Positions 1-64,000 of a stretch of DNA of 64,000 nt are shown here, piece by piece. Made by a program: the position numbers and the translations under genes. Within the stretch, counting starts at the first letter, position 1, and each line of letters starts with the position of its first letter. The notes beneath the pieces are model-generated. The model worked only from the letters and a program-made list of their open reading frames with translations. It did not search any database and was not told the origin of the DNA. The DNA comes from Anaerohalosphaera lusitana (GTDB lineage Bacteria; Planctomycetota; Phycisphaerae; Sedimentisphaerales; Anaerohalosphaeraceae): assembly GCF_002007645.1 (NCBI RefSeq), contig NZ_CP019791.1, positions 992,001-1,056,000 on the forward strand, written 5' to 3'.

Positions 1-69
1 ATCAAATCAGCGCTTTATTGCTATATGCATCGCAAACAGGTATAATAAATTTCGTTTGTACCGGTTGTT

Positions 70-636
70 TTGAGAAATATCTCAGGCGTGGTCCAAAGAT
101 TTTGGATTTCTATTGACCATCCTGCAGTACATGATTCACGGGCGGAGCGTTTTTTGTCTAAGTCGCTTTCCAAAAAGCAGTTAAAGGTCCTCAGCGTGAT
201 ACAGAAGGGCATGCCCCTCTCGGCAGCTCCGTATGCTGACATGGCGGAGTCTATCGGCATGGCGACCGAAGAATTTCTGGATGTTTTGCGGCAGTGGAAG
301 GATGATGGGACGATCCGCCGGGCCGGTGCGGTGGTAAACCACCTTCGAATGGGTGTTGCAGGCGGGATTATGGTGGCCTGGGATGTGCCCGATGATTCGG
401 TTGAAAGTGTCGGACACCTTTTCGCTGCCTTTAAGCAGGTTTCACATGCGTACGAGCGCCCGCGTGTGCCGGGATGGAAATATAACGTGTTTACTATGGT
501 GCACGGCGACACGCCGAAGGCGGTAGAAACGACCATCGACCGGATGAGCGAAAAAAGCGGCATTACAGATTTTCGCAAGCTCCGAACCGTGCGTGAGCTG
601 AAGAAGACCCCGCCTGTTTATGTCAAGGAAGAGTAA
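70..636 (+). CDS. ahbB: Siroheme decarboxylase, AhbB-type subunit
   Basis: AhbA and AhbB together remove the acetate carboxyls at C12 and C18 of siroheme to give 12,18-didecarboxysiroheme, the first committed step of siroheme-dependent heme synthesis. The protein has the Lrp/AsnC-like helix-turn-helix start (SKKQLKVLSVIQ) and the ligand-binding half with HAYERPRVPGW and WKYNVFTMVHG, the latter typical of AhbB rather than AhbA. The start is uncertain: the longest frame opens at TTG 70, but TTG 154 has GGAG 7 bases upstream and gives 160 residues, nearer the family length. The first 28 residues of the long form do not resemble the family. It stands 9 bases before a CcsA-like gene and leads a heme operon. 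Bases 1-69 hold no recognisable gene; two in-frame stops lie at 43-48. The family call is firm; the start is not. Confidence 0.88.
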   Translation: MRNISGVVQRFWISIDHPAVHDSRAERFLSKSLSKKQLKVLSVIQKGMPLSAAPYADMAESIGMATEEFLDVLRQWKDDGTIRRAGAVVNHLRMGVAGGIMVAWDVPDDSVESVGHLFAAFKQVSHAYERPRVPGWKYNVFTMVHGDTPKAVETTIDRMSEKSGITDFRKLRTVRELKKTPPVYVKEE

Positions 637-645
637 AAGACCGCT

Positions 646-1542
646 ATGCAGAATATTTCCCTTATTGAAAATGCTTTTTTGTTTGCCGGTGCAGCCTTTT
701 ATCTGGCTGCGGCGGTTCTGGGGATGGTGCGCCTTTATAAAGAAGTGAACATGCCCGCCGGCCTGCTTGCAGTTCTGATAGCCTTTGGCAGCGTTATGCT
801 TGCGGGCGTATTATTTGCAAGAGGATTCGAAAAAGGCCAGGTCCCGCTGGTCGATACGTTTGAATTTGTGCTTGCCCTGACCGTTGTATTCAGCCTGGCC
901 GAGTTTTTTACACCCCACAACTTGCGAAAGGGCTGGTTCGAGGCGGTCCTGTCTTTGCTGCTGTTCGCCCTCACCGTTACTGGATTCTCACTGGCCGGAC
1001 CGGTCGGTACGCTTGACCCTGCAGTAAAAACACCGTGGGTTCTGGTGCACGGAATTTCGATGCTTGTTGCGGCGGCGGCGATTTTCTTTTCAGCAGCAAT
1101 GGCATACCTGCTGCTTGTGGGCAGAAGCAAATTGAAAAGCAAGAACCCCCTGCATGTGATCGGTAAGATGCCCAGCATCGAAAAACTCGCAAAGCTCAAC
1201 ATGCTGGGCCTGCGACTCTGCACTGCAGCGATGACCTTCGGTATCGTCAGCGGTATCGGCATGGCGTTAAGTCAGGCCGAGGCAATCGATATGACCGCCG
1301 GCGACTGGCTGGTGGACGGCAAGATAATTCTCATCATGCTGGTGTGGGTGCTTCTTATAATTATATTGCTGATGAATGTATTTGCGGGTATCAGTTCGCG
1401 TGCAATTGCATATGTAACCATTGGTGCATTTCTCCTGGCTTTGCTTGCGATCGTGGGCGTGGCCGTGCTGGGCGGGGGGGCTCACGATTTTCTAGCATAT
1501 GCAGGATCGTTTCGTACGGAAGGGGGTGTTCTGTGCGGATAA
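646..1542 (+). CDS. CcsA/HemX-like integral membrane protein
   Basis: A 298-residue polytopic protein with about eight hydrophobic helices. It belongs to the cytochrome c assembly (CcsA/ResC/HemX) superfamily: WVLVHG at about residue 130 and AHDF near the C-terminus are the places where this family carries its conserved histidines, and FEFVLAL lies in the expected early helix. Family members bind or export heme in cytochrome c maturation, or, as HemX beside hemA, affect glutamyl-tRNA reductase levels. The stop overlaps the hemA start by 10 bases, the usual hemX-hemA arrangement, so a HemX-like role is the better guess. No ccsB/resB partner is in the window, which weakens a full cytochrome c maturation role. 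The exact function is inferred. Confidence 0.8.
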   Translation: MQNISLIENAFLFAGAAFYLAAAVLGMVRLYKEVNMPAGLLAVLIAFGSVMLAGVLFARGFEKGQVPLVDTFEFVLALTVVFSLAEFFTPHNLRKGWFEAVLSLLLFALTVTGFSLAGPVGTLDPAVKTPWVLVHGISMLVAAAAIFFSAAMAYLLLVGRSKLKSKNPLHVIGKMPSIEKLAKLNMLGLRLCTAAMTFGIVSGIGMALSQAEAIDMTAGDWLVDGKIILIMLVWVLLIIILLMNVFAGISSRAIAYVTIGAFLLALLAIVGVAVLGGGAHDFLAYAGSFRTEGGVLCG

Positions 1543-2840
1543 TTGCGTTGGGAATAAATCATAAGACCGCGCCCGTGGAACTCCGGGAACGGCTGGCGTT
1601 CGATGAAGTTGCTGCATTGTCAGCTCTCGGAGCACTCAAACAGCAGAACCCGTCCGGCGAATTTGCACTGCTTTGCACCTGCAACCGTGTCGAACTTTAT
1701 GCAGCGATAAAAAAAGATTGCGATCTGGCCGCTGACGACCTTCTGTCAACGCTGGCTGAATGCAAGGGCATTGATGCTTCTGCGATTCAACCCGCCGTAT
1801 ATGTTTTGGAAGGTGTCAAGACTGTCCGGCATCTGCTGACGGTCGCGTCCAGCCTGGACAGCATGGTGATCGGCGAACCGCAGATCATTTCACAGGTCAA
1901 GGACAGCTACCGTCTGGCGTGCAGGAACGGCTTCACCGGCAAAGTGCTGAACCACCTTTTCCACACCGCCTTCAGCACCGCCAAAAAGGTCTACTCCGAC
2001 ACCTCCATAACAAGCAGACGCGTTAGCGTCGCCGGCGTCGCGGTCGAGCTTGCGGGCCAGCTTTTCGACAAGGTCGCATCAAACAAGGTCACGGTGATCG
2101 GTGCGGGCGAGATGAGCGAACTGCTCGTTGAGCATTTCAAGCAGGCAGGCTGCAAGGATATCTCCGTCGTTAATCGCTCACCCAAACGCGGACGCAAGCT
2201 GGCGCGAAAATACAGCATAGAACACCACGGCTGGGATCAGCTTGGCGAGCAGATACGAAACGCCAGTATACTGGTCGGTGCGGCCGGCAGCGATGAGGGG
2301 TTTCTTTTTGACAGGGACAGCTTTGCCGATCTGCTTTCAAAACGGCGAAAAGGTTCGCTGCTGCTTATCGACATTGCAGTGCCGCGTTGTTTCGACCCCG
2401 CCATCAATGACCTTGAAAATGCGTACCTTTACAGCATCGACGACCTTGCAGGCGTTGCCCAGAAGAACGTCAAGTTCCGCGAGGAGGAAGTCGAGAAAGC
2501 GGTAGAGATGATCTGCGAGCAGGCTGACGATTTTATGGAATGGTTCGACATTCGAGACGTTGGCCCCGTCATCGGCAAGCTCAAACACCGCTTCGAACAG
2601 ATACAGCGAGCCGAGATGGAAAAGTTCTTCACCAACTGCAGCCAGGAACACGTGTGCAGGCAGTCGATGGAAACGACCGTCAGCAGGGTGGTGAACAAAC
2701 TGACGCACTGTGTTATAAAGAACATTGATCAGGTCGCTCGCGAGCAGGGGGCCGCCGACGCTGCAAGGCTGGCACACAGGATGCTTGCTGAAGCCGAAGA
2801 GATCGCTGCCAAAGCCGGCGATAAGGAGGATGCCACATGA
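1533..2840 (+). CDS. hemA: Glutamyl-tRNA reductase
   Basis: Reduces glutamyl-tRNA(Glu) to glutamate-1-semialdehyde with NADPH, the first step of C5 tetrapyrrole synthesis. The 435-residue protein starts VRIIALGINHKTAPVELRER, has the catalytic Cys50 in CTCNRVELY, the signature SSLDSMVIGEPQI, an NADPH-binding GAGEMSELL near residue 190 and the C-terminal dimerisation helix with EQAD and a KLTH segment. GTG 1533 is chosen because AGGGGG stands 6 bases before it and the family N-terminus begins there; a longer open frame upstream from 1344 runs through the CcsA-like gene and is not used. It overlaps the next gene by ATGA, so translation is probably coupled. Heme often controls this enzyme post-translationally; nothing visible here settles that. 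Confidence 0.97.
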   Translation: MRIIALGINHKTAPVELRERLAFDEVAALSALGALKQQNPSGEFALLCTCNRVELYAAIKKDCDLAADDLLSTLAECKGIDASAIQPAVYVLEGVKTVRHLLTVASSLDSMVIGEPQIISQVKDSYRLACRNGFTGKVLNHLFHTAFSTAKKVYSDTSITSRRVSVAGVAVELAGQLFDKVASNKVTVIGAGEMSELLVEHFKQAGCKDISVVNRSPKRGRKLARKYSIEHHGWDQLGEQIRNASILVGAAGSDEGFLFDRDSFADLLSKRRKGSLLLIDIAVPRCFDPAINDLENAYLYSIDDLAGVAQKNVKFREEEVEKAVEMICEQADDFMEWFDIRDVGPVIGKLKHRFEQIQRAEMEKFFTNCSQEHVCRQSMETTVSRVVNKLTHCVIKNIDQVAREQGAADAARLAHRMLAEAEEIAAKAGDKEDAT

Positions 2841-3901
2841 TGCCCAGCAACGGTAAGAACAAACGTACACTGCGACTGCTCTTCTGGGAAAGCACGATCA
2901 AATGTAATCTGACGTGTTCACATTGCCGCAGGGTCGAGGGTGACGAGCAGGTCGGTACAGATATGACCACCGGCCAGGCGAAATCACTTATCGACCAGCT
3001 TGCTGAGCTGGGCAAATCACAGGACTTTATGCCCATACTGGTGTTCAGCGGCGGCGAACCGCTTTGCCGGGACGATGTTTTCGAGCTTGCCGGATACGCG
3101 GGCGATCAGGGCCTTCGAACCGCACTTGCGACCAACGGCACAATGATCGACGCCGAAACCGCGGCCCGGATCGAGGATGCGGGCTTTGCACGGGTTTCGA
3201 TAAGTCTGGACGGCGCGACCGAACAAGTACACAATAAGCTCCGGCAGGAGCCCGGCTGTTTCGATGCTGCCCTGAACGGCATGGCGGAACTGCAGAAGGC
3301 GAATGTGCCGTTTCAGGTTAATATGACCATGACCAGGCACAACGCTCATCAGCTCGATGATATTTTCAATCTTGCCAAAAATATGCGGGCCCAGGCGGTG
3401 CATCTTTTCATGATGGTGCCGGTCGGCTGCGGTGAGCAGTTCAACCAGGCCGACATGCTCGACGCCGACGAATACGAACAGATGATGAAGCGTATCGCGG
3501 CGACCGAACGAAGCGGAAATATCGAGGTCAAGGTGACCTGCGGACCGCATTACGAGAGAGTCAAACGACAGACACAGCATCAGTCCGCAAGAAGCCGCCA
3601 TCCGTCAAAAGGCTGTCTGGCCGGCTCAGGCGTGATCTTCATAGGCCACCAGGGAGATGTCTTCCCGTGCGGCTATCTGCCTGTCAATTGCGGCAGCGTT
3701 CTGCGGCAGCCGTTGGCGGACATCTGGCACGGCAGCGAGGATCTTGCAAGAATGCGCGACGCGAACCGGCTTACCGGCAAGTGCGGCATATGTGAATTCA
3801 AACGTCTTTGCGGCGGATGCCGCGCCCGAGCCTACGCTGCCACCGGCGACTACATGTCCGAGGAACCGTTCTGTGCATATGTCCCGAAAAACCTGAAATA
3901 G
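2837..3901 (+). CDS. ahbD: Heme b synthase AhbD (radical SAM)
   Basis: AhbD oxidatively decarboxylates the two propionates of Fe-coproporphyrin III to vinyl groups, giving heme b. The 354-residue protein has the radical SAM triad Cys23, Cys27 and Cys30 (CNLTCSHC), FSGGEPL, and a C-terminal auxiliary-cluster region with CGICEFKRLCGGCRARAY followed by EEPFC, a pattern typical of AhbD. It starts at ATG 2837 inside the hemA stop; a second ATG lies at 2840. AAGGAGGA at 2822-2829 is a strong ribosome site. It is followed after 18 bases by the paralogous ahbC. AhbD is told from AhbC by the CGGCRARAY tail and by the short N-terminus before the first cysteine motif. Confidence is high for the pathway and good for the exact step. 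Confidence 0.92.
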   Translation: MMPSNGKNKRTLRLLFWESTIKCNLTCSHCRRVEGDEQVGTDMTTGQAKSLIDQLAELGKSQDFMPILVFSGGEPLCRDDVFELAGYAGDQGLRTALATNGTMIDAETAARIEDAGFARVSISLDGATEQVHNKLRQEPGCFDAALNGMAELQKANVPFQVNMTMTRHNAHQLDDIFNLAKNMRAQAVHLFMMVPVGCGEQFNQADMLDADEYEQMMKRIAATERSGNIEVKVTCGPHYERVKRQTQHQSARSRHPSKGCLAGSGVIFIGHQGDVFPCGYLPVNCGSVLRQPLADIWHGSEDLARMRDANRLTGKCGICEFKRLCGGCRARAYAATGDYMSEEPFCAYVPKNLK

Positions 3902-3919
3902 TAATAGGAAAGTGAATCG

Positions 3920-5173
3920 ATGATAAACATTACCAGGCTCTACTGCGATGAGATGACACCCGGCGACTGGATACGTTACGGACGCAACGGCCACGGCACA
4001 ACAGGCAAAACGGATAAACTGCCGACTTCCGCCCGCCGGCGAAAGCCTATCGTGGTCTGGAACATCACCAGCAAATGCAACCTGCGCTGCGTCCACTGTT
4101 ACAACGACAGCGGCTGCGATATAAAGTCTAACGAGGCGACCACGTCCGAAGCGAAGGCGGTACTGGACGATCTTGCCGACTTCGGCGTGCCCTCGGTGCT
4201 GTTCAGCGGCGGCGAACCGCTGATGCGCGACGACCTGTTCGAGCTGATCGACCACGCCCGGGACAAGGGGCTGCGAACGGTCATTTCGACTAACGGCACG
4301 TTAATAACACCCGAACGAGCCGCCAAGATAAATGAGCTCGGCGTTTCATACGTCGGCATAAGTCTGGACGGTATCGGCGAGGTGAACGATCAGTTCCGTC
4401 AGGTCGACGGCGCGTTCGACCGCGCAGTTGCGGGCATTCGCAATTGCCAAAATGCGGGCGTCCGCGTGGGTCTGCGGCTGACACTCACCAAACGCAACGT
4501 ACAGGACCTCGACGCATTGTTCGACTTCTTCGAGCAGGAAAACATCGAGCGTGCATGCTTCTATCATCTCGTGCCCAGCGGACGCGGCAAGGACATTTCA
4601 GACGCACGACTGACACACGAACAGTCCCGCCATGCGGTCAACACCATCATCGAACGAACAGCCGCTCTTTCAAAGCAAGGCAGACGCACCGACATACTCA
4701 CCGTGGACAATCACGTCGACGGCGTATATCTTTACCGCAAGCTCAATGCCTATGACTGCGAACGGGCCGAGAAGGTCTGGCAGCTTCTGACCTGGAACGG
4801 CGGCGGTATGAACAGTAGCGGTATCGGCATCGGCTGTATCGACTTCAACGGCAAAGTGCATGCCAATCAATTCTGGGGACATTACGACATCGGCGACATC
4901 CACGAGCGAAAGTTCAGCGACATCTGGACCGACGAATCAGACCCGCTGCTGAAAGGACTCCGCGACCGCCGCAGCAATATTAAGGGGAGATGCAGACTTT
5001 GCAAGTACTTCGACGCGTGCGGGGGCAGCCTCCGCGTCCGCGCCGACCTGTACTTCGGCGACACATGGGCCCCCGACCCTGCCTGCTATTTGACCGACAA
5101 AGAGATCGGTCTGGACGATGCCGCGATCCAAGAACTCAAACGCTCCGGCGAACTTTACGACATGCCCGAATGA
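3920..5173 (+). CDS. ahbC: 12,18-didecarboxysiroheme deacetylase AhbC (radical SAM)
   Basis: AhbC converts 12,18-didecarboxysiroheme to Fe-coproporphyrin III by removing the C2 and C7 acetate side chains. The 417-residue protein begins MINITRLYCDEMTPGDWIRYG, a family-specific N-terminus, followed by the radical SAM cysteines Cys53, Cys57 and Cys60 (CNLRCVHC), FSGGEPLMRDDL, and a C-terminal cluster region with CRLCKYFDACGGSLRVRA and DPACYL. The AhbC tail CGGSLRVRA differs from the AhbD CGGCRARA. AGGAAAGTG before ATG 3920 is a ribosome site. This is the last gene of the plus-strand run ahbB-ccsA-hemA-ahbD-ahbC, which converges on hemL. Confidence 0.92.
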   Translation: MINITRLYCDEMTPGDWIRYGRNGHGTTGKTDKLPTSARRRKPIVVWNITSKCNLRCVHCYNDSGCDIKSNEATTSEAKAVLDDLADFGVPSVLFSGGEPLMRDDLFELIDHARDKGLRTVISTNGTLITPERAAKINELGVSYVGISLDGIGEVNDQFRQVDGAFDRAVAGIRNCQNAGVRVGLRLTLTKRNVQDLDALFDFFEQENIERACFYHLVPSGRGKDISDARLTHEQSRHAVNTIIERTAALSKQGRRTDILTVDNHVDGVYLYRKLNAYDCERAEKVWQLLTWNGGGMNSSGIGIGCIDFNGKVHANQFWGHYDIGDIHERKFSDIWTDESDPLLKGLRDRRSNIKGRCRLCKYFDACGGSLRVRADLYFGDTWAPDPACYLTDKEIGLDDAAIQELKRSGELYDMPE

Positions 5174-5187
5174 CCCGCGCTTGCCCA

Positions 5188-5214
5188 CAAAAAAGGGCGA
5201 CACCCGGCCGCCCT
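5188..5214 (-). terminator. Intrinsic terminator of the cobA-hemD/hemL operon
   Basis: Read on the minus strand, AGGGCG and CGCCCT form a perfect 6-bp stem around a 9-base loop, followed directly by a run of T (A at 5189-5194 on plus). It lies 20 bases past the hemL stop. The hairpin could also slow plus-strand transcription leaving ahbC, but there is no T-run on that side. Confidence 0.75.
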
Positions 5215-5233
5215 GATCTGGCATTATGTTTGC

Positions 5234-6514
5234 CTATTTAGGTTCGAACGATCTCACAGCCTTCAACGTCTGTTCGATGTGTCTGTCCGTGTGCGTGGTC
5301 GACAGGAAATTCGCCTCGAACTGGCTCGGTGGTACGTAAATCCCGTTTGCCGTCATGTGCTGGAAATACTTCGCATACATCTTCGTATCACAAGCCGCCG
5401 CACCGTCGTAGTCGGTTACCGGCTCATCGTTAAAGAACAGTGTGAACATGCCGCCCATGCGATTGATCGTGTGCGGTATGGATTTGGCCGTGAGAATTTC
5501 GTCAATCCCGTCCGCCAGTTTCCTGCCCGAATCGCCCAACTTCTTGTATGGCTTTTCCGCCTTTAGCGCCTGCAGCGTAGCCAGCCCCGCCGACACGCAA
5601 ACCGGATTGCCCGACAGCGTACCCGCCTGGTAGATCGTCCCGTCCGGTGAAAGATTGTCCATCACAGCAGCCGGTCCGCCAACGGCGCCAACCGGGAAAC
5701 CGCCGCCGATGATCTTGCCCATGCACGTCAGGTCAGGCTGGACCTTGAGCATTTTCTGTACGCCGCTGAACGTAAACCTAAAGCCCGTGATGACCTCGTC
5801 GAATATCAGCATCGACTTGTTTTTGCTGCAAAGCGTACGCAGCCCTTCCAGAAAACCCTCCGCTGGCGGTATCGTCCCCATATTCCCAGCGATCGGCTCT
5901 ATGATCACTGCCGCAATATTCTTGCCCTGTTTCTTGAACAGTTCCTTTGCAGCATCCAGATCATTGTATGGCAGCAGCAGAGTGTTCTTCGCAAAGTCGT
6001 CCGGCACGCCCGGGCTCGACGGCGACCCGAATGTTGCAAGCCCCGAACCCGCGCTAACCAGCATATGGTCGACGTGGCCGTGATAGCATCCGATGAACTT
6101 CACGATGATGTCCCTGTCCGTGGTCCCGCGAGCCAGCCGAACCGCTGTCATAACCGCCTCGGTCCCGGAGCTGACCAGCCGCACCTTGTCGATCGACGGC
6201 ACAGCAGTTGCGATCGTCTTTGCAAGCTGCGTCTCTATTTCCGTCGGTATGCCGAAGCTCGTGCCCTTGCCGAGCGTCTTTCGAACAGCATCCAGAACAG
6301 GCTTGTACGCGTGTCCGAGTATCATCGGCCCCCACGACAGACAGTAATCAATAAACCGGTTGCCGTCCGCATCATACAGGTATGGGCCCTTCGCCTTGTC
6401 GATGAATATCGGCTGTCCACCCACAGCGTTCAAAGCCCGCACCGGGCTGTTAACTCCGCCGGGGATGTATTTCTGTGCATTTCGAAAAAGACGTTTGCTC
6501 GTTGTCAGCTTCAT
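5234..6514 (-). CDS. hemL: Glutamate-1-semialdehyde 2,1-aminomutase
   Basis: PLP/PMP enzyme that converts glutamate-1-semialdehyde to 5-aminolevulinate. The 426-residue length is standard. Visible hallmarks are GGVNSPVRA near the N-terminus, YHGHVDH, the PLP phosphate region SSGTEA, FDEVITGFR and the Schiff-base Lys267 in MGKIIGGGFPVGA. AAAGGAG stands 6 bases before the ATG. It lies 15 bases downstream of cobA-hemD on the minus strand and ends at an intrinsic terminator, so the two probably form a transcript. With hemA and hemB in the same window, the C5 route to porphobilinogen is complete. Confidence 0.97.
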   Translation of the reverse strand: MKLTTSKRLFRNAQKYIPGGVNSPVRALNAVGGQPIFIDKAKGPYLYDADGNRFIDYCLSWGPMILGHAYKPVLDAVRKTLGKGTSFGIPTEIETQLAKTIATAVPSIDKVRLVSSGTEAVMTAVRLARGTTDRDIIVKFIGCYHGHVDHMLVSAGSGLATFGSPSSPGVPDDFAKNTLLLPYNDLDAAKELFKKQGKNIAAVIIEPIAGNMGTIPPAEGFLEGLRTLCSKNKSMLIFDEVITGFRFTFSGVQKMLKVQPDLTCMGKIIGGGFPVGAVGGPAAVMDNLSPDGTIYQAGTLSGNPVCVSAGLATLQALKAEKPYKKLGDSGRKLADGIDEILTAKSIPHTINRMGGMFTLFFNDEPVTDYDGAAACDTKMYAKYFQHMTANGIYVPPSQFEANFLSTTHTDRHIEQTLKAVRSFEPK

Positions 6515-6529
6515 ATCGCTCCTTTCAAA

Positions 6530-7930
6530 TTAGCGTCTCTGTCTTTCTGGTATGATCTCGATGTCCATGCCGAATTGTTCCGCCACCTGCTGTGTAGGCC
6601 GGCCAAGACATATGCCCCGCACATTCTCAGGCAGCTCACCGAACTTGTTAACGAACGCTCTCACCGTCGAGCCGCTTGTGAACAGCACCTTATCGATATA
6701 GTCAAAGTCCACCTCACCCGGATCGATCTCCACTGTGCGGTACATCGCGACCTTGTCCACCTTCGCGCCCATCTCCTCCAGCCCATCCGGCAGCTCCGCA
6801 GAAGAGACCTCCGCCTGAGGCAGCAGCACTTTCTTTCCTGCCATATCCAGCTTAGCAAACCCCTCCAGCAGTCCTTGACTTGCTTGCAGATCGGGTACAA
6901 TATCCGCACTGATGCCGAACTCCGCCAGCGTCTCAGCGGTCGTCCTGCCGATCACTGCAAATTTTACATTCGCAAACGAACGTGCATCCAATCCCTTTTC
7001 ATCCGCCAGCTTGAAGAAATGCCGCACGCCGTTGGTGCTCGTGAAAACGATCCATTCATACCGCTCCACACCTTCGATCATTTTCTCAGCACTCGAATAA
7101 TCATCCAATGGCTCGATGTCGATGATCTGTTTGTGAATGATAACACCGAGATGCTGATACTTCTCCGGATGCGTTCCCAGCATCAGGATCTTGGGCTCAC
7201 GCGCGAACCATCCCAGCTTTCCACTGAGCTGTCCGACACCTCCGACAATGAATATCGCCGGCATTCTCAACGGCGTCTTTTCTATGACCTCCGCAAAATC
7301 CGACAGCGTCCCTTTCACGACTCGCTGATCGTAGCATGTACCATGTTCGACCGCCGCGATCGGCGTATTCTCATCATACCCCGCATCGATTATCGACGGT
7401 ATCAGTCCCGCGATGTTTCGCACAGACATCATCAGCACCAGCGTATCCGCCTTCGGTATCTCGATCGGCCGGTCATCCCCTTTCTTGCGATGGCCGGTAA
7501 TGAACGCAACGCTCGACGAAAAATCCCTGTGCGTCAGCGGTATTCCCGCGTAACAGGCCGACCCAAGCGGACTCGTTATGCCCGGCACCACTTCGAAATC
7601 CACTCCGTCGTCTTTGCACTGTGCAGCTTCCTCGCCGCCCCGGCCGAACAGATACGGATCGCCTCCCTTGAGCCGGACCACTGCATACCCCGCATTCGCC
7701 CGCTCCACCATAAGATCGTTGATCTTATCCTGCGGCAGCGTATGCTCACCCGCAAATTTGCCCACGCATATCAGCTCGGCGTCCGCTTTCGCATGATCCA
7801 GCACCTCCAAAGGTATCAGGTGATCGTACAATATCACATCCGCTCGGCCGATCAGCCGTTGCGCCTTGATCGTAAGCAGCTCCGGATCACCCGGCCCGGT
7901 GCCTATCAAATAGACCTTGTTGCGTTTCAT
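6530..7930 (-). CDS. cobA-hemD: Uroporphyrinogen-III C-methyltransferase / uroporphyrinogen-III synthase fusion
   Basis: A two-domain fusion of 466 residues. Residues 1 to about 245 are SUMT (CobA): the SAM-binding start KVYLIGTGPGDPELLT, VRLKGGDPYLFGRGGEE and the VVPGITS region. Residues from about 250 are HemD (uroporphyrinogen III synthase), with FTSTNGVRHFF and the C-terminal LFTSGSTVRAFV. HemD cyclises hydroxymethylbilane to uroporphyrinogen III and CobA methylates it at C2 and C7 to precorrin-2, feeding siroheme to the Ahb enzymes. ATG 7930 (MKRNKVYLIG) is chosen because the SUMT domain begins there, AGGG precedes it and a good promoter lies upstream; an open frame reaching 8116 adds residues of no family resemblance. 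hemC, usually next to this fusion, is absent from the window. Confidence 0.94.
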   Translation of the reverse strand: MKRNKVYLIGTGPGDPELLTIKAQRLIGRADVILYDHLIPLEVLDHAKADAELICVGKFAGEHTLPQDKINDLMVERANAGYAVVRLKGGDPYLFGRGGEEAAQCKDDGVDFEVVPGITSPLGSACYAGIPLTHRDFSSSVAFITGHRKKGDDRPIEIPKADTLVLMMSVRNIAGLIPSIIDAGYDENTPIAAVEHGTCYDQRVVKGTLSDFAEVIEKTPLRMPAIFIVGGVGQLSGKLGWFAREPKILMLGTHPEKYQHLGVIIHKQIIDIEPLDDYSSAEKMIEGVERYEWIVFTSTNGVRHFFKLADEKGLDARSFANVKFAVIGRTTAETLAEFGISADIVPDLQASQGLLEGFAKLDMAGKKVLLPQAEVSSAELPDGLEEMGAKVDKVAMYRTVEIDPGEVDFDYIDKVLFTSGSTVRAFVNKFGELPENVRGICLGRPTQQVAEQFGMDIEIIPERQRR

Positions 7931-7975
7931 TATTACCCTGGAAATAACCTTGAAAGATAGATTCTCAAGTGAACA

Positions 7976-8004
7976 TTTATAAGGCACCCCGCCGGCATGG
8001 TCAA
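7976..8004 (-). promoter_or_regulatory. Sigma70-type promoter for cobA-hemD
   Basis: On the minus strand TTGACC (7999-8004) is separated by exactly 17 bases from TATAAA (7976-7981). It lies 46 bases upstream of the chosen cobA-hemD start and is divergent from the glycosidase promoter, whose -35 box begins 28 bases away. Confidence 0.65.
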
Positions 8005-8031
8005 TAACAAAGCGCTTGTTAAAACCCTGCA

Positions 8032-8060
8032 TTGACACCCGCTGGGCTAACAGGTAAGAT
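8032..8060 (+). promoter_or_regulatory. Sigma70-type promoter for the GH36-like gene
   Basis: TTGACA (8032-8037), a 17-base spacer and TAAGAT (8055-8060): the best -35 box in the window. It gives a leader of about 125 bases before ATG 8194 and could also carry transcription on into ahbA, 21 bases beyond the glycosidase. Confidence 0.65.
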
Positions 8061-8193
8061 GATTTTCTAGAAGCTTTTTCAAATCTGAGTTTTGAAACCG
8101 CTTCTAATAATGGCATGCGGATAAACCAGCATGGTTCCCGCCAAGTTGCCTGCGATAGTGAAAAGAGTGTGAACTAATACCATGGAGAAAGAT

Positions 8194-10737
8194 ATGTCCA
8201 AGCGAGCTTTTTTAATGCTGTTTTTATTGTCATGCGTTGTTCCGTCCCTATTCGCAGCCGAATGGGTCGGATCTGAGCCTGGTAAACCCAAGACCTCGCA
8301 AGACGGTAACGCATTTATTCTTCAAAATGACGTCATATCTGCTTCCTGGAAGATTCAGGATGACTCTCTAAAGCCGGAAATGATCGTAAACAAGATCACC
8401 GGCCGCAAATGGTCCCAGCAGAATACTAGCCTGTTCAAGATTTCTACAGTGGCAAAGGATGCACCAAAAAGCACTGACTGGCTCTACCTCGGCATACAGG
8501 TAAAAGGCAACAGTGTAGATGCCGTCATCTCACATGATGGCGATTCGTGGACAGTTGTGAAATCTTACCCAAGGACGGATTTCCCCGGCCGGCCAACCGC
8601 TGTTCGGCTCGGTAAGATGGATCTGCAGGCCTCTTTGAATGACTATGTGGATATTGGCCAGATAGGCACTTCGTACTACACGGATTTCGAGGTCTCAACC
8701 GACACGGATACTCGCACAGTATCGTTTGACGATCCCGGCTGGCGAAAGAAGGTTTCCAAAACCGAAGGCACCCGGATCGACCTCGTTTCCGAAATGACAA
8801 CCATCACTGCAGCCGCCAACACGGCCAGTTTCATCGAAAAGCATCTTCCGCAAAATGTGACCGCCGTTCAGTGCCGGATCAAAAAGGGCACCGACAAGGC
8901 AATGTCATGGTCCCCAGGTATCGCGCTTGTATGGGAGGACGGCCGGTTCATCCTGCTAAACCGCAGGACCGCTCAATACACTTTTGACGTCTCCAGCAAA
9001 GCGGGCGAAGCGATCATACAGAAGAAGCCGCAGCAGTACCCGGCATTTAACATTACATCTGAAGATTTCAGTATCAAAAGTTTTCCGAAGCTGTCAATTG
9101 CCGGCCATAAAGGAACGGTGCGTGCCCGGATCAAGGCCGTTCTCAAGCACAAAACCCGACCTCTGGAAGTCGACTGGACCGCGAGTTTGCGTGAAGACTC
9201 AAACTATGTCCGGGAAACACTGACTCTCTCCACGGACACCGGCAGCACAGCCATAACCGGGCTTGAGCTTTTTGACCGTCGTATCACCGGTGCTCAACAA
9301 GTCGGACGCGTCCCGGGCAGCCCTGTTGCAAACGACAGTATGTTCTTTGGCGTCGAACTGCCCGTCACAACCAACGTCATCGATTCTTCCGGTTTCAAAA
9401 GCGGCTTCGCATGCAAGCTGACTGTGGATAAATCAAATGCATACACATTCTCAACCGTTGCAGGCACATATCCCGAAGGACAGCTTCGAAGAAGCTTCCT
9501 CTACTACCTCGAACGCGAACGCGCCAACCCCTACCACGCGTTCCTGCATTACAATTGCTGGTATGATCTCGGTCTGAACCCAACTGAAAGCGGCTTGATC
9601 GAGGTCATTAAGGCATACGAAAAGAACCTCATTGACAAGTACGATGTTCAGATCGATTCGTTTGTCATCGACGACGGCTGGGACGATTTCAATGTCGGCC
9701 TGTGGGAAGTCGACAAGAAAAAATTCCCCAACGGCTTCGCCCCCGTCAAAAAAGCCCTCGACAGCATAGATTCCCATCTCGGTATCTGGATATCACCTCT
9801 GGGCGGCTACAGCGGCGCAGGCCAACGTACCGAGCACGCCAAAAATATGGGCCTGATCTCCCATCAGCTCGATCTTTCCGAACCCGGCTATTACAAATGG
9901 TATCGGGACGAATGCCTGTCGCTCATGAACGAATACGGCGTCAACTATTTCAAGTGGGACCGCGCAGGATCAGGCGTCAGCCCGCACTTCATGGCGCTGC
10001 TCCGTCTCGCTCGTGACCTTCGCAAAGAGAACCCGGATGTATTCATAAACGTGACCGTCGGCACCTGGCCCTCACCATTCTGGCTGAACCATGTCGATTC
10101 CACCTGGCGCAGCGGTGCGGACGTAGGCTGGACAGGAAAGGGCGACATACGCGAACGCTGGATCACCTTCCGTGATGCCGAGTGCTACAACCGCGTCGTC
10201 AAACAGGCCCCGCTCTACCCTCTAAGTTCCATCATGCATCACGGCCTGGTCCTCGGCTATCATTTCCAGGGCAAAAACATAAGCGAAGCCGGCGCGGACC
10301 TCAAGAACGAGGCCCGCTCATATTTCGCAGCAGGTCCCAATCTGCAGGAACTCTACCTCAGCCCGGATCTGATGACCGATGCCGCGTGGAAGCAGGTCGC
10401 CCAGGCTTACAAATGGTACGAGAAGAACGAGGACATAATGGCCGACACCCACTGGGTCGGCGGCAATCCCGCAGTTCTTGAACCCTACGGCTGGGCAAGC
10501 TGGTCCGCTGACAAAGCTGTACTGGGGCTTCGCAATCCTGACGACCAGGAGAAAACGATCAAAGTCGATCTTGACGAATTCTTCGAACTGCCCGATGACG
10601 CGCCGTCCAGCTATAAACTGCAAAGCCCCTACAAGGATCAGCGCATACAGAAACTCGAACTTCACGCAAACCAGCCGCATGCACTGACTCTCAAACCATT
10701 CGAGGTGCTGGTCTTCGATGCACTGCCGACTCAGTAA
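8194..10737 (+). CDS. Secreted GH36-like alpha-galactosidase (melibiase family)
   Basis: An 847-residue exported glycosidase: signal peptide MSKRAFLMLFLLSC...LFA, an N-terminal beta-sandwich, a central (beta/alpha)8 barrel and a C-terminal sandwich. The barrel carries FVIDDGWDDF, GIWISPLGGY, YFKWDRAG with probable nucleophile Asp589, and WRSGADVGW with probable acid/base Asp643, the GH36/GH27 pattern. ATG 8194 is preferred over ATG 8182 because GGAG lies 6 bases before it. The substrate is not readable from sequence; alpha-galactosides or a related alpha-linked sugar are likely. The gene sits inside the heme locus between cobA-hemD and ahbA with no metabolic link to heme, which suggests insertion or rearrangement; its codon use is like its neighbours. 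Confidence 0.85.
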   Translation: MSKRAFLMLFLLSCVVPSLFAAEWVGSEPGKPKTSQDGNAFILQNDVISASWKIQDDSLKPEMIVNKITGRKWSQQNTSLFKISTVAKDAPKSTDWLYLGIQVKGNSVDAVISHDGDSWTVVKSYPRTDFPGRPTAVRLGKMDLQASLNDYVDIGQIGTSYYTDFEVSTDTDTRTVSFDDPGWRKKVSKTEGTRIDLVSEMTTITAAANTASFIEKHLPQNVTAVQCRIKKGTDKAMSWSPGIALVWEDGRFILLNRRTAQYTFDVSSKAGEAIIQKKPQQYPAFNITSEDFSIKSFPKLSIAGHKGTVRARIKAVLKHKTRPLEVDWTASLREDSNYVRETLTLSTDTGSTAITGLELFDRRITGAQQVGRVPGSPVANDSMFFGVELPVTTNVIDSSGFKSGFACKLTVDKSNAYTFSTVAGTYPEGQLRRSFLYYLERERANPYHAFLHYNCWYDLGLNPTESGLIEVIKAYEKNLIDKYDVQIDSFVIDDGWDDFNVGLWEVDKKKFPNGFAPVKKALDSIDSHLGIWISPLGGYSGAGQRTEHAKNMGLISHQLDLSEPGYYKWYRDECLSLMNEYGVNYFKWDRAGSGVSPHFMALLRLARDLRKENPDVFINVTVGTWPSPFWLNHVDSTWRSGADVGWTGKGDIRERWITFRDAECYNRVVKQAPLYPLSSIMHHGLVLGYHFQGKNISEAGADLKNEARSYFAAGPNLQELYLSPDLMTDAAWKQVAQAYKWYEKNEDIMADTHWVGGNPAVLEPYGWASWSADKAVLGLRNPDDQEKTIKVDLDEFFELPDDAPSSYKLQSPYKDQRIQKLELHANQPHALTLKPFEVLVFDALPTQ

Positions 10738-10758
10738 TGATAAACTATTTACACGCTA

Positions 10759-11253
10759 ATGATAGAAAGCCTAAACTTGGACGATCTCGACAAAAGAATA
10801 ATCTCAGCACTGCAGCAGGACTTCCCCATCGCCCAGCGTCCGTATGATAGTATCGCGGAAAACCTCGGCCTCTCTGTCGATGTGCTTTTGGAGCGTACCC
10901 GCAAACTGCTTGCAGATGGTATGATCCGGCGCATTGGCTTCAGCCTCGACAGCCGCAAACTCGGCTATAAAAGCACGCTGGCTGCTGTTAGAATTCCTTC
11001 AGACCAGGTGCCGACCGCCGCGTCGATCATGGCCGACATACCCGAGATAACGCACAGTTACGAACGCGCGGACGAATTCAATGTCTGGTTCACCGTCATA
11101 GCGCCCGCCCGAAACGATATAGAATACATTCTCAAAAAAATCAAAGATGCACTGAATCTCTCAGACGCGGACATACTCGACCTGCCCGCCAGCCGTCTTT
11201 TCAAACTCGACGCAAGGTTCAGCCCACAGACCGAGGAAGACTGCAATGACTGA
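10759..11253 (+). CDS. ahbA: Siroheme decarboxylase, AhbA-type subunit
   Basis: Partner of AhbB in siroheme decarboxylation. The 164-residue Lrp/AsnC-like protein has an N-terminal helix-turn-helix (LDDLDKRIISALQQDF, DGMIRRIGFSLD) and a RAM-like half with HSYERADEFNVWFT, the AhbA version of the AhbB HAYERP...YNVFT segment. There is no clear Shine-Dalgarno before ATG 10759, so it may depend on ribosomes arriving from the glycosidase 21 bases upstream. It overlaps the next gene by 8 bases and is followed by hemB. AhbA and AhbB are encoded almost 10 kb apart, which is unusual for subunits normally made side by side. Confidence 0.88.
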   Translation: MIESLNLDDLDKRIISALQQDFPIAQRPYDSIAENLGLSVDVLLERTRKLLADGMIRRIGFSLDSRKLGYKSTLAAVRIPSDQVPTAASIMADIPEITHSYERADEFNVWFTVIAPARNDIEYILKKIKDALNLSDADILDLPASRLFKLDARFSPQTEEDCND

Positions 11254-12004
11254 GGATGCTCGCACGTTCGACAATGCCTGCGGATCGCTTGCTAATGTCA
11301 CAAACCTTCTGCGCGAAGAATTCAGTGAATCCAAATGCAGCGCAATCGCAGAAGCTGCCGATACGGTCGCTCGAACCCCCGATGAGTTAATGCCTGCATT
11401 GTGCTGCCTGACCGCGTTTCAAGCTTGTGCCACACCAGATGCGTTAGAACAAAAGCAAACAGCCGTCAAACTCGCCGCTGCGATGCAGGCTCTGGACATG
11501 GGTTTGACCATTCATGAAAATGCGTTCAATGATAGCTATGAGCAGGTTGACAAAGATGCCACTTACTTGATCGTCCTTGGCGATTATCTTTACTCACTGG
11601 CATACCAGCTCATATGCGAGCTTAAAAATACTGAGTTAATGAGTCTGACCGCTGATACAGTCGCAAGTGTTACAGCCGCGGCACTGGCGTGCGAAGTAAA
11701 CCAGCAACACGACACCAGGGCGGCCAAACAGACAGCATTTCGATCCTATCTCTACGCCCTGTGCTGCGGATCGGCGGGCATACTGACGAATGCTTCCCAA
11801 AACACCAAGGCCGAACTGTCCCGAATTGGAACCGAGCTGGGCAAGGCTCATGATGCGGTCATATCGAACCGACCTGAAAAAGATATCACCGCGCATATCA
11901 GAAGAGCCCGGGATGCCGTAAACGCCAACAAAGAAATATTGCGAATCGAACCCTTTTACGGTTTAATTGATTTTATCAAGTCGCTTGCGCAGCAAGCACA
12001 ATAA
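11246..12004 (+). CDS. Degenerate trans-prenyl synthase-like (HepS-like) all-alpha protein
   Basis: A 252-residue, predicted all-helical protein. The segment YLIVLGDYLYSLAYQLI resembles the GDYLL helix of trans-isoprenyl diphosphate synthases. The place of the first aspartate-rich motif reads IHENAFND instead of HDDxxD, so it is unlikely to be catalytic alone. Length and motif loss match the non-catalytic HepS subunit of heterodimeric heptaprenyl diphosphate synthase (about 251 residues in Bacillus) better than a full enzyme. It overlaps ahbA by 8 bases and lies 29 bases before hemB, so it is co-expressed with heme genes. Possible roles are a regulatory or partner subunit for a prenyl synthase, or a heme-pathway accessory. 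The family assignment rests on short motifs and is only moderately secure. Confidence 0.55.
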   Translation: MTEDARTFDNACGSLANVTNLLREEFSESKCSAIAEAADTVARTPDELMPALCCLTAFQACATPDALEQKQTAVKLAAAMQALDMGLTIHENAFNDSYEQVDKDATYLIVLGDYLYSLAYQLICELKNTELMSLTADTVASVTAAALACEVNQQHDTRAAKQTAFRSYLYALCCGSAGILTNASQNTKAELSRIGTELGKAHDAVISNRPEKDITAHIRRARDAVNANKEILRIEPFYGLIDFIKSLAQQAQ

Positions 12005-12033
12005 GAATCGATCACAAAAAAGGATGATACATC

Positions 12034-13002
12034 ATGTTTCCAACCGTTCGCATGAGACGCTTACGCAATAACGACGCAACCCGCAGGCTCGTCCGCGAGA
12101 CCACGCTTAATGTGGACGATCTGGTCTACCCGCTCTTCGTATGCCCCGGCGAATCCGTCAAAAGGCCCATCAAAAGCATGCCCGGCTGCTTCCATTTTTC
12201 GCCCGACAAGATCATCGAAGAGGCTAAAGAGATAGCCCATATGGGCATCCCCGCGATCATGCTGTTCGGCCTGCCCGAAACCAAGGACCCAACCGGCTCC
12301 GACGCATCGAACGAGTCCGGCCCCCTCTGCAACGCCATCCGCAATATCAAAAAGTCCGTCCCCGAATTACTCATAATCACCGACGTATGCCTCTGCGCCT
12401 ACACAGACCACGGCCACTGCGGAGTCATAAGCAACGGCAAGGTAGACAATGACCGGACCATCGCTCTGCTCGCAAAGACAGCTCTCGCTCACGCCAACGC
12501 CGGCGCCGACATGGTCGCCCCCTCCGACATGATGGACGGCAGGGTAAACGCCATCCGTCGCTTGCTCGACGAAAAAGCCTTCGAACAAGTCGGCATCATG
12601 TCATACTCCGCAAAATTCGCCAGCGCCTACTATGGCCCGTTCCGCGACGCTGCCGGCAGTTCACCCGCATGGGGCGACCGCAGAGCGTATCAGATGGACC
12701 CCGCCAACGGCAAACAGGCAATGCGTGAAATGCAGCAGGACATCGAAGAAGGCGCCGACATCATCATGGTCAAACCCGCGCTGGCATACCTGGACATCAT
12801 CGCAAACGCCCGCCGCCGTTTCGATCTGCCCATTGCCGCCTACAACGTCTCCGGCGAATACATGATGCTAAACGCCGCCGCCGAAGCTGGACTCATCGAC
12901 CACAATGCGACCATCATGGAAACGATGCTCTCCTTCAAACGAGCAGGCACCGACATCATAATCACCTACTTCGCGAAGGAAGTCGCCAAATTGCTGCAAT
13001 AA
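12034..13002 (+). CDS. hemB: Porphobilinogen synthase (5-aminolevulinate dehydratase)
   Basis: Condenses two 5-aminolevulinate molecules to porphobilinogen. The 322-residue protein has both Schiff-base lysines, Lys194 in SYSAKFAS and Lys247 in MVKPALAY, and the zinc-type cysteines Cys119, Cys121 and Cys129 in DVCLCAYTDHGHCG, so it is a Zn-dependent form rather than the Mg-only form. Start MFPTVRMRRLR is the family start; AAAGGA stands 9 bases before ATG. It closes the plus-strand heme run and converges on scpB with 16 bases between stops and no obvious terminator. Confidence 0.97.
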   Translation: MFPTVRMRRLRNNDATRRLVRETTLNVDDLVYPLFVCPGESVKRPIKSMPGCFHFSPDKIIEEAKEIAHMGIPAIMLFGLPETKDPTGSDASNESGPLCNAIRNIKKSVPELLIITDVCLCAYTDHGHCGVISNGKVDNDRTIALLAKTALAHANAGADMVAPSDMMDGRVNAIRRLLDEKAFEQVGIMSYSAKFASAYYGPFRDAAGSSPAWGDRRAYQMDPANGKQAMREMQQDIEEGADIIMVKPALAYLDIIANARRRFDLPIAAYNVSGEYMMLNAAAEAGLIDHNATIMETMLSFKRAGTDIIITYFAKEVAKLLQ

Positions 13003-13018
13003 TGCTCGGCGTGTTAGC

Positions 13019-14038
13019 CTACTCTTCCTGCGGCTTTTTCAGCTCGTCGATCTTCGGCAGGTCCTTCAGCGACGCCAGCCCGAAACAGTCCAGAAACTTC
13101 TTCGTCGTCCCGTAAAGCATCGGCCTGCCCAGTATCTCCGCCCGGCCCGTGATCTTGACCAGCCCCTTGTACATCAGACTGCGTATCATCTCCCCCGAAC
13201 TCACCCCGCGTATCGCCTCGACGTCCGCCCGGATGATCGGCTGCTTGTACGCAACGATCGCCAGCGTCTCCAGCGCCGCCTGCGACAGCTTCGAATCCGT
13301 GCGAACCTTCACCAGCTTGCCCAGCCAGTGATTGTACGCGTTCAGCGTCATCATCTGAAACCCGCCCGCCAACTTCTCGATCCGAAAGCTCGCACCGGTC
13401 TGCTCGTACTTCTCGTTGAGATTCCTGATCGCCGCCTTGACCTGCTTGACGCTGCCCGCCTCGATAATGCTCACCAGCCGATTGGCCGTTATCGCCTCAT
13501 CACTCGCAAACAAAATCGCCTCAACCACCGACTGCACCGTGACCTCGGTATCCTCCACCGTCAGTATCTCCTCTGGCCCTTTTTCTTCCTCCTTCTCCTC
13601 GGCCTCTTCAATTTCTCCACCTTCCTCTGTCTCTGCCGACTCCGCACCCTCGCTCAGTTCCGCTTCGCCGGCTTCTTCTCCTTCGGCACTGTCGGCAGTA
13701 TCATCAACACTTGCGACCTCATCCCCTGACTCCACCTGCTCCGCAATTTCGACTTTTTCTTCGACCCCGCCGCTGCCTTCTTCGCCTGCTTCATCATCAG
13801 CCGCAGCCTCTTCCTCGCTGTCCGGCTCTAGTGCCTTCGCGGCCTCAGCATTTGCATCGTCACCGCTGTCGTCACCCGCCGCCTGCACCTGCTCATCCAC
13901 GGTATCACCAGCTCCATCAGCCGCAGAACTATCCTCAGCAACCTCAGCATCATCGCCCACAGCACCCTCGTCCAAACCTTCCGTGCTCTCTAAATCGTCA
14001 CCCTGCGGGACGGCCATGTCCTTATGTTCTTCGCTCAT
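13019..14038 (-). CDS. scpB: Chromosome segregation protein ScpB with long acidic N-terminal tail
   Basis: ScpB dimers join ScpA and SMC in the bacterial condensin complex. The C-terminal half, from about residue 160, has the two winged-helix domains: VEAILFASDEAITANRL, LAIVAYKQPIIRADVEAIRG, and GLVKITGRAEILGRP with YGTTKKFLDCF. The first 155-160 residues are a low-complexity tail of Asp, Glu, Ala, Ser and Gly, predicted disordered and strongly acidic. ATG 14038 is chosen because GGAAGA lies just before it; a GTG at 14050 would add four residues. It overlaps the Nif3 stop by ATGA. No scpA is present in the window. Confidence 0.93.
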   Translation of the reverse strand: MSEEHKDMAVPQGDDLESTEGLDEGAVGDDAEVAEDSSAADGAGDTVDEQVQAAGDDSGDDANAEAAKALEPDSEEEAAADDEAGEEGSGGVEEKVEIAEQVESGDEVASVDDTADSAEGEEAGEAELSEGAESAETEEGGEIEEAEEKEEEKGPEEILTVEDTEVTVQSVVEAILFASDEAITANRLVSIIEAGSVKQVKAAIRNLNEKYEQTGASFRIEKLAGGFQMMTLNAYNHWLGKLVKVRTDSKLSQAALETLAIVAYKQPIIRADVEAIRGVSSGEMIRSLMYKGLVKITGRAEILGRPMLYGTTKKFLDCFGLASLKDLPKIDELKKPQEE

Positions 14039-15147
14039 ATATTCTTCCACCTGAATGGGTCAGCGTCTTTTCTCGAAAGCTGTATTTTCACATCCCCCAG
14101 CCGTTTTTTCAACTCCTTTGCAAGATTTTTCAACGCGAATCTCTCCGACACGCTGTGCGACAGGCAAATACACGTCAACCCCGCCTCCTGCGCCGCCAGT
14201 GCCTGGTGATGCTTCAGCTCCCCCGTAAGATACATATCGCATTCCGCCTTCATCACGGTATTCACGATATTCCCGCACGAGCCCGCACAAACCGCCGCCT
14301 TGCGTACCCTCTTCTTCTCCGGCCCGATCATCCCCAGCGCCTTCGCGCCGGTCACCTTCTTAATATTCGCAACGATATCATCCAGCCTGCCCGCCTTTTC
14401 GAGCTCCCCCATACGTCCCAGCCCCATCTTCCCGCCGATGCCGTACTCACGGAACACGTCATACGCCGGCGTCTCATACGGATGCGCCTTCACCATCGCC
14501 CCGATAACACCCTCCAGCTTACCGCCCGGCACGATCGACTCGACCTTGATCTCGTCCACATATTCGAGCCTGCCCTTTTCGCCGATTGCCGGGTTCGATC
14601 CCTCCATCGGCAAAAACGTGCCCTGACCATCCGACCGATAGCTGCACTTGCTGTAATTGCCGATCTGCCCAGCACCCGCCTTGAACATCGCGTCCGCCAC
14701 CTTGTTCACGGATTTGGCAGGCACGAACACGATAACCTTGTAAAAATCTCCCGCCGGGTTCTCGACAAAATCTCCGATCGGCTCAGCATCACCGATGCCG
14801 ACTATCTCCGCCAGGGCATCATTCACCCCGCCCATCGCAATATCATACGCAGTATGTATCGAAAACACGTTTATGCCCGACCGCACCAGATCGTAAACGA
14901 TCGACCCCTCACCGCTCGCGGTCACCTTCTTGAGCCCGTCCCAGATCACCGGATGATACGCCATGATCATATCGACCTTCTTGCGTTTCGCCTCCGCCAG
15001 CACACCCTTCGTAAGATCGATCGTCATCAGCACGTTCTTAACGTCCGCATTCTCGTCACCCACCAGCAACCCGACATTGTCCCAGTCCAGCGCCAGCCCC
15101 AGCGGTGCGATCGCGTTTATCTCTCGTCCAATATCCTTAACCTTCAT
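14035..15147 (-). CDS. Nif3/YbgI-like dinuclear metal-binding protein
   Basis: Nif3-family proteins hold a dinuclear metal centre; their cellular role is unsettled. The 370-residue length fits the long bacterial form with a PII/CutA-like insert between the two halves of the Nif3 domain. Visible family features are DNVGLLVGDENADVKNV near residue 25, MAYHPVIWDGLKK (first metal histidine), SIHTAYD, AVCAGSCGN and TGELKHHQALAAQEAG with C-terminal histidines, and CLSHSVSE. The insert runs from about residue 130 to 235 and contains FVPAKSVNKVADAMFKAGAG. The gene is in the minus-strand run from deoC to scpB and couples to scpB by overlap. Confidence 0.9.
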   Translation of the reverse strand: MKVKDIGREINAIAPLGLALDWDNVGLLVGDENADVKNVLMTIDLTKGVLAEAKRKKVDMIMAYHPVIWDGLKKVTASGEGSIVYDLVRSGINVFSIHTAYDIAMGGVNDALAEIVGIGDAEPIGDFVENPAGDFYKVIVFVPAKSVNKVADAMFKAGAGQIGNYSKCSYRSDGQGTFLPMEGSNPAIGEKGRLEYVDEIKVESIVPGGKLEGVIGAMVKAHPYETPAYDVFREYGIGGKMGLGRMGELEKAGRLDDIVANIKKVTGAKALGMIGPEKKRVRKAAVCAGSCGNIVNTVMKAECDMYLTGELKHHQALAAQEAGLTCICLSHSVSERFALKNLAKELKKRLGDVKIQLSRKDADPFRWKNI

Positions 15148-15164
15148 GCGTTCCTCCGATTGCT

Positions 15165-16013
15165 CTAAACACTTCCAAGCTGTTTATTGAACATATCCAG
15201 TAGAGTTTTCGTCACCTCGCCCGGCTTGCCCTCACCAACATCATGAGCCTCCACCGCGATCACCGGCAGCACCTTCATTATCACGTTGGTAACGAATATC
15301 TCGTCCGCACCGAGCAGATCATTTATCGTCAGATCCTTCTCCTGCGCGTCGATCCCTTCCGCCTTCGCCAGCCCCAGCACATGCTTTCTCGCTATCCCCG
15401 GCATCACCGGCGTACTCGTCTTCGGCGTAAATACCTTGCCGTCCTTTACGATGAACACGTTGCTCACACACCCCTCGGCAACAAGATTATCATTCGTAAA
15501 CCATACCGCCTCAGCAGCCTGCTTCTTGTGCGCATCCTTGAGCACCATCAGCCGCGAAAAGAAGTTGATCGTCTTATGCCCCGTCGCCGGATCCAGCGGA
15601 TTCTGCCGATAATCACTGATGATCACCTTCACACCCTTGTCATAAAACTCCGCAGGATACGGCGCAAAATCCGTCGCCGTTATCACCAGCGTCGGTTCCG
15701 GCTCTTCGTCCGCACCGACATTCATCGGCCCGCTCGTAAGCGTAAGCCTGATTCGCGCATCCTCCAGCTCGTTCGCCTCCAGCACCTGCCCGATAGCATC
15801 GCCGATGAATTCCCTGCTGTGCGGATTGAAAATACTCAGCTTCTCCGCACTTGCGAACAGCCGGTCCAGATGATCGTCCAGCGCAAAAACCTTCCCCTCG
15901 ACCGCCCGCATCGTCTCAAACAGTCCCATTCCATACAGGAACCCGCTGTCAGAGATCGACACCTTCGCATCGCACGCATCGACCAGTTTATTGTTAAGGA
16001 ATACCTTTTCCAT
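15165..16013 (-). CDS. pabC: Class IV aminotransferase, probable 4-amino-4-deoxychorismate lyase
   Basis: PLP enzyme of fold type IV, 282 residues. Family features: start VFLNNKLVDACDAKVSISD, GLFETMRA, the Lys-containing KTINFFSRLMVLKDAHK, and EGCVSNVFIVKDG followed by TPVMPGIARKHVL. Sequence alone does not separate PabC from branched-chain or D-amino-acid aminotransferases. The neighbour decides: the gene starts 3 bases after pabB, so pyruvate elimination from aminodeoxychorismate to p-aminobenzoate is the likely reaction. folE, an earlier folate or pterin gene, is elsewhere in the window. Confidence 0.82.
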   Translation of the reverse strand: MEKVFLNNKLVDACDAKVSISDSGFLYGMGLFETMRAVEGKVFALDDHLDRLFASAEKLSIFNPHSREFIGDAIGQVLEANELEDARIRLTLTSGPMNVGADEEPEPTLVITATDFAPYPAEFYDKGVKVIISDYRQNPLDPATGHKTINFFSRLMVLKDAHKKQAAEAVWFTNDNLVAEGCVSNVFIVKDGKVFTPKTSTPVMPGIARKHVLGLAKAEGIDAQEKDLTINDLLGADEIFVTNVIMKVLPVIAVEAHDVGEGKPGEVTKTLLDMFNKQLGSV

Positions 16014-16016
16014 GAC

Positions 16017-17459
16017 CTACTTTCCGTCTTTAATTTCAGGATCACTCACCCGCGTCCGGCCAACCGCCGCGATACCCGCCAGCAGCGCCCGCGCCTTGGT
16101 GATCGTTTCGTCCCATTCCGCCTGGGGCTGCGAATCAGCCACAACACCGCCGCCCGTCTGCACGTACGCGGAATTGCCCCTGATGATAACCGTTCGGATC
16201 GCAATATTCAAGCACGCACTGCCGTCCAGCCCGATAAACCCGATACTGCCCGTATACACGCTCCGTGCCGTCGGTTCCAGCTCGTCGATTATCTCCATCG
16301 AGCGTATCTTAGGTGCCCCCGTGATCGATCCGCCCGGAAACATCGCCCGTAAAATATCGCAAACCGTCCCCCGCCCCTGTTTCTCCCGCAATTCGCCCTC
16401 AACCGTCGCAACAGCATGATACACCGTCGGATACGCCTCGATCGTCCTCGGCTGAACGACCTTTATCGTCCCGTACCTGCAAACCCGCGTCAGATCGTTC
16501 CGCTCCAGATCGATTATCATGTTCAGCTCTGCCTGTTCCTTCTCGCACCCCGCTAGCTGATCGAAATGCTTCTTGTTTATTCGCTCAGCGTCCGCTCCGC
16601 TGACCCTGGCCCGCGTCCCCTTGATAGGCTTTGTGCTGATCTTACCGTCCTGCACACGCACAAAAAGCTCAGGCGAAGCGCTCACCACCGACCACTCCTC
16701 ACCCTTGATAAACGCCGCGTATGGACTGGGATTGTGCCTGTTCTGCCACTGATACAGCTTCACCGGATCCGCAGCATAGTCACACCGAAAACGCTGCGAA
16801 AAATTGATCTGATAAACATCCCCGTCGTGTATGTACTCCTTGATCCGTTCGAACGCATCGAAATACTCCCGCCGACTGATGTTGCACTCGATATTCGCAG
16901 GCTCGACCCCTTCCATGTCCGCATCTGCATCAGTCGCTGCACGGCATTCACAGGACCGTTCGATCAGCTTTTCGAGTTCACGAAATTTTTCCTCTGCAGT
17001 CCATTCCTCCCCCTCAAATTCCCCCGCAGCCGCGTACCACTCTCGATTCACATGGTCATAACATACCGCCCGATCGTAAAACCCCAGCCGGACTACCGGC
17101 AGCCCAAGATCGTCCACCGCAGTATCCGGGATCGACTCGATATACCGTCCCAGCTCATACCCGAAAAATCCAACCCATCCGCACGCGAACATCCCCGCCG
17201 GCAGATCCTCAGGCATCGGCCCACTCAGCTTGTACTTGCCCAGAACGCTCTCCAGCCGCCCGAACGGATCGTCCTCGCCCAGCCTGAATTCGAAAATCTC
17301 CACCGGCTCAGCCATCCACGCCGAAAACCGGTTCGCCCCGCATCCTCCCTCATTGCCCCCCAGAACAGCGGCACCGTCAAGTTTCGCAAAAACCTCCGTA
17401 ACCCCCTCAAGCTCTGCCGCAAATTCCACCCGCTTGATCTTTACTTTGCAATTCTTCAC
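16017..17459 (-). CDS. pabB: Aminodeoxychorismate synthase component I
   Basis: Makes 4-amino-4-deoxychorismate from chorismate with ammonia supplied by PabA. The 480-residue protein has the chorismate-binding core: KEYIHDGDVYQINFSQRF, SASPELFVRVQDG, KPIKGTRAR, ERNDLTRVC, TVYHAVATVEGEL, and PGGSITGAPKIRSMEIIDELE. The PIKGT motif carries the lysine typical of PabB; anthranilate synthase has alanine there, which favours PabB over TrpE. The N-terminal half has GWVGFFGYELGRYIE. The start is GTG 17459. It is followed by pabC after 3 bases. No pabA is visible. Confidence 0.93.
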   Translation of the reverse strand: MKNCKVKIKRVEFAAELEGVTEVFAKLDGAAVLGGNEGGCGANRFSAWMAEPVEIFEFRLGEDDPFGRLESVLGKYKLSGPMPEDLPAGMFACGWVGFFGYELGRYIESIPDTAVDDLGLPVVRLGFYDRAVCYDHVNREWYAAAGEFEGEEWTAEEKFRELEKLIERSCECRAATDADADMEGVEPANIECNISRREYFDAFERIKEYIHDGDVYQINFSQRFRCDYAADPVKLYQWQNRHNPSPYAAFIKGEEWSVVSASPELFVRVQDGKISTKPIKGTRARVSGADAERINKKHFDQLAGCEKEQAELNMIIDLERNDLTRVCRYGTIKVVQPRTIEAYPTVYHAVATVEGELREKQGRGTVCDILRAMFPGGSITGAPKIRSMEIIDELEPTARSVYTGSIGFIGLDGSACLNIAIRTVIIRGNSAYVQTGGGVVADSQPQAEWDETITKARALLAGIAAVGRTRVSDPEIKDGK

Positions 17460-17478
17460 CTCGCCTGCTTCTCCGTCC

Positions 17479-18159
17479 TCACCTGTTCGCCTGCCTGAAC
17501 TCTTCTATGATCCGCACCGAGGCACTGCAGCCGATCCGTGACGCGCCAGCCTCGATCATCGCAACAGCATCATCAGCCGTCCGTATCCCCCCAGCCGCCT
17601 TGATCTTGCATCCCGGTGCACTCTCAGCCATTATCTGAACTGCCTCGACACTCGCTCCGCCGCTCTTGTGCATGCCCGTGCTTGTCTTTATATAGTCCAC
17701 CCCAATATCCTCGCACTCCTGGCAGGCAAAACGTATCTGTTTCTCGGTCAGTGCTGACGCTTCGATGATCACCTTCAGCACGACCGCCGGTCTGAACGAC
17801 CTGCAAACCTTCATAACCGCTTGGATATCTCGTCTGAGATATCGGCTGTTACCCTCGATGATCGAAGGCAGATCGGCGACCATGTCTATCTCGTCCGCCC
17901 CCGCCATTATCACCTCTTTCGTTTGTGCAGCCTTTATCTTCGCAGAATCCGCCCCGAATGGAAACCCCGCAACTCCGTCCACGACAACTTCGCTGCCCCT
18001 CAGCTTCTCCGCAGCAAGCGACGTCCAGCGGGGCAGAACGCACACACTGTGAAATCTGTACTCTATCGCTTCATCACAAAGCTGTTCGATCTCTCCCCTA
18101 GTCGCTACCGGATCGAGCAATGTGTGGTCAATGTAAGCTGCAAGTTCTTTATCCGTCAT
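17479..18159 (-). CDS. deoC: Deoxyribose-phosphate aldolase
   Basis: Splits 2-deoxyribose 5-phosphate into acetaldehyde and glyceraldehyde 3-phosphate in nucleoside salvage. The 226-residue protein starts MTDKELAAYIDHTLL, contains VVGFP-like VAGFPFGAD, and the Schiff-base Lys158 in DYIKTSTG, followed by GGIRTADDA. ATG 18159 is chosen for the GGGAGGG ribosome site 9 bases upstream; the frame stays open to 18327 but that part overlaps the upstream gene and has no family likeness. It is 16 bases after a gene with a deoxyribosyltransferase-like domain, which makes a nucleotide-salvage pair plausible. Confidence 0.95.
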   Translation of the reverse strand: MTDKELAAYIDHTLLDPVATRGEIEQLCDEAIEYRFHSVCVLPRWTSLAAEKLRGSEVVVDGVAGFPFGADSAKIKAAQTKEVIMAGADEIDMVADLPSIIEGNSRYLRRDIQAVMKVCRSFRPAVVLKVIIEASALTEKQIRFACQECEDIGVDYIKTSTGMHKSGGASVEAVQIMAESAPGCKIKAAGGIRTADDAVAMIEAGASRIGCSASVRIIEEFRQANR

Positions 18160-18175
18160 TATGATTCCCTCCCGT

Positions 18176-19243
18176 TCAATCAGTGAAAAACCCTGCCGCC
18201 TCATCCAGCGACCTGAATACTTTCGTTGCGGTCTGCGTAACGAATACCGACGGATCCTTCGGGCTCGGCCAGATAACATAAACTTCCTTGCCCGCCTCGT
18301 GCGCGTGCTGCAGTTCCCGCTCCACACCGCTGCTTATCGCCGCCCGGCCCTCGCCCAGATGCGGTATGTAGCTGATGATCATATTGCTCTGATCGATCAA
18401 AGCGAAGTCCCGCGTATACGTCTGGCTGCTGATATCCTTCTCCACATTTATAGCTTCCGCAAGATCGAGCCGCACCTTCCGTCCCAGCGCGTGCAGCTCG
18501 ATGAAATCCTGACCGCTCTGCGCCGCCCGCTTCGCCCGGTAGGGCAGGTACGCCTCTTCCAGATCCCCCGGATCAAAACACGTAAAGCTCTCTTTCATCT
18601 TGCCACGAAAATCCGCGATCTCCTCCAGCACTTCCGGCATATCCATCACGTGCGTCATCGGAAAGCTCAAATAAGCCTTCTTACGCTCAGGCTCAAATAT
18701 CATCCGGTAGCAGCTCTCGATAGTGGTTTTGTCCTCACCCCGCGCAAGTATATAATACCCGGCGTCCTCGTTTACGCCTTCTTTCATCAGCTCCGTCGCG
18801 ATCGTTTCCTCTTCACGCCAGACCAGAAGATCCTTGAGCGTATGATTGATCGGATGTTCCGCCAGCAGCCTCACGTGCAGCGCATCCACGCTGTCCACCA
18901 TGCAGATATAATAGTCCGCGTCCAACTGACGCATCTGGTCGAAATCGAAGGCCCTGAACAGCCCGTGCCTCCACCTGAACGTGGCGTGCGTGTTGATGAT
19001 GATGTTCTCGCCGTTCCGTGCCTTGGCGATGATGTCCTTGATGATGCTTCGTCGAAGTGACCGTAGTCTCTGCAGTGGAATGTCCAAAATCCTCCCCGCA
19101 GCGATATCCGGCGCCTCGGCATACATCATATCCCCCACGTTGCAAAGCGTAACCTGCTTACCCCTCTCGTTCGCAAGTCTGACCACTTCTTCGAGGTACT
19201 GCTTCTTGTCGATGCCGACCATGCCCGTAACAACTGCGATCAT
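18176..19243 (-). CDS. Archaeal-type adenylate-kinase-like domain fused to a nucleoside deoxyribosyltransferase-like domain
   Basis: A 355-residue two-domain protein. The N-terminal ~180 residues resemble archaeal-type adenylate kinase: VVTGMVGIDKK at the P-loop, CNVGDMM, and INTHATFRWRHGL where the archaeal enzyme has a DTHAxxRTPxGY-like strand. The P-loop keeps GxxGxxK but lacks the following Ser/Thr, so catalysis is doubtful. The C-terminal ~170 residues, from KKAYLSFPMTHV, resemble nucleoside 2-deoxyribosyltransferases, with DFALIDQSNMIISYIP and SSGVERELQHAHEAGKEV. CAGGAGAAACG precedes the ATG. It heads the operon running into deoC. Domain calls are from pattern recognition and the substrate is unknown. 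Confidence 0.65.
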   Translation of the reverse strand: MIAVVTGMVGIDKKQYLEEVVRLANERGKQVTLCNVGDMMYAEAPDIAAGRILDIPLQRLRSLRRSIIKDIIAKARNGENIIINTHATFRWRHGLFRAFDFDQMRQLDADYYICMVDSVDALHVRLLAEHPINHTLKDLLVWREEETIATELMKEGVNEDAGYYILARGEDKTTIESCYRMIFEPERKKAYLSFPMTHVMDMPEVLEEIADFRGKMKESFTCFDPGDLEEAYLPYRAKRAAQSGQDFIELHALGRKVRLDLAEAINVEKDISSQTYTRDFALIDQSNMIISYIPHLGEGRAAISSGVERELQHAHEAGKEVYVIWPSPKDPSVFVTQTATKVFRSLDEAAGFFTD

Positions 19244-19352
19244 CTCGTTTCTCCTGGTCCTCGATTGCTGCTTTTAATTGTCAAACACTATCCTGCACCA
19301 GCTCCCCGATGCTTGCTCGGTCTCAACCAACCACGCACAACCAGGCATGAAG

Positions 19353-20441
19353 TTACAGGTTTTTCAGTCTTTCCTGCTTGTCGTGCTCCTTCAAGGCAGC
19401 CACCACCTCGTCCAGCTCGCCCATTATGACCTTATCCAGGCTGTACAGTGAAAGGTTGATGCGGTGATCTGTCAACCTGTTCTGCGGGAAATTATACGTA
19501 CGGATACGCTGCGACCTGTCGCCCGACCCGATCATCGTCTTTCGCTGCTGGTCGCGTTCCTGGTTGAGTTCCTGCATCTGGTGTTCGTACAGCCGGCTTC
19601 GCAAAATCCGCCACGCCTTCGAGCGGTTCTTGTGCTGACTCTTCTCGTCCCGCATACTGACCGTGATGCCGCTGGGCACGTGCTCCAGCTTGATCGCGCT
19701 GTTTGTCTTGTTCACGCTCTGGCCGCCCGGACCGCCCGCACGGCTGACGTGTTCAACCACATCGTTCGGGTCGATGTCTACCTCGACTTCCTCCGGCTCG
19801 GGCAATACCGCAACCGTTGCCGCCGAGGTGTGTATCCTCCCCTGCGTTTCCGTCTCAGGAACCCGCTGGACCCTGTGTCCGCCGCTCTCATAACCGAAAT
19901 CGACCCACACACCGTCGCCCTTGATATTCAATATGACCTCGCGAAAGCCCCCCAGCTCATTCGCGCTCATTTCCATCGTCTCGACCTTCCAGCCGTTCTT
20001 CTCCGCATATCGCGTATACATAGCCGCCAGGTCACGCGCGAACAACGCCGCCTCGTCACCGCCGGTGCCCGCCCGTATCTCCATGATGATCGACCCGATA
20101 GAAGCGTCATCCGCCATCACCAGCGTCTCTTTGATCTCTTCGATAAGGGTGTCTCGCTTTGCCGAAAGTTCCTCGATCTCCGCCTTCGCCAGCTCCGCGA
20201 ACTCCGGATCAACGTCCGGATCGTTCAGCATTACCTCGCTCTCTTCAACCCCCTGTACCGCTTCGGCATACTCGCGATACTTTTCAACCATCGGTCTGAG
20301 TTTGCCCTGTTCCTTGCTAAGTGAAACCACCTTCTCGACATTGCTCGCAACCTCAGGATCGCTCATCTCTTTTTCGATCTGGGCATACCGCTCGTCCAGT
20401 TCTCTGAGTTTGGCCAGAAGTCCGCTATTTTCATCAGACAT
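19353..20441 (-). CDS. prfA: Peptide chain release factor 1
   Basis: Recognises UAA and UAG stop codons and triggers peptidyl-tRNA hydrolysis. The 362-residue length is standard. The GGQ loop reads SRAGGPGGQSVNKTNSA near residue 235, and the C-terminal region has MRDEKSQHKNRSKAWRILR and RIRTYNFPQNRLTDHRI. AGAGG lies 7 bases before ATG 20441. The methyltransferase gene prmC, often directly downstream, is missing here. prfB lies 2.6 kb away on the opposite strand. Confidence 0.97.
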   Translation of the reverse strand: MSDENSGLLAKLRELDERYAQIEKEMSDPEVASNVEKVVSLSKEQGKLRPMVEKYREYAEAVQGVEESEVMLNDPDVDPEFAELAKAEIEELSAKRDTLIEEIKETLVMADDASIGSIIMEIRAGTGGDEAALFARDLAAMYTRYAEKNGWKVETMEMSANELGGFREVILNIKGDGVWVDFGYESGGHRVQRVPETETQGRIHTSAATVAVLPEPEEVEVDIDPNDVVEHVSRAGGPGGQSVNKTNSAIKLEHVPSGITVSMRDEKSQHKNRSKAWRILRSRLYEHQMQELNQERDQQRKTMIGSGDRSQRIRTYNFPQNRLTDHRINLSLYSLDKVIMGELDEVVAALKEHDKQERLKNL

Positions 20442-20646
20442 ACATAAACCTCTGCATAAAACCTACATTCATGTTTCCAGAGCTGATACGACACCGAAGA
20501 AAGCATGTTTGACAAACAAAAAAGCGTTTTACAGATTCGGGCGGTATCGAGTGAGCAGGGGGCTCGCAATGGACAAAAAAATTGCGCTGCCGATACATAA
20601 CCTGTAAGACCATGACCAACAGCGCAAGTTGTGGTTGTAAGTATAG

Positions 20647-20883
20647 CTACTTCTTTTCTTTTTTCTTGAAGTAGTCGCCGCCGTACTTCTTCTTAAAGCG
20701 GTCGATACGCCCTGCAGTATCAACATATTTCTGCTTACCCGTATAGAACGGATGACACATGGAGCAGATTTCCGCGTGAATGTCATCTACCGTACTGCGT
20801 GTCTCGAAAGTATTTCCGCAACCGCAGCGAACCTTCGCATTATCGTATTTTGGGTGAATGCCTTTTTTCATTGTACTGTCCAA
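20647..20883 (-). CDS. rpmE: 50S ribosomal protein L31, zinc-binding form
   Basis: A 78-residue large-subunit protein. It begins [19 protein letters not shown] within a few residues of the ORF start (MDST lead) and keeps the zinc ligands CGCG and [10 protein letters not shown], so it is the C+ (zinc-containing) type. [17 protein letters not shown] is the usual C-terminal signature. The start may be at the ATG of MKKGIH (20871) rather than 20883. A strong minus-strand promoter lies 41 bases upstream. The 205 bases between it and prfA hold no recognisable gene. Confidence 0.96.
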
Positions 20884-20923
20884 TTATCTGAATCGAAACG
20901 TCTTCAAATGGTCAAAACCGCAA

Positions 20924-20951
20924 ATTATACGGCTCAACACGTGATTTTCAA
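20924..20951 (-). promoter_or_regulatory. Sigma70-type promoter for rpmE
   Basis: On the minus strand TTGAAA (20946-20951), a 16-base spacer and TATAAT (20924-20929) stand about 40 bases before the rpmE start. Confidence 0.65.
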
Positions 20952-21025
20952 TGAAATTCGCGAAATTTTACACAAATTCCTCTTGATAATCATTCTCTGT
21001 AATCATGTTCTGCCCGCTGAAACCG

Positions 21026-21445
21026 TTAGAAGCCGTAAACTTTCCGCAGATCAGCTTCCGACGGCATAGTCTCATAGAACTCGCCCTTCGGCCCGACATA
21101 GCCGTTATTTTCTTTCTCGAGAGTCACGGGTGTCTTCGAACCGTTGCTGTTGGTTACCCATACCGTAACAGTGTCACTCTGGATATTCCGATATGTCTGG
21201 TCGCGTTCATCTTCGTCTTCCTGTTTGTCTTCCTGATGTTTGCCGAGCAGATAACCTGCGGCCCCGCCTATGCCTGCACCGATCAGTGTGCTTTCAGTAT
21301 CGCCTCCAGCGGCCTGGCCGATACCCGCACCAGCACCCGCACCGATCAGTGCGCCTGTCTGTGATTTGCTCTCGCACCCGCTCATCATCAACACGCCGGC
21401 ACTCAATATAACCACAAGCGTTGCTAATCCTAAATTCCTGAACAT
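21026..21445 (-). CDS. Glycine-zipper lipoprotein
   Basis: A 139-residue envelope protein. A signal peptide ends in the lipobox MSGC, so the mature protein should be lipid-anchored at Cys24. Two glycine-rich blocks follow (GALIGAGAGAGIGQAAGG and LIGAGIGGAAGYLLG), the glycine-zipper pattern of the SlyB/OmpA-associated 17-kDa antigen type, then an acidic linker KQEDKQEDEDERD and a ~50-residue tail. Function is unknown; such proteins usually stabilise or associate with the outer membrane. No operon partner is evident. Confidence 0.8.
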   Translation of the reverse strand: MFRNLGLATLVVILSAGVLMMSGCESKSQTGALIGAGAGAGIGQAAGGDTESTLIGAGIGGAAGYLLGKHQEDKQEDEDERDQTYRNIQSDTVTVWVTNSNGSKTPVTLEKENNGYVGPKGEFYETMPSEADLRKVYGF

Positions 21446-21576
21446 AATAGCACCCCTATCAAAAATAAGTCTTCAAATCAATTTACGCCATACTTTTCAT
21501 TATACGCACATACTTGTGCCGGGCTACCCAATTTTTGGCCTGAATTCGCAAATAGTTTTTGATTAGCCGTAAAAAC

Positions 21577-21849
21577 TTATTTCTTCGACGCTTTCAGCCA
21601 GTCCTCCAGGTTCTTCGCCAGCACCGTAACCGATCTCTGGCTCATAATGTGCTCGATCATTGCGGGCTTGATCTTGAGCTTGACCATCGCTTTTTCCACA
21701 CGTTCCCATAGCCGATCCTGTTTGGCCTTAGAATCCGCCAGATAAAGCTCCGTTACAAGTTCCTGCAGCTTGGAAAGCATTATATTGTCCAGATTTTCGT
21801 AATATCTGGAAATCACGTTCTTCTGATACTGAGATCGCTCTTTTGCCAT
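21577..21849 (-). CDS. Small hypothetical helical protein
   Basis: A 90-residue charged, helical protein beginning MAKERSQYQKNVISRYYENL. ATG 21849 is chosen for the GAGGAAAACG ribosome site; an upstream extension to 21888 has poor coding character. No signal peptide, membrane segment or catalytic motif is visible. I do not recognise the family. It lies alone between the glycine-zipper lipoprotein and a PEP-CTERM gene on the other strand. Confidence 0.65.
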   Translation of the reverse strand: MAKERSQYQKNVISRYYENLDNIMLSKLQELVTELYLADSKAKQDRLWERVEKAMVKLKIKPAMIEHIMSQRSVTVLAKNLEDWLKASKK

Positions 21850-22044
21850 CGTTTTCCTCTTTTTGATCGTAAATTTCACTTTGAACACATCCTAAACCGA
21901 CAGCCCGCAAGTGAAAAGCTAAATGTGCCGATTTGTGTGTGCATAAATCGCGAAAAAAACGGACTTGCTAATGCGCCACTAACAAAAGAATGCGAAAAAT
22001 TTCCTGTTTCGGGGAGCACTACTCCTGAAATCCTAAAATAAAGA

Positions 22045-22074
22045 TTGGCGCGACCCTACCACAAATGGTATAAT
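22045..22074 (+). promoter_or_regulatory. Extended -10 promoter for the 22137 PEP-CTERM gene
   Basis: TTGGCG (22045-22050), an 18-base spacer and TATAAT (22069-22074) preceded by TGG, which fits an extended -10 box. It gives a leader of about 55 bases. Confidence 0.6.
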
Positions 22075-22136
22075 CGCGAATGACAAGAATGTGTGTGCTG
22101 AATGTGGTAATGTTTTTGAGAAAATGGGGAGTAACG

Positions 22137-22733
22137 ATGAAAAAGATTCTAGTGATAGCAGTTGCAGCTCTAATTTCCTTGCCGTGCATATCTTTCGCAG
22201 GCCCGACCGCAAATTTCGACCAGATCGACTTCAGCGCCTACCAGCTCCTCTACAGCATTAACGCTGGTGTGGATAATACTGATCTGGCCGGTGTTGGCGT
22301 TACAAGCTCGGTCTATTCCGATGGCAGCGAGTATGTATACGCCTATCAGCTCTTCAATCAGAGCGATGTTACCCTCGAAAATTTCGTCGTGCCTGATTTT
22401 CCGGGCATAATTCAAGGCAGCCTCGCTTACACCACCATGGCCTTGCCCTTCGAATTCGACTCTAATATCGACGTAGTTCCGTTCTATGCCGAAGTCGCCG
22501 CTGGAGATTCCGTCCAGTTCGAGTTTAATTCGGCATTCGCCTTTTCCGATCTGGCACCCGGCACAACCAGCGCCGTACTTCTGGTTAAAAGCACCGATGA
22601 ATGGACTACCCGTCAGGCGATCGTCCAGAATGGCGAAACAGGTACGGTCGACGTAGTCGCCGCGGTTCCCGAGCCCACCAGCATAGCACTTCTCAGCTTC
22701 GGAACCCTGGTTCTGACTCGCAGACGCAAATAA
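22137..22733 (+). CDS. PEP-CTERM sorting-domain protein
   Basis: A 198-residue secreted protein. It has a signal peptide (MKKILVIAVAALISL...SFA) and a C-terminal sorting tail of VPEPTSIALL, a hydrophobic stretch and RRRK. Such proteins are exported and processed by an exosortase/archaeosortase-type enzyme, which is not encoded in this window. The body is beta-rich and rich in acidic and small residues, without catalytic motifs I recognise. ATG 22137 has GGGGAG 5 bases upstream; an in-frame ATG at 22080 would put 19 residues ahead of the signal peptide. It has its own promoter and terminator, so it is a single-gene unit. Confidence 0.85.
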   Translation: MKKILVIAVAALISLPCISFAGPTANFDQIDFSAYQLLYSINAGVDNTDLAGVGVTSSVYSDGSEYVYAYQLFNQSDVTLENFVVPDFPGIIQGSLAYTTMALPFEFDSNIDVVPFYAEVAAGDSVQFEFNSAFAFSDLAPGTTSAVLLVKSTDEWTTRQAIVQNGETGTVDVVAAVPEPTSIALLSFGTLVLTRRRK

Positions 22734-22756
22734 TTTGCTGAAAAACCAAAAAACTA

Positions 22757-22791
22757 AAAGCCCGTTCACGGTCAGTGAGCGGGCTTTTTTT
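22757..22791 (+). terminator. Intrinsic terminator after the PEP-CTERM gene
   Basis: AAAGCCCGTTCAC and GTGAGCGGGCTTT pair over 13 bp (one G-T wobble) around GGTCA, followed by T7. It is nearly symmetrical and could work in both directions. Confidence 0.88.
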
Positions 22792-22948
22792 GACCTATAC
22801 AATCTCTGCTGGACCTCAAGACGTGTTGGTCTTTCGGCCCTCTCGCTTTAAACCGGCACTTTTCTCCCAAGCCATCCGCCCAAATTCAGAACATCCCGTC
22901 CGTTCCATCGAATATCAAGCAGGGTATACACCAAAAGCATAACTATCG

Positions 22949-22977
22949 TTGCAAACACCCGCTTTTTCTGCTATAAA
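22949..22977 (+). promoter_or_regulatory. Sigma70-type promoter for prfB
   Basis: TTGCAA (22949-22954), a 17-base spacer and TATAAA (22972-22977), about 80 bases before the prfB GTG start. Confidence 0.6.
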
Positions 22978-23056
22978 CCCAGTTGGCTGTTGCATTTTTG
23001 CTGTTTAAGCAAGTCCAGCCAACAACATGATAATCACAAAAGAAAGGTTTTTCTCC

Positions 23057-24182
23057 GTGGTAGAGATCACAGAACTCAAATCAACTATCAGCGAGTTGGA
23101 GGCCCGGGTGCAACACATCCGGGAGTGGCTTTGACCTGCCTTCAAAGATCGCTCTAAAGCAGGATTACGAAAAAAAGATGGCCAACCCCTCCTTCTGGGA
23201 CGATCCCGAACAGGCCCAGAAGATCGTCACCAGCCTAAGCGCCGTCAAATCGATGGTCGAACCCGCCCAGGAAGTCACCAATTCGGTCCAGGACCTGCAG
23301 GAACTGCTAATCCTCGCCGAAGACGAAGGCGATGAGGATGTCCTCCAGTCCGTCGCCGAAGATGCCGAAAAACTGCAAAAGCGCTGCGACCGCATCGAAG
23401 TTGCAGCCATGCTCTCCGGCCCGGACGACATGCGGAACTGCTTTTTCAGCATCCACGCCGGCGCAGGCGGAACCGAGAGCTGCGACTGGGCTTCCATGCT
23501 CCTCCGCATGTACACCCGCTATTTCGAGCAGAATGACTTCAAATTCGAAGAGCTCGACACCACGCCCGGTGAAGAAGCCGGCGTACGTTCGATCACCCTC
23601 AAGGTCGCCGGCCCCTTCGCGTTTGGCAAACTCGTATGCGAAGCAGGTGTCCACCGTCTCGTACGCATAAGCCCGTTCGACTCACAAAGCCGACGCCATA
23701 CCAGCTTCGCAGCGGTCGACGTCATGCCCGAATACGAAGACGATATCGACATCGACCTCAAGGACGACGATCTGCGAATCGACTTCTACCGTGCAAGCGG
23801 CGCAGGCGGCCAGCACGTCAACAAAACCAGCTCCGCCGTCCGCATAACGCACCTGCCCACCGGCATCGTCGTACAGTGTCAGAACGACCGCAGCCAGCAC
23901 AAAAACAAGGCCGAGGCGTTCAAGATGCTCAAGTCCCGTCTCTACATGCTCGAACAGCAGAAACGCGACGATGAGCTCGCTAAACTCTACGGCAACAAGG
24001 GCGAGATAGCATGGGGCAACCAGATCCGCAGTTACGTCATGCAGCCGTACCAGATGGTCAAGGACCATCGAACCGACGAGCAGACCGGTAACGTCGACGC
24101 TGTACTCGACGGCGACATCGAAAAGTTCATCGAGAGCTATCTCAAATACAAGAGCAACAAGAAGAACAAAAAACGAGCCTGA
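23057..24182 (+). CDS. prfB: Peptide chain release factor 2 (programmed +1 frameshift)
   Basis: Recognises UAA and UGA stops. The gene is read in two frames: GTG 23057 opens 25 codons (VVEITELKSTISEL...) ending at an in-frame TGA at 23132-23134, and a +1 shift on CTT-TGA-C continues as DLPSKIALKQDYEKK into the main frame. The body carries the RF2 domains and the GGQ loop RASGAGGQHVNKTSSAV, plus QCQNDRSQHKNKAEAFKML. With the shift the protein is about 374 residues, the usual length; the uninterrupted frame from 23178 alone lacks the N-terminal helices. The shift lets RF2 regulate its own synthesis. AAAGG lies 9 bases before the GTG. Confidence 0.95.
23121..23135 (+). promoter_or_regulatory. 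prfB programmed +1 frameshift site
   Basis: The slippery CTT is followed by the in-frame stop TGA and C, the same TGAC context as in Escherichia coli. GGGAG lies three bases before CTT, acting as the internal Shine-Dalgarno that promotes slippage. The frames before and after the site join exactly as the RF2 family requires. Confidence 0.92.
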
Positions 24183-24206
24183 TATATTTCACAGAGGAAC
24201 ACGACC

Positions 24207-25730
24207 ATGCCAAAAAGAGCCATCGACATTTCCGTAAAAACACGCAAAGCCGATCCCTCACAGATCAAGGCCGATATTCTCGCGGTCGGCATATTCTCTG
24301 ACAGCAAAAAGCCTGCGGGCCTCGCCAAAGATATCGACAAACAGCTCAACGGCGAGATCGGCAATCTGCTCGGCATGGAAGATTTCACGGGCGGTTTTGG
24401 AAAGACCGCCGTACTCTATACAAACGGCCGGATTACCGCTCCCCGCGTACTGCTCGTCGGCCTGGGCGAGAAAAAAGAACTCGCCTCCTGCAAGCTCCGC
24501 AAGGCCGCCGCACACGCAGCAGACAAAGCTGTCAACCTAAAGGCCAGAACCCTCGCACTTGCGATCCATCAGGACCTGCCCGCAAAGTTCGACCTCACCG
24601 ACGTCGGTCAGACGCTCACCGAAGGCATCTACATGGGCGGCTACCGCTATGACGAATTCGTCAGCAAAAAAGACAGTCGGCTCAACAAACTCAATGTCCT
24701 GCTCACCGATGCCGACCAGTCAGCAGCCCGCAAACTCGGCAAAGGCGCCAAAGCCGGAAACATCATCGGCCAGGCACAATCTTTCGCCCGCACCATCGCC
24801 AACCGACCGGGCAACATCATAAATCCCAAAACGCTCGCATCAACCGCCCGTAAGATGGCCTCCGACATCCCGGGCCTGACCTGCACCGTCATAACGGAAA
24901 AACAGCTCAAGCAGAAAAAAGCTGGCGGCATACTCGCCGTAGGCGGCGGCTCTGCAACAAAACCCTGCATGATCGTCCTCAAGTATTCCCCCACAGGCAA
25001 GACAAAATCAAAACGCAATATCGCACTCGTCGGCAAGGCCGTCACCTTCGACGCGGGAGGCATCAGTCTTAAACCAAGCGCGGGCATGCACGACATGAAA
25101 TTCGACAAAGGCGGCGGCATGTGTGTCTTGGGCGCGATGCAGGCCATCTCCAAACTCAAGCCCGCCGCAACAGTCTACGGCATAATCCCCGCAGCCGAGA
25201 ACATGCCCTCCGGTACAAGCTACCGGCCCGGCGACATCGTCACCACCATGAGCGGCAAAACCGTCGAGATACAGAACACCGACGCCGAAGGCCGCATGAT
25301 CCTCGCCGATGCCATCCACCATGCAACCCAGCTCAAGTGCGACACCATCGTAGACGTTGCAACTCTCACCGGCGCGTGCGTGGTCGCCCTCGGCAAACAC
25401 ATGGCCGGCCTAATGAGCAGCGATGACAAGCTCATCGACCAGCTCAAACAGGCCGCCGACAAAAGCGGCGAACGAGTCTGGCACCTGCCCAGCGGCCCGG
25501 AGTACCTCGAACAGATGAAAAGCAAGATCGCCGACCTAAAAAACACCGGCGGCAAAGGCGGCGGAGCCTGCACCGCAGCGGCCTTCCTCAAAGAATTCGC
25601 AGGCGACGCAAAATGGGCTCACATTGACATCGCAGGCGTAGAAATATTCACGGACGGCTCGAAGATCGGCAGCCCCGGCTCCCCCGGTTTCGGCGTTCGC
25701 CTGCTCACCGAATACGTAACCAATGCCTGA
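24207..25730 (+). CDS. pepA: Leucyl aminopeptidase (M17)
   Basis: Cytosolic hexameric di-metal aminopeptidase that removes N-terminal residues from peptides. The 507-residue protein has the catalytic C-terminal domain with [26 protein letters not shown], and the M17 signature [13 protein letters not shown], followed by [14 protein letters not shown]. The N-terminal domain is the usual M17 macro-like fold. It starts 24 bases after prfB with GAGG before the ATG and runs directly into folE. Confidence 0.96.
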
Positions 25731-25758
25731 TCCCCAGGCAGCTTTATCAGGAAATGAC

Positions 25759-26343
25759 ATGACAGAGCAAAACAACAACGAAAACAACTTCGACTTGCCC
25801 CGCATCGAAAACGCGGTAAAGGAAATAATAAACGCAATAGGTGAGGATCCGGACCGCGAAGGCCTCCGCGACACACCCAGCCGGGTGGCCCGCATGTACG
25901 AGGAACTGCTAGCAGGCTGGAAGAGCGATCCGTCACAGCACCTCCGCGTTTTCCAGGAACGATATGACGAAATAGTTCTGCTCCGCGACATCCCGTTCTA
26001 CAGCGTATGCGAACACCATCTCATGCCCTTCATCGGCAAGGCCCACGTTGCCTACCTGCCCGACGGCCGAGTGATCGGCGTCAGCAAACTCGCCCGCATC
26101 GTCGACTCTTTCGCACATCGCCTTCAGGTACAGGAACGCTGCACGGGCCAGATCGCGGACTTCATTATGGAAAAACTCCAGCCGATGGGTGCCGCAGTAG
26201 TAATGGAAGCAACACACGGCTGCATGACCATTCGCGGTGCCAAGAAATCCGGCGCAATGATGGTCACCTCCGCACTCCGCGGAATATTCAAAAGCGACCA
26301 GCGAAGCCGAAGCGAAGTTCTCAGCCTCATACGCGGCGACTAA
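25759..26343 (+). CDS. folE: GTP cyclohydrolase I (type IA)
   Basis: Converts GTP to 7,8-dihydroneopterin triphosphate for folate, tetrahydropterin or queuosine synthesis. The 194-residue protein has [18 protein letters not shown] [17 protein letters not shown], zinc ligands in [10 protein letters not shown] and the later cysteine of [10 protein letters not shown], and [13 protein letters not shown] 25759 is preferred for TCAGGA before it; an in-frame ATG at 25723 overlaps the pepA stop and lacks a ribosome site. The next gene, 9 bases on, is a PTPS-like enzyme that uses the same product. Confidence 0.96.
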
Positions 26344-26352
26344 GGACACCAA

Positions 26353-27156
26353 ATGCACAGACTCAATCGACAGATACGCTTCTCGGTCAATCCCTTCCTC
26401 GAACAGACACCGCGAGGCAGCAACTCCTTCGCATCAAAGCCCGCCGGAGAAGGTCTTGCCGTATTCCTCTCCCTCTGGGTGGAACTCTGCTCCGATCTCG
26501 ACCCGGACACTGGCTTCGTGGTTAACGTCGCCGAGATCGATACTATTATCCGCCGCTACGGCATACCTGTAATCGCAGGCAGGATCACTGAAAGGTTCCG
26601 ACGCGGGGCCCATACCAGCCTCACCGATCTTACCGAGATATTGGAAGATGCCTGGGCTGCAATAGAAGACAGATTCGATGAGGTCACCCTGCACAGCCTG
26701 GCACTTGACCTGAACCCATACCGCAAAATCTCTATCATTTCCGAGGATGCCGAAATGATCTACTTCACAGAAAAATTCGATTTCGCCGCATCGCACCAGC
26801 TCTGGAACACAAAGTTTTCCGACGAGCAAAACTTCCAGCATTTCGGCAAATGCGCCAACCCTTCGGGCCACGGCCACAACTACATCATCGAGGTGACCGT
26901 CGAAAAGCCTGCCGCATCGCCTGAATTCTCCATAGCCGACTACGAAAAGGTCGTAACCGACGAATTCATTGCGAAAGTCGATCACAAAAACCTCAACAGC
27001 GACGTCGACCGTTTCGCCGAACTCAACCCTACTGTCGAAAACATCGCCGTCTACGCATGGGACTGTCTCAAAGACAAGTTCGCAACGGCAAGATTGGCTC
27101 ATGTTAAGGTCTGGGAATCCGACCGGACATACTGCAAATACAGCGGTCCTGTTTGA
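26353..27156 (+). CDS. Duplicated 6-pyruvoyl-tetrahydropterin synthase / QueD-like protein
   Basis: A 267-residue protein of two PTPS/QueD units. The C-terminal unit, from about residue 135, is intact: FDFAASHQL, KCANPSGHGHNYIIEV with the zinc histidines, DHKNLNSD and PTVENIAVYAWD. The N-terminal unit, about residues 1-130, keeps the framework (LWVELCSDLDPDTGFVVNVAEID, TSLTDLTEILEDAW) but has lost the HGHNY-type metal site. A single-domain QueD is about 120 residues, so this is a tandem fusion with one dead half. The intact unit would make 6-carboxy- or 6-pyruvoyl-tetrahydropterin from the FolE product. The choice between queuosine and tetrahydropterin routes cannot be made from sequence alone. 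Confidence 0.82.
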   Translation: MHRLNRQIRFSVNPFLEQTPRGSNSFASKPAGEGLAVFLSLWVELCSDLDPDTGFVVNVAEIDTIIRRYGIPVIAGRITERFRRGAHTSLTDLTEILEDAWAAIEDRFDEVTLHSLALDLNPYRKISIISEDAEMIYFTEKFDFAASHQLWNTKFSDEQNFQHFGKCANPSGHGHNYIIEVTVEKPAASPEFSIADYEKVVTDEFIAKVDHKNLNSDVDRFAELNPTVENIAVYAWDCLKDKFATARLAHVKVWESDRTYCKYSGPV

Positions 27157-27215
27157 CCTATTGTAGGACATAAATTCTTTCTTCAAATGTATTTTATAAT
27201 CATTTAAAATACTTC

Positions 27216-27244
27216 TTGAACCGCCCGCAATTCCTGTTTAAGAT
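27216..27244 (+). promoter_or_regulatory. Sigma70-type promoter for the lone receiver gene
   Basis: TTGAAC (27216-27221), a 17-base spacer and TAAGAT (27239-27244), 54 bases before ATG 27298. Confidence 0.6.
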
Positions 27245-27297
27245 ACAGTACCATCGTATTTTTACTGATGCTTATGGTGTTTTAGGATTGGAGGCAA

Positions 27298-27843
27298 ATG
27301 AGCAGGAACACAACACATGTCTTGCTTGTCGAGGATGACCCCGCTGCCCGTCGACTCATTGAGAAGGCACTGTCGCGAGCAGACAATGCCGCATACAAAC
27401 TTGATATGGCTTCGGATATCGGTGCGGCAAAAGCGCTGCTGCTGCAGAAAAAATTTGATGCCATGATCCTCGACCTCAATTTGCCTGACAGCCGAGGCAT
27501 CGAAACCGTTGCCGCGGTGCGCAGCATGGATCAGGATATACCCATCGTTGCCCAGTCCGCACTGGACGATCAGGATATCGGCTTGCGGTGCATTGAACAT
27601 GGAGCGGACTATTTCCTCGTCAAGGGCGATTTCATGCGTCGTCGCCTGCCCAGGTCCATCGAGTACGCAAAAAGGCACAGGGACAGAAAGCTTTCCGTCG
27701 ATCAAAGCGATCCGGAAACATCACCCGATAAGCAGCAGGAGGATAATATACAAAGCAGACAACTCAAGTCTCAACTGAAAAAGGTGAAAACCTCAATCGC
27801 GGCTAATCACAAAAGTTACGAGCCCCTGGATTATCTGTCCTGA
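27298..27843 (+). CDS. Single-domain response regulator (receiver only)
   Basis: A 181-residue protein made of one CheY-like receiver: acidic pair in VLLVEDDPAARR, phospho-acceptor Asp59 in MILDLNLPDS, and the lysine of FLVKG. The last ~45 residues are a charged, Gln/Lys-rich tail without an output domain. It shares VEDDPAAR and LDLxLPDS wording with the receiver at the front of the hybrid kinase at 28749, so they are close paralogues. It probably acts as a phosphate shuttle or protein-interaction switch in the same three-gene cluster. Confidence 0.88.
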   Translation: MSRNTTHVLLVEDDPAARRLIEKALSRADNAAYKLDMASDIGAAKALLLQKKFDAMILDLNLPDSRGIETVAAVRSMDQDIPIVAQSALDDQDIGLRCIEHGADYFLVKGDFMRRRLPRSIEYAKRHRDRKLSVDQSDPETSPDKQQEDNIQSRQLKSQLKKVKTSIAANHKSYEPLDYLS

Positions 27844-27996
27844 TCACCTCGGACAAATATCAAGGCAGCATGTAGCACATTTTTGCGGCGATATTGTTAG
27901 GATTTTACCTTTTTGCCGATATAATAATAAATGGAGATTGTGCGCGTTTACAGTATCGCAGCCGCGCACCTGAATTACAGATTTATGGAGAAATGT

Positions 27997-28644
27997 ATGG
28001 CCACTCGAATAATTTTGGCGGACGACCATGAGATCATGCGCGAAGGACTTTGCGCCTTGATTCGCAAATGTGATGATCTGGAAGTTGTAGGACAAGCCTC
28101 GGACGGACGCAAGGCGATCGAAATGGTTCAGGAGCTAAAGCCTGATATCGCAATTATGGACATTTCCATGCCCGGCCTCAACGGCATCGAAGCGGCCAGA
28201 AAAATGCTAGCCGCCAATTCGGATATAAAGATCATGGGCCTTTCTACCCACTCCACCAGGTCGATGGTCGTCAAAATGCTCAAAGCAGGCGCACTGGGAT
28301 ACATGCTCAAAGAATCCGCATTCTCAGAGCTCAAACAGGCCATTGAAACTATGCTCCAGGGCAAAACGTATCTGTGCTCCAGAACATCCGAAGTCGTCCT
28401 CGCCGACTACATGAACATGATTTCCGATCCCAAAAAGATCGGCCGCGATATACTCACGCCTCGCGAAAAAGAAGTGCTCCAAATGGTCGCAGAGGGCCTT
28501 ACGACAAAAGAAATCGCCGCCCAGCTCAGCGTCAGTGCAAAAACCATTGACTCACACCGTGAACATATCATGGAAAAATTGAAGATGCACAACGTAGCCA
28601 GCCTCACAAAATATGCCATCAAGGAAGGTCTTACAAGCGTCTGA
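27997..28644 (+). CDS. NarL/LuxR-family response regulator
   Basis: A 215-residue regulator: receiver with acidic pair in IILADDHEIMREGL and phospho-acceptor Asp55 in IAIMDISMPGLNG, then a C-terminal LuxR helix-turn-helix (LTPREKEVLQMVAEGLTTKEI, VSAKTIDSHREHIMEKL). ATG 27997 is chosen for GGAG 6 bases upstream; in-frame ATGs at 27931 and 27985 would add N-terminal residues not seen in the family. A TATAAT at about 27924 suggests its own promoter, but no good -35 box pairs with it. It sits between the lone receiver and the hybrid kinase. Confidence 0.93.
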   Translation: MATRIILADDHEIMREGLCALIRKCDDLEVVGQASDGRKAIEMVQELKPDIAIMDISMPGLNGIEAARKMLAANSDIKIMGLSTHSTRSMVVKMLKAGALGYMLKESAFSELKQAIETMLQGKTYLCSRTSEVVLADYMNMISDPKKIGRDILTPREKEVLQMVAEGLTTKEIAAQLSVSAKTIDSHREHIMEKLKMHNVASLTKYAIKEGLTSV

Positions 28645-28748
28645 ACAAAATTCAGCAATAGCTAAATGTTTCATGGACAGGAACAAATCAGACAACGCCT
28701 CAACCCAGCACTAATTACAAAGGCGTGTCTATAGTCACCAGGCATAAT

Positions 28749-31067
28749 ATGCAATATCAAGAGAATATCCGCGTGCTGATTGTCGAGGACGACCCCTCGG
28801 CCAGAGAACTCGTCGAACGAGTTTTGCGCAAAAGCAGCGATCTGGCCAGGTGCCACATACAAGCTGCCCCGAACCTGGCAAGCGCCCGACAGCTCTTGCG
28901 CGAAAATAGCTTTGACAACATATTGCTGGACCTGGGCCTGCCCGACAGCGCTGGAACCGAAACACTCGAGAAAATTCGCGATATTGATCCTAACGTGTCG
29001 ATCGTTGTAATCTCAGGAAATGATGATAACGACACCTCCATCCGAGCCATCAAACTCGGCGCCGATTATTATATCGTCAAGAACAAGGGTATGCACGAAG
29101 TACTCCCCCGCTCCATTTGTAATGCGATTCGGAGTAGAGCCTCACGGATGCCGAACTCTGATTCCGCCTGTGAAGTCCTGGAATCAAAACTCAGAAACTC
29201 CGAACAGTTGCTCAAGAACACCCGTTCCGATTTCATGACCATTTTCGATTCGGTCCCTGCCGCCATCTGGTACCGGGACCGTGAAGGCACAATCCTTCGT
29301 GCCAACAAAACAGCCGCCGAGTCCGTAGGCAAAAGGGTCAAGGACCTGATCGGCAAGAACTACTACGACATCTTTTCCTCAGCCGCCCAGACCGCCCGAA
29401 GCAAGGACCTGGCCGTCATCGAATCCGGCGAGACCATCAGAGGCGATGTGCGATGCTTCAAGAACCATCTTGACAATGTAAGATATGCACTCGTTGACCG
29501 AATTCCATACAAAGACAGCAGCGGTGACATCGCAGGCGTTATCGTTTTCGCACTGGACATCACTGACCGAAAAATTTCCGACGAAAATCTCGCAAAGGCC
29601 CGCGAACAACTCGAAGCCGTAAACTCTCGACTTGCCGAATCGGCCAGAGAGGCCAACGAGCTTGCTGAGAAGGCCCAAAAAGCCAGCGAAACGAAAAGCA
29701 GGTTCCTCGCAAGTGTAACCCACGAAATAAGAACGCCCATAAACTCCATCCTCGGCTTTGCCGACCTCCTGCAGGACGAACCCCTCAGCACCCAGCAGAA
29801 ACACTGCGTCCAGATGATATCTTCTGCCTCGAACAGCCTCCTCGATCTGATCAACGACCTTCTCGATTTCTCAAAGATAGAAGCCGGAAAACTGAGCGTC
29901 CAGAACGAACCTGTCTCTATCGAAGCATTGCTCACCAATGTCTTCAATCTTCTCAAGCCCCAGGCCAATGCACAAGGGATCGACCTCAAGCTCAATCTCA
30001 GGCCCGGCCTGCCCGCAAACGTTCAAACGGACCCGGCCCGCCTCAAGCAGTGCCTGATCAACCTTCTCGGCAACGCCGTCAAATTCACCGAACAAGGCTC
30101 CGTCTGCCTTTGCGCCCAGGCCATCCAAACCGACGGAAAACACTCACTCGCGATTTCCGTTCGGGACACAGGCATAGGCATCCCCGCCGACAAACAGGAA
30201 ATGATTTTCGACGCATTCGCCCAGGCCGACATCACCACCTCCAGCAAATACGGCGGAACAGGGCTTGGCTTGGCCGTCACCGCAAAACTCGTCGACCTGC
30301 TAAACGGCACAATAGATCTCGACAGTGCCCCAGGCAAAGGCAGCACCTTCACCATCAATCTGCCCCTGCAGCACTCGTCTTTCCAAAAACCCGCAGCCCC
30401 GAAACAACCTGCCCACATCGCTGCCCCGACCGCTGCCGTAAACGAAGTCTTCGTACTCACCAACGACTCCCACAACAGCATGCTCCTCTCAGCCTGTCTC
30501 GGATCCACACCTTACCACCTACGCTCGTTCCATGAATCCGCACAACTCCTCCAAACCCTCCAGCGCATCAGGCCAGCATTGCTGATCATCGACAGCGACC
30601 TGACCACCGAACAGACGCTCCAGGCTCTTCCACATGAACTTCCCGCAATCCTGCTCGGCCGGACCGACACTCTCCCGACCGATCCTGAAAACATCAGGCA
30701 ATTACCAAAACCCCTCACCCGCAAGGCCCTCGCAAATACCGTCAGCGACATGCTCCCCCATACCAGCCCCCCAGAAAGTTCGAGCACCAATCGATCGAAT
30801 GATCAGCAGCTCCCCCCCGAGCTCAGGCCGCTGCTTGAAAAACTGTCCAGAATCTCCCGGTCCCTCAAAGGTGCCGCCCAGCGAAACGATTGGGAGTTCA
30901 TCGATAAAGTCTCACAGATCCTCAACGACATCGCGGGAACCAGCGGCATCGAGTTCTTCGAAAACTCATCCCACGACCTCAACAAGGCCGCCGCCGCAAG
31001 ACAGCCCGACCTCATAGACGAAGTCGCTGCCGAACTCGCAGGCTTCTGCAATTCACAGATGCCCTGA
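28749..31067 (+). CDS. Hybrid sensor histidine kinase: REC-PAS-HisKA-HATPase-REC-like-HPt-like
   Basis: A 772-residue cytoplasmic multidomain kinase with no transmembrane helix. In order: receiver (IRVLIVEDDPSAREL, Asp61 in LLDLGLPDS), PAS (about 160-275, AIWYRDREGTILRANKT), a short coiled coil, HisKA with His325 in SVTHEIRTPINSI, HATPase (VRDTGIGIP, GGTGLGL), a divergent second receiver (VFVLTNDSHNS; Asp in LLIIDSD; Lys in LPKPLTRK), and a C-terminal HPt-like helical domain. In the HPt-like part the usual H-x-L-K-G reads QILND, so Gln723 replaces the phosphorylatable histidine. ATG 28749 is used; GTG 28725 is an alternative adding eight residues. A leading receiver suggests it is itself controlled by phosphorylation. 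Confidence 0.88.
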   Translation: MQYQENIRVLIVEDDPSARELVERVLRKSSDLARCHIQAAPNLASARQLLRENSFDNILLDLGLPDSAGTETLEKIRDIDPNVSIVVISGNDDNDTSIRAIKLGADYYIVKNKGMHEVLPRSICNAIRSRASRMPNSDSACEVLESKLRNSEQLLKNTRSDFMTIFDSVPAAIWYRDREGTILRANKTAAESVGKRVKDLIGKNYYDIFSSAAQTARSKDLAVIESGETIRGDVRCFKNHLDNVRYALVDRIPYKDSSGDIAGVIVFALDITDRKISDENLAKAREQLEAVNSRLAESAREANELAEKAQKASETKSRFLASVTHEIRTPINSILGFADLLQDEPLSTQQKHCVQMISSASNSLLDLINDLLDFSKIEAGKLSVQNEPVSIEALLTNVFNLLKPQANAQGIDLKLNLRPGLPANVQTDPARLKQCLINLLGNAVKFTEQGSVCLCAQAIQTDGKHSLAISVRDTGIGIPADKQEMIFDAFAQADITTSSKYGGTGLGLAVTAKLVDLLNGTIDLDSAPGKGSTFTINLPLQHSSFQKPAAPKQPAHIAAPTAAVNEVFVLTNDSHNSMLLSACLGSTPYHLRSFHESAQLLQTLQRIRPALLIIDSDLTTEQTLQALPHELPAILLGRTDTLPTDPENIRQLPKPLTRKALANTVSDMLPHTSPPESSSTNRSNDQQLPPELRPLLEKLSRISRSLKGAAQRNDWEFIDKVSQILNDIAGTSGIEFFENSSHDLNKAAAARQPDLIDEVAAELAGFCNSQMP

Positions 31068-31304
31068 TCAATACCTGAATAGCCTTCATCCGTTTGCCAA
31101 CCCCAGCCGCATAATTTCACGGTCCGCCGAGAATGGACCCAACGGATAGTACGTTGGAGGCGCGGCTGTTAAATTCTGCGGCGGCCCAACTCAATGCAGT
31201 CCGTTATTAACCGATTGACCAAAACAATCACAACACTTCCCAACTCATCACTTTTCATGTATAATCACCCCACGGGACGATAATTAAACCACGAGGGCAT
31301 ACAC

Positions 31305-32306
31305 ATGAAAGCACTAATAACAGGCGGCGCAGGCTTCATCGGCTCCCATCTCGCCGAAAAGCTCGTACAACAGCAGCACTCCGTAACAGTCGTCGACGAC
31401 CTCAGCACCGGCAGGGCACAAAACCTCGCCAAACTCCACGCCGGCCCCGACTTCGAGTTCGTCAAGGCCAACGCCTGCGACGCCGACCTCATGGCCCCGC
31501 TCATCGAATCCTGCGACATCGTCTTCCACCTCGCCGCCGCCGTAGGCGTAAAGCTCATCGTCGAAAAGCCCGTCCACACCATACAGACCAACATCCACGG
31601 CACCGAAACAATCCTCGACCTCGCCTCGAAACACCGCAAAAAGGTCCTCATAACCTCCACCAGCGAAGTCTACGGCAAAAGCGAAAAGGTCCCGTTCCGC
31701 GAAGAAGACGACACCGTCCTCGGCTCCACAATGTTCTCCCGCTGGTCCTACGCCTGCTCCAAGGCCATCGACGAATTCCTCGCCCTCGCCTACCACGACC
31801 AGTTCGGCCTCGAAGTCATCATCACCCGCCTGTTCAACACCATCGGCCCCCGCCAGGTCGGCCAGTACGGTATGGTCGTCCCCCGCTTCGTACAGGCAGC
31901 CCTCGCCAACGAACCCATAAACATCTACGGCACAGGCAAACAGACCCGCTGCTTCACCTACGTCGGCGACGTCGTCGACGCACTTATCGCCCTCGTCACC
32001 ACCGAAGGCACCGAGGGCCGCGTCTACAACATCGGCTCCACCGAAGAAGTAACCATCGAAGAACTAGCCAACATGATCATCGCCCGCACAAACAGCAGCA
32101 GCCGAAAGAACTACATCCCATACCAGAAAGCCTACGGCCGACCATTCGACGACATGCTCCGCCGAGTCCCCTCCCTCGAACGTATCCGCCGAACAATAGG
32201 CTACCAACCCGACACCGACCTCAACCAGACCCTCGACTCAGTAATAAAATGGTGCAAAGCAAACCCCCTCCCAGGCAACCCGAACGATCTGTCATCCCAA
32301 ACTTGA
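31305..32306 (+). CDS. NAD-dependent sugar-nucleotide epimerase/dehydratase
   Basis: A 333-residue extended short-chain dehydrogenase. The NAD site is ITGGAGFIGSHLAEKL at the N-terminus; the catalytic pair is Tyr149 and Lys153 in SYACSKAIDEF, with STSEVYG upstream. TRLFNTIGPRQVGQYGMVVPRFV and CFTYVGDVVDAL are typical of UDP-glucose epimerase-like and UDP-glucuronate decarboxylase-like enzymes; the exact sugar cannot be read. TATAAT at 31260-31265 gives a possible promoter with a weak -35. The last codons (DLSSQT and stop) fall inside a dispersed palindromic repeat, so the native C-terminus was probably replaced by it. Confidence 0.88.
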   Translation: MKALITGGAGFIGSHLAEKLVQQQHSVTVVDDLSTGRAQNLAKLHAGPDFEFVKANACDADLMAPLIESCDIVFHLAAAVGVKLIVEKPVHTIQTNIHGTETILDLASKHRKKVLITSTSEVYGKSEKVPFREEDDTVLGSTMFSRWSYACSKAIDEFLALAYHDQFGLEVIITRLFNTIGPRQVGQYGMVVPRFVQAALANEPINIYGTGKQTRCFTYVGDVVDALIALVTTEGTEGRVYNIGSTEEVTIEELANMIIARTNSSSRKNYIPYQKAYGRPFDDMLRRVPSLERIRRTIGYQPDTDLNQTLDSVIKWCKANPLPGNPNDLSSQT

Positions 32307-32318
32307 TTTGGGATCCAG
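32291..32318. repeat. Dispersed GTCATCCC palindromic repeat, copy A
   Basis: GTCATCCC followed by a perfect 8-bp hairpin (ATCCCAAA, loop CTTGA, TTTGGGAT) and CCAG. It supplies the last codons and stop of the epimerase. Copies B (32406) and C (63912) share the GTCAT or CCATCC start, a CCC-GGG stem of different sequence and an ACCCAGCATAAA-like end. Confidence 0.72.
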
Positions 32319-32405
32319 AGAACCCAACGCCAGCCAAATCAAACAAATACGCCCAGCAAAACCAAACATAATCGCATGCACGCCCCAACCCGAGCAACGA
32401 CAAAG

Positions 32406-32440
32406 TTTGCCATCCGCCGCAGGCGGGAACCCAGCATAAA
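32406..32440. repeat. Dispersed palindromic repeat, copy B
   Basis: Starts TTGCCATCC, has the stem CCGCC-gca-GGCGG (32414-32426) and ends GGAACCCAGCATAAA. The flank GCGAAGCGA at 32449-32457 also recurs beside copy C, so the repeated unit is longer than the hairpin. The whole stretch 32319-32633 has no gene. Confidence 0.65.
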
Positions 32441-32633
32441 ACAGCACCGCGAAGCGATTCTAAATTTTCTCGCGCAATACCACGCAGATCAACCCACCGG
32501 CTGTCATAGCGACCAGCCAAACCAAACAAACGCATGCACCCAAACTGGCCCATGCCGCCCTGCAAAATCGAAGGCCTGTTATGTGTGGGTCTTCAGCCCG
32601 CGGCAACATCAGCGCAAACCGGGAAAAACGTCT

Positions 32634-32670
32634 GTCATCGCGAGGAGCCGAAGGTGACGTGGCGATCCTA
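32634..32670. repeat. REP-like imperfect palindrome at the IS border
   Basis: GTCATCGCGAGGAGC ... GTGACGTGGCGATCC, an imperfect palindrome with ATCGC and GCGAT arms. Similar GTCATxGCGAGGAGC...GTGGCxATC repeats occur in many bacterial genomes. It directly abuts the putative left end of the IS110-type element, a family known to target such repeats. Confidence 0.6.
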
Positions 32671-32683
32671 TGAACCGGAGCCT

Positions 32684-32967
32684 GTCAACAGATTCTCGCA
32701 AACATTTCTAAACATTTTTGTATCCATTCATGCATACAGAGTATTTTCTCCTGTGTGCCCCTTCACGACAGCCATGGGGCCGCAGGGGAAAATACGGCGG
32801 GACGTATTTCGGGTTGGCTGCCCACGCTCCTATTCGTGCTCATCACGAAGACGGCACATCAAATTGCCTGCGGTAAAGAGGCCCTATTCTCTCAGACGCG
32901 ATACCAAGAGGTTCGCATCGCCACGTACAGGGTCCTCTAAATTCATCCCGCCAACCTTCAATACATC
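32684..32967 (-). ncRNA. Candidate bridge-RNA region of the IS110-type element
   Basis: A 284-base non-coding end downstream of the transposase. It holds clear hairpins: AAATACG/CGTATTT around 6 bases (32790-32809) and TTCGTG/CACGAA around CTCAT (32833-32849), with a CCCC/GGGG arm nearby. IS110-family recombinases use a structured RNA from a non-coding end to pair target and donor DNA. Placing the RNA here is inference from layout; the exact boundaries and loops are not resolved. Confidence 0.4.
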
Positions 32968-34044
32968 CTAAGCCGATTTTCTCATATCAAAACCGCAAGA
33001 CCGGCCGACAAGCTCCTCATTAAAAAGCTCACCATTGACCAGCATCGCGCGCATTATACTCAACAGTTTACGAGCCACTGCAACTGCGGCGATCTTGCCG
33101 CGACCCTTCTGCCCGTTCATTACCTTCTCATAAAACGCCTTCAGCGCAGGACTCTTCCTGATAGCCTGCCAGGCACTTTCAACCAGCAGCCAGCGGACAA
33201 CGCTGGGACCCTGTTTGCTGATATGCCCGAGTCGACGAGTAGAGCCGCTCTCATCAAGCTTAGGCGTCAAACCAAAATAAGCACAGTACTGTTTCGTTCG
33301 TCTGAACCTGCGTATGTCGTCAGTATAAGCCAGAATTGCTTCAGCAGTGCGTGGCCCAACACCAGGCACACTCATCAGCAGCTTACCGCCACTCTGGCCT
33401 GCCAGATACCTGTCAAGGTAGTTCGTAACCCGCTTGAGCTGCGACTCTAGCATATTCAATTCCTCAAGCATATCCGCAAGACTCATCCGCCAAAGCTGTT
33501 CAGCATCAGCTTCAAAGCACGCAAGACCGCGCATCCATAAACGATTGGCCAACTTCCACCAGCTTCCAGACTCCACGGGCCGACTGAAGCCGTTGGCCTT
33601 TATGATCGCCCGTATGCGATTTTTGACCTGACAGACCCTGCTGACCATCTTCCTGCGGTGCTGGATCGTCACTCGCCATTGACGGACTTCCAGTCTGGGC
33701 ATATGCACCTTCGGCACCTCGTCAATGCTGAGCAGAACCGCCTGCTTGCGGGCATCTATCCGGTCGTTCTTCTTGCTCGTGCGGTATATCCAGGTCATCC
33801 GTGTCGGATTCGAGACAGTCACATCCTGGACATGACCTCTGAGCTGATCGTGCAGATATCCTGCCTGACCGCTGATCTCGAAGGTCAGATGCAGCCGATC
33901 ACCCCTGCTGCCTTGCTGTTTGAGAAACTGCTTCATCTTCTCAGGATCCGTCTCAAAGGTCGAGAAACAATCTTTTTTGCCTTTTTGAACCACGCATGCC
34001 ACTGTTTTCTTGCTGTCGATGTCAAATCCGATATACTTGTCCAT
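32968..34044 (-). CDS. IS110-family transposase (DEDD recombinase)
   Basis: A 358-residue transposase. The N-terminal RuvC-like DEDD domain starts YIGFDIDSKKTVACVV, with FEISGQAGYL and NDRIDARKQA further on. A coiled-coil linker follows (residues ~170-215), then the Transposase_20 domain with MSVPGVGPRTAEAILAYTDD, YCAYFGLTPK and GHISKQGPSVVRWLLVESAW, which carries the catalytic serine region. Both domains look intact and there are no internal stops. GGAGGCTCCT directly precedes the ATG and lies close to the inverted-repeat end. The gene is unrelated to its neighbours. Confidence 0.93.
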   Translation of the reverse strand: MDKYIGFDIDSKKTVACVVQKGKKDCFSTFETDPEKMKQFLKQQGSRGDRLHLTFEISGQAGYLHDQLRGHVQDVTVSNPTRMTWIYRTSKKNDRIDARKQAVLLSIDEVPKVHMPRLEVRQWRVTIQHRRKMVSRVCQVKNRIRAIIKANGFSRPVESGSWWKLANRLWMRGLACFEADAEQLWRMSLADMLEELNMLESQLKRVTNYLDRYLAGQSGGKLLMSVPGVGPRTAEAILAYTDDIRRFRRTKQYCAYFGLTPKLDESGSTRRLGHISKQGPSVVRWLLVESAWQAIRKSPALKAFYEKVMNGQKGRGKIAAVAVARKLLSIMRAMLVNGELFNEELVGRSCGFDMRKSA

Positions 34045-34253
34045 AGGAGCCTCCTGTATATAAGGTTATTGTGGCGTCCACGAGACGACCACGCGAAAAT
34101 CGTAGGGCCAACAAACCCGATTATAACCAATGCACGGAGGCTCCGGTTTCATAATTTATCTCAAAGCCGGCGGTTTTCAATGGCAGTCACCTGCTGAGTT
34201 ACCCATCCACCCTCCAGTCACTTCCCTTTTTCGCAGGTCCCTGTATTAATAGC

Positions 34254-34326
34254 AGAAATACTTGACGCTTAATTCCTGCTATGCTATCATGGTTCATCAA
34301 CTAAATTCAATTTAAGAATAATACAA
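34254..34326 (+). promoter_or_regulatory. 73-bp promoter block, copy 1
   Basis: Contains TTGACG (34262-34267), a 17-base spacer and TATCAT (34285-34290). The block aligns without gaps to 35425-35497, with seven mismatches in 73 bases; the first 34 are identical. It drives the lipoprotein gene at 34358, starting 31 bases further on. Confidence 0.7.
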
Positions 34327-34357
34327 TCATACTTTTCGCTAATACGAAAGGCCTAAT

Positions 34358-35392
34358 GTGAATAAATTTTTGACTTTGGTTTTCTGTTTCGTGATGCCTT
34401 TAGCCAGTTGCTCGGAGGCATCGGATAATTACAGAATAGAGGGGTATAGTAAAGACGTTAAAGCCGTTACGAAAGCGATGCTCGATGTTCAGGACCTCGG
34501 AGTTTTTAGTGAAGAGGGTTTACTTGGTGCTGCAGAATTTGTATTCAGCTGTGTTGGCTCAACTTCTTTCGAAGAAGAACGAATGCTCGAAAAGCTGGAT
34601 GTCTTTTTAAACGAGTGGGATTCCAGGGCGGCTGGTAAAGAAGTGCTGCCTTACCATGCAAAAAGAGCGGCACTGATCCGGTTTATGGCTTCGCTGGATG
34701 ACAATGCAAAAGCCAAACAGACCCCCACGGACCTTTTGGAACTGTGCCCGGATAACGGCTTTGTTTGGATGATAGCTGCAGAAGATGCATGGCGCAAGGG
34801 AGAATGGACCGAATGCAAAAATTCCTGTGAAAAAGCTTTCAACAGCGAGACGGTCACTACCTATGCCCGGGGCTTTAAGGCGAGAATACATACGGCTGTC
34901 CAGGAAATGGGGCTGCTTGGTGATCGGACTGCCAAATTTTCAGCTTTTCAGCGTACATCGCCAGTAGAGATGGATTTTCTGATCCGACATCTTTGTTTGT
35001 TAAATAATTTAAAATTTATTCAGGATTTTGCCTATTCCGTGGAGGAGCTTGAATCACCTGAACTTGCAGCCAGAAAATACTTATCTCTTCTCTCGGATTC
35101 ACTTCCAGTAGGATCTCTCGGCATAGGCAACGCTTTACATAAAAAGCTTTTAATGGATTGCACTACGGCTCTGTGCCAAAAGGAGAAAGAACTGGTTGAA
35201 GAAGAATATCAGTTGATCAAGTTGCGCATTAAAGTGAGAAAAATGTTGATTAACGGGGGCAATCCAGAGGCTCTAAAAGCATACCTGGACGACGACATCG
35301 ATGCATATGTGCAAGATGTAACTGGACAACCGACTCAGCGGCTCAATTGGAAGCAGTTCTGGGAAAGAAATTGGCCAACCAAAGTTAAATGA
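34358..35392 (+). CDS. Hypothetical lipoprotein
   Basis: A 344-residue protein with a lipoprotein signal peptide (MNKFLTLVFCFVMPLASC, lipobox LASC). The rest is helical and soluble, with an ALIRF...LELCPDNGFVWMIAAEDAWRKGEW stretch in the style of TPR or Sel1-like repeats. No catalytic motif is visible and I do not recognise the family. It begins with GTG and AAAGG 7 bases before it. Codon use is AT-richer than the surrounding housekeeping genes. Its promoter block is duplicated in front of the next gene. Confidence 0.7.
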   Translation: MNKFLTLVFCFVMPLASCSEASDNYRIEGYSKDVKAVTKAMLDVQDLGVFSEEGLLGAAEFVFSCVGSTSFEEERMLEKLDVFLNEWDSRAAGKEVLPYHAKRAALIRFMASLDDNAKAKQTPTDLLELCPDNGFVWMIAAEDAWRKGEWTECKNSCEKAFNSETVTTYARGFKARIHTAVQEMGLLGDRTAKFSAFQRTSPVEMDFLIRHLCLLNNLKFIQDFAYSVEELESPELAARKYLSLLSDSLPVGSLGIGNALHKKLLMDCTTALCQKEKELVEEEYQLIKLRIKVRKMLINGGNPEALKAYLDDDIDAYVQDVTGQPTQRLNWKQFWERNWPTKVK

Positions 35393-35424
35393 CTGTCCCT
35401 GCTTCAATATCCACTATTCATAAT

Positions 35425-35497
35425 AGAAATACTTGACGCTTAATTCCTGCTATGCTATTTTTGTGCATCAACTAAACTCAATTTAAGGATAACACAA
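35425..35497 (+). promoter_or_regulatory. 73-bp promoter block, copy 2
   Basis: TTGACG (35433-35438), a 17-base spacer and TATTTT (35456-35461), ending with AAGGATAACACAA immediately before ATG 35498. In this copy AAGGA acts as the ribosome site. Confidence 0.7.
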
Positions 35498-36019
35498 ATG
35501 AATCGCACAAGCATTTTGGGCCTCATTCTGTTTTCATTTTTACCCGCAATCGCATCCGCAAACCTCATCACCGGGGACGGCATACCCCTCGTGCAATATA
35601 ACACCCTGACCGGATTAGTTCTTGTAGATACTGATGGTGCAAATGTAACTGGACTAGGCGTGGACTTTTATGACAGCGAAACGGGTCAAGTTAGCGAGGA
35701 TGTAAACCACTTTTTTGACAATTCACCCACCAATCCGTTATTTGCAGAATATGGCGGCATCATACCGGAATGGCGTACAGGTTTTGTAGGCGAGACTATC
35801 TACGCAGAGCTTAACGGCGTACGCAGGCCTGCCGGAACCTTGACTCCCTGGGCTCAAATATCAGCAGGGTTAACCACCGACAATTTCATTGGCGCTAAGT
35901 ACTGGCTTGAAGGATCTTCACGTAAATATACTGACATCCAAATCGTACCCGAACCAGCCACACTCGCAATGCTGGGAATCGGAACTCTCGCGATTCGAAA
36001 AAACATTTTTCGAAATTGA
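35498..36019 (+). CDS. PEP-CTERM sorting-domain protein
   Basis: A 173-residue secreted protein with signal peptide MNRTSILGLILFSFLPAIASA and a C-terminal VPEPATLAMLGIGTLAIRKN tail. The mature part is beta-rich (LITGDGIPLVQYNTLTG...). It shares its promoter block with the preceding lipoprotein gene, suggesting joint control of two unrelated proteins. No function is assignable. Confidence 0.85.
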   Translation: MNRTSILGLILFSFLPAIASANLITGDGIPLVQYNTLTGLVLVDTDGANVTGLGVDFYDSETGQVSEDVNHFFDNSPTNPLFAEYGGIIPEWRTGFVGETIYAELNGVRRPAGTLTPWAQISAGLTTDNFIGAKYWLEGSSRKYTDIQIVPEPATLAMLGIGTLAIRKNIFRN

Positions 36020-36031
36020 TAAACAACTTTT

Positions 36032-36152
36032 CGCTAGCAGTTCGGTAACTGCTGGAGTTTGCTAGTGATTGGGGGAGGCAACGAACCCAATCCGCGACAA
36101 GTTGCACCTGCATTGGCTAGTATACGGTTCGGCAATGGGATGAGCTAGCCAA
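36032..36152. other. Structured non-coding stretch with three perfect hairpins
   Basis: Three stems within 121 bases: AGCAGTT-CGGT-AACTGCT (36036-36053), GATTGGG and CCCAATC around 12 bases (36067-36092), and TTGGCTAG and CTAGCCAA around 24 bases (36113-36152). No open frame fits and the last stem is followed by AAAAGC, not T-rich. It lies between a PEP-CTERM gene and a convergent membrane-protein gene. The RNA or DNA role is unknown. Confidence 0.5.
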
Positions 36153-36220
36153 AAGCTTGTATGCATCGCCGCATTCGTTTTTTCAATAAGAAAACGCCAT
36201 CCGTCTTATATGCAACAGAT

Positions 36221-36643
36221 CTAACACAAACTTGGCAAGCCTACTCTGGCAAGATAATCTTCATACGGCCTTTTAAGCCCGTAGAAGTGCCAAAGCAAAT
36301 ACAGCCACACAGCAAAGTCCACTTCATTCAGCCCGGGATCCTGATAATAGATGTTGGCATAGGAACAGAACCAGTAAACTGAAGGAATCGCAATGGCCGA
36401 AGCCATCAAGGCATGCCAGGCATATCGCATACGACGCTTATAAAACCATAAAAACGCAGCAGTGCCTAAGAACCCAAATGGAACGACAGGGGCCATCCAA
36501 CCCCCACTGCTAGCCGGACTCCCAAGAACAGTATCATTCCCGCTGTACACGTATATATCGTATACAGCTTTAAAACAATATAGAAAATATAAAAATGTTG
36601 CCACTCGCGACCAGCGACGCAGCGGATTTTTCATCTTTGCCAA
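36221..36643 (-). CDS. Hypothetical small integral membrane protein
   Basis: About 140 residues with four predicted membrane helices (FLYFLYCFKAVYDIYVY; VVPFGFLGTAAFLWFY; ALMASAIAIPSVYWF; VWLYLLWHFYGL) and a basic start KMKNPLRRWSR. The start is uncertain: TTG 36643 has GAGGTGG 6 bases upstream and is used here; ATG 36634 is the next choice, and an upstream ATG at 36673 is less likely. Family not recognised. It lies alone on the minus strand. Confidence 0.5.
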   Translation of the reverse strand: MAKMKNPLRRWSRVATFLYFLYCFKAVYDIYVYSGNDTVLGSPASSGGWMAPVVPFGFLGTAAFLWFYKRRMRYAWHALMASAIAIPSVYWFCSYANIYYQDPGLNEVDFAVWLYLLWHFYGLKRPYEDYLARVGLPSLC

Positions 36644-37196
36644 ACTTACCACCTCACATCTGCTAACAACCATCCCATTTGGCCAGAGCGTCTGCCACAG
36701 TAACTATCCTCGCTTGGCCTTTTTACCCTAAGAATGATTCGTTGAGTAGCATACATCAGTGATGACACAAGATACATTTCCACATTATTCCCAATTGAAA
36801 ACGCAAAAACTCACAATTTCTAACTATACATAAAATCGCAATGAAAGCAATATATTTAACATCCCCACAGTGACCTGTTTTCGTTCTGATCAGCGCGTCC
36901 GGAAACCCAACGCTAACAACATCAGTCAACACAGCCCATCTTGATGCACCACCAGCCCACGCCCCCCCCACATAAAAAACACATTTTCGCAAAATGCTGT
37001 AAATCGCAAACCAAATCGGTTACAATCCCAAATCCTTGAACGTTGCTCCCGGCGGCAAGAAGCGTTTTCTGGAAATACTGTTCTGTTTGGAGACAGTAAA
37101 ATACAGGTTTCAATGTTGTATCTGAAGACTCATTGCGCCCCAAAGCCGCCGGCCCCCACTTGCAATCCCCAGCCGAACTAACTACAATCCACACCC
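36644..37196. other. Gene-free stretch before hemW
   Basis: About 550 AT-rich bases with no credible coding frame. The only structured element is a possible plus-strand terminator: GGCCAGAGCG (36681-36690) pairs with CGCTTGGCC (36711-36719) with one bulge and is followed by T5. Nothing else is recognisable; a promoter for hemW is not obvious. Confidence 0.4.
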
Positions 37197-38360
37197 ATGA
37201 CCGCTCAACCGCGACAACCCGAACCCGCCGGCCTGTACTGCCACATACCGTTCTGCGCGTCCAAGTGCCGCTACTGCGCCTTCTACTCCGAACCCGTCTC
37301 ACGCCACACCACCGCCGAGCTCGTCACTGCCATGATCGCCCACCTCCGCCGCTGCGACCCCGCCCAGCCGATCACCACCGTCTACATTGGCGGCGGCACA
37401 CCGACCTGCATCCCGCCCGCCGACCTGCTCCGCCTGATCGACGCGATCCACAATCACTTCCGCATCACGCCCGACAGCCGTGAATTCACCGTCGAAGCCA
37501 ACCCGCACCATCTCACGCCGTCCCTGCTTACCGGCCTTCGCGACCACGGCGTCAACCGGCTGTCGGTCGGCGCGCAGTCGTTCTGCGACCGCGAACTCGC
37601 ACTGCTCGGCCGAACGCACACCGCCGACGACATCACCGCCGCCGTCCGCAGCGCCCGCGACGCGGGCTATGGAAACATCTCGCTCGATCTGATCTTCGCA
37701 CTGCCCGGCTCGACGCTCGCCGACTGGCAGCGATCGCTCGACGCCGTCCTCGCGCTGGCCCCCGAGCACATTTCCGCCTATAGCCTGGCCTACGAACCCC
37801 GCACGCCGTTCCACCGCGCCCTCGAAGCGGGCGAACTCACCGCGACCGACGAAGAGACCGACCGCCGCATGTACGAACTCACAATCGACACGCTCACCGC
37901 CGCCGGGTACGACCATTACGAAATCTCCAACTTCGCCCGCCCGCACCGCCGCTGCCGCCACAACCTCACCTACTGGGCCAACGACCCGTACATAGGCATA
38001 GGCCCCGCCGCCGCAAGCTATTATAAAGGAATTCGCTCAACCAACACCCCCGACATCCCCGCCTACATCTCCGCCCTGCAGCAGAACGACCTGCCCCCGC
38101 AAACCGAAACCCACACACCCACCGACCTCGAAACCGCCTGCGAAACCGCTGTCCTCAACCTCCGCCGAACCGCAGGCATAGACCTGGCCGAATACAAATC
38201 CCGCACGCACCACGACCTCCGAGATCTCTTCGCAAAAGAGATCGACCACAACATACGCGCAGGCCTGCTAACCCTCAAAAACAAAAGCAAAAACCTAGCC
38301 CTAACCCCCCAGGCCCTCCCAATAGCCGACAAAATCCTCACCGACTTCGCAACAATATAA
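37197..38360 (+). CDS. hemW: HemW, radical SAM heme chaperone
   Basis: A 387-residue HemW/CPDH-family protein. The cluster motif is Cys20-x3-Cys24-x2-Cys27 followed by AF (CASKCRYCAF), with Cys15 upstream in LYCHIPF, typical of HemW. YIGGGTPTCIP, EANPHHLT, NRLSVGAQSF and HYEISNFARP are family landmarks, and the HemN C-terminal domain follows. HemW binds heme and helps insert it into respiratory proteins; unlike HemN it is not a coproporphyrinogen dehydrogenase. This fits an organism with Ahb-type heme synthesis. The last 22 codons recur, decayed, 3 kb downstream. Confidence 0.93.
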   Translation: MTAQPRQPEPAGLYCHIPFCASKCRYCAFYSEPVSRHTTAELVTAMIAHLRRCDPAQPITTVYIGGGTPTCIPPADLLRLIDAIHNHFRITPDSREFTVEANPHHLTPSLLTGLRDHGVNRLSVGAQSFCDRELALLGRTHTADDITAAVRSARDAGYGNISLDLIFALPGSTLADWQRSLDAVLALAPEHISAYSLAYEPRTPFHRALEAGELTATDEETDRRMYELTIDTLTAAGYDHYEISNFARPHRRCRHNLTYWANDPYIGIGPAAASYYKGIRSTNTPDIPAYISALQQNDLPPQTETHTPTDLETACETAVLNLRRTAGIDLAEYKSRTHHDLRDLFAKEIDHNIRAGLLTLKNKSKNLALTPQALPIADKILTDFATI

Positions 38361-38438
38361 CCGGCATCTGTATTTCGTATCGCTTGACCGCGATGTAAGC
38401 AAAATGCCAAGAAAACTATCCGAAAATCTGTTTACTTC

Positions 38439-38467
38439 TTGAGTTTACTCGTTGTTTTCGGTATAGT
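38439..38467 (+). promoter_or_regulatory. Promoter of YWTD gene copy 1
   Basis: TTGAGT (38439-38444), a 17-base spacer and TATAGT (38462-38467). The same boxes and spacing recur in copy 2 at 41475-41503. Confidence 0.65.
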
Positions 38468-38531
38468 TGCACATCTGTATCCAAATGCGTCGACTTTTCA
38501 GGTATAAAGCTATAAGGTGGAAGGTAACAAA

Positions 38532-41270
38532 ATGCGCAAAATCAATCGTCACATTCTAAGTATTGCAGTATTACTGTTCTTGTCAATCCTCACTGTCTCA
38601 CCAGCAGGCCACATCCCCACCGGCATCCATTTTGATGTGCCTCTCGAAACCGTCCTCAATGACTGGGGCTGGGAAATTGTGTACCGTGGTGATTATGGAG
38701 AACGCTTGCCTTTTGATGACGTGTTTGGGGATGTGACTCGGGACACTATAATGCTTGCCGGCATCCGCGATGGTTCTCAAACAATTGATGTACTTGCTGC
38801 GGGGCCCACAGACGAAGTTCTTGAATATACGCCTAAAGATGTAACTCACGAAGCTAATGGTGTTCTTTGGTTTTGTAATGCTTATTCGATGGGATTTGCC
38901 GGTCCCGGTGACGTTATTAAACAACTGATGGTGGATACCAGCGACGATAGAGATCGCGACAGGCTAACTTGGAATACGAATGGTTTTAGCGTGCCTGATG
39001 AAGATTATACCATTCCCGATGAGCTGACACATGGTGGGCAGAGCGGTAGGAACATAAATCTTACTTACAGCACCGAATGGGACCGCCTTGTCCTAGAGTA
39101 TGTCGGAGATGTGGGGAATCCAGTTGCCCTTGTAATTCAAGGTCCAGAGACGATTGTTAAGGGTGCGTCAGCACAATTCAAAGCGGTTGCCGTTTACGAT
39201 ACCGGAATCAAACGACCACTGAACAGTTCCATGACATGGGCCGTAAGCGACGATTCCCTGGCCACAATAGATTCCCGCGGGGTGCTAACGGCCTCGGATG
39301 TATCCTCTCCCCAAAAAGTGACGATACACCTGGAATACATTAAGAATGGCGTCACGTGTGAAGGTTCTTTCGTTTTAACCATTACTACAGTTGAAAAAAA
39401 GTTGTATTTTTCAAATGAATATGCTTGCTGGCGGGCGGACCCTGATGGTAGCAATCTTGAACCATTACCGGTTGGCCAGGGGAATGTATTTGACATTGCT
39501 TTTGACTATGAAAATCAAAGAATGTATTGGGGCAGTCTTCATCGATATGCCAATGAATTGAAAAGCGCAAACCTTGATGGATCTGATTATGTGGCTATAG
39601 GTAAGGCATATGTCAGAGGTGTTGCTGTATATCCCGGTGCCGGCAAAGTGTATTGGACGGATTCGGCATCTGATACAATCGAACGGGCCAATCTAGATGG
39701 TAGCAATAAAGAAGTCCTGGTAAGTAGCGGGTTGGCAATGCCATCTGGTCTGGAGCTCGATGTTTCGGAAGGTAAGATGTACTGGGTTGATACTGGCAAC
39801 AATCATGTGAGATGTGCCAATCTGGATGGTACGCAAGATGAGATACTTGTCCGGTCACTTGACAACCCCATTGATTTAAAACTAGACCTGACAAACCGGA
39901 AAATGTACTGGGTTGATCATGGCAGCGGGAAGTTACAAAGGGCGAATCTCGACGGCACGCGAGTAGAGGACGTGGTCACAGGTTTGGCTTATCCTGGTGG
40001 TATAGCCTTAGATCTAAAAGATGACAAAATTTACTGGACGGATTTTAGCTATGGGCATGTCGCTCGGTCAGATTTAGATGGCTCCAATATTGAGATCATT
40101 GCTGAGGACCTCGACCATCTATTCGCAATCAATATTTCTGCACAGTACAATTCTCCCAGCAAGCTTCTGGGCTTAGAGATATTCGGCCCTGCAGAAGTCC
40201 TTGGGACAGAGCCTGAGCAGTACCAGGCAATCGCCCACTACCAAAACAAGAGCCTTATTGCTACGGATCTCGTGACTTGGTCAGTTACGACTCAAGAAAT
40301 CTGTAGCATTGAAGACGGCAAGCTTTTAGTCGACAGAATTTCAAGACCGGCCGAGGCCACGATCTATGCGGAATACAGTGACGGTGGAAGGGTAGTTGAC
40401 ACGTCAAAGATAGTCACCTGCGTACCTATGTTGACAACGTACTACGTGGAAGCAGCTCAAGGCAATGACAGCAATATCGGCACTGACCCCGATTATCCCC
40501 TCGCTACCATCCAGAAAGCTATCGAACTCGCAGAAGACGGCGACACCGTCCTCGTCAACCCGGGTACTTACCAGGGCGAAGTAGACTTTATGGGCAAGGC
40601 CGTCACCGTCGCGGGTGTGCCCGGCCCCGACGGTGCACCCGTGATCGATGGACTCGACGACTTCGCGGTATCCTTCTACAACGCTGAAGGCCCGGACACC
40701 GTCTTCAAAAACTTCGTCATCGAAAACAGCTATATCGCGGTCTTCCTCGCAGGCAGCTCGCCGACCATCAGCAACCTGACCATCGTCAACAACCGCTACG
40801 GCATCGAAGCCTACGCCGACGCTCAGCCGGCCGTTAGCAATTGCATTTTCTGGAACAACGAACTCGACGACATCTTCCAGTGTACCGCAACATATTCCTG
40901 CATCGAACGCGGCTACGAAGGCCAGGGCAACATCGCCGACGAACCCCTCTTCGCAGACTTCGAACAGGGCGACTACAGACTCCACTCCGAGATGGGCCGC
41001 TACTGGCCCGAGATCGACAAGTGGGTACTCGATGACGTAACCAGCCCCTGCATCAACACAGGCGACCCGGCCCTGTACCCAGCCGAAGAACCGTCACCCA
41101 ACGGCGGCCGCATTAACATGGGCGTCTACGGCGGAACCACCCAGGCCAGCCGAGGTCCTTGGGCCATCAAAGGCGACATCAACCAGGACGCAAAAGTAGA
41201 CATGGCCGATCTCGCAATCTTCGCAAACAACTGGCTGACAGCAATGCCCTGGACCCAGCAAACCGATTGA
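38532..41270 (+). CDS. Large exported surface protein: Ig-like, YWTD repeats, beta-helix, dockerin
   Basis: A 912-residue exported protein. In order: signal peptide (MRKINRHILSIAVLLFLSIL), a ~170-residue N-terminal domain of unknown type, a Big2/Ig-like domain (about 190-285), about six LDL-receptor YWTD-type beta-propeller repeats (about 290-540; KMYWVDTGNN, RANLDGS), a second Ig-like domain, a right-handed beta-helix region beginning TYYVEAAQGNDSN, and a C-terminal dockerin-like EF loop (GDINQDAKVDMADLAIF). The layout suggests a cell-surface binding protein; a dockerin implies docking to a cohesin-type partner, not seen here. ATG 38532 has GGAAGG 7 bases upstream. The coding region before the beta-helix is AT-richer than the end. 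Confidence 0.85.
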   Translation: MRKINRHILSIAVLLFLSILTVSPAGHIPTGIHFDVPLETVLNDWGWEIVYRGDYGERLPFDDVFGDVTRDTIMLAGIRDGSQTIDVLAAGPTDEVLEYTPKDVTHEANGVLWFCNAYSMGFAGPGDVIKQLMVDTSDDRDRDRLTWNTNGFSVPDEDYTIPDELTHGGQSGRNINLTYSTEWDRLVLEYVGDVGNPVALVIQGPETIVKGASAQFKAVAVYDTGIKRPLNSSMTWAVSDDSLATIDSRGVLTASDVSSPQKVTIHLEYIKNGVTCEGSFVLTITTVEKKLYFSNEYACWRADPDGSNLEPLPVGQGNVFDIAFDYENQRMYWGSLHRYANELKSANLDGSDYVAIGKAYVRGVAVYPGAGKVYWTDSASDTIERANLDGSNKEVLVSSGLAMPSGLELDVSEGKMYWVDTGNNHVRCANLDGTQDEILVRSLDNPIDLKLDLTNRKMYWVDHGSGKLQRANLDGTRVEDVVTGLAYPGGIALDLKDDKIYWTDFSYGHVARSDLDGSNIEIIAEDLDHLFAINISAQYNSPSKLLGLEIFGPAEVLGTEPEQYQAIAHYQNKSLIATDLVTWSVTTQEICSIEDGKLLVDRISRPAEATIYAEYSDGGRVVDTSKIVTCVPMLTTYYVEAAQGNDSNIGTDPDYPLATIQKAIELAEDGDTVLVNPGTYQGEVDFMGKAVTVAGVPGPDGAPVIDGLDDFAVSFYNAEGPDTVFKNFVIENSYIAVFLAGSSPTISNLTIVNNRYGIEAYADAQPAVSNCIFWNNELDDIFQCTATYSCIERGYEGQGNIADEPLFADFEQGDYRLHSEMGRYWPEIDKWVLDDVTSPCINTGDPALYPAEEPSPNGGRINMGVYGGTTQASRGPWAIKGDINQDAKVDMADLAIFANNWLTAMPWTQQTD

Positions 41271-41292
41271 CAAAAGCAACAACAGTCATCAA

Positions 41293-41326
41293 ACCAGCAG
41301 TCACCAACATGGCTGCTGGTGTTTTT
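41293..41326 (+). terminator. Terminator after YWTD gene copy 1
   Basis: ACCAGCAG (41293-41300) and CTGCTGGT (41313-41320) form a perfect 8-bp stem with a 12-base loop, followed by GTTTTT. The same element follows copy 2. Confidence 0.85.
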
Positions 41327-41330
41327 ATAT

Positions 41331-41396
41331 CTGGCCATAACCGCCCAGGCCCTCACAATAGCCGACAAAGTCCTGACCGACTTCGCAGCCGTGTGA
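41331..41396 (+). pseudogene. hemW: Fossil of the hemW 3' end
   Basis: Twenty-one codons and a stop translating LAITAQALTIADKVLTDFAAV, against LALTPQALPIADKILTDFATI at the true end of hemW: the same length and frame, with six replacements. There is no start or upstream hemW sequence. It marks the junction of the tandem duplication and cannot encode a functional product. Confidence 0.88.
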
Positions 41397-41474
41397 CCGA
41401 CAAGTTCATTTCGCATTATTTGGCCGACGCTGTAGTAAAATACCAAGAAAGCTGTCCGTAAATCTGTTTACTTC

Positions 41475-41503
41475 TTGAGTTTACTCGTTGTTTTCGGTAT
41501 AGT
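41475..41503 (+). promoter_or_regulatory. Promoter of YWTD gene copy 2
   Basis: TTGAGT, a 17-base spacer and TATAGT, matching copy 1. About 110 bases around it are almost identical between the copies. Confidence 0.65.
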
Positions 41504-41569
41504 TACACATCTGTATCCAAATGTGCCAACTTTTTTCAGATATAAAGCTATAAGGTGGAAGGTAAAAAA

Positions 41570-44296
41570 ATGCGTAACAGTCACATGCTAGGTATTGCAG
41601 TATTACTGTTCTTGTCAATCCTCACTGTCTCGCCCGCAGGCCATCTCCCCTTTGGTGTACAAAACGATGTTCCCCTCGACACCGTTCTCAACGAATGGGG
41701 CTGGGAAATTGTCTATCGTGGGGATTATAATCTGCATGAATCTTCTGACACCATGTTTGGTGATATTACATCGGAGTATGTTATGCTCGCAGGTATTCGC
41801 GATGGGTCACCGACGATCGACACTCTCGCAGCAGCTCCCGCCAGTGTCGTATTCAAGCACACCAACCTGAATGTCACTAATGAAGCAAATGGAGCATTAT
41901 GGTACTACAACGGCAACTCAATGGGCTTTGCGGGTCCCGGTGATGTGATTTTCCAGGGCACTGCGGATACCAACGGACAGGATGAACGTGACAGACTCAG
42001 TTGGCATACTTCAAACACTTATCTTCGTCCGCCGGTCTACATTCAAAGTGGTTGGCGTTGCGGCAATATCATACGTCTCTACGATGACACCTGGGACCGG
42101 CTGGTCTTGCAGTATGTCGGAGACATGGGCAATATGACCGGTCTGCAAATTGACGGCTCAGATTCGGTGGTCGCCAATCACAAAACCCAGTTTCAGGCCA
42201 ATGCTTTCTATGACAGCGGATTTCGATCTTCTCTTCAGAGTGGCGTTGTGTGGTCCGTCGATAATAGTCAAATTGCAAGTATAGATTCGGATGGAGTTCT
42301 CAGTGTTGCAAAAATAACGTCTCCTACTGAACTCACTGTATACGCTGAATATACGGAAGACGGGACAACACATACGGATTCAACCAGTATAATGGTCAAA
42401 CCGAAACTGGAAAAGAGATTGTATTGGGCAGGAAATGCTTCTTCATTGTTTCGCAGTAAATTGGATGGAAGTCAGAGAGAAGAATTGTTGAATTTTGATT
42501 TTTTTGCAGGTCTTGCTATTGATTCTATTAATGGCAAAATTTATTGGATAGATGATAGAAAAGACGCAATGTTCCGTGCGAATTTAGACGGCACACAAAT
42601 TGAATATTTGTTTGATGTGCAGCAGTCTTCGCCAAACGGTGTTGATATAGATGAGGAGAACGGAAAGCTTTACTGGGCGTCAAGCCGAAATATAACCCGG
42701 GCTAATATTGATGGTTCTCAGCGAGAAAATCTGATTGAGGACAGTCGCGGTCCCTGGTTCAAAAGCATAAGATTAGATGTTCCAAATGGTAAGATGTACT
42801 GGATAAATGGAACTGACAGAACAATTGAGCGTGCAAATCTGGATGGTTCGGCGCAAGAAGTAGTCATAAGTCAAAATTATTGGACGGTGGCATTGGAACT
42901 TGATCTGACAAACAATGAACTATATTGGTCAAATACGGCTACGGACAAAATCCGAAGAGCCGGTCTTGACGGATCTTACATTCAAACCGTGATTTCAAAC
43001 GGCCTGGACAGAGCATACGATATAGAACTGGATGTGCCGGGACAGAGCATCTATTGGGTTGATCTGAACCTTAAGTTACTTTGCAAAGCTGATATGGATG
43101 GGGGCAACGCAGAATATATTTTCCAGAATCTCAACAATCCTTTGGCTGTTGAGATTGCCGAAGAAGTTGATTCTGCCGTCTTTATTCAAAATTTGGAGCT
43201 CACAGGACCTGAAGAAGTGGTTGAAGGTTCTCCCACCAAATATTCGGCCATTGCGTACTATGACCAAAAGACTGAAGACGTGACAAATACGGTTATCTGG
43301 TCGGCCGAACCTGCCGATGTCTGTACAATATCTGAATCCGGCGAACTGCTGATTGATGGTATTGAAGAGGCCGGGTCGGTAACGATATATGCAGAATTTC
43401 TAGAAAATGGTTTTGTTACCGCAGAAGCCACTAAGACGGTGCATTATGAACCCTACTTTGCAACTTTCTACGTGGATTCTGAATCCGGCAATGACAATAA
43501 TAATGGCATAGATCCTGAGGCACCGCTGGCTACCATCCAGAAAGCTATCGAACTCGCAGAAGCAGGCGACTCCGTCCTGGTCAACCCGGGCATTTATCAG
43601 GGCGAAGTCGACTTCCAGGGCAAGGCTATCACTGTCGCGGGCGTACCCGGCCCGGCCGGCGCACCGGTCATCGACGGCATGCAAGACTTCGCCGTATCCT
43701 TCTACAACGCTGAAGGTCCGGACGCCGTCTTCAAAAACTTCGTCATCGAAAACAGCTATATCGCGGTCTTCCTCGCAGGCAGCTCGCCGACCATCAGCAA
43801 CCTGACCATCGTCAACAACCGCTACGGCATCGAAGCCTACGCCGACGCTCAGCCGGCCGTTAGCAATTGCATTTTCTGGAACAACGAACTCGACGACATC
43901 TTCCAGTGTACCGCAACATATTCCTGCATCGAACGCGGCTACGAAGGCCAGGGCAACATCGCCGACGAACCCCTCTTCGCAGACTTCGAACAGGGCGACT
44001 ACAGACTCCACTCCGAGATGGGCCGCTACTGGCCCGAGATCGACAAGTGGGTACTCGATGACGTAACCAGCCCCTGCATCAACACAGGCGACCCGGCCCT
44101 GTACCCAGCCGAAGAACCGTCACCCAACGGCGGCCGCATTAACATGGGCGTCTACGGCGGAACCGCCCAGGCCAGCCGAGGCCCGTGGGCCATCAAAGGC
44201 GACATCAACCAGGACGCAAAAGTAGACATGGCCGATCTCGCGATCATCGCAAACAACTGGCTGACAGCAATGCCCTGGACCCAGCAAACCGATTGA
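41570..44296 (+). CDS. Large exported surface protein, paralogue of the preceding gene
   Basis: A 908-residue protein with the same domain order: signal peptide (MRNSHMLGIAVLLFLSIL), N-terminal domain, Ig-like, about six YWTD-type repeats (KLYWASSRN, KMYWINGTD, ELYWSNTAT, RRAGLDGS), Ig-like, beta-helix (TFYVDSESGNDNN) and dockerin-like tail (DINQDAKVDMADLAII). The propeller and Ig-like parts have diverged widely from copy 1, which suggests different ligands. The last ~190 residues are nearly identical to copy 1. ATG 41570 follows GGAAGG; each copy has its own promoter and terminator. Confidence 0.85.
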   Translation: MRNSHMLGIAVLLFLSILTVSPAGHLPFGVQNDVPLDTVLNEWGWEIVYRGDYNLHESSDTMFGDITSEYVMLAGIRDGSPTIDTLAAAPASVVFKHTNLNVTNEANGALWYYNGNSMGFAGPGDVIFQGTADTNGQDERDRLSWHTSNTYLRPPVYIQSGWRCGNIIRLYDDTWDRLVLQYVGDMGNMTGLQIDGSDSVVANHKTQFQANAFYDSGFRSSLQSGVVWSVDNSQIASIDSDGVLSVAKITSPTELTVYAEYTEDGTTHTDSTSIMVKPKLEKRLYWAGNASSLFRSKLDGSQREELLNFDFFAGLAIDSINGKIYWIDDRKDAMFRANLDGTQIEYLFDVQQSSPNGVDIDEENGKLYWASSRNITRANIDGSQRENLIEDSRGPWFKSIRLDVPNGKMYWINGTDRTIERANLDGSAQEVVISQNYWTVALELDLTNNELYWSNTATDKIRRAGLDGSYIQTVISNGLDRAYDIELDVPGQSIYWVDLNLKLLCKADMDGGNAEYIFQNLNNPLAVEIAEEVDSAVFIQNLELTGPEEVVEGSPTKYSAIAYYDQKTEDVTNTVIWSAEPADVCTISESGELLIDGIEEAGSVTIYAEFLENGFVTAEATKTVHYEPYFATFYVDSESGNDNNNGIDPEAPLATIQKAIELAEAGDSVLVNPGIYQGEVDFQGKAITVAGVPGPAGAPVIDGMQDFAVSFYNAEGPDAVFKNFVIENSYIAVFLAGSSPTISNLTIVNNRYGIEAYADAQPAVSNCIFWNNELDDIFQCTATYSCIERGYEGQGNIADEPLFADFEQGDYRLHSEMGRYWPEIDKWVLDDVTSPCINTGDPALYPAEEPSPNGGRINMGVYGGTAQASRGPWAIKGDINQDAKVDMADLAIIANNWLTAMPWTQQTD

Positions 44297-44318
44297 CAAA
44301 AGCAACAACAGTCATCAA

Positions 44319-44351
44319 ACCAGCAGTCACCAACATGGCTGCTGGTGTTTT
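44319..44351 (+). terminator. Terminator after YWTD gene copy 2
   Basis: ACCAGCAG (44319-44326) and CTGCTGGT (44339-44346) with a 12-base loop, followed by GTTTT. It is a duplicate of the copy 1 terminator with a slightly shorter T-run. Confidence 0.82.
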
Positions 44352-44358
44352 AATACTT

Positions 44359-44386
44359 TTGCTTTTTCCGCATTTACCTATATAAT
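44359..44386 (+). promoter_or_regulatory. Sigma70-type promoter for the membrane-protein cassette
   Basis: TTGCTT (44359-44364), a 16-base spacer and TATAAT (44381-44386), 44 bases before ATG 44431. Confidence 0.6.
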
Positions 44387-44430
44387 GGGTTCAGTGCTTG
44401 GTCAAATTGACTCGCGGAGCATAAACCAGA

Positions 44431-44970
44431 ATGCGAAAAAACACGATCACCATTTCGGTCACAATAGCGGCTCTGGCCTCCTTCCTGCTCATGGTCCCTA
44501 TTGTAAGACAGAACCTGCGAAACAAGAAGGTCCAGTCTTTCCTGTCCGATCTGGCAGCTTTCAACGACAGCATAGAAATCCACGGCTACGAGGTCCCGCC
44601 GCCAAGTGATGAATACTCGATCAAAATAAAATCTGGCCCCGAGCTTGATATATTTCGCAAAGATCTCTCTACTGTAATTTCCAGCCATGTTACCAAGGCT
44701 GGCCCGCGACTATTTTGTGAATGCGATGCCCAACATAAGATAGACTTTCACTCTCCCACACATGCTTTTGAGCTTCACGTAAAGCACTTACCCAATTTTA
44801 AATTTGATCAGCCGCTCGACCCGGCAACTATCATAAATGGCTGCGATCTTGTATACATAAACAGAAAATCCAGCACAGAAGGCACACTCAAACTCGACCG
44901 GCAGGCAACTGCAGAAATTGTGAAACTTATCCAGAAAACGGCCGAAGAATATGAGGTGACGCTGAAATAA
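44431..44970 (+). CDS. Hypothetical membrane-anchored protein
   Basis: A 179-residue protein with one N-terminal membrane helix (ITISVTIAALASFLLMVPIV) and a soluble domain outside. The domain has two cysteines close together (LFCECDAQHK) and a charged C-terminal helix. No family is recognised. It overlaps the next gene by one base (TAATG), starting a run of small membrane proteins. Confidence 0.65.
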   Translation: MRKNTITISVTIAALASFLLMVPIVRQNLRNKKVQSFLSDLAAFNDSIEIHGYEVPPPSDEYSIKIKSGPELDIFRKDLSTVISSHVTKAGPRLFCECDAQHKIDFHSPTHAFELHVKHLPNFKFDQPLDPATIINGCDLVYINRKSSTEGTLKLDRQATAEIVKLIQKTAEEYEVTLK

Positions 44971-45317
44971 TGCCCAAAACGTTTTCACTCATAATCGGCG
45001 CCTTCGTCGGCTTTATTTTTTCGATAGCCGGCTTTCTATCTCATTATATTGGTGTTGGCGGAACATTCACTGAATCGCTCTTCTCATTTCTTGCCGCACC
45101 GGTCCTGGGCCTGTTTGCACTGATGGATTATTTAGACCTGAATATGGGCTGTGTCGGCATAATTTTGTATTTCGCATATTTCATGATGCTTGGCGGGGTC
45201 TTAGTCATATTCGGCAACTGGGCACTAATGACTGCCACCGAAAAACTGGCCGACCATATCAAGCAGCAAGGCCAAGATGAAGAAACGAACGAATCTGAAT
45301 CGCAGAGTGAACTATGA
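44970..45317 (+). CDS. Hypothetical small membrane protein
   Basis: A 115-residue protein with three predicted membrane helices (LIIGAFVGFIFSIAGFL; LFSFLAAPVLGLFALM; VGIILYFAYFMMLGGVLVIF) and an acidic, Gln-rich cytoplasmic tail (KQQGQDEETNESESQS). Family unknown. Its stop overlaps the next start by ATGA, so translation is coupled. Confidence 0.65.
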   Translation: MPKTFSLIIGAFVGFIFSIAGFLSHYIGVGGTFTESLFSFLAAPVLGLFALMDYLDLNMGCVGIILYFAYFMMLGGVLVIFGNWALMTATEKLADHIKQQGQDEETNESESQSEL

Positions 45318-45565
45318 ACAAAAAAGGAAATATAATACTGGCTGTTTCCGCACTTGCAATCCTCGTGATCGGCATTGTAATCTTTAACGCAGTTGTCGAG
45401 TATCGAAAAACGGCACCCGGCCCGGGCATGATGCTTGACTTCAAAGCCAGCCATTATAAGCACAGGAGAAATCATGACCAAAACAAAATCTGCAATGTTC
45501 GGCGGGTTGGCAGGCATTATAGTTTTCGCAACTCTGCTCATGCTTACGATCTGGTCAGGAAATGA
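45314..45565 (+). CDS. Small single-helix membrane ORF overlapping the next gene
   Basis: An 83-codon frame opening MNKKGNIILAVSALAILVIG with one good membrane helix. The first ~53 codons precede the next gene; the last ~30 lie inside it in another frame and look non-native (NICNVRR-like, basic). It may be a short real gene whose end was altered by a frameshift, or a decayed gene. The ATGA overlap with the previous stop supports translation. Confidence 0.4.
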   Translation: MNKKGNIILAVSALAILVIGIVIFNAVVEYRKTAPGPGMMLDFKASHYKHRRNHDQNKICNVRRVGRHYSFRNSAHAYDLVRK

Positions 45566-46505
45566 GTCGTTTGCCAAAACTGTTTTTCTCTGGCTTTCGT
45601 TTCCGGCATCAGCTTTCATTGACTTCCTCGTGGACAGAGATGTCTTGTCTGTCCATGCTGCCATTCCCGCCGTGTTTATCATTGGACTTTATTATGTGCT
45701 GGTATGTTCAATTCTGGGGATCTTGATAAACATGATTATCTATTGGACAAAGAAAGCTATTCTTACAAAAACAACTGAGCCCGCCAAACCTCGACTCAGT
45801 ATAGCCTCCATGACAGCTTTCGTTCTGGCGATCCTGAGTATGTTATATGGCCTGTACATAATCAGGCAAAAACCGGACTCGATGGGAGTGCTGATCGAAG
45901 GCGTGCCTAAGCTTACCGACATGCAAATCTATCTGCAGGCTGCACTGGTCGGCTCCGCTTTGATCTTCATGATTATAGCTTTGCTCATGATCCGTAGCAA
46001 GCACGTTGCACTATTCGGCAAAAAACTTGCGATCGCCGCCTTGCTTCCGGTCATTATAGCTGTCGTAGCGACGGTTTACACCGCTAAGCCGTATTTGAAC
46101 TCAAAGGACCTCTGTGCTCAGCGTATGAAAATGTTGGGGGTTCATGCTCATGCCAGCCATACTCTTTCTGGATCCCGGTTTCAACGGGCGCGCATCCGCA
46201 CCTGGTGTGATTGGGTCGTGGGCAAGCACTATGATTTCAGCGACAAATTCAAAGAAACCGGCATATTCCGTTGCCCGGGTTCCGACGAGGGACCGTGTAA
46301 TTTCGCAATCAATTCAAACATACGCCCAGATTCGGCCGACAACGTGGTATTGCTCTTTGAAACCGCCCCAGGCTGGAACCAGAACGGAGGTCCCGAGCTT
46401 CTTGACACCGATAATCACAACGGCAAAGGCTGTAACGTACTCTTCAAAAGCGGCGTAGTCGAATTCGTTAAAACGGAAGATTTACAAAGCCTGCACTGGG
46501 AATGA
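45474..46505 (+). CDS. Polytopic membrane protein with H-X9-DG-like C-terminal domain
   Basis: A 343-residue protein. The first ~215 residues have about six membrane helices in two blocks joined by a short loop. The C-terminal ~125 residues resemble the tail of planctomycete DUF1559/prepilin-like proteins: FRCPGSDEGPCNFAINSNI, NVVLLFETAPGWNQNGG, DNHNGKGCNVLFKSGVVEFV. In those pseudopilin-like proteins this tail follows a single N-terminal helix, so fusion to a polytopic domain is unusual. ATG 45474 is chosen for CAGGAG before it; the frame extends to 45435. It converges on the MarC gene with one base between stops. Confidence 0.65.
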   Translation: MTKTKSAMFGGLAGIIVFATLLMLTIWSGNESFAKTVFLWLSFPASAFIDFLVDRDVLSVHAAIPAVFIIGLYYVLVCSILGILINMIIYWTKKAILTKTTEPAKPRLSIASMTAFVLAILSMLYGLYIIRQKPDSMGVLIEGVPKLTDMQIYLQAALVGSALIFMIIALLMIRSKHVALFGKKLAIAALLPVIIAVVATVYTAKPYLNSKDLCAQRMKMLGVHAHASHTLSGSRFQRARIRTWCDWVVGKHYDFSDKFKETGIFRCPGSDEGPCNFAINSNIRPDSADNVVLLFETAPGWNQNGGPELLDTDNHNGKGCNVLFKSGVVEFVKTEDLQSLHWE

Positions 46506-46506
46506 A

Positions 46507-47106
46507 TCACCCCATCCCCAGGTAATTCCGTACTCCGCCGAAGACCACCTGCGCCGCCAGCGCTGACAGCACCAGCCCCGTTATCTTCGTCAGTGCCGAC
46601 AGTCCCTTCGCGCCCAGCAGCTTCTCCAGCCTATTCGCCGTCAGCAGCAGCACGCCCACCGTCAACACCGCCGCCACGATCGCGCATATCGCGACCGCCT
46701 TGCGTCCTGCCGCCGAAATATCCGACCCCATCACCACCAGCGTACCGATCGTCCCGGGCCCTGCGATCACCGGTATCGCCAGCGGCACCAGCGAAATATC
46801 CTCGCCCTCGGCCACCTTCAGATCCTCCTTGCCCCCGCGCACCAGCGACACCGCCGTCAGAAACAGCAGTACCCCCGCGCCGATCTGAAAACAGTAAACA
46901 TCGATACCAAGCACACGGAATATCGACCCGCCCCACAAAAACATCACCAGCACTACCACCAGCGCAGCCGCCGTCGTCTGCGCCGCCATCCGCATCCGCC
47001 CCCGCCCGTCGAAAGACTGTGTTAGCGAGATAAACATCGACGTCGCAAAGAAGGGCGTCAAAAGAAAGAATATCGTCAGATACGTATTCACGAACTGATT
47101 GGCCAT
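46507..47106 (-). CDS. MarC-family integral membrane protein
   Basis: A 199-residue UPF0056/MarC protein with six membrane helices: FFLLTPFFATSMFISLT, VLVMFLWGGSIFRVLGI, FQIGAGVLLFLTAVSL, then PLAIPVIAGPGTIGTLVV, the family signature, and two last helices. Despite the name, MarC is not shown to confer multidrug resistance; it may be a transporter. It stands alone on the minus strand. Confidence 0.9.
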   Translation of the reverse strand: MANQFVNTYLTIFFLLTPFFATSMFISLTQSFDGRGRMRMAAQTTAAALVVVLVMFLWGGSIFRVLGIDVYCFQIGAGVLLFLTAVSLVRGGKEDLKVAEGEDISLVPLAIPVIAGPGTIGTLVVMGSDISAAGRKAVAICAIVAAVLTVGVLLLTANRLEKLLGAKGLSALTKITGLVLSALAAQVVFGGVRNYLGMG

Positions 47107-47482
47107 AATACAACACTCCCTGAATAATTACACGCGCATCGCCGCGCACCGCAGATCATCAAAATCCGCATAACTTACATCTTCGCCAATCCATGTAAAG
47201 TTAAATCTCGCCGATTCCGCACAAAGTCCCAAAATACCCCCATCGCTGATAGGAACATGCATGACGCTACATACAGGCCCAGCCCTGATTGACCCAGCCC
47301 AGTACCCCGTTAATATGGAAGAAGTAATGCAGCGGCGTATCAAAAGGCCGGTATCCTGCAACCTAACAGTATCGGGGGTAAATTTGGAAAGGACAAGCAT
47401 GCCGAAATGATCACAGCAAAGTACAGGAAAAAATCTAACCACACAACGTTCTAAAATGTTTTCGAGGAAAGGGGTACTTCCA
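47107..47482. other. Gene-free stretch
   Basis: About 375 bases between the MarC gene and the DUF11 lipoprotein gene. Frames here run antisense to, or into, the neighbours and have no family likeness. I see no convincing promoter, terminator or repeat. Confidence 0.4.
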
Positions 47483-49018
47483 ATGAAAATCAAACATGTT
47501 TTGACAATCACATTACTTATCGCCGCAGTCTCACTGACGGCATGCTGTCCGCGCGAAAAGACGGCCCGCGTCGAAGAGCCGATGCGCGAGCCTGACCCTT
47601 GCGCCGCTTCAGCGATGGCAAAAGCTGAAACTGTCTTCCCGCGCGACATCCGTAACGTCGTACAGCTCGAGAAGATGGCGCCCGAGCAGATCGTCGCCGG
47701 CCAGCCGTTCGAATACCGTCTCAAGGTCACGAACCTGACCAGCGAGACCATCTCGAACGTCCGCGTCAGCGACACCATCCCGCAGAATCTTACCGTGACT
47801 CAGTCCGAACCCGAGATGGCGTCGATGGAAGAGCGCACCGCCCACTGGATGATCGGCGAGCTCGAAGGCAACGGCACGCGCATGATCACCGTCACCGCCC
47901 GCGCATCGGGCACAGGCATGGTCCGAAGCTGCGCATCCGTCACCTACGACAGCCCGTTGTGCGCACAGATGAACATCGTTCAGCCGAAGCTGCGCATCAC
48001 CAAGATCGCGCCCACCGAAGCTCTCTCATGTGACCGCATACCGGTTAAATATGTCGTCACCAACAACGGCACCGGCTACGCCTGCGATCTGCAGATCACC
48101 GATCCGCTGCCCGAAGGTCTCGTCGACGCCGAAGGCAATGACCAGGTCAGCTTCAATATAGACTCCATCGGCCCGAATGAATCCAAAGAGTTCAGCATCA
48201 TGCTCGACGCTACAACCACAGGAACATTCTCTTCCAAGGCCACCGTCGCCTCTGCAAACAGCGGAACCTCTGAATCCAACATGACAAGGACAGAAGTCAC
48301 CGAACCAAAACTGCAGATCACCGCATCGGCCCCGCAGCGTCAGTTCATGGGCAAAAGCATCACGTATCAGGTCACAGTCAAAAACACAGGCTCCGGCCCT
48401 GCAAGGGATACCACTGTCGTCGCCAACGTACCTGACGGCATAGATTTCGAAACCGCCACCGACCAGGGCGAATTTACCACATCATCGCCCGGCAAGGTAA
48501 CATGGAACGTCGGCACGATCCCGCCCAACGAACAGAAAACCGTCACCATGAAGATCAGGTACAACCGCGAAGGCGAACTCGTCTCCCGCGTAACAGCCGT
48601 CGCTCACTGTGCCGAGGAAGTTGAGCAGACAGCAAGCACGTCGGTAACCGGAATCCCTGCACTGCTGACAGAAGTGGTAGACACCAACGACCCGGTCGAA
48701 ATAGGCGAAAACACAACCTACAGGATCACGATCACCAACCAGGGTTCCACTGCAGGCAAGAACATCCAGATCACATGTGCACTGCCCGAAAGCATGCAAT
48801 ACGTCTCCAGCACAGGTCCTACCACTGCTTCCGCCGAGGGCAATACGATCACCTTCAAACCTCTGATGTCTCTCGCAGCCGGCCAGCAGCAGACCTGGAC
48901 TGTAAACATCAAGGCACTGCAGGAAGACGACAGCAGGTTCGAGGTCAAGGTCACCAGCGACACCCTCACAAAACCTGTTCGCGAGACCGAATCAACAATG
49001 CTTTATCAGGTAAGGTAA
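47483..49018 (+). CDS. DUF11-repeat envelope lipoprotein (OmcB-like)
   Basis: A 511-residue lipoprotein: signal peptide MKIKHVLTITLLIAAVSLTAC with lipobox LTAC followed by CCPRE, then four tandem DUF11/Ig-like domains. Each has the pattern YxVTVTNxG, Asp-Pro or Asn-Val-Pro mid-loop and W-x-IG/GTI ending (for example HWMIGELEGNGTRMITVTA, TWNVGTIPPNEQKTVTMKI). Such repeats build the large cysteine-rich outer-envelope protein OmcB of Chlamydiae and similar planctomycete proteins. Only a few cysteines are present, so dense disulfide cross-linking is unlikely. ATG 47483 is used; AAAGGGG lies 8 bases upstream. Confidence 0.85.
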   Translation: MKIKHVLTITLLIAAVSLTACCPREKTARVEEPMREPDPCAASAMAKAETVFPRDIRNVVQLEKMAPEQIVAGQPFEYRLKVTNLTSETISNVRVSDTIPQNLTVTQSEPEMASMEERTAHWMIGELEGNGTRMITVTARASGTGMVRSCASVTYDSPLCAQMNIVQPKLRITKIAPTEALSCDRIPVKYVVTNNGTGYACDLQITDPLPEGLVDAEGNDQVSFNIDSIGPNESKEFSIMLDATTTGTFSSKATVASANSGTSESNMTRTEVTEPKLQITASAPQRQFMGKSITYQVTVKNTGSGPARDTTVVANVPDGIDFETATDQGEFTTSSPGKVTWNVGTIPPNEQKTVTMKIRYNREGELVSRVTAVAHCAEEVEQTASTSVTGIPALLTEVVDTNDPVEIGENTTYRITITNQGSTAGKNIQITCALPESMQYVSSTGPTTASAEGNTITFKPLMSLAAGQQQTWTVNIKALQEDDSRFEVKVTSDTLTKPVRETESTMLYQVR

Positions 49019-49053
49019 TTAATATCTTGATTGACACCCAAGAAACGTCTGCA

Positions 49054-49091
49054 ACAGCAACCCGTGCTTCTGCCGACGCGCGGGTTGCTGT
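49054..49091 (+). other. Hairpin between two lipoprotein genes
   Basis: ACAGCAACCCG and CGGGTTGCTGT are perfect 11-bp complements around a 16-base loop. No T-run follows (TCTCCTGAAAGG), so it is not a standard terminator; the next ribosome site is 9 bases beyond. It may be an mRNA-stability or partial attenuation element. Confidence 0.6.
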
Positions 49092-49108
49092 CTCCTGAAA
49101 GGAAAACC

Positions 49109-49606
49109 ATGAAGTCCTTGAAACGCACGGCTTTGGTCACAACAACGATCTGCATGCTCTTATCAGGCTGCGGCAAGAGCCCGGAACAAGCCTCTGCCGA
49201 AACACAGCAGATAGAAGAACTGCGTTCGCAGGTACAAAATCTTCAACAGCAGCTCCAGCAGACACAACAGCAAAAACAGCAGCTCGAACAGCAGCTCCGG
49301 ACTGCAACCGGCATGCTCGAAAAGATCACCGCACAACTGCAGGCCGCCGCTCAAGAGAATGAAACCGTACAGCAGCAGATGCAGCAGATGGAACAGACCA
49401 ACGGCCAGTTGCAGCAGGAGATCCAGACGCTTAAAAACAACAGACAGCAGGAAACGACCGACTTCCAACAGTCCGAACGCTCCCTTGAAGAACTCAAACG
49501 CAAGCTAGAACAGTACGACCGGAAGATCGAGGAGTACGAAGAGAGGATCGAAAGACTGGAATCAGAGCTCGAGCGGACCCAGACCCAGCAGAGCCCGGAT
49601 GCATGA
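49109..49606 (+). CDS. Coiled-coil lipoprotein
   Basis: A 165-residue protein with lipoprotein signal peptide (MKSLKRTALVTTTICMLLSGC, lipobox LSGC) and a mature part that is almost entirely a Gln/Glu-rich coiled coil (LQQQLQQTQQQKQQLEQQL; RSLEELKRKLEQYDRKIEEY). It resembles Lpp- or YbgF-like periplasmic spacers, but no family domain is clear. It follows the DUF11 lipoprotein, separated by the hairpin, and may be co-transcribed. AAAGG stands 6 bases before ATG 49109. Confidence 0.78.
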   Translation: MKSLKRTALVTTTICMLLSGCGKSPEQASAETQQIEELRSQVQNLQQQLQQTQQQKQQLEQQLRTATGMLEKITAQLQAAAQENETVQQQMQQMEQTNGQLQQEIQTLKNNRQQETTDFQQSERSLEELKRKLEQYDRKIEEYEERIERLESELERTQTQQSPDA

Positions 49607-49775
49607 CCTGTACCCGTGCTGTGATTGAGTACTTACATAGTATCAATGCAGCCGCTGAGTTATTCCGTGTCGGATGCGGAGAACGAAACGCAGATATGAA
49701 CGACATCTTTCCGTGCCCGGCACGGGTATTCCAGACCGGCTGAAAACAATATGATCGAAAGCGAGGGATACTGCA

Positions 49776-50621
49776 ATGGAAGCTTTCTTTGAAGACCTAT
49801 ACGCATACGCAGCAGCTTACGGCCTGAGAATCCTCGCAGCCATAATTGTTTTTGCTGTCGGTATATGGCTCGCAAGATTGCTCTCGGGCCTTGCCGAAAT
49901 GGCGGCTCTCAAATCTCAGCTCGAAGAGAACTTCTCCAGGTTTCTGCGAAATGCAAGCTACGCCACCCTCATTGTCATAGTCGCAGTCGCCGCCCTCGGT
50001 GTGCTCGGTATACCAACAGCCTCGATCATAGTGCTCATCGCAGCCGCCGCACTCGCGGTTGGCCTGGCGATTCAGGGCTCACTCGCCAACTTCGCTTCCG
50101 GCATAAATCTTTCGCTCGACCAGCCGTTCAAAGTTGGAGATATTGTCGAGATCGCCAACCGCCGCGGAAAGGTGAACCAGATACGCCTCTTCACGACCAT
50201 CATCAACACCCCGGACAACGTTCGCATAATTATACCAAACAGCAGGATCACCTCCACCAGCATCTGCAACTACACCGTCAACGGCACACGCAGGTTGGAT
50301 CTGACTTTCAATGTCTCCTACGAAGAGAAGATCGACAGGGCCCGCCACATAATCATGAACGTTCTTGCCATGGACGCTCGCGTCCTTGCCGACCCTGAAC
50401 CCGTCGTCGCCATCAAAGAGCTCGGCGACAGCGCCATCCGTTTTGCCGTCCAGCCCTGGGTTCGTGCAGCCGACTACTGGCAGCTCAAGTACGACCTCAA
50501 CACCGAGATCAAACAGGCCCTCGACGAAAACCACATCGCCATCCCATATCCGCACAGAGAGATCCACGTCATTGGCTCTTCGCCCGCATCCCATCAAGAA
50601 CACGCCCCAATCGAACACTGA
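49776..50621 (+). CDS. mscS: Small-conductance mechanosensitive channel (MscS family)
   Basis: A 281-residue channel with three membrane helices and a cytoplasmic cage. TM3 has the pore pattern AALAVGLAIQGSLANFASG, followed by QPFKVGDIVEI, the beta domain with NTPDNVRIIIPNSRI, and a C-terminal alpha/beta domain. Length and order match Escherichia coli MscS (286 residues). It opens on membrane tension in hypo-osmotic shock. It is a separate unit from the preceding lipoprotein gene (169 bases). Confidence 0.93.
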   Translation: MEAFFEDLYAYAAAYGLRILAAIIVFAVGIWLARLLSGLAEMAALKSQLEENFSRFLRNASYATLIVIVAVAALGVLGIPTASIIVLIAAAALAVGLAIQGSLANFASGINLSLDQPFKVGDIVEIANRRGKVNQIRLFTTIINTPDNVRIIIPNSRITSTSICNYTVNGTRRLDLTFNVSYEEKIDRARHIIMNVLAMDARVLADPEPVVAIKELGDSAIRFAVQPWVRAADYWQLKYDLNTEIKQALDENHIAIPYPHREIHVIGSSPASHQEHAPIEH

Positions 50622-51010
50622 ACGGACCGCCAGGACAAGGTTTAGCTTGCCCAATACGTCAGCTTTACCGGTCCGGCCCCAACTCTCCCCTCCCTCACGA
50701 TCATCGGCAAATGACTTTACCCGCCAAAGAAAAAATACACAACACCTTCAGCCTTAAGTCCTGCAAATAAAAGGCTTTATGGCACAAGGTCAGTGTGCGG
50801 CCCTATCTCTAATTTGATTTTTCCCACGCCGCGGTCCTATAATAACCCCGGTTCGAATGCAGCAAGATCGTGCGGGATGACTGTCTTCTAAAGATTTTCT
50901 GATTTTTCTTCATGTCTGCCTGTTCGCGCTGCCGAACCTCTAACAGAACCGAGCGGGTCAGCGGGACCGCTGCTCAGGCAATTATACCAAATTATATTTC
51001 AGGGGGCATC
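50622..51010. other. Non-coding region before the thioredoxin-like gene
   Basis: About 390 bases without a gene. CGGACCG near 50630 can pair with CGGTCCG near 50670, but no T-run follows. The main feature is the promoter at 50814-50843; the leader from there to ATG 51011 is about 160 bases and contains no recognised riboswitch. Confidence 0.4.
50814..50843 (+). promoter_or_regulatory. Sigma70-type promoter for the thioredoxin-like gene
   Basis: TTGATT (50814-50819), an 18-base spacer and consensus TATAAT (50838-50843). Confidence 0.6.
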
Positions 51011-51913
51011 ATGAGCGCAAAGAAGCTCACGTTTGCATTTATCACAGCGCTGTTCGTATTCGCGCCGATCACCATCGCGGACGGCAAGGTCGGCGAAAAA
51101 GCACCGGACATCACGGTCCGTCAATGGCTCACTCCGAATTCACCCGACGTAAAAAATCTCCAGGGCTCTCCCTACGTCGTCGAATTCTGGGCAACATGGT
51201 GCAAGCCCTGCGTAAAGAATATCCCTCATCTCGTCGAGCTCAACAAAAAGTACCGCGACTCGGGCCTCAAAATACTCGGCCTCTGCCAGGACAAGGCCCC
51301 GCGCGAGATAAACAAACTCATCCGCAAAAACAAGATCGACTACCACGTCGCCATCGACAACGGCTCCGCAGACTGGTTCGCCATCCGTGCTTATCCCACC
51401 GTAATGGTCGTAGACCACACCGGCACCATCACATGGCGAGGCCTGCCATGGAGATCCGGCTTCGAAAAGGCGATCAAAGCCGCCATCGAAAAGGCGCCCC
51501 CGCAGTTCCTCGCCGACATCGATCTCGGCCCCTTCGCCGACCACAAACAGGCCCTCAAGGGCGGCAAGAACTTCACCAAAGCCTACTACGACATAAACCA
51601 TTATGCATCCGAGACCGATGGCTCATCCAAAAGCCGGCTGGCAAAAAAGATCGTCGACCGCATCGATACCGGCCTGCAAAAACAGCTCGACAAAGCTGCG
51701 AAAGTCAGCGGTTCCGACCCCGTCACCGCGTTGTGCATCTACGACCAGATCGCCAGACGCTACAGCGGAATAACACCCGCCATCCGCGCAAAGATACTCA
51801 AACGCCAACTCACCGAGAACCTGCACAAACAGCAGTCCGAAAATAAGGAGCTGGCATTCTTCTACAACACGGCCCGAACTACGTCGAATCAAAGCCGTGA
51901 ATCCGTAGACTGA
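51011..51913 (+). CDS. Secreted thioredoxin-like (TlpA/ResA-type) protein
   Basis: A 300-residue exported protein with signal peptide (MSAKKLTFAFITALFVFAPITIA) and a TlpA/AhpC-type thioredoxin domain (GEKAPDITVRQWL; FWATWCKPCVKN, redox cysteines Cys64 and Cys67; AYPTVMVVDHTGTI with the cis-proline). A ~130-residue helical C-terminal extension follows. Likely a periplasmic disulfide reductase or oxidoreductase, for example in cytochrome c maturation; a CcsA-like protein is in the window but far away. ATG 51011 has AGGGGG 4 bases before it; the longer open frame from 50912 has no good ribosome site. Confidence 0.88.
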   Translation: MSAKKLTFAFITALFVFAPITIADGKVGEKAPDITVRQWLTPNSPDVKNLQGSPYVVEFWATWCKPCVKNIPHLVELNKKYRDSGLKILGLCQDKAPREINKLIRKNKIDYHVAIDNGSADWFAIRAYPTVMVVDHTGTITWRGLPWRSGFEKAIKAAIEKAPPQFLADIDLGPFADHKQALKGGKNFTKAYYDINHYASETDGSSKSRLAKKIVDRIDTGLQKQLDKAAKVSGSDPVTALCIYDQIARRYSGITPAIRAKILKRQLTENLHKQQSENKELAFFYNTARTTSNQSRESVD

Positions 51914-52022
51914 AACGAACACGGGAAGAGACGAACGTGCCTTTAGGCCATCACTTCTTCCACCTGTTATATCATTTGTTCATTGTCTAACCTGGTACAC
52001 CCTCAGTTTATAAGGGGCAAAC

Positions 52023-53057
52023 ATGTTTACAAAATTCAAAACAATAAAAGTGTCTCAGCAGCTTTCACTGGCTCTGCTCCTCGCGTGTGCCTTACACGTA
52101 AGCTCTGCATCAGCATCCACCAGCACCGATTTCGCACCTGCTTACGGCACGGGCATCTCAACCGATGCACAGACGGCCATAGACCGCGCAGTCGCATCAT
52201 GGTCCACCTACCTCAAGGACCCTGTCGCCGTAAACCTTAACTTTGAGTTCCGGACCCTCGCCGCCGGCACCATAACCGAGACCTCCCCCGGCACCCTCTA
52301 CGGCGATTACGACCAGATACGCAGCATGCTCGTAAACAATGCCGGTCAACCTTACAATGACCGCGAACAATCACTCCTGCCAAATCTGCCCACCGCATCC
52401 CAGTTCGCCGCCACCGTCCCGGAAGGCTTCAGCGTACAAAAAAGCATCGCGATCACACAGGCAAATTATCACGCTCTGGGCGGCACCGGCTTTACCGGCT
52501 CGGACGGCTCGATCGTATTCTCGAATAACGTCACATGGGACTTCGACCGCACCGACGGCATCACCGCAGGCAGCTACGATTTCCAGGGCGTCGCAATGCA
52601 CGAGATCGGTCACGCTCTCGGCTTCACCACCGAACTCGACTACGTGGACAGGGTGATTTCCGACGGCCTGACGCGCGATACGACCTGGCCCACCGTTATG
52701 GATCTTTTCCGTTTCAACTCCGCCGCTCTCGACGACCCCTCTTTCGATTTCACGACCACACAGAGAAACCTCACGCCCGGCGGCTCCCACGCATTCTATC
52801 TCGGCGACGACTACCTCGACCTCTCCACAGGTGAACACACAGGCGATGGTCAACAGGGCGAACACTGGAAAAACAACCTGTCACTCGGCCTCATGGACCC
52901 CTTGGCCCCCGGCAAAATGATCGACATTTCCAACAACGACCTCGCGGTTATGGACCTCATCGGCTGGGACGTCGAATATTCCGCTGTCCCAGAACCGGCT
53001 ACCCTCATTCTGCTCAGCGTAGGTGCTCTGGCACTGGGCAGGTCACGTCGAAAATGA
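52023..53057 (+). CDS. PEP-CTERM metalloprotease (HExxHxxG)
   Basis: A 344-residue secreted zinc protease candidate. A signal peptide is followed by a beta-rich domain and the zinc motif AMHEIGHALGF (His193, Glu194, His197, with a third ligand probably beyond the Gly) and a Met-turn-like SLGLMDP near residue 295. It ends with the sorting tail VPEPATLILLSVGALALG and RSRRK. This is the architecture of the PEP-CTERM-associated zinc metalloprotease family seen in planctomycetes and related anaerobes. The catalytic motif is complete; substrate unknown. Confidence 0.88.
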   Translation: MFTKFKTIKVSQQLSLALLLACALHVSSASASTSTDFAPAYGTGISTDAQTAIDRAVASWSTYLKDPVAVNLNFEFRTLAAGTITETSPGTLYGDYDQIRSMLVNNAGQPYNDREQSLLPNLPTASQFAATVPEGFSVQKSIAITQANYHALGGTGFTGSDGSIVFSNNVTWDFDRTDGITAGSYDFQGVAMHEIGHALGFTTELDYVDRVISDGLTRDTTWPTVMDLFRFNSAALDDPSFDFTTTQRNLTPGGSHAFYLGDDYLDLSTGEHTGDGQQGEHWKNNLSLGLMDPLAPGKMIDISNNDLAVMDLIGWDVEYSAVPEPATLILLSVGALALGRSRRK

Positions 53058-53158
53058 TGAATTAGAAGAATAATCAGAAAAGATCAGGATGATTTTCTAG
53101 TAGAGAAAGTCCTATAGACCTCTTTTTCCTAGAAGCTGTTCAAACAGCTTCAAGAGTT

Positions 53159-53217
53159 GCCAGGTACCTTTCTCATGGTTGCAGTCGGGTTCCAACGGAT
53201 GGAGCCTGGCTGTTTTT
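53159..53217 (+). terminator. Possible terminator after the metalloprotease gene
   Basis: GCCAGG (53159-53164) pairs with CCTGGC (53205-53210), followed by TGTTTTT; the 40-base interior may hold a further stem. A separate perfect hairpin, GAAGCTGT-TCAA-ACAGCTTC, lies just upstream at 53132-53151 without a T-run. Confidence 0.5.
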
Positions 53218-53305
53218 ACGCGCATACGCAATGACGTCCGCCGCAATCCACAATTATTTTTCGCCTCCGCCCCGATAAATCTTTCAGCAAAAATCGCCTG
53301 CTGTT

Positions 53306-53333
53306 TTGACTATCCCCAATTACGGAGTATACT
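53306..53333 (+). promoter_or_regulatory. Promoter of the structured RNA at 53340
   Basis: TTGACT (53306-53311), a 16-base spacer and TATACT (53328-53333). The transcript would start near 53340 and meet a strong terminator about 120 bases later. Confidence 0.65.
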
Positions 53334-53339
53334 TTAATT

Positions 53340-53462
53340 GTTGCGAGTGCAGATAACGACGGATTCGTCGAAGCGCTGGCCTAAATCAGTGCAAAATGGC
53401 ATTTCGCATCAAGGAAGCAATGCTCGCGAACCGATTAGGTTCCAAGGCATTGCTTCTTTTTT
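53340..53462 (+). ncRNA. Candidate small RNA or attenuator leader
   Basis: A promoter-to-terminator unit of ~123 bases. Hairpins: CGACG-GATT-CGTCG (53357-53370), GCGCTG-8 bases-CAGTGC (53373-53392), a weak AAAT/ATTT arm, and the terminator GAAGCAATGC/GCATTGCTTC (53414-53456, with inner GAACC/GGTTC) followed by T6. It ends 45 bases before the sensor kinase gene, so it could be a riboswitch-type leader with conditional read-through, or an independent sRNA. I do not recognise a known riboswitch class. Confidence 0.5.
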
Positions 53463-53506
53463 ATGAGCGGTTCGCAAATTGATCACAGCTTACTGCCTGC
53501 AAAAGC

Positions 53507-55282
53507 ATGCCTTTATCGTTGCTTTTATTTTCAAACACCGCAACAATAGCTGTCGTACTATTGATGATACATATGTACAAAAATTGCCCAAAACAATTCA
53601 CTTTGGTGTTTTTCCTGATACTCATTTTCAGCGGATTTATCCAGGCACAGCCTGCCAACGCAGATATTAATGACCGACAACTGGTCGCCAAGGACGATTT
53701 TGACTACCCGCCGTACTCATTTCTCGACGATAACGGAAGCCCTACCGGCTTTAACATCGAGCTCCTTAAAAAAATCGCTGTAGAAATGGACCTTGATATC
53801 CGGATCGAGCTCGATCCCTGGTCCATAGTTCGCAACGAGCTGGAGACCGGACAGATCGACATCATCGCAGGCATGTACTACAGCCCTGAACGAGACAAAA
53901 AAGTCGACTTCACCCAACCTCATTCCATAACCTACGGCGCCATATTTTCCAGAAGAGGCTCGGACATCCGAAGCCTCGAACAGTTAAACGACAAAACCAT
54001 AATCGTCCTCGAAGCGGACATAATGCACGATTTCCTGCTCGAAAGCGATATAGCCGCGGACATCCTGCTCGTTGAAAGTCTCACCGAGGGTTTCCGCAAA
54101 CTTGCTGCCGGCAACGCCGATTGTATGCTCGCAGAGAATCAGCAGGGGCGCTACGTTATACGCAAGAACAAGCTCGGTAACATCATCACCGTCGGCCCTC
54201 CCTTGAGCCCGAACCTGTACTGCTTCGCCGTCACCGAAGGCGATACACAACTACTCGACGCTCTCAACGAAGGCTTGAACCGCCTCAAGGCCTCAGGCGA
54301 ATACGACCGACTGTTCGCCAAATGGCGGCAATCAATGCACCACAAAAATCAGGTCCGAAAGATCCTCGCCTACGCTGCACTGGTAATGTCCGTACTCTCC
54401 GCACTCGTCGCCGTCATATTCTTCTGGTCCTGGACACTCCGTAAAAGAGTCGCGGAAAAAACGCAGCAGCTCCAAACCGAACTCGCCGAACGCAAACGAA
54501 TCACCAAGCTCCTCAACCTCAAAAACGAAGAGCTCGAAAACATCATCTACGTCAACTCACACGACCTCCGCTCACCCATCGTCAACATAACAGGCTTCAG
54601 CACCGAACTGCATTTCCTTTTCGACCGTCTGGAAAAAATACTCAAAGAAAACTCACTCCCGGATGATGTCCAGGCCGAGATATCACACATCATCGACGAC
54701 GAGGTCCCCCAGTGCGTCAAGTTCATCACCTCAAACGCCAAAAAAATTGACGATCTCCAGTCAGGCCTCCTCAAGATCAGTCGCCTCGGCACCCAGACAC
54801 TGAATATCACTAACGTGAACATGAATACCCTCGTCACCGAAGCCATCCAGCTCCAGCGGGACAAACACGCCGATTCAAGTCCGCACATCTCCGTCGGCGA
54901 CCTTCCCACATGCTTCGCGGATTTCGACCAACTGCGGCTGGCGATCTACCACCTCATCGACAACGCCGTAAAATACGCCCAGCCCGATCAAAAAGCGGTC
55001 GTCCACATCACAGGCAGCCACGAAGACGGCTACTCAACATACTGCATCAGCGACAAGGGCATCGGCATAAAACCGCAGTACCAGGAAAAGGTCTTCGAAA
55101 TGTTCCACCGCCTCGAACCCTCATCACCCGTCACAGGCGAAGGTCTCGGCCTCACCATCGTTCGCCGAATAATCGACAGGCTCGAAGGCCGCATCTGGGT
55201 CGAGTCCGAAGTCGACGCCGGCACCCAGGTATTCATAAGCTTGCCCGCTCCCACGCAAAACCATTCACCCGATCAACTGTGA
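53507..55282 (+). CDS. Solute-binding sensor histidine kinase (SBP_bac_3-TM-HisKA-HATPase)
   Basis: A 591-residue membrane kinase. A signal/anchor segment is followed by a periplasmic SBP_bac_3 domain (about 60-285; FDYPPYSFLDDNGSPTGF, AGMYYSPERDKKVDF), one membrane helix (about 293-313), a coiled coil, HisKA with His352 in VNSHDLRSPI, and HATPase (DNAVKYA, DKGIGIKP, GEGLGLTIV). It should sense an amino acid or similar small solute outside. ATG 53507 gives the longest form; ATG 53573 (MYKNC) is nearer the signal peptide and may be the real start. No cognate response regulator is adjacent. A structured RNA with a terminator precedes it. Confidence 0.88.
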   Translation: MPLSLLLFSNTATIAVVLLMIHMYKNCPKQFTLVFFLILIFSGFIQAQPANADINDRQLVAKDDFDYPPYSFLDDNGSPTGFNIELLKKIAVEMDLDIRIELDPWSIVRNELETGQIDIIAGMYYSPERDKKVDFTQPHSITYGAIFSRRGSDIRSLEQLNDKTIIVLEADIMHDFLLESDIAADILLVESLTEGFRKLAAGNADCMLAENQQGRYVIRKNKLGNIITVGPPLSPNLYCFAVTEGDTQLLDALNEGLNRLKASGEYDRLFAKWRQSMHHKNQVRKILAYAALVMSVLSALVAVIFFWSWTLRKRVAEKTQQLQTELAERKRITKLLNLKNEELENIIYVNSHDLRSPIVNITGFSTELHFLFDRLEKILKENSLPDDVQAEISHIIDDEVPQCVKFITSNAKKIDDLQSGLLKISRLGTQTLNITNVNMNTLVTEAIQLQRDKHADSSPHISVGDLPTCFADFDQLRLAIYHLIDNAVKYAQPDQKAVVHITGSHEDGYSTYCISDKGIGIKPQYQEKVFEMFHRLEPSSPVTGEGLGLTIVRRIIDRLEGRIWVESEVDAGTQVFISLPAPTQNHSPDQL

Positions 55283-55325
55283 CCGCAAATGCCCTCCAGC
55301 AGATAAGGCATCCGGAACACGGCCC

Positions 55326-55667
55326 CTAAACCATCTCCCGGTCGATCTCATCCTCCATCATGTCATAAACATCCCCGGTAATCTCAACACCGAACCAGTC
55401 GCAGAAACGATCATAATCCATCCCCTCGGGCATCCTGCTCTGATCCGCCAGCCGCATCACCACCTCGTGCCGCACTATGTCCTCCCAGTTCTCGCGAATA
55501 TATCGCTCCGCCTGTGTCTCATCGTCAAAATCCGGCAGCAGTATCGCCGTCTTGCTCCGGTTGCACTCCTCCAGCGAAAAATCTTCCCCAGTACCAAGCC
55601 CCCTCAGCCAGTCCACGAACCCCTGCTTAACCGTAACCACCGCCAGCGACCTGTTGATATAATGCAT
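55326..55667 (-). CDS. Small acidic hypothetical protein
   Basis: A 113-residue soluble, acidic protein (MHYINRSLAVVTVKQGFVDW; ILLPDFDDETQAERYIRENW; MMEDEIDREMV tail). ATG 55667 is chosen for GGAGAA upstream; the frame stays open further but that part resembles non-coding sequence. No motif or family is recognised. It converges on the kinase gene with 43 bases between. Confidence 0.65.
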   Translation of the reverse strand: MHYINRSLAVVTVKQGFVDWLRGLGTGEDFSLEECNRSKTAILLPDFDDETQAERYIRENWEDIVRHEVVMRLADQSRMPEGMDYDRFCDWFGVEITGDVYDMMEDEIDREMV

Positions 55668-55840
55668 AGCTTCAAATTCTCCGTTTAATCTTGAAAACCC
55701 CATTTTAACGCCCAAAACCCCATCGCAAAACCCAAAAAAGCCCCAACTAAACCAGCTTTTCGAACTTGCCGATTCCACGCCCTAAACACCCGCCAACGCA
55801 AAGCCGCGAGTTGCTGCCACAAATTTTTTTGCAAAAATAC

Positions 55841-55869
55841 TTGGAAATATCGAAACCTTACGATATATT
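55841..55869 (+). promoter_or_regulatory. Self-overlapping promoter and operator of the ArsR/sulfur operon
   Basis: TTGGAA (55841-55846), a 17-base spacer and TATATT (55864-55869). Within the spacer and -10 lies a perfect inverted repeat ATATCG-N8-CGATAT (55847-55866). A repressor bound there would block RNA polymerase; the first gene encodes an ArsR-type repressor, so this is the likely operator. Confidence 0.7.
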
Positions 55870-55900
55870 GATGTGTAAACAATGCCAACGGAGAACGATC

Positions 55901-56230
55901 ATGACCAAAGAAAACCAAATGCAAAAACAGAAACTGGATCTGCTGCCAGACGACTACCTGGAAATGGCCGCCGACTGCCTCAAGGTCATGGCCCACCCGG
56001 TCCGCCTTCGCATCGTCAACATCCTTATGCAGGGAGAATTCGCCGTCCACGAGATCGCCGAGCTGTGCGACCTCGCCCCGCACCAGACCTGCGAACACCT
56101 CCGCCTGCTAAAGGGCCACGGCTTCCTCGACAGCGACCGCCGCGGCAGAACCGTCTACTATAAAATCGCATCGCCGCAGCTTCCGGGCCTGCTCGAATGC
56201 ATAAAGAAAAACTGTAACATCAGCAAATAA
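55901..56230 (+). CDS. ArsR-family transcriptional regulator
   Basis: A 109-residue winged-helix repressor: CLKVMAHPVRLRIVNILM, the helix-turn-helix DLAPHQTCEHLRLLKGHGFL, and the wing DRRGRTVYYKI. Cysteines are present in the recognition region (AELCDLAPHQTC) and near the C-terminus (LLECIKKNC), the kind of pair used by persulfide-sensing relatives such as SqrR/BigR, though positions are not the same. ATG 55901 has CGGAG upstream. It is 12 bases before the sulfur fusion gene, which it probably controls. Confidence 0.88.
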   Translation: MTKENQMQKQKLDLLPDDYLEMAADCLKVMAHPVRLRIVNILMQGEFAVHEIAELCDLAPHQTCEHLRLLKGHGFLDSDRRGRTVYYKIASPQLPGLLECIKKNCNISK

Positions 56231-56242
56231 ACGGAGTAAACA

Positions 56243-58726
56243 ATGTCCGACCAAAAACGCATACTCATCGTCGGCGGCGTCGCCGGCGGAGCCTCAGCAG
56301 CAGCACGAGCAAGACGGCTTTCCGAATCCGCCGAGATCATCATGTTCGAACGCGGCCCGTACATCTCCTTCGCAAACTGCGGTCTGCCGTACCACATCTC
56401 AGGCGACATCACCGACCGCGACCGACTCCTGGTCCAGACCCCCGAGTCCATGCGCTCCCGCCACAACATCGACGTCCGCACAAACTCCGAGGTCATCGAG
56501 ATCGACCGCCCCAACAAACGCATCCGCGTTCGTGATCTGCAGTCCGACACCGAATATACCGAACCCTACGACACCCTCATCCTCTCACCCGGCGCAGAAC
56601 CCGTACAACCTCCCATCCCCGGCAGCGACAACCCCCGCGTCCACACCCTGCGAAACATCCCCGACATGGACTCCATCATCACCGCCGTTGAAAAAGAAAA
56701 CGTCACCTCCGCCGCCGTCATCGGCGCAGGCTACATCGGTCTCGAAATGACCGAGGCCCTCATCCAGCGAGGCCTCAACGTCTCGCTTATCGAACTGCTA
56801 CCCCAGGTAATGGCCACCGTCGACCCCGAAATGGCCGCACCCCTGCACCAGCATCTCGAACTTCACGGCGTCGACCTCCGCCTCTCCACCAGCCTTACCT
56901 CTATCGAAGAAAAAGCCGACCGCCTCGCCCTCAAGTTAAACGACGGCTCCGCCCTCGACGCTGATATCGTCATCATGGCAGTCGGCGTAAAACCCGAAAC
57001 AAAACTCGCCTCCGACGCATCCCTCGAACTCGGCCCCCTCGGCGGCATCAAGGTCGACGACCACATGCGCACCTCCGACCCGAACATCTACGCAGTAGGC
57101 GACGCGGTCGAAGTCACCGACACCATTGCGCAGACTCCCGCGCTGATCCCTTTAGCAGGCCCCGCCAACCGCCAGGGACGCGCCGCCGCCGACAACGCAC
57201 TCGGCCGCGACTCCGCCTATCCCGGCACACTAGGCACCGCCATCTGCAAGGTCTTCGACCTCTCCGTCGCAACCACCGGCACCAACGAAAAGCGCCTCAA
57301 AAAGACCTCCGCCAAATACGAAAAGATCTACCTCCACCCCGCAAACCATGCCGGCTACTACCCCGGCGCATCACAGATCAGCCTCAAGCTCATCTTCGAC
57401 CCCAACACCGGCAAGATCCTCGGCGCACAGGCCACCGGCAAAGACGGCGTAGACAAACGCATCGACGTCATCGCCACCGCCATAAAGGCAAACCTCACCG
57501 TGCACGACCTCCAGCACCTCGAACTCTGCTACGCACCACCATATGGCTCCGCAAAGGACCCCGTCAACTACGCCGGCTTCATCGCCTCCAACATCATTAC
57601 CGGCGACATGAAGGTCTTTCACTCCGACCTCGCCGACAACCCCTCCGACGACCAGTTCCTCCTCGACGTCCGCTCTCCCGCCGAGGTCCAGGCAGGCACC
57701 ATCCCCGGCGCGACCAACATCCCCATCGACGAACTCCGCGACCGCCTCTCCGAACTGCCCGCCGACAAGGAGATCCTCGCCTTCTGCCAGGTCGGTCTCC
57801 GCGGCTACCTCGCAACCCGCGTCCTCGAACAGAACGGCCTCAACGCCTCCAACCTCACCGGCGGATACAAAACCTACAGGGCATACAAAGGAACCCTCGA
57901 AACCCCCGACTCCGAAGAGATGACCGACGACACGGGAGAAAAACAGATCACCCTCGAAAAAGAGATCGTAACTATGGACAAGCTCAATATCGCAAAACAC
58001 GTCGACGCCCGCGGCCTCCAGTGCCCCGGCCCCATCATGGAACTCAAAAAAGCTATCGACGAAGTATCCTCCGGCTCTGCTGTCACCATCACCGCCTCCG
58101 ACCCCGGCTTCGCTCCCGATGTCAAGGGCTGGTGTCACAGCACAGGCAACCGCTTCATCTCCGTAACCACGGACAACGGCGCATACACCGCTACCATCGT
58201 AAAGGAACAGACAAAACCCTCACCCACACCGACCTGCAGCCTGGACAAAGACCCAGCCAAAGAAAAAACCATCGTCGTCTTCTCCAACGACTTCGACAAA
58301 GCGATGGCAACCTTCATCATCGCCAACGGCGCCGCCGCAATGGGCTCGAAGGTCACACTCTTCTTCACCTTCTGGGGACTCAACCTCCTCCGCAAACCCG
58401 AGTCCGTCCCCGTAAAGAAAAACCTCATCGAAAAGATGTTCGGCTTTATGATGCCCCGCGGACCCGAAAAGACCTCGCTTTCAAAGATGCACATGGCTGG
58501 CATGGGCACCGCAATGATCAAGGGCATAATGAAAAACAAAAACGTCTCCTCCCTCCCCGAACAGATCGCCAACGCCCAGGCCGCCGGTGTCCGCCTCGTC
58601 GCCTGTGCAATGAGCATGGACCTGATGGGCATCAAGCCCGAAGAACTCATCGACGGCGTCGAGCAGGGCGGCGTAGCCATGTACCTCGACAATGCCGAAT
58701 CCGCAAACGTAAACCTGTTCATATAA
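56243..58726 (+). CDS. CoA-disulfide-reductase-like / rhodanese / TusA / DsrE-like four-domain fusion
   Basis: An 827-residue cytoplasmic sulfur enzyme. Domain 1 (about 1-450) is an FAD/NADH disulfide reductase with GGVAGGASAAARARRL and redox Cys46 in YISFANCGLPY, typical of CoA-disulfide/persulfide reductases. Domain 2 (about 455-555) is rhodanese with Cys515 in FCQVGLRGYLATRVL. Domain 3 (about 580-650) is TusA-like with Cys594 in LQCPGPIMELKKA. Domain 4 (about 675-827) is a DsrE/YrkE-like peroxiredoxin-fold domain (VVFSNDFDKAMATFIIANGAA, LVACAMSMDLMGI). All four key cysteines are present, so sulfur could be passed between domains in one chain. Likely role: reduction or trafficking of persulfide and polysulfide. 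Confidence 0.9.
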   Translation: MSDQKRILIVGGVAGGASAAARARRLSESAEIIMFERGPYISFANCGLPYHISGDITDRDRLLVQTPESMRSRHNIDVRTNSEVIEIDRPNKRIRVRDLQSDTEYTEPYDTLILSPGAEPVQPPIPGSDNPRVHTLRNIPDMDSIITAVEKENVTSAAVIGAGYIGLEMTEALIQRGLNVSLIELLPQVMATVDPEMAAPLHQHLELHGVDLRLSTSLTSIEEKADRLALKLNDGSALDADIVIMAVGVKPETKLASDASLELGPLGGIKVDDHMRTSDPNIYAVGDAVEVTDTIAQTPALIPLAGPANRQGRAAADNALGRDSAYPGTLGTAICKVFDLSVATTGTNEKRLKKTSAKYEKIYLHPANHAGYYPGASQISLKLIFDPNTGKILGAQATGKDGVDKRIDVIATAIKANLTVHDLQHLELCYAPPYGSAKDPVNYAGFIASNIITGDMKVFHSDLADNPSDDQFLLDVRSPAEVQAGTIPGATNIPIDELRDRLSELPADKEILAFCQVGLRGYLATRVLEQNGLNASNLTGGYKTYRAYKGTLETPDSEEMTDDTGEKQITLEKEIVTMDKLNIAKHVDARGLQCPGPIMELKKAIDEVSSGSAVTITASDPGFAPDVKGWCHSTGNRFISVTTDNGAYTATIVKEQTKPSPTPTCSLDKDPAKEKTIVVFSNDFDKAMATFIIANGAAAMGSKVTLFFTFWGLNLLRKPESVPVKKNLIEKMFGFMMPRGPEKTSLSKMHMAGMGTAMIKGIMKNKNVSSLPEQIANAQAAGVRLVACAMSMDLMGIKPEELIDGVEQGGVAMYLDNAESANVNLFI

Positions 58727-58790
58727 ATTAGAAGTTGTCTCAAAACGAAAACAGTTTTCAAAAGCACCCGTAAACAATGGCTGACTAACA

Positions 58791-58827
58791 GCACAAGCCG
58801 TCCAACCAGCAGGGGGGGGGCTTGTGC
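58791..58827 (+). other. Hairpin with G9 tract upstream of the polyferredoxin gene
   Basis: GCACAAGCC (58791-58799) and GGCTTGTGC (58819-58827) are perfect complements; the loop side contains nine consecutive G (58812-58820). There is no T-run. An alternative GTG start (58824) would lie inside the stem, which argues against it. Confidence 0.6.
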
Positions 58828-58862
58828 ATCCTTCATACCTTAATCCAAGTCGAGCAAAGATC

Positions 58863-60062
58863 ATGAAAAAACTTACCCTCGTCCTCACCATCATTTTCGC
58901 CGTACTCGCAACCTCGGCCCTCTCAACCCGCCTCTGGTCCGGCCCCGCCGAAAAGCATACCGAATCCTCTCCTCAGCAGCCAAAGCAGCTAACCTACTCC
59001 CCCGACATGACCCTAAAACAATTCGCCGCCGCCAACGATATCCCCCGCCCCGCACTCAAAAAAGTCTTCTCGCTCAGCTCACCAAATGACCTCACCAAAA
59101 CCCTCGCATCCTTCGAACTCACCCAACCCCAGCTCAAACAGAAACTCTCGCAGATCCGCGCCCTCAAAAAAGAACACGCCACCAAGGACTGGCGCAAGAT
59201 CGTAATAAAATTCGCCCTCTGGTTCGCCTGGCTCGCCGTCGCATTCACCTTACTCCGCAAAGCCAAACTCACCCGCCGCAACCGCACCGCACTGCTCGCC
59301 GTCCCCGTCGTCCTCTTCGGCATCGTCCTCGGAGCCGACCCCAATCCCATGCGCACTGTCAAGGACGCCATCGCGCTCTTCGCAACCGAAAACATAATCT
59401 TCCCGCCTCGCCTCCTCGCCTTCGCAGTCTTCACCCTCCTCGTGATCTTCGCCAACAAGCTCATCTGCTCCTGGGGCTGTCAGCTCGGCACCCTCCAGGA
59501 CTTGCTCTTCCGCACCATGCACGAAAAGGGCACACCCCCGCGCCTCCTCAAACCCCGCAAGATCCCATTCGCCGTAACCAACACCGTCCGCATCCTCTTC
59601 CTCGCCGCCTTCACCGCCGTAGTCTTCATCACCGGCTACGACTTCATCGAACACATCGACCCTTTCAAGGTCTTCAAGCCCCAGGCCCTCAACCTCGCAG
59701 GCGGCATCTTCCTCGCTGGGATCCTCCTCGCCTCCCTCGTCATTTATCGCCCCTGGTGCCACCTCTTCTGCCCCTTCGGCCTCACCGGCTGGATCGCCGA
59801 AAAACTCAGCATTTTCAAAATAAAGATCAACCGCCATACCTGCATCGACTGCAAGGCCTGCGCCCGCGCCTGCCCCTCACCCGTCATGGACCACATCCTC
59901 CACAGCAAAAAGCCAACCCCCGACTGCTTCTCCTGCGGCAACTGTATCGAAGCCTGCCCAACCAACTCAGTATCCTTCACCGCCGCAAACCCAAACAAAA
60001 CAACCAACCCCGCCGACATCACCGAAACCCAAGAACAAACCAGACACCCCAAAACAGCATGA
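58863..60062 (+). CDS. Membrane polyferredoxin (NapH/NosR-like 4Fe-4S protein)
   Basis: A 399-residue membrane iron-sulfur protein. An N-terminal helix (KKLTLVLTIIFAVLATSALS) and a periplasmic segment are followed by a NapH/CcoG-type core of about four helices with the motifs SWGCQLGTLQDLLF and CHLFCPFGLTGWI, then two ferredoxin clusters, CIDCKACARACPSPVM and CFSCGNCIEACPTNSV. It should pass electrons across or along the membrane, plausibly to the sulfur enzyme upstream. ATG 58863 places the first membrane helix at the N-terminus. The proline- and asparagine-rich tail is unusual. Confidence 0.88.
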   Translation: MKKLTLVLTIIFAVLATSALSTRLWSGPAEKHTESSPQQPKQLTYSPDMTLKQFAAANDIPRPALKKVFSLSSPNDLTKTLASFELTQPQLKQKLSQIRALKKEHATKDWRKIVIKFALWFAWLAVAFTLLRKAKLTRRNRTALLAVPVVLFGIVLGADPNPMRTVKDAIALFATENIIFPPRLLAFAVFTLLVIFANKLICSWGCQLGTLQDLLFRTMHEKGTPPRLLKPRKIPFAVTNTVRILFLAAFTAVVFITGYDFIEHIDPFKVFKPQALNLAGGIFLAGILLASLVIYRPWCHLFCPFGLTGWIAEKLSIFKIKINRHTCIDCKACARACPSPVMDHILHSKKPTPDCFSCGNCIEACPTNSVSFTAANPNKTTNPADITETQEQTRHPKTA

Positions 60063-60074
60063 TTGAACTATTTC

Positions 60075-60159
60075 CTACCGCCAGCCGCTATTGCAATCAA
60101 AAATCATAAACACTCAACAAACGCATGCAGCTAATGCACAAACGCCAGCGGCGGCCCAG
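60075..60159. repeat. Dispersed repeat related to 63840-63910
   Basis: Shares CTACCGCCA at the start, CTCAACAAACGCAT in the middle and AGCGGCGGCCCAG near the end with 63840-63910, in the same order. Both lie in gene-free stretches. Nothing suggests a coding role. Confidence 0.55.
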
Positions 60160-60198
60160 CCGCGAGTTCCCGCACCCTAAACACGATAACCGTACCAA

Positions 60199-60831
60199 TT
60201 ACTCCTGCTCGCTAGTATAGCTTTCCATAAGGAGTTGATAGTTCGGAATAACATGTTCGCCGTAGATCCCGGCGTACTCCATAGCGTCCGGCCGATTCCA
60301 CGTCTGCTGCAGCTCCGTAATTATCGCGAATGTATCCACAGGCACCACACCCGCATGCGCCATCCGCGCGATCGCCAGATCCGTCGCCATCCTGCTCCAG
60401 TTGCCCGACGCGTCCACCACCCCATAAACCTTGTACCCCGCCGCCGTCGCACTGACCGCCGGAAACGCCAGGCACACACTCGTCAGTGTCCCCGTCATCA
60501 CAAGCGTCTTCCGCCCAGTATCCTCGACCGCCTTGACGAACCCCGGCACATCCCACGCATTGATCTGCCCTTCCCGCGCGACATACTTCGCATGCTTTGC
60601 GTAATGGTGTATCTCCGGGATCATAGGTCCGTTGGGCCCCTCCGGCACCGATGCGGTCGTGATCACCGGTATATCCAGCAGCGCCGCCGCCTTCGCCAGC
60701 GCGATAACATTGTTCCGCAACTGAGCGACAGGCATATCCTTTACCAGATTGAACAGCCCGGCCTGGTGATCGATCAGCAGCATCACGACATCATCCCGAT
60801 CGATCATGACCTTATTCGTGTTGGCATCCAT
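60199..60831 (-). CDS. Isochorismatase-family hydrolase (YcaC-like)
   Basis: A 210-residue cysteine hydrolase: [16 protein letters not shown] with the catalytic Asp, a Lys region around residue 85, and the nucleophile Cys in [14 protein letters not shown]. YcaC-like length and order. Substrate unknown; such enzymes hydrolyse amides, isochorismate or similar. It lies between the polyferredoxin gene and a radical SAM gene. Confidence 0.88.
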
Positions 60832-60944
60832 AAATTCTCCTCGTATCCTCTGTACCCATTTCGATTAACATTCTGAAAGCTGATCCATATACAGCGTCAA
60901 ATTTAAAATTCATCAAGCTGCGACTGACCATGTCAACTCGCACA

Positions 60945-62501
60945 CTAGCCCCCCAACCGTCTGCGCTTGTACTTTAATCGTTCCGTGAAATCTCCCCGTT
61001 CGAACTGGACCGTCCACCGCCGCAGTATAATCCACCCGCCGAACCGCACCAGGTTGTTCCGCCACGATCTGTACCACCTCAGCCACCCCGACTGCAGCCT
61101 CCGTGATGCCAGCACAACCGCCGGGAACGAGATCACACTCACCGCCAACAGAAACATGCTCCTGAACCTGTAAAACTCAGCCATTATCTTATGCGTCGCC
61201 GCCTGCATCTGTTCAGCGCTCGTTTCACCCGCAGGCTCGAATAAGGGAAAATTGCCGTCATAATACTTCCACCCCACATCCTCAACCGCATACAGCCTGC
61301 CCTCCTCGTCCAACCGCTCCCGCAGTTCCGTTCCCGGCAGCGGCACCGGCATCAGCACCTGTATCGTATCCAGCTTGCTCTTGCGTATAAACTTCGTAAA
61401 CCGCTTCCGCCTTTCCTCAATGCTCATCGCCACGCTCTGGTCTCCGCGCAGCGGATATCCGAATATGAACATGCCGTGCACCAGAAATCCGCACCGGCGA
61501 AACACCTTCACGTACTCCAGCATATCTTCCGCCCGAATACTCTTACGCATCATCGCAAGCTCCTCGTCGATCGGCGACTCGAATCCGATCGCTGCCGCCT
61601 TGATCCCCGCCCGCCGCATCGCACGCAGCAGCTCTTCATCCCGCGCCCGGTCCAGCCGGATCTGAACAGTAATGAACAGTCTCACCCCCATCCGCTCCTG
61701 ATACTCGCTCAGCATATCGCATAGCCGGATCGTGTCATCCCGCATCTGTCCGAACAGATCGTCCACCACGAAAAACTGCCGCCCGCCATGTATTTCCACG
61801 ATCCGCCGAAACTGTTCCATTATCCGTTCCACGCTCGCCGCCCTGGGCCGGCCCTTGACCGTGCAGAACTCGCAGTTCATACCGCACCCGCGAACCCACT
61901 CCACCGGATATATTTTCAGTCGCGCATACCGCACCAGCGAAAAGTCCGGCAGCACATGCTCCTCAAAATCGCAGATCTTCTCCCGCTCCTCTGTCTGCAC
62001 CACCTTCCCGTCTTGCATATAGGCGAGGCCCGCAATCCCCGCAGGCTCCTCATGCCGCTCGACCATCTCCAGCAGCTCCCGGATAACCGGCTCGCCTTCA
62101 CCGCGCACGATCACGTCGATTCCCGCCCGCAAACCTTCCTCCAAATTCTCCCCCATAAAGTGCTGTCCGCCCCCAACGGTAAATACTCCACGCCCCTTGT
62201 AGAACTCCGCCAGCCGGTATATCCTCTCCGCGGTACTCGTCAGCCCTCCATAAAACCCGACCACATCCGCAGGACGCAACCGCTCCAGCTCCTCATGATC
62301 GGCCCCGCCTTCCTCGCTTCTCGGCCCGAAACGCCCAAGGTTATTCTCGTCCACCACCTCGACGTCCCATCCCGCCAGCTTATTCGCGGCACTCGCCACG
62401 CACACCGGCCCCAGCGCGGTCGTCTTCTTCGCAATGTTCGAATAAATATTGAACGCCGGATAAGCCAGCACAACCATCCTGAACAACTTTCGCTTTTCCA
62501 A
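60945..62501 (-). CDS. B12-binding-type radical SAM protein with C-terminal membrane segment
   Basis: A 518-residue protein. An N-terminal cobalamin-binding-like Rossmann domain (about 1-150; VVLAYPAFNIYSNIA, DVVGFYGGLTSTAERIY, TVGGGQHF) precedes the radical SAM core, with the cluster motif CGMNCEFC. The C-terminal ~110 residues hold a hydrophobic helix (MFLLAVSVISFPAVVLA) and a strongly basic tail. The classical DxHxxG B12 motif is not clear in the N-domain. Members of this class methylate or rearrange lipids, hopanoids and antibiotics; the membrane tail suggests a lipid-linked substrate. Family call is good, substrate unknown. Confidence 0.85.
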   Translation of the reverse strand: MEKRKLFRMVVLAYPAFNIYSNIAKKTTALGPVCVASAANKLAGWDVEVVDENNLGRFGPRSEEGGADHEELERLRPADVVGFYGGLTSTAERIYRLAEFYKGRGVFTVGGGQHFMGENLEEGLRAGIDVIVRGEGEPVIRELLEMVERHEEPAGIAGLAYMQDGKVVQTEEREKICDFEEHVLPDFSLVRYARLKIYPVEWVRGCGMNCEFCTVKGRPRAASVERIMEQFRRIVEIHGGRQFFVVDDLFGQMRDDTIRLCDMLSEYQERMGVRLFITVQIRLDRARDEELLRAMRRAGIKAAAIGFESPIDEELAMMRKSIRAEDMLEYVKVFRRCGFLVHGMFIFGYPLRGDQSVAMSIEERRKRFTKFIRKSKLDTIQVLMPVPLPGTELRERLDEEGRLYAVEDVGWKYYDGNFPLFEPAGETSAEQMQAATHKIMAEFYRFRSMFLLAVSVISFPAVVLASRRLQSGWLRWYRSWRNNLVRFGGWIILRRWTVQFERGDFTERLKYKRRRLGG

Positions 62502-62711
62502 AGCAGCCCCCTTTAAGTATCAAATAATCTCTTACTCACTCATTATCAACCCATCCGCACAAAAACGCAACCTTGATCAAGCAGTGTCGCAAAAGAAGAA
62601 AATTATGCACAAAATACCAGCAATCTTCTTGACTCCCCGCAGATTTCTGTATAGAGTAATGCTTGATAAAGTCAAATGGCGCCAAACCCATCGTCAGAGG
62701 AGAAAATAACA

Positions 62712-63158
62712 ATGAAGAACCTCATCCCATGCCTGGTCATCACCATCCTCTGCGCCTCTATTTCATCAGCAGGCCTTGACTTCAGAGATATCCCCATCAC
62801 CGGCGAAACCGTAACCGTCATCACAGGCCCTGGCTCTTTCCCAGTTGACTCAACATTTGATATAGTCGGCACTACACCACTCACGGACATTCAGATCCCA
62901 GACGGCGTAACTGTTAGCAACCCCTTCGATACCATTGAAGGCCCGTTCGGCTCGTTACCCTTCACCTTCGATAATTCAAACCTCGCAGCAGTCCCAGGCA
63001 CGATCTTCCTGGCCAACGGCCAGGCCCTGATCCCCTACACCCAGCCGGACACCGACTCATCATCCACCGCAATCACCTACATCCTTATCCCCGAACCCGC
63101 CTCCCTCGCGATCCTCACCCTGGGCAGCCTCATTTTGCGAAAAAGACGTATCGACTAA
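62712..63158 (+). CDS. PEP-CTERM sorting-domain protein
   Basis: A 148-residue secreted protein with signal peptide (MKNLIPCLVITILCASISSAG) and the tail IPEPASLAILTLGSLILRKRR. The mature part is beta-rich (VTVITGPGSFPVDSTFDIVG). ATG 62712 has GAGGAG upstream. A TTGACT at 62629 with a poor -10 is a possible promoter. Function unknown. Confidence 0.85.
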   Translation: MKNLIPCLVITILCASISSAGLDFRDIPITGETVTVITGPGSFPVDSTFDIVGTTPLTDIQIPDGVTVSNPFDTIEGPFGSLPFTFDNSNLAAVPGTIFLANGQALIPYTQPDTDSSSTAITYILIPEPASLAILTLGSLILRKRRID

Positions 63159-63188
63159 TCGGAAACTGAGTGTCGGCAGGGTTTTTGA

Positions 63189-63743
63189 ATGCGGCAAATC
63201 GATATCACAGCACAACCACAGTTTTTCTCTGTTATAAAAGCTCAGATGATCACACTTTGGTTTGGATGGCCCCGACGGGTATTGGGATTTACCCCTCTTC
63301 TAGTGTTGGCATGTTTTGTCATTTATGATAAGTATCCGGATGCAAGATATTTGGCATGGTTGATCGTGGGAGCTTTGGCGTTAGTGTGGACTGTAATCCT
63401 GGTCAGATACACTACAGCGGCGGTTAAATACTATAGAGGCGAAGAGCTGCGGGGCAGAAGGTTTGAGCATTTCTACAAGTATATCAATGACCAGGGGCTC
63501 GGAATAGAGAGTGATGAATATGAGATATTTTTCCGTTGGTCCGCTTTCGAATATATGATCGAAACGCGAAATTTCATATTCTTGACGACAAAACCTGTTC
63601 GGGTTTCAATAATAGTTTTTAAAAGCCTTTTGCCCCCGGAGACATCTGCCGCTGTGATCGAAGTTATATCGAAAACCCAAATTGAAAACAAAAAGTTTCA
63701 CGGCAAGCCCTGGATCAAAACTAAGAGTGGCGGTGAGAAGTAA
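63189..63743 (+). CDS. YcxB-like membrane protein
   Basis: A 184-residue protein with two N-terminal membrane helices (VLGFTPLLVLACFVIY; AWLIVGALALVWTVILV) and a soluble YcxB-type domain (GLGIESDEYEIFFRWSAFEYM; FIFLTTKPVRVSIIVFK). It is a common small family of unknown role. AGGG precedes ATG 63189. It follows the PEP-CTERM gene by 30 bases. Confidence 0.78.
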   Translation: MRQIDITAQPQFFSVIKAQMITLWFGWPRRVLGFTPLLVLACFVIYDKYPDARYLAWLIVGALALVWTVILVRYTTAAVKYYRGEELRGRRFEHFYKYINDQGLGIESDEYEIFFRWSAFEYMIETRNFIFLTTKPVRVSIIVFKSLLPPETSAAVIEVISKTQIENKKFHGKPWIKTKSGGEK

Positions 63744-63839
63744 AAGTCAAATATCACGCGACAAATTGATACTTGCTCTGTTTTAGATCGTTGGAATTAC
63801 GAAAAAAATGTTCGTGTAAGTAGACCGCATCGCCAGTCA

Positions 63840-63910
63840 CTACCGCCAAAAAAAACCGCAATACGCTCAACAAACGCATTCACCCATAAATAACGCGAGC
63901 GGCGACCCAG
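63840..63910. repeat. Dispersed repeat related to 60075-60159
   Basis: CTACCGCCA ... CTCAACAAACGCAT ... AGCGGCGACCCAG, in the same order as at 60075. It runs straight into the palindromic repeat copy C, so a composite repeated element may be present. Confidence 0.55.
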
Positions 63911-63911
63911 G

Positions 63912-63950
63912 TTGTCATCCCGTACCCCGATACGGGACCCAGCATAAATA
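63912..63950. repeat. Dispersed GTCATCCC palindromic repeat, copy C
   Basis: TTGTCATCCCGTA, loop, TACGGG (perfect 6-bp CCCGTA/TACGGG stem at 63919-63936) and ACCCAGCATAAATA. It is followed by GTCGCGAAGCGACTC, another short palindrome also seen in part near copy B. No gene is visible from 63744 to the end of the window. Confidence 0.7.
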
Positions 63951-64000
63951 AGCCGTCGCGAAGCGACTCCTTGCGAGTCCCCGCACATCGCAGCAATCAC

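Follow-up and report, generated by a model that had tools for sequence, protein, structure and literature searches.

A degenerate polyprenyl diphosphate synthase homologue in an alternative heme operon, possibly retained as a non-catalytic prenyl-synthase subunit

Here we show that P0001, a 252-residue predicted protein encoded within the Ahb-type heme cluster of Anaerohalosphaera lusitana, is very probably a truncated, catalytically dead and rapidly diverging orthologue of PPS-A at a locus that joins heme and quinone genes. PPS-A is one of the groups of polyprenyl diphosphate synthases in the order, and its members are full-length and catalytically intact. P0001 has lost the catalytic motifs of these enzymes and has kept the helix through which they are predicted to dimerize, and on this pattern we give an even chance to the idea that it is maintained as a non-catalytic member of a heteromeric prenyl synthase. 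All positions refer to the window, which is the whole 64,000-nucleotide stretch of DNA analysed.

Results

P0001 is embedded in a complete Ahb-type heme cluster

The cluster comprises ahbB, ccsB, hemA, ahbD, ahbC, hemL, cobA-hemD, ahbA and hemB (Table 1), and hemC lies just 5' of the window start. AhbA is the best NCBIfam model for the gene upstream of P0001, with a score below its cut-off. As originally noted, P0001 overlaps this gene by 8 bases and is followed by hemB after a gap of 29 bases, and the overlap with ahbA suggests that P0001 is co-translated with heme enzymes. The start context is good, with GAGGA immediately 5' of the ATG, and an open frame of 252 codons has a chance of 7e-6 in random sequence of the base composition of P0001. 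Codon bias is weaker in P0001 than elsewhere in the locus (GC3 0.52 versus 0.58-0.74 in its neighbours), with a coding score of 0.076 versus 0.19-0.64. A separate 851-residue open reading frame (8182-10737) is inserted between cobA-hemD and ahbA; it matched nothing in Pfam or NCBIfam at 1e-5 and by eye looks alpha-galactosidase-like (GH36-like).

Table 1. Features of P0001 and of its heme gene neighbours in the window
Feature	Position	Strand	Evidence
ahbB	70..636	+	NCBIfam AhbB 159.5 bits, above cut-off 125
hemA	1527..2840	+	TIGR01035 366 bits
ahbD-like radical SAM heme synthase	2837..3901	+	TIGR04545 best, 387 bits
ahbC-like radical SAM	3920..5173	+	TIGR04546 best, 514 bits
hemL	5234..6514	-	TIGR00713 620 bits
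cobA-hemD fusion	6530..8116	-	TIGR01469 277 bits and HemD models
ahbA, siroheme decarboxylase alpha subunit	10759..11253	+	NCBIfam AhbA 133 bits, E 6e-39 (cut-off 140)
P0001, degenerate PPS-A-type polyprenyl diphosphate synthase homologue, 252 aa	11246..12004	+	ORF, PPS-A profile 60.5 bits, tree, AF2 model, Foldseek
IHENAFND, site of first Asp-rich motif (IHDDVLD), residues 89-96	11510..11533	+	alignment, motif columns
GDY helix, residues 109-129 IVLGDYLYSLAYQLICELKNT, probable dimer-interface helix E	11570..11632	+	identity to PPS-A, published interface helices
site of second Asp-rich motif (FQIIDDCKD), residues 202-213; no DDxxD	11849..11884	+	alignment, motif columns
hemB, porphobilinogen synthase	12034..13002	+	Pfam ALAD 499 bits; NCBIfam 502 bits

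P0001 belongs with PPS-A rather than HepS

We built profiles for the synthase groups of the order, including PPS-A and the other long-chain group, PPS-B, as well as for Bacillus HepS and HepT, with only confirmed HepS loci entering the comparisons. P0001 scored 60.5 bits against PPS-A, 16.1 against PPS-B, 14.2 against a small third group, 7.7 against HepS, 1.4 against FPPS and 0.9 against HepT. The PPS-A match is above chance, the best of 1725 scored composition shuffles of P0001 reaching 8.8 bits. The HepS-like label of the original prediction therefore does not hold, since P0001 is far closer to the catalytic, full-length synthases that relatives encode at this locus. Both Pfam families fell below their gathering scores, PF00348 with 22 bits (E 1.1e-4; gathering score 27) and PF07307/HepS with 19.7 bits over residues 70-145 (E 7e-4; gathering score 30), and the best PDB sequence match is a polyprenyl synthetase (E 1.5e-4).

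A maximum-likelihood tree placed P0001 inside PPS-A (99/99), next to the PPS-A proteins of two same-family genomes (89/84). Its branch is very long, at 7.6 substitutions per site, so that the placement rests mainly on profile scores and gene order. An AF2 model of P0001 (pLDDT 75.5, pTM 0.77) adopts the isoprenoid-synthase alpha-helical fold, in agreement with the predicted relationship to trans-prenyl synthases, and Foldseek matched it to octaprenyl diphosphate synthases, with the E. coli enzyme at the top (TMq 0.65); this comparison is partly circular because the input alignment included synthases. A single-sequence model (pLDDT 46.5) was too poor to judge the fold and was left unused.

The active site is erased and a putative dimer-interface helix is retained

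The GDYL of trans-prenyl synthases is retained at residues 112-115, and IHENAFND stands where real synthases align with IHDDVLD, both as first described, so that P0001 reads HENAFND instead of HDDVLD and has no first DDxxD. According to the alignment, the second DDxxD, the GKRxRP (GKxxRP) and the KT motifs are also absent, and the C-terminal third of about 90 residues is missing relative to PPS-A. With all catalytic motifs gone, the description of P0001 as a "dead" prenyl-synthase homologue is borne out.

The remaining similarity to PPS-A is unevenly distributed. Mean identity is 20%, whereas the GDY helix is 50% identical to PPS-A (permutation p=0.004), in a segment over which PPS-A members agree among themselves at only 55%. 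Conversely, the first Asp-rich (FARM) segment of P0001 is 18% identical to PPS-A, while PPS-A members agree there at 75%; the active site is the most conserved part of PPS-A, yet it is erased in P0001. Dimer contacts of trans-prenyl synthases are made by helices E and F (PMC7261888, PMC4356374), and the GDxLLxxAF pattern, read together with the published structure (PMC7261888), suggests that the GDY helix corresponds to interface helix E. A dimer-interface helix would then have been retained in P0001. Such an inverted pattern of conservation would be expected of a dimer partner without catalytic activity, and the combination of a kept GDY helix with an erased active site favours a partner subunit over simple decay.

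Relatives encode intact PPS-A at the same heme locus

As anticipated, homologues of P0001 lie near ahb or hem genes in other genomes of the order. One case is G033, with the layout ahbB-ccs-hemA-ahbD-ahbC / hemL-cobAhemD / ahbA-PPS-A, the same as at the P0001 locus; here, the gene after ahbA encodes an intact PPS-A of 343 aa (C51), whose best NCBIfam match is HepT TIGR02748, below cut-off. Such PPS-A proteins share with P0001 sequence (23-27% identity), locus and predicted fold, but have two DDxxD motifs, GKRxRP, KT and about 340 residues, whereas P0001 lost all of these motifs together with its C-terminus. Elsewhere the order is ahbA-nqrABCDEF-PPS-A (G077 and G004, the latter in the same family as A. 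lusitana), hemA-nqr-PPS-A (G014), hemC-nqr-PPS-A (G037) or nqr-...-menA-PPS-A (G142), and the PPS-A gene of G094 is about 4 kb away from ahbC-ahbD-hemA. Most other relatives have different genes after ahbA, with no prenyl synthase adjoining. The nqr genes were identified with NCBIfam models for NqrA, NqrB and NqrF, and only the NqrB match exceeded its cut-off. From the association of a Na+-NQR operon, a prenyl synthase and MenA, we infer that intact PPS-A makes quinone side chains; with PPS-A genes at the same heme locus in relatives, P0001 is most likely a degenerate orthologue of a quinone-tail synthase.

Several further arrangements were seen in the order. The sequence heme gene-nqrABCDEF-polyprenyl synthase is conserved (L180:2642-10109, L053:7814-15133, L051:101-8012, L056:774-8604), and the NqrA-like subunit of these operons has RnfC-like 4Fe-4S domains; RnfC itself is encoded at 0.56 Mb in A. 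lusitana. Many relatives have AhbA and AhbB fused in one protein of about 330 aa, and a 788-aa frame of G008 combines a radical SAM domain with AhbA-AhbB (L027:964-1968 (-), L031:109-2475). A polyprenyl synthase is fused to DUF116 in a 512-aa protein (L046:808-2346), and in several relatives a synthase domain lies in a frame of about 566-627 aa that is perhaps of the same type.

No second degenerate copy of P0001 was found in 161 genomes of the order or 397 of the class, and all other matches inspected there have both Asp-rich motifs. Likewise, no close relatives emerged when 84,980 species genomes were scanned by pattern, and translation of the 405-bp ahbA-hemB gap of G006 revealed no remnant of P0001.

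A candidate catalytic partner and an incomplete quinone pathway

The suggested look for a catalytic partner elsewhere in the genome yielded two catalytic synthases as candidates, one of the FPPS type (L007) in a dxs neighbourhood and a PPS-B of 336 aa (L008) at 4.14 Mb; a protein devoid of catalytic motifs thus coexists with catalytic synthases in the same genome. As the remaining long-chain synthase, PPS-B is the likely partner of P0001. It departs from the consensus at 4 positions against a median of 2, and looks like an ordinary self-sufficient synthase, which counts against the pairing. We considered accelerated evolution of this protein as a signal of co-evolution and discarded it; the branch is long, but 4 departures are unexceptional. 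At residue 130, where the interface helix normally shows a nearly invariant GD, PPS-B (L008:1324-2334 (-)) reads GG with all its catalytic motifs intact, and this D130G change may be read as a weak hint of co-evolution with a partner. Among 11 genomes with intact PPS-A, which were chosen for carrying it, PPS-B clearly co-occurs only in G094, and one match in G121 is unclassified. A. lusitana combines PPS-B with a dead PPS-A, namely P0001.

About 1-3 kb ahead of the window start, at about 0.99 Mb, genes for MenA (127 bits against a cut-off of 102) and UbiE (227 bits against 216) adjoin hemC (L107:10653-11609 and 12234-12959). This context, together with the nqr-PPS operons that relatives have at their heme locus, strengthens the proposed link between heme and quinones. 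MenD and MqnA/D were not found in the A. lusitana genome, so that a quinone would need an imported precursor, which counts against the subunit reading. Across the 161 genomes of the order, MqnA/D-type proteins occur in 18/161 and MenD above cut-off in 13/161, and UbiA-family proteins are near universal, which points to import of DHNA or to an unknown route to quinones. Porphyromonas pasteri, which has the same partial pathway, depends on imported DHNA (PMC9704088). A literature search for siroheme decarboxylase together with polyprenyl returned nothing related.

Discussion

Our combined profile, phylogenetic and gene-order analyses suggest that P0001 descends from a quinone-tail synthase, and we believe that it may well act as a non-catalytic subunit. 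In such a complex, the GDY helix of P0001 would pack against a catalytic long-chain synthase, the best candidate being PPS-B, and the heterodimer would tune chain length or activity. Its product could serve MenA as the side chain for a naphthoquinone precursor, with UbiE methylating the prenylated compound, and a place in the heme operon could serve the co-production of heme and quinone components. HexA of Micrococcus luteus, the plant GPPS small subunits and Dlp1/PDSS2 are independently evolved non-catalytic partners of catalytic prenyl synthases and provide a working analogy; P0001 shows no sign of common descent with them as subunits, and its own complex formation is putative. Non-catalytic partners without DDxxD include the small subunit of mint GPPS, HexA of HexA/HexB and HepS of HepS/HepT (PMC7839719).

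The main rival is that P0001 is a decaying relic, which we consider unlikely, though by no means negligible. PPS-B would have taken over long-chain synthesis, leaving the PPS-A gene to erode, and its functionless product would survive through translational coupling to ahbA and hemB. The near mutual exclusivity of PPS-A and PPS-B, with PPS-B beside a dead PPS-A in A. lusitana, fits such a replacement, as do the weak codon bias, the extreme branch length, the missing C-terminal third and the lack of a second degenerate copy in the genomes searched. However, 252 codons have stayed open despite about 80% divergence, a length that random sequence of this composition would rarely provide, the gene has a good start context and overlaps ahbA, and the surviving conservation is focused on the GDY helix rather than randomly spread.

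It is improbable that P0001 instead became an accessory of the heme pathway, for instance a scaffold or a binder of tetrapyrrole or prenyl ligands, that couples siroheme decarboxylation to hemB. The tight packing between ahbA and hemB with its 8-bp overlap and the loss of all catalytic motifs would agree with such a role. Relatives, however, carry an intact prenyl synthase at this position, often behind nqr genes, so that the position appears inherited and needs no heme role; moreover, most ahbA-bearing relatives have no prenyl synthase adjoining ahbA.

Finally, it is very improbable that the operon took up a genuine HepS (heptaprenyl diphosphate synthase component 1), a reading rejected on Pfam score, order-wide search, profiles and tree: the length (252 aa versus 251-260), the PF07307 match and a helix of the form GDY..S..Y.L..E.K recall HepS, but P0001 scores far higher against PPS-A, HepS is distant on the tree, where branches are long, no HepS exceeded the cut-off in the order (0/161), and P0001 has no hepT neighbour. 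A 'HepS' match in G140 was due to chance. Like P0001, Bacillus HepS (PF07307) is a non-catalytic prenyl-synthase homologue of about 250 aa with a GDY helix and no DDxxD, yet profile and tree set it apart as a separate lineage, and hepS adjoins menG and hepT in Bacillus L155 (hepS-menG-hepT), whereas P0001 adjoins ahbA and hemB. Any similarity in length and lost motifs would be convergent.

Returning to the subunit reading, a more specific form of it is a long shot: a pseudoenzyme made from the heme operon would adjust the output of a separate synthase to heme-pathway expression, so that a small respiratory module would receive heme and quinone in step, with the naphthoquinone head group imported.

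If P0001 is a relic, it represents an ordinary gene displacement. If it is a subunit, non-catalytic partners of prenyl synthases would have arisen independently once more, here with a catalytic ancestor identifiable at the same locus in relatives, so that the step from enzyme to subunit would be open to direct study. P0001 would then also tie the alternative (Ahb) heme pathway to prenylquinone supply in a concrete way.
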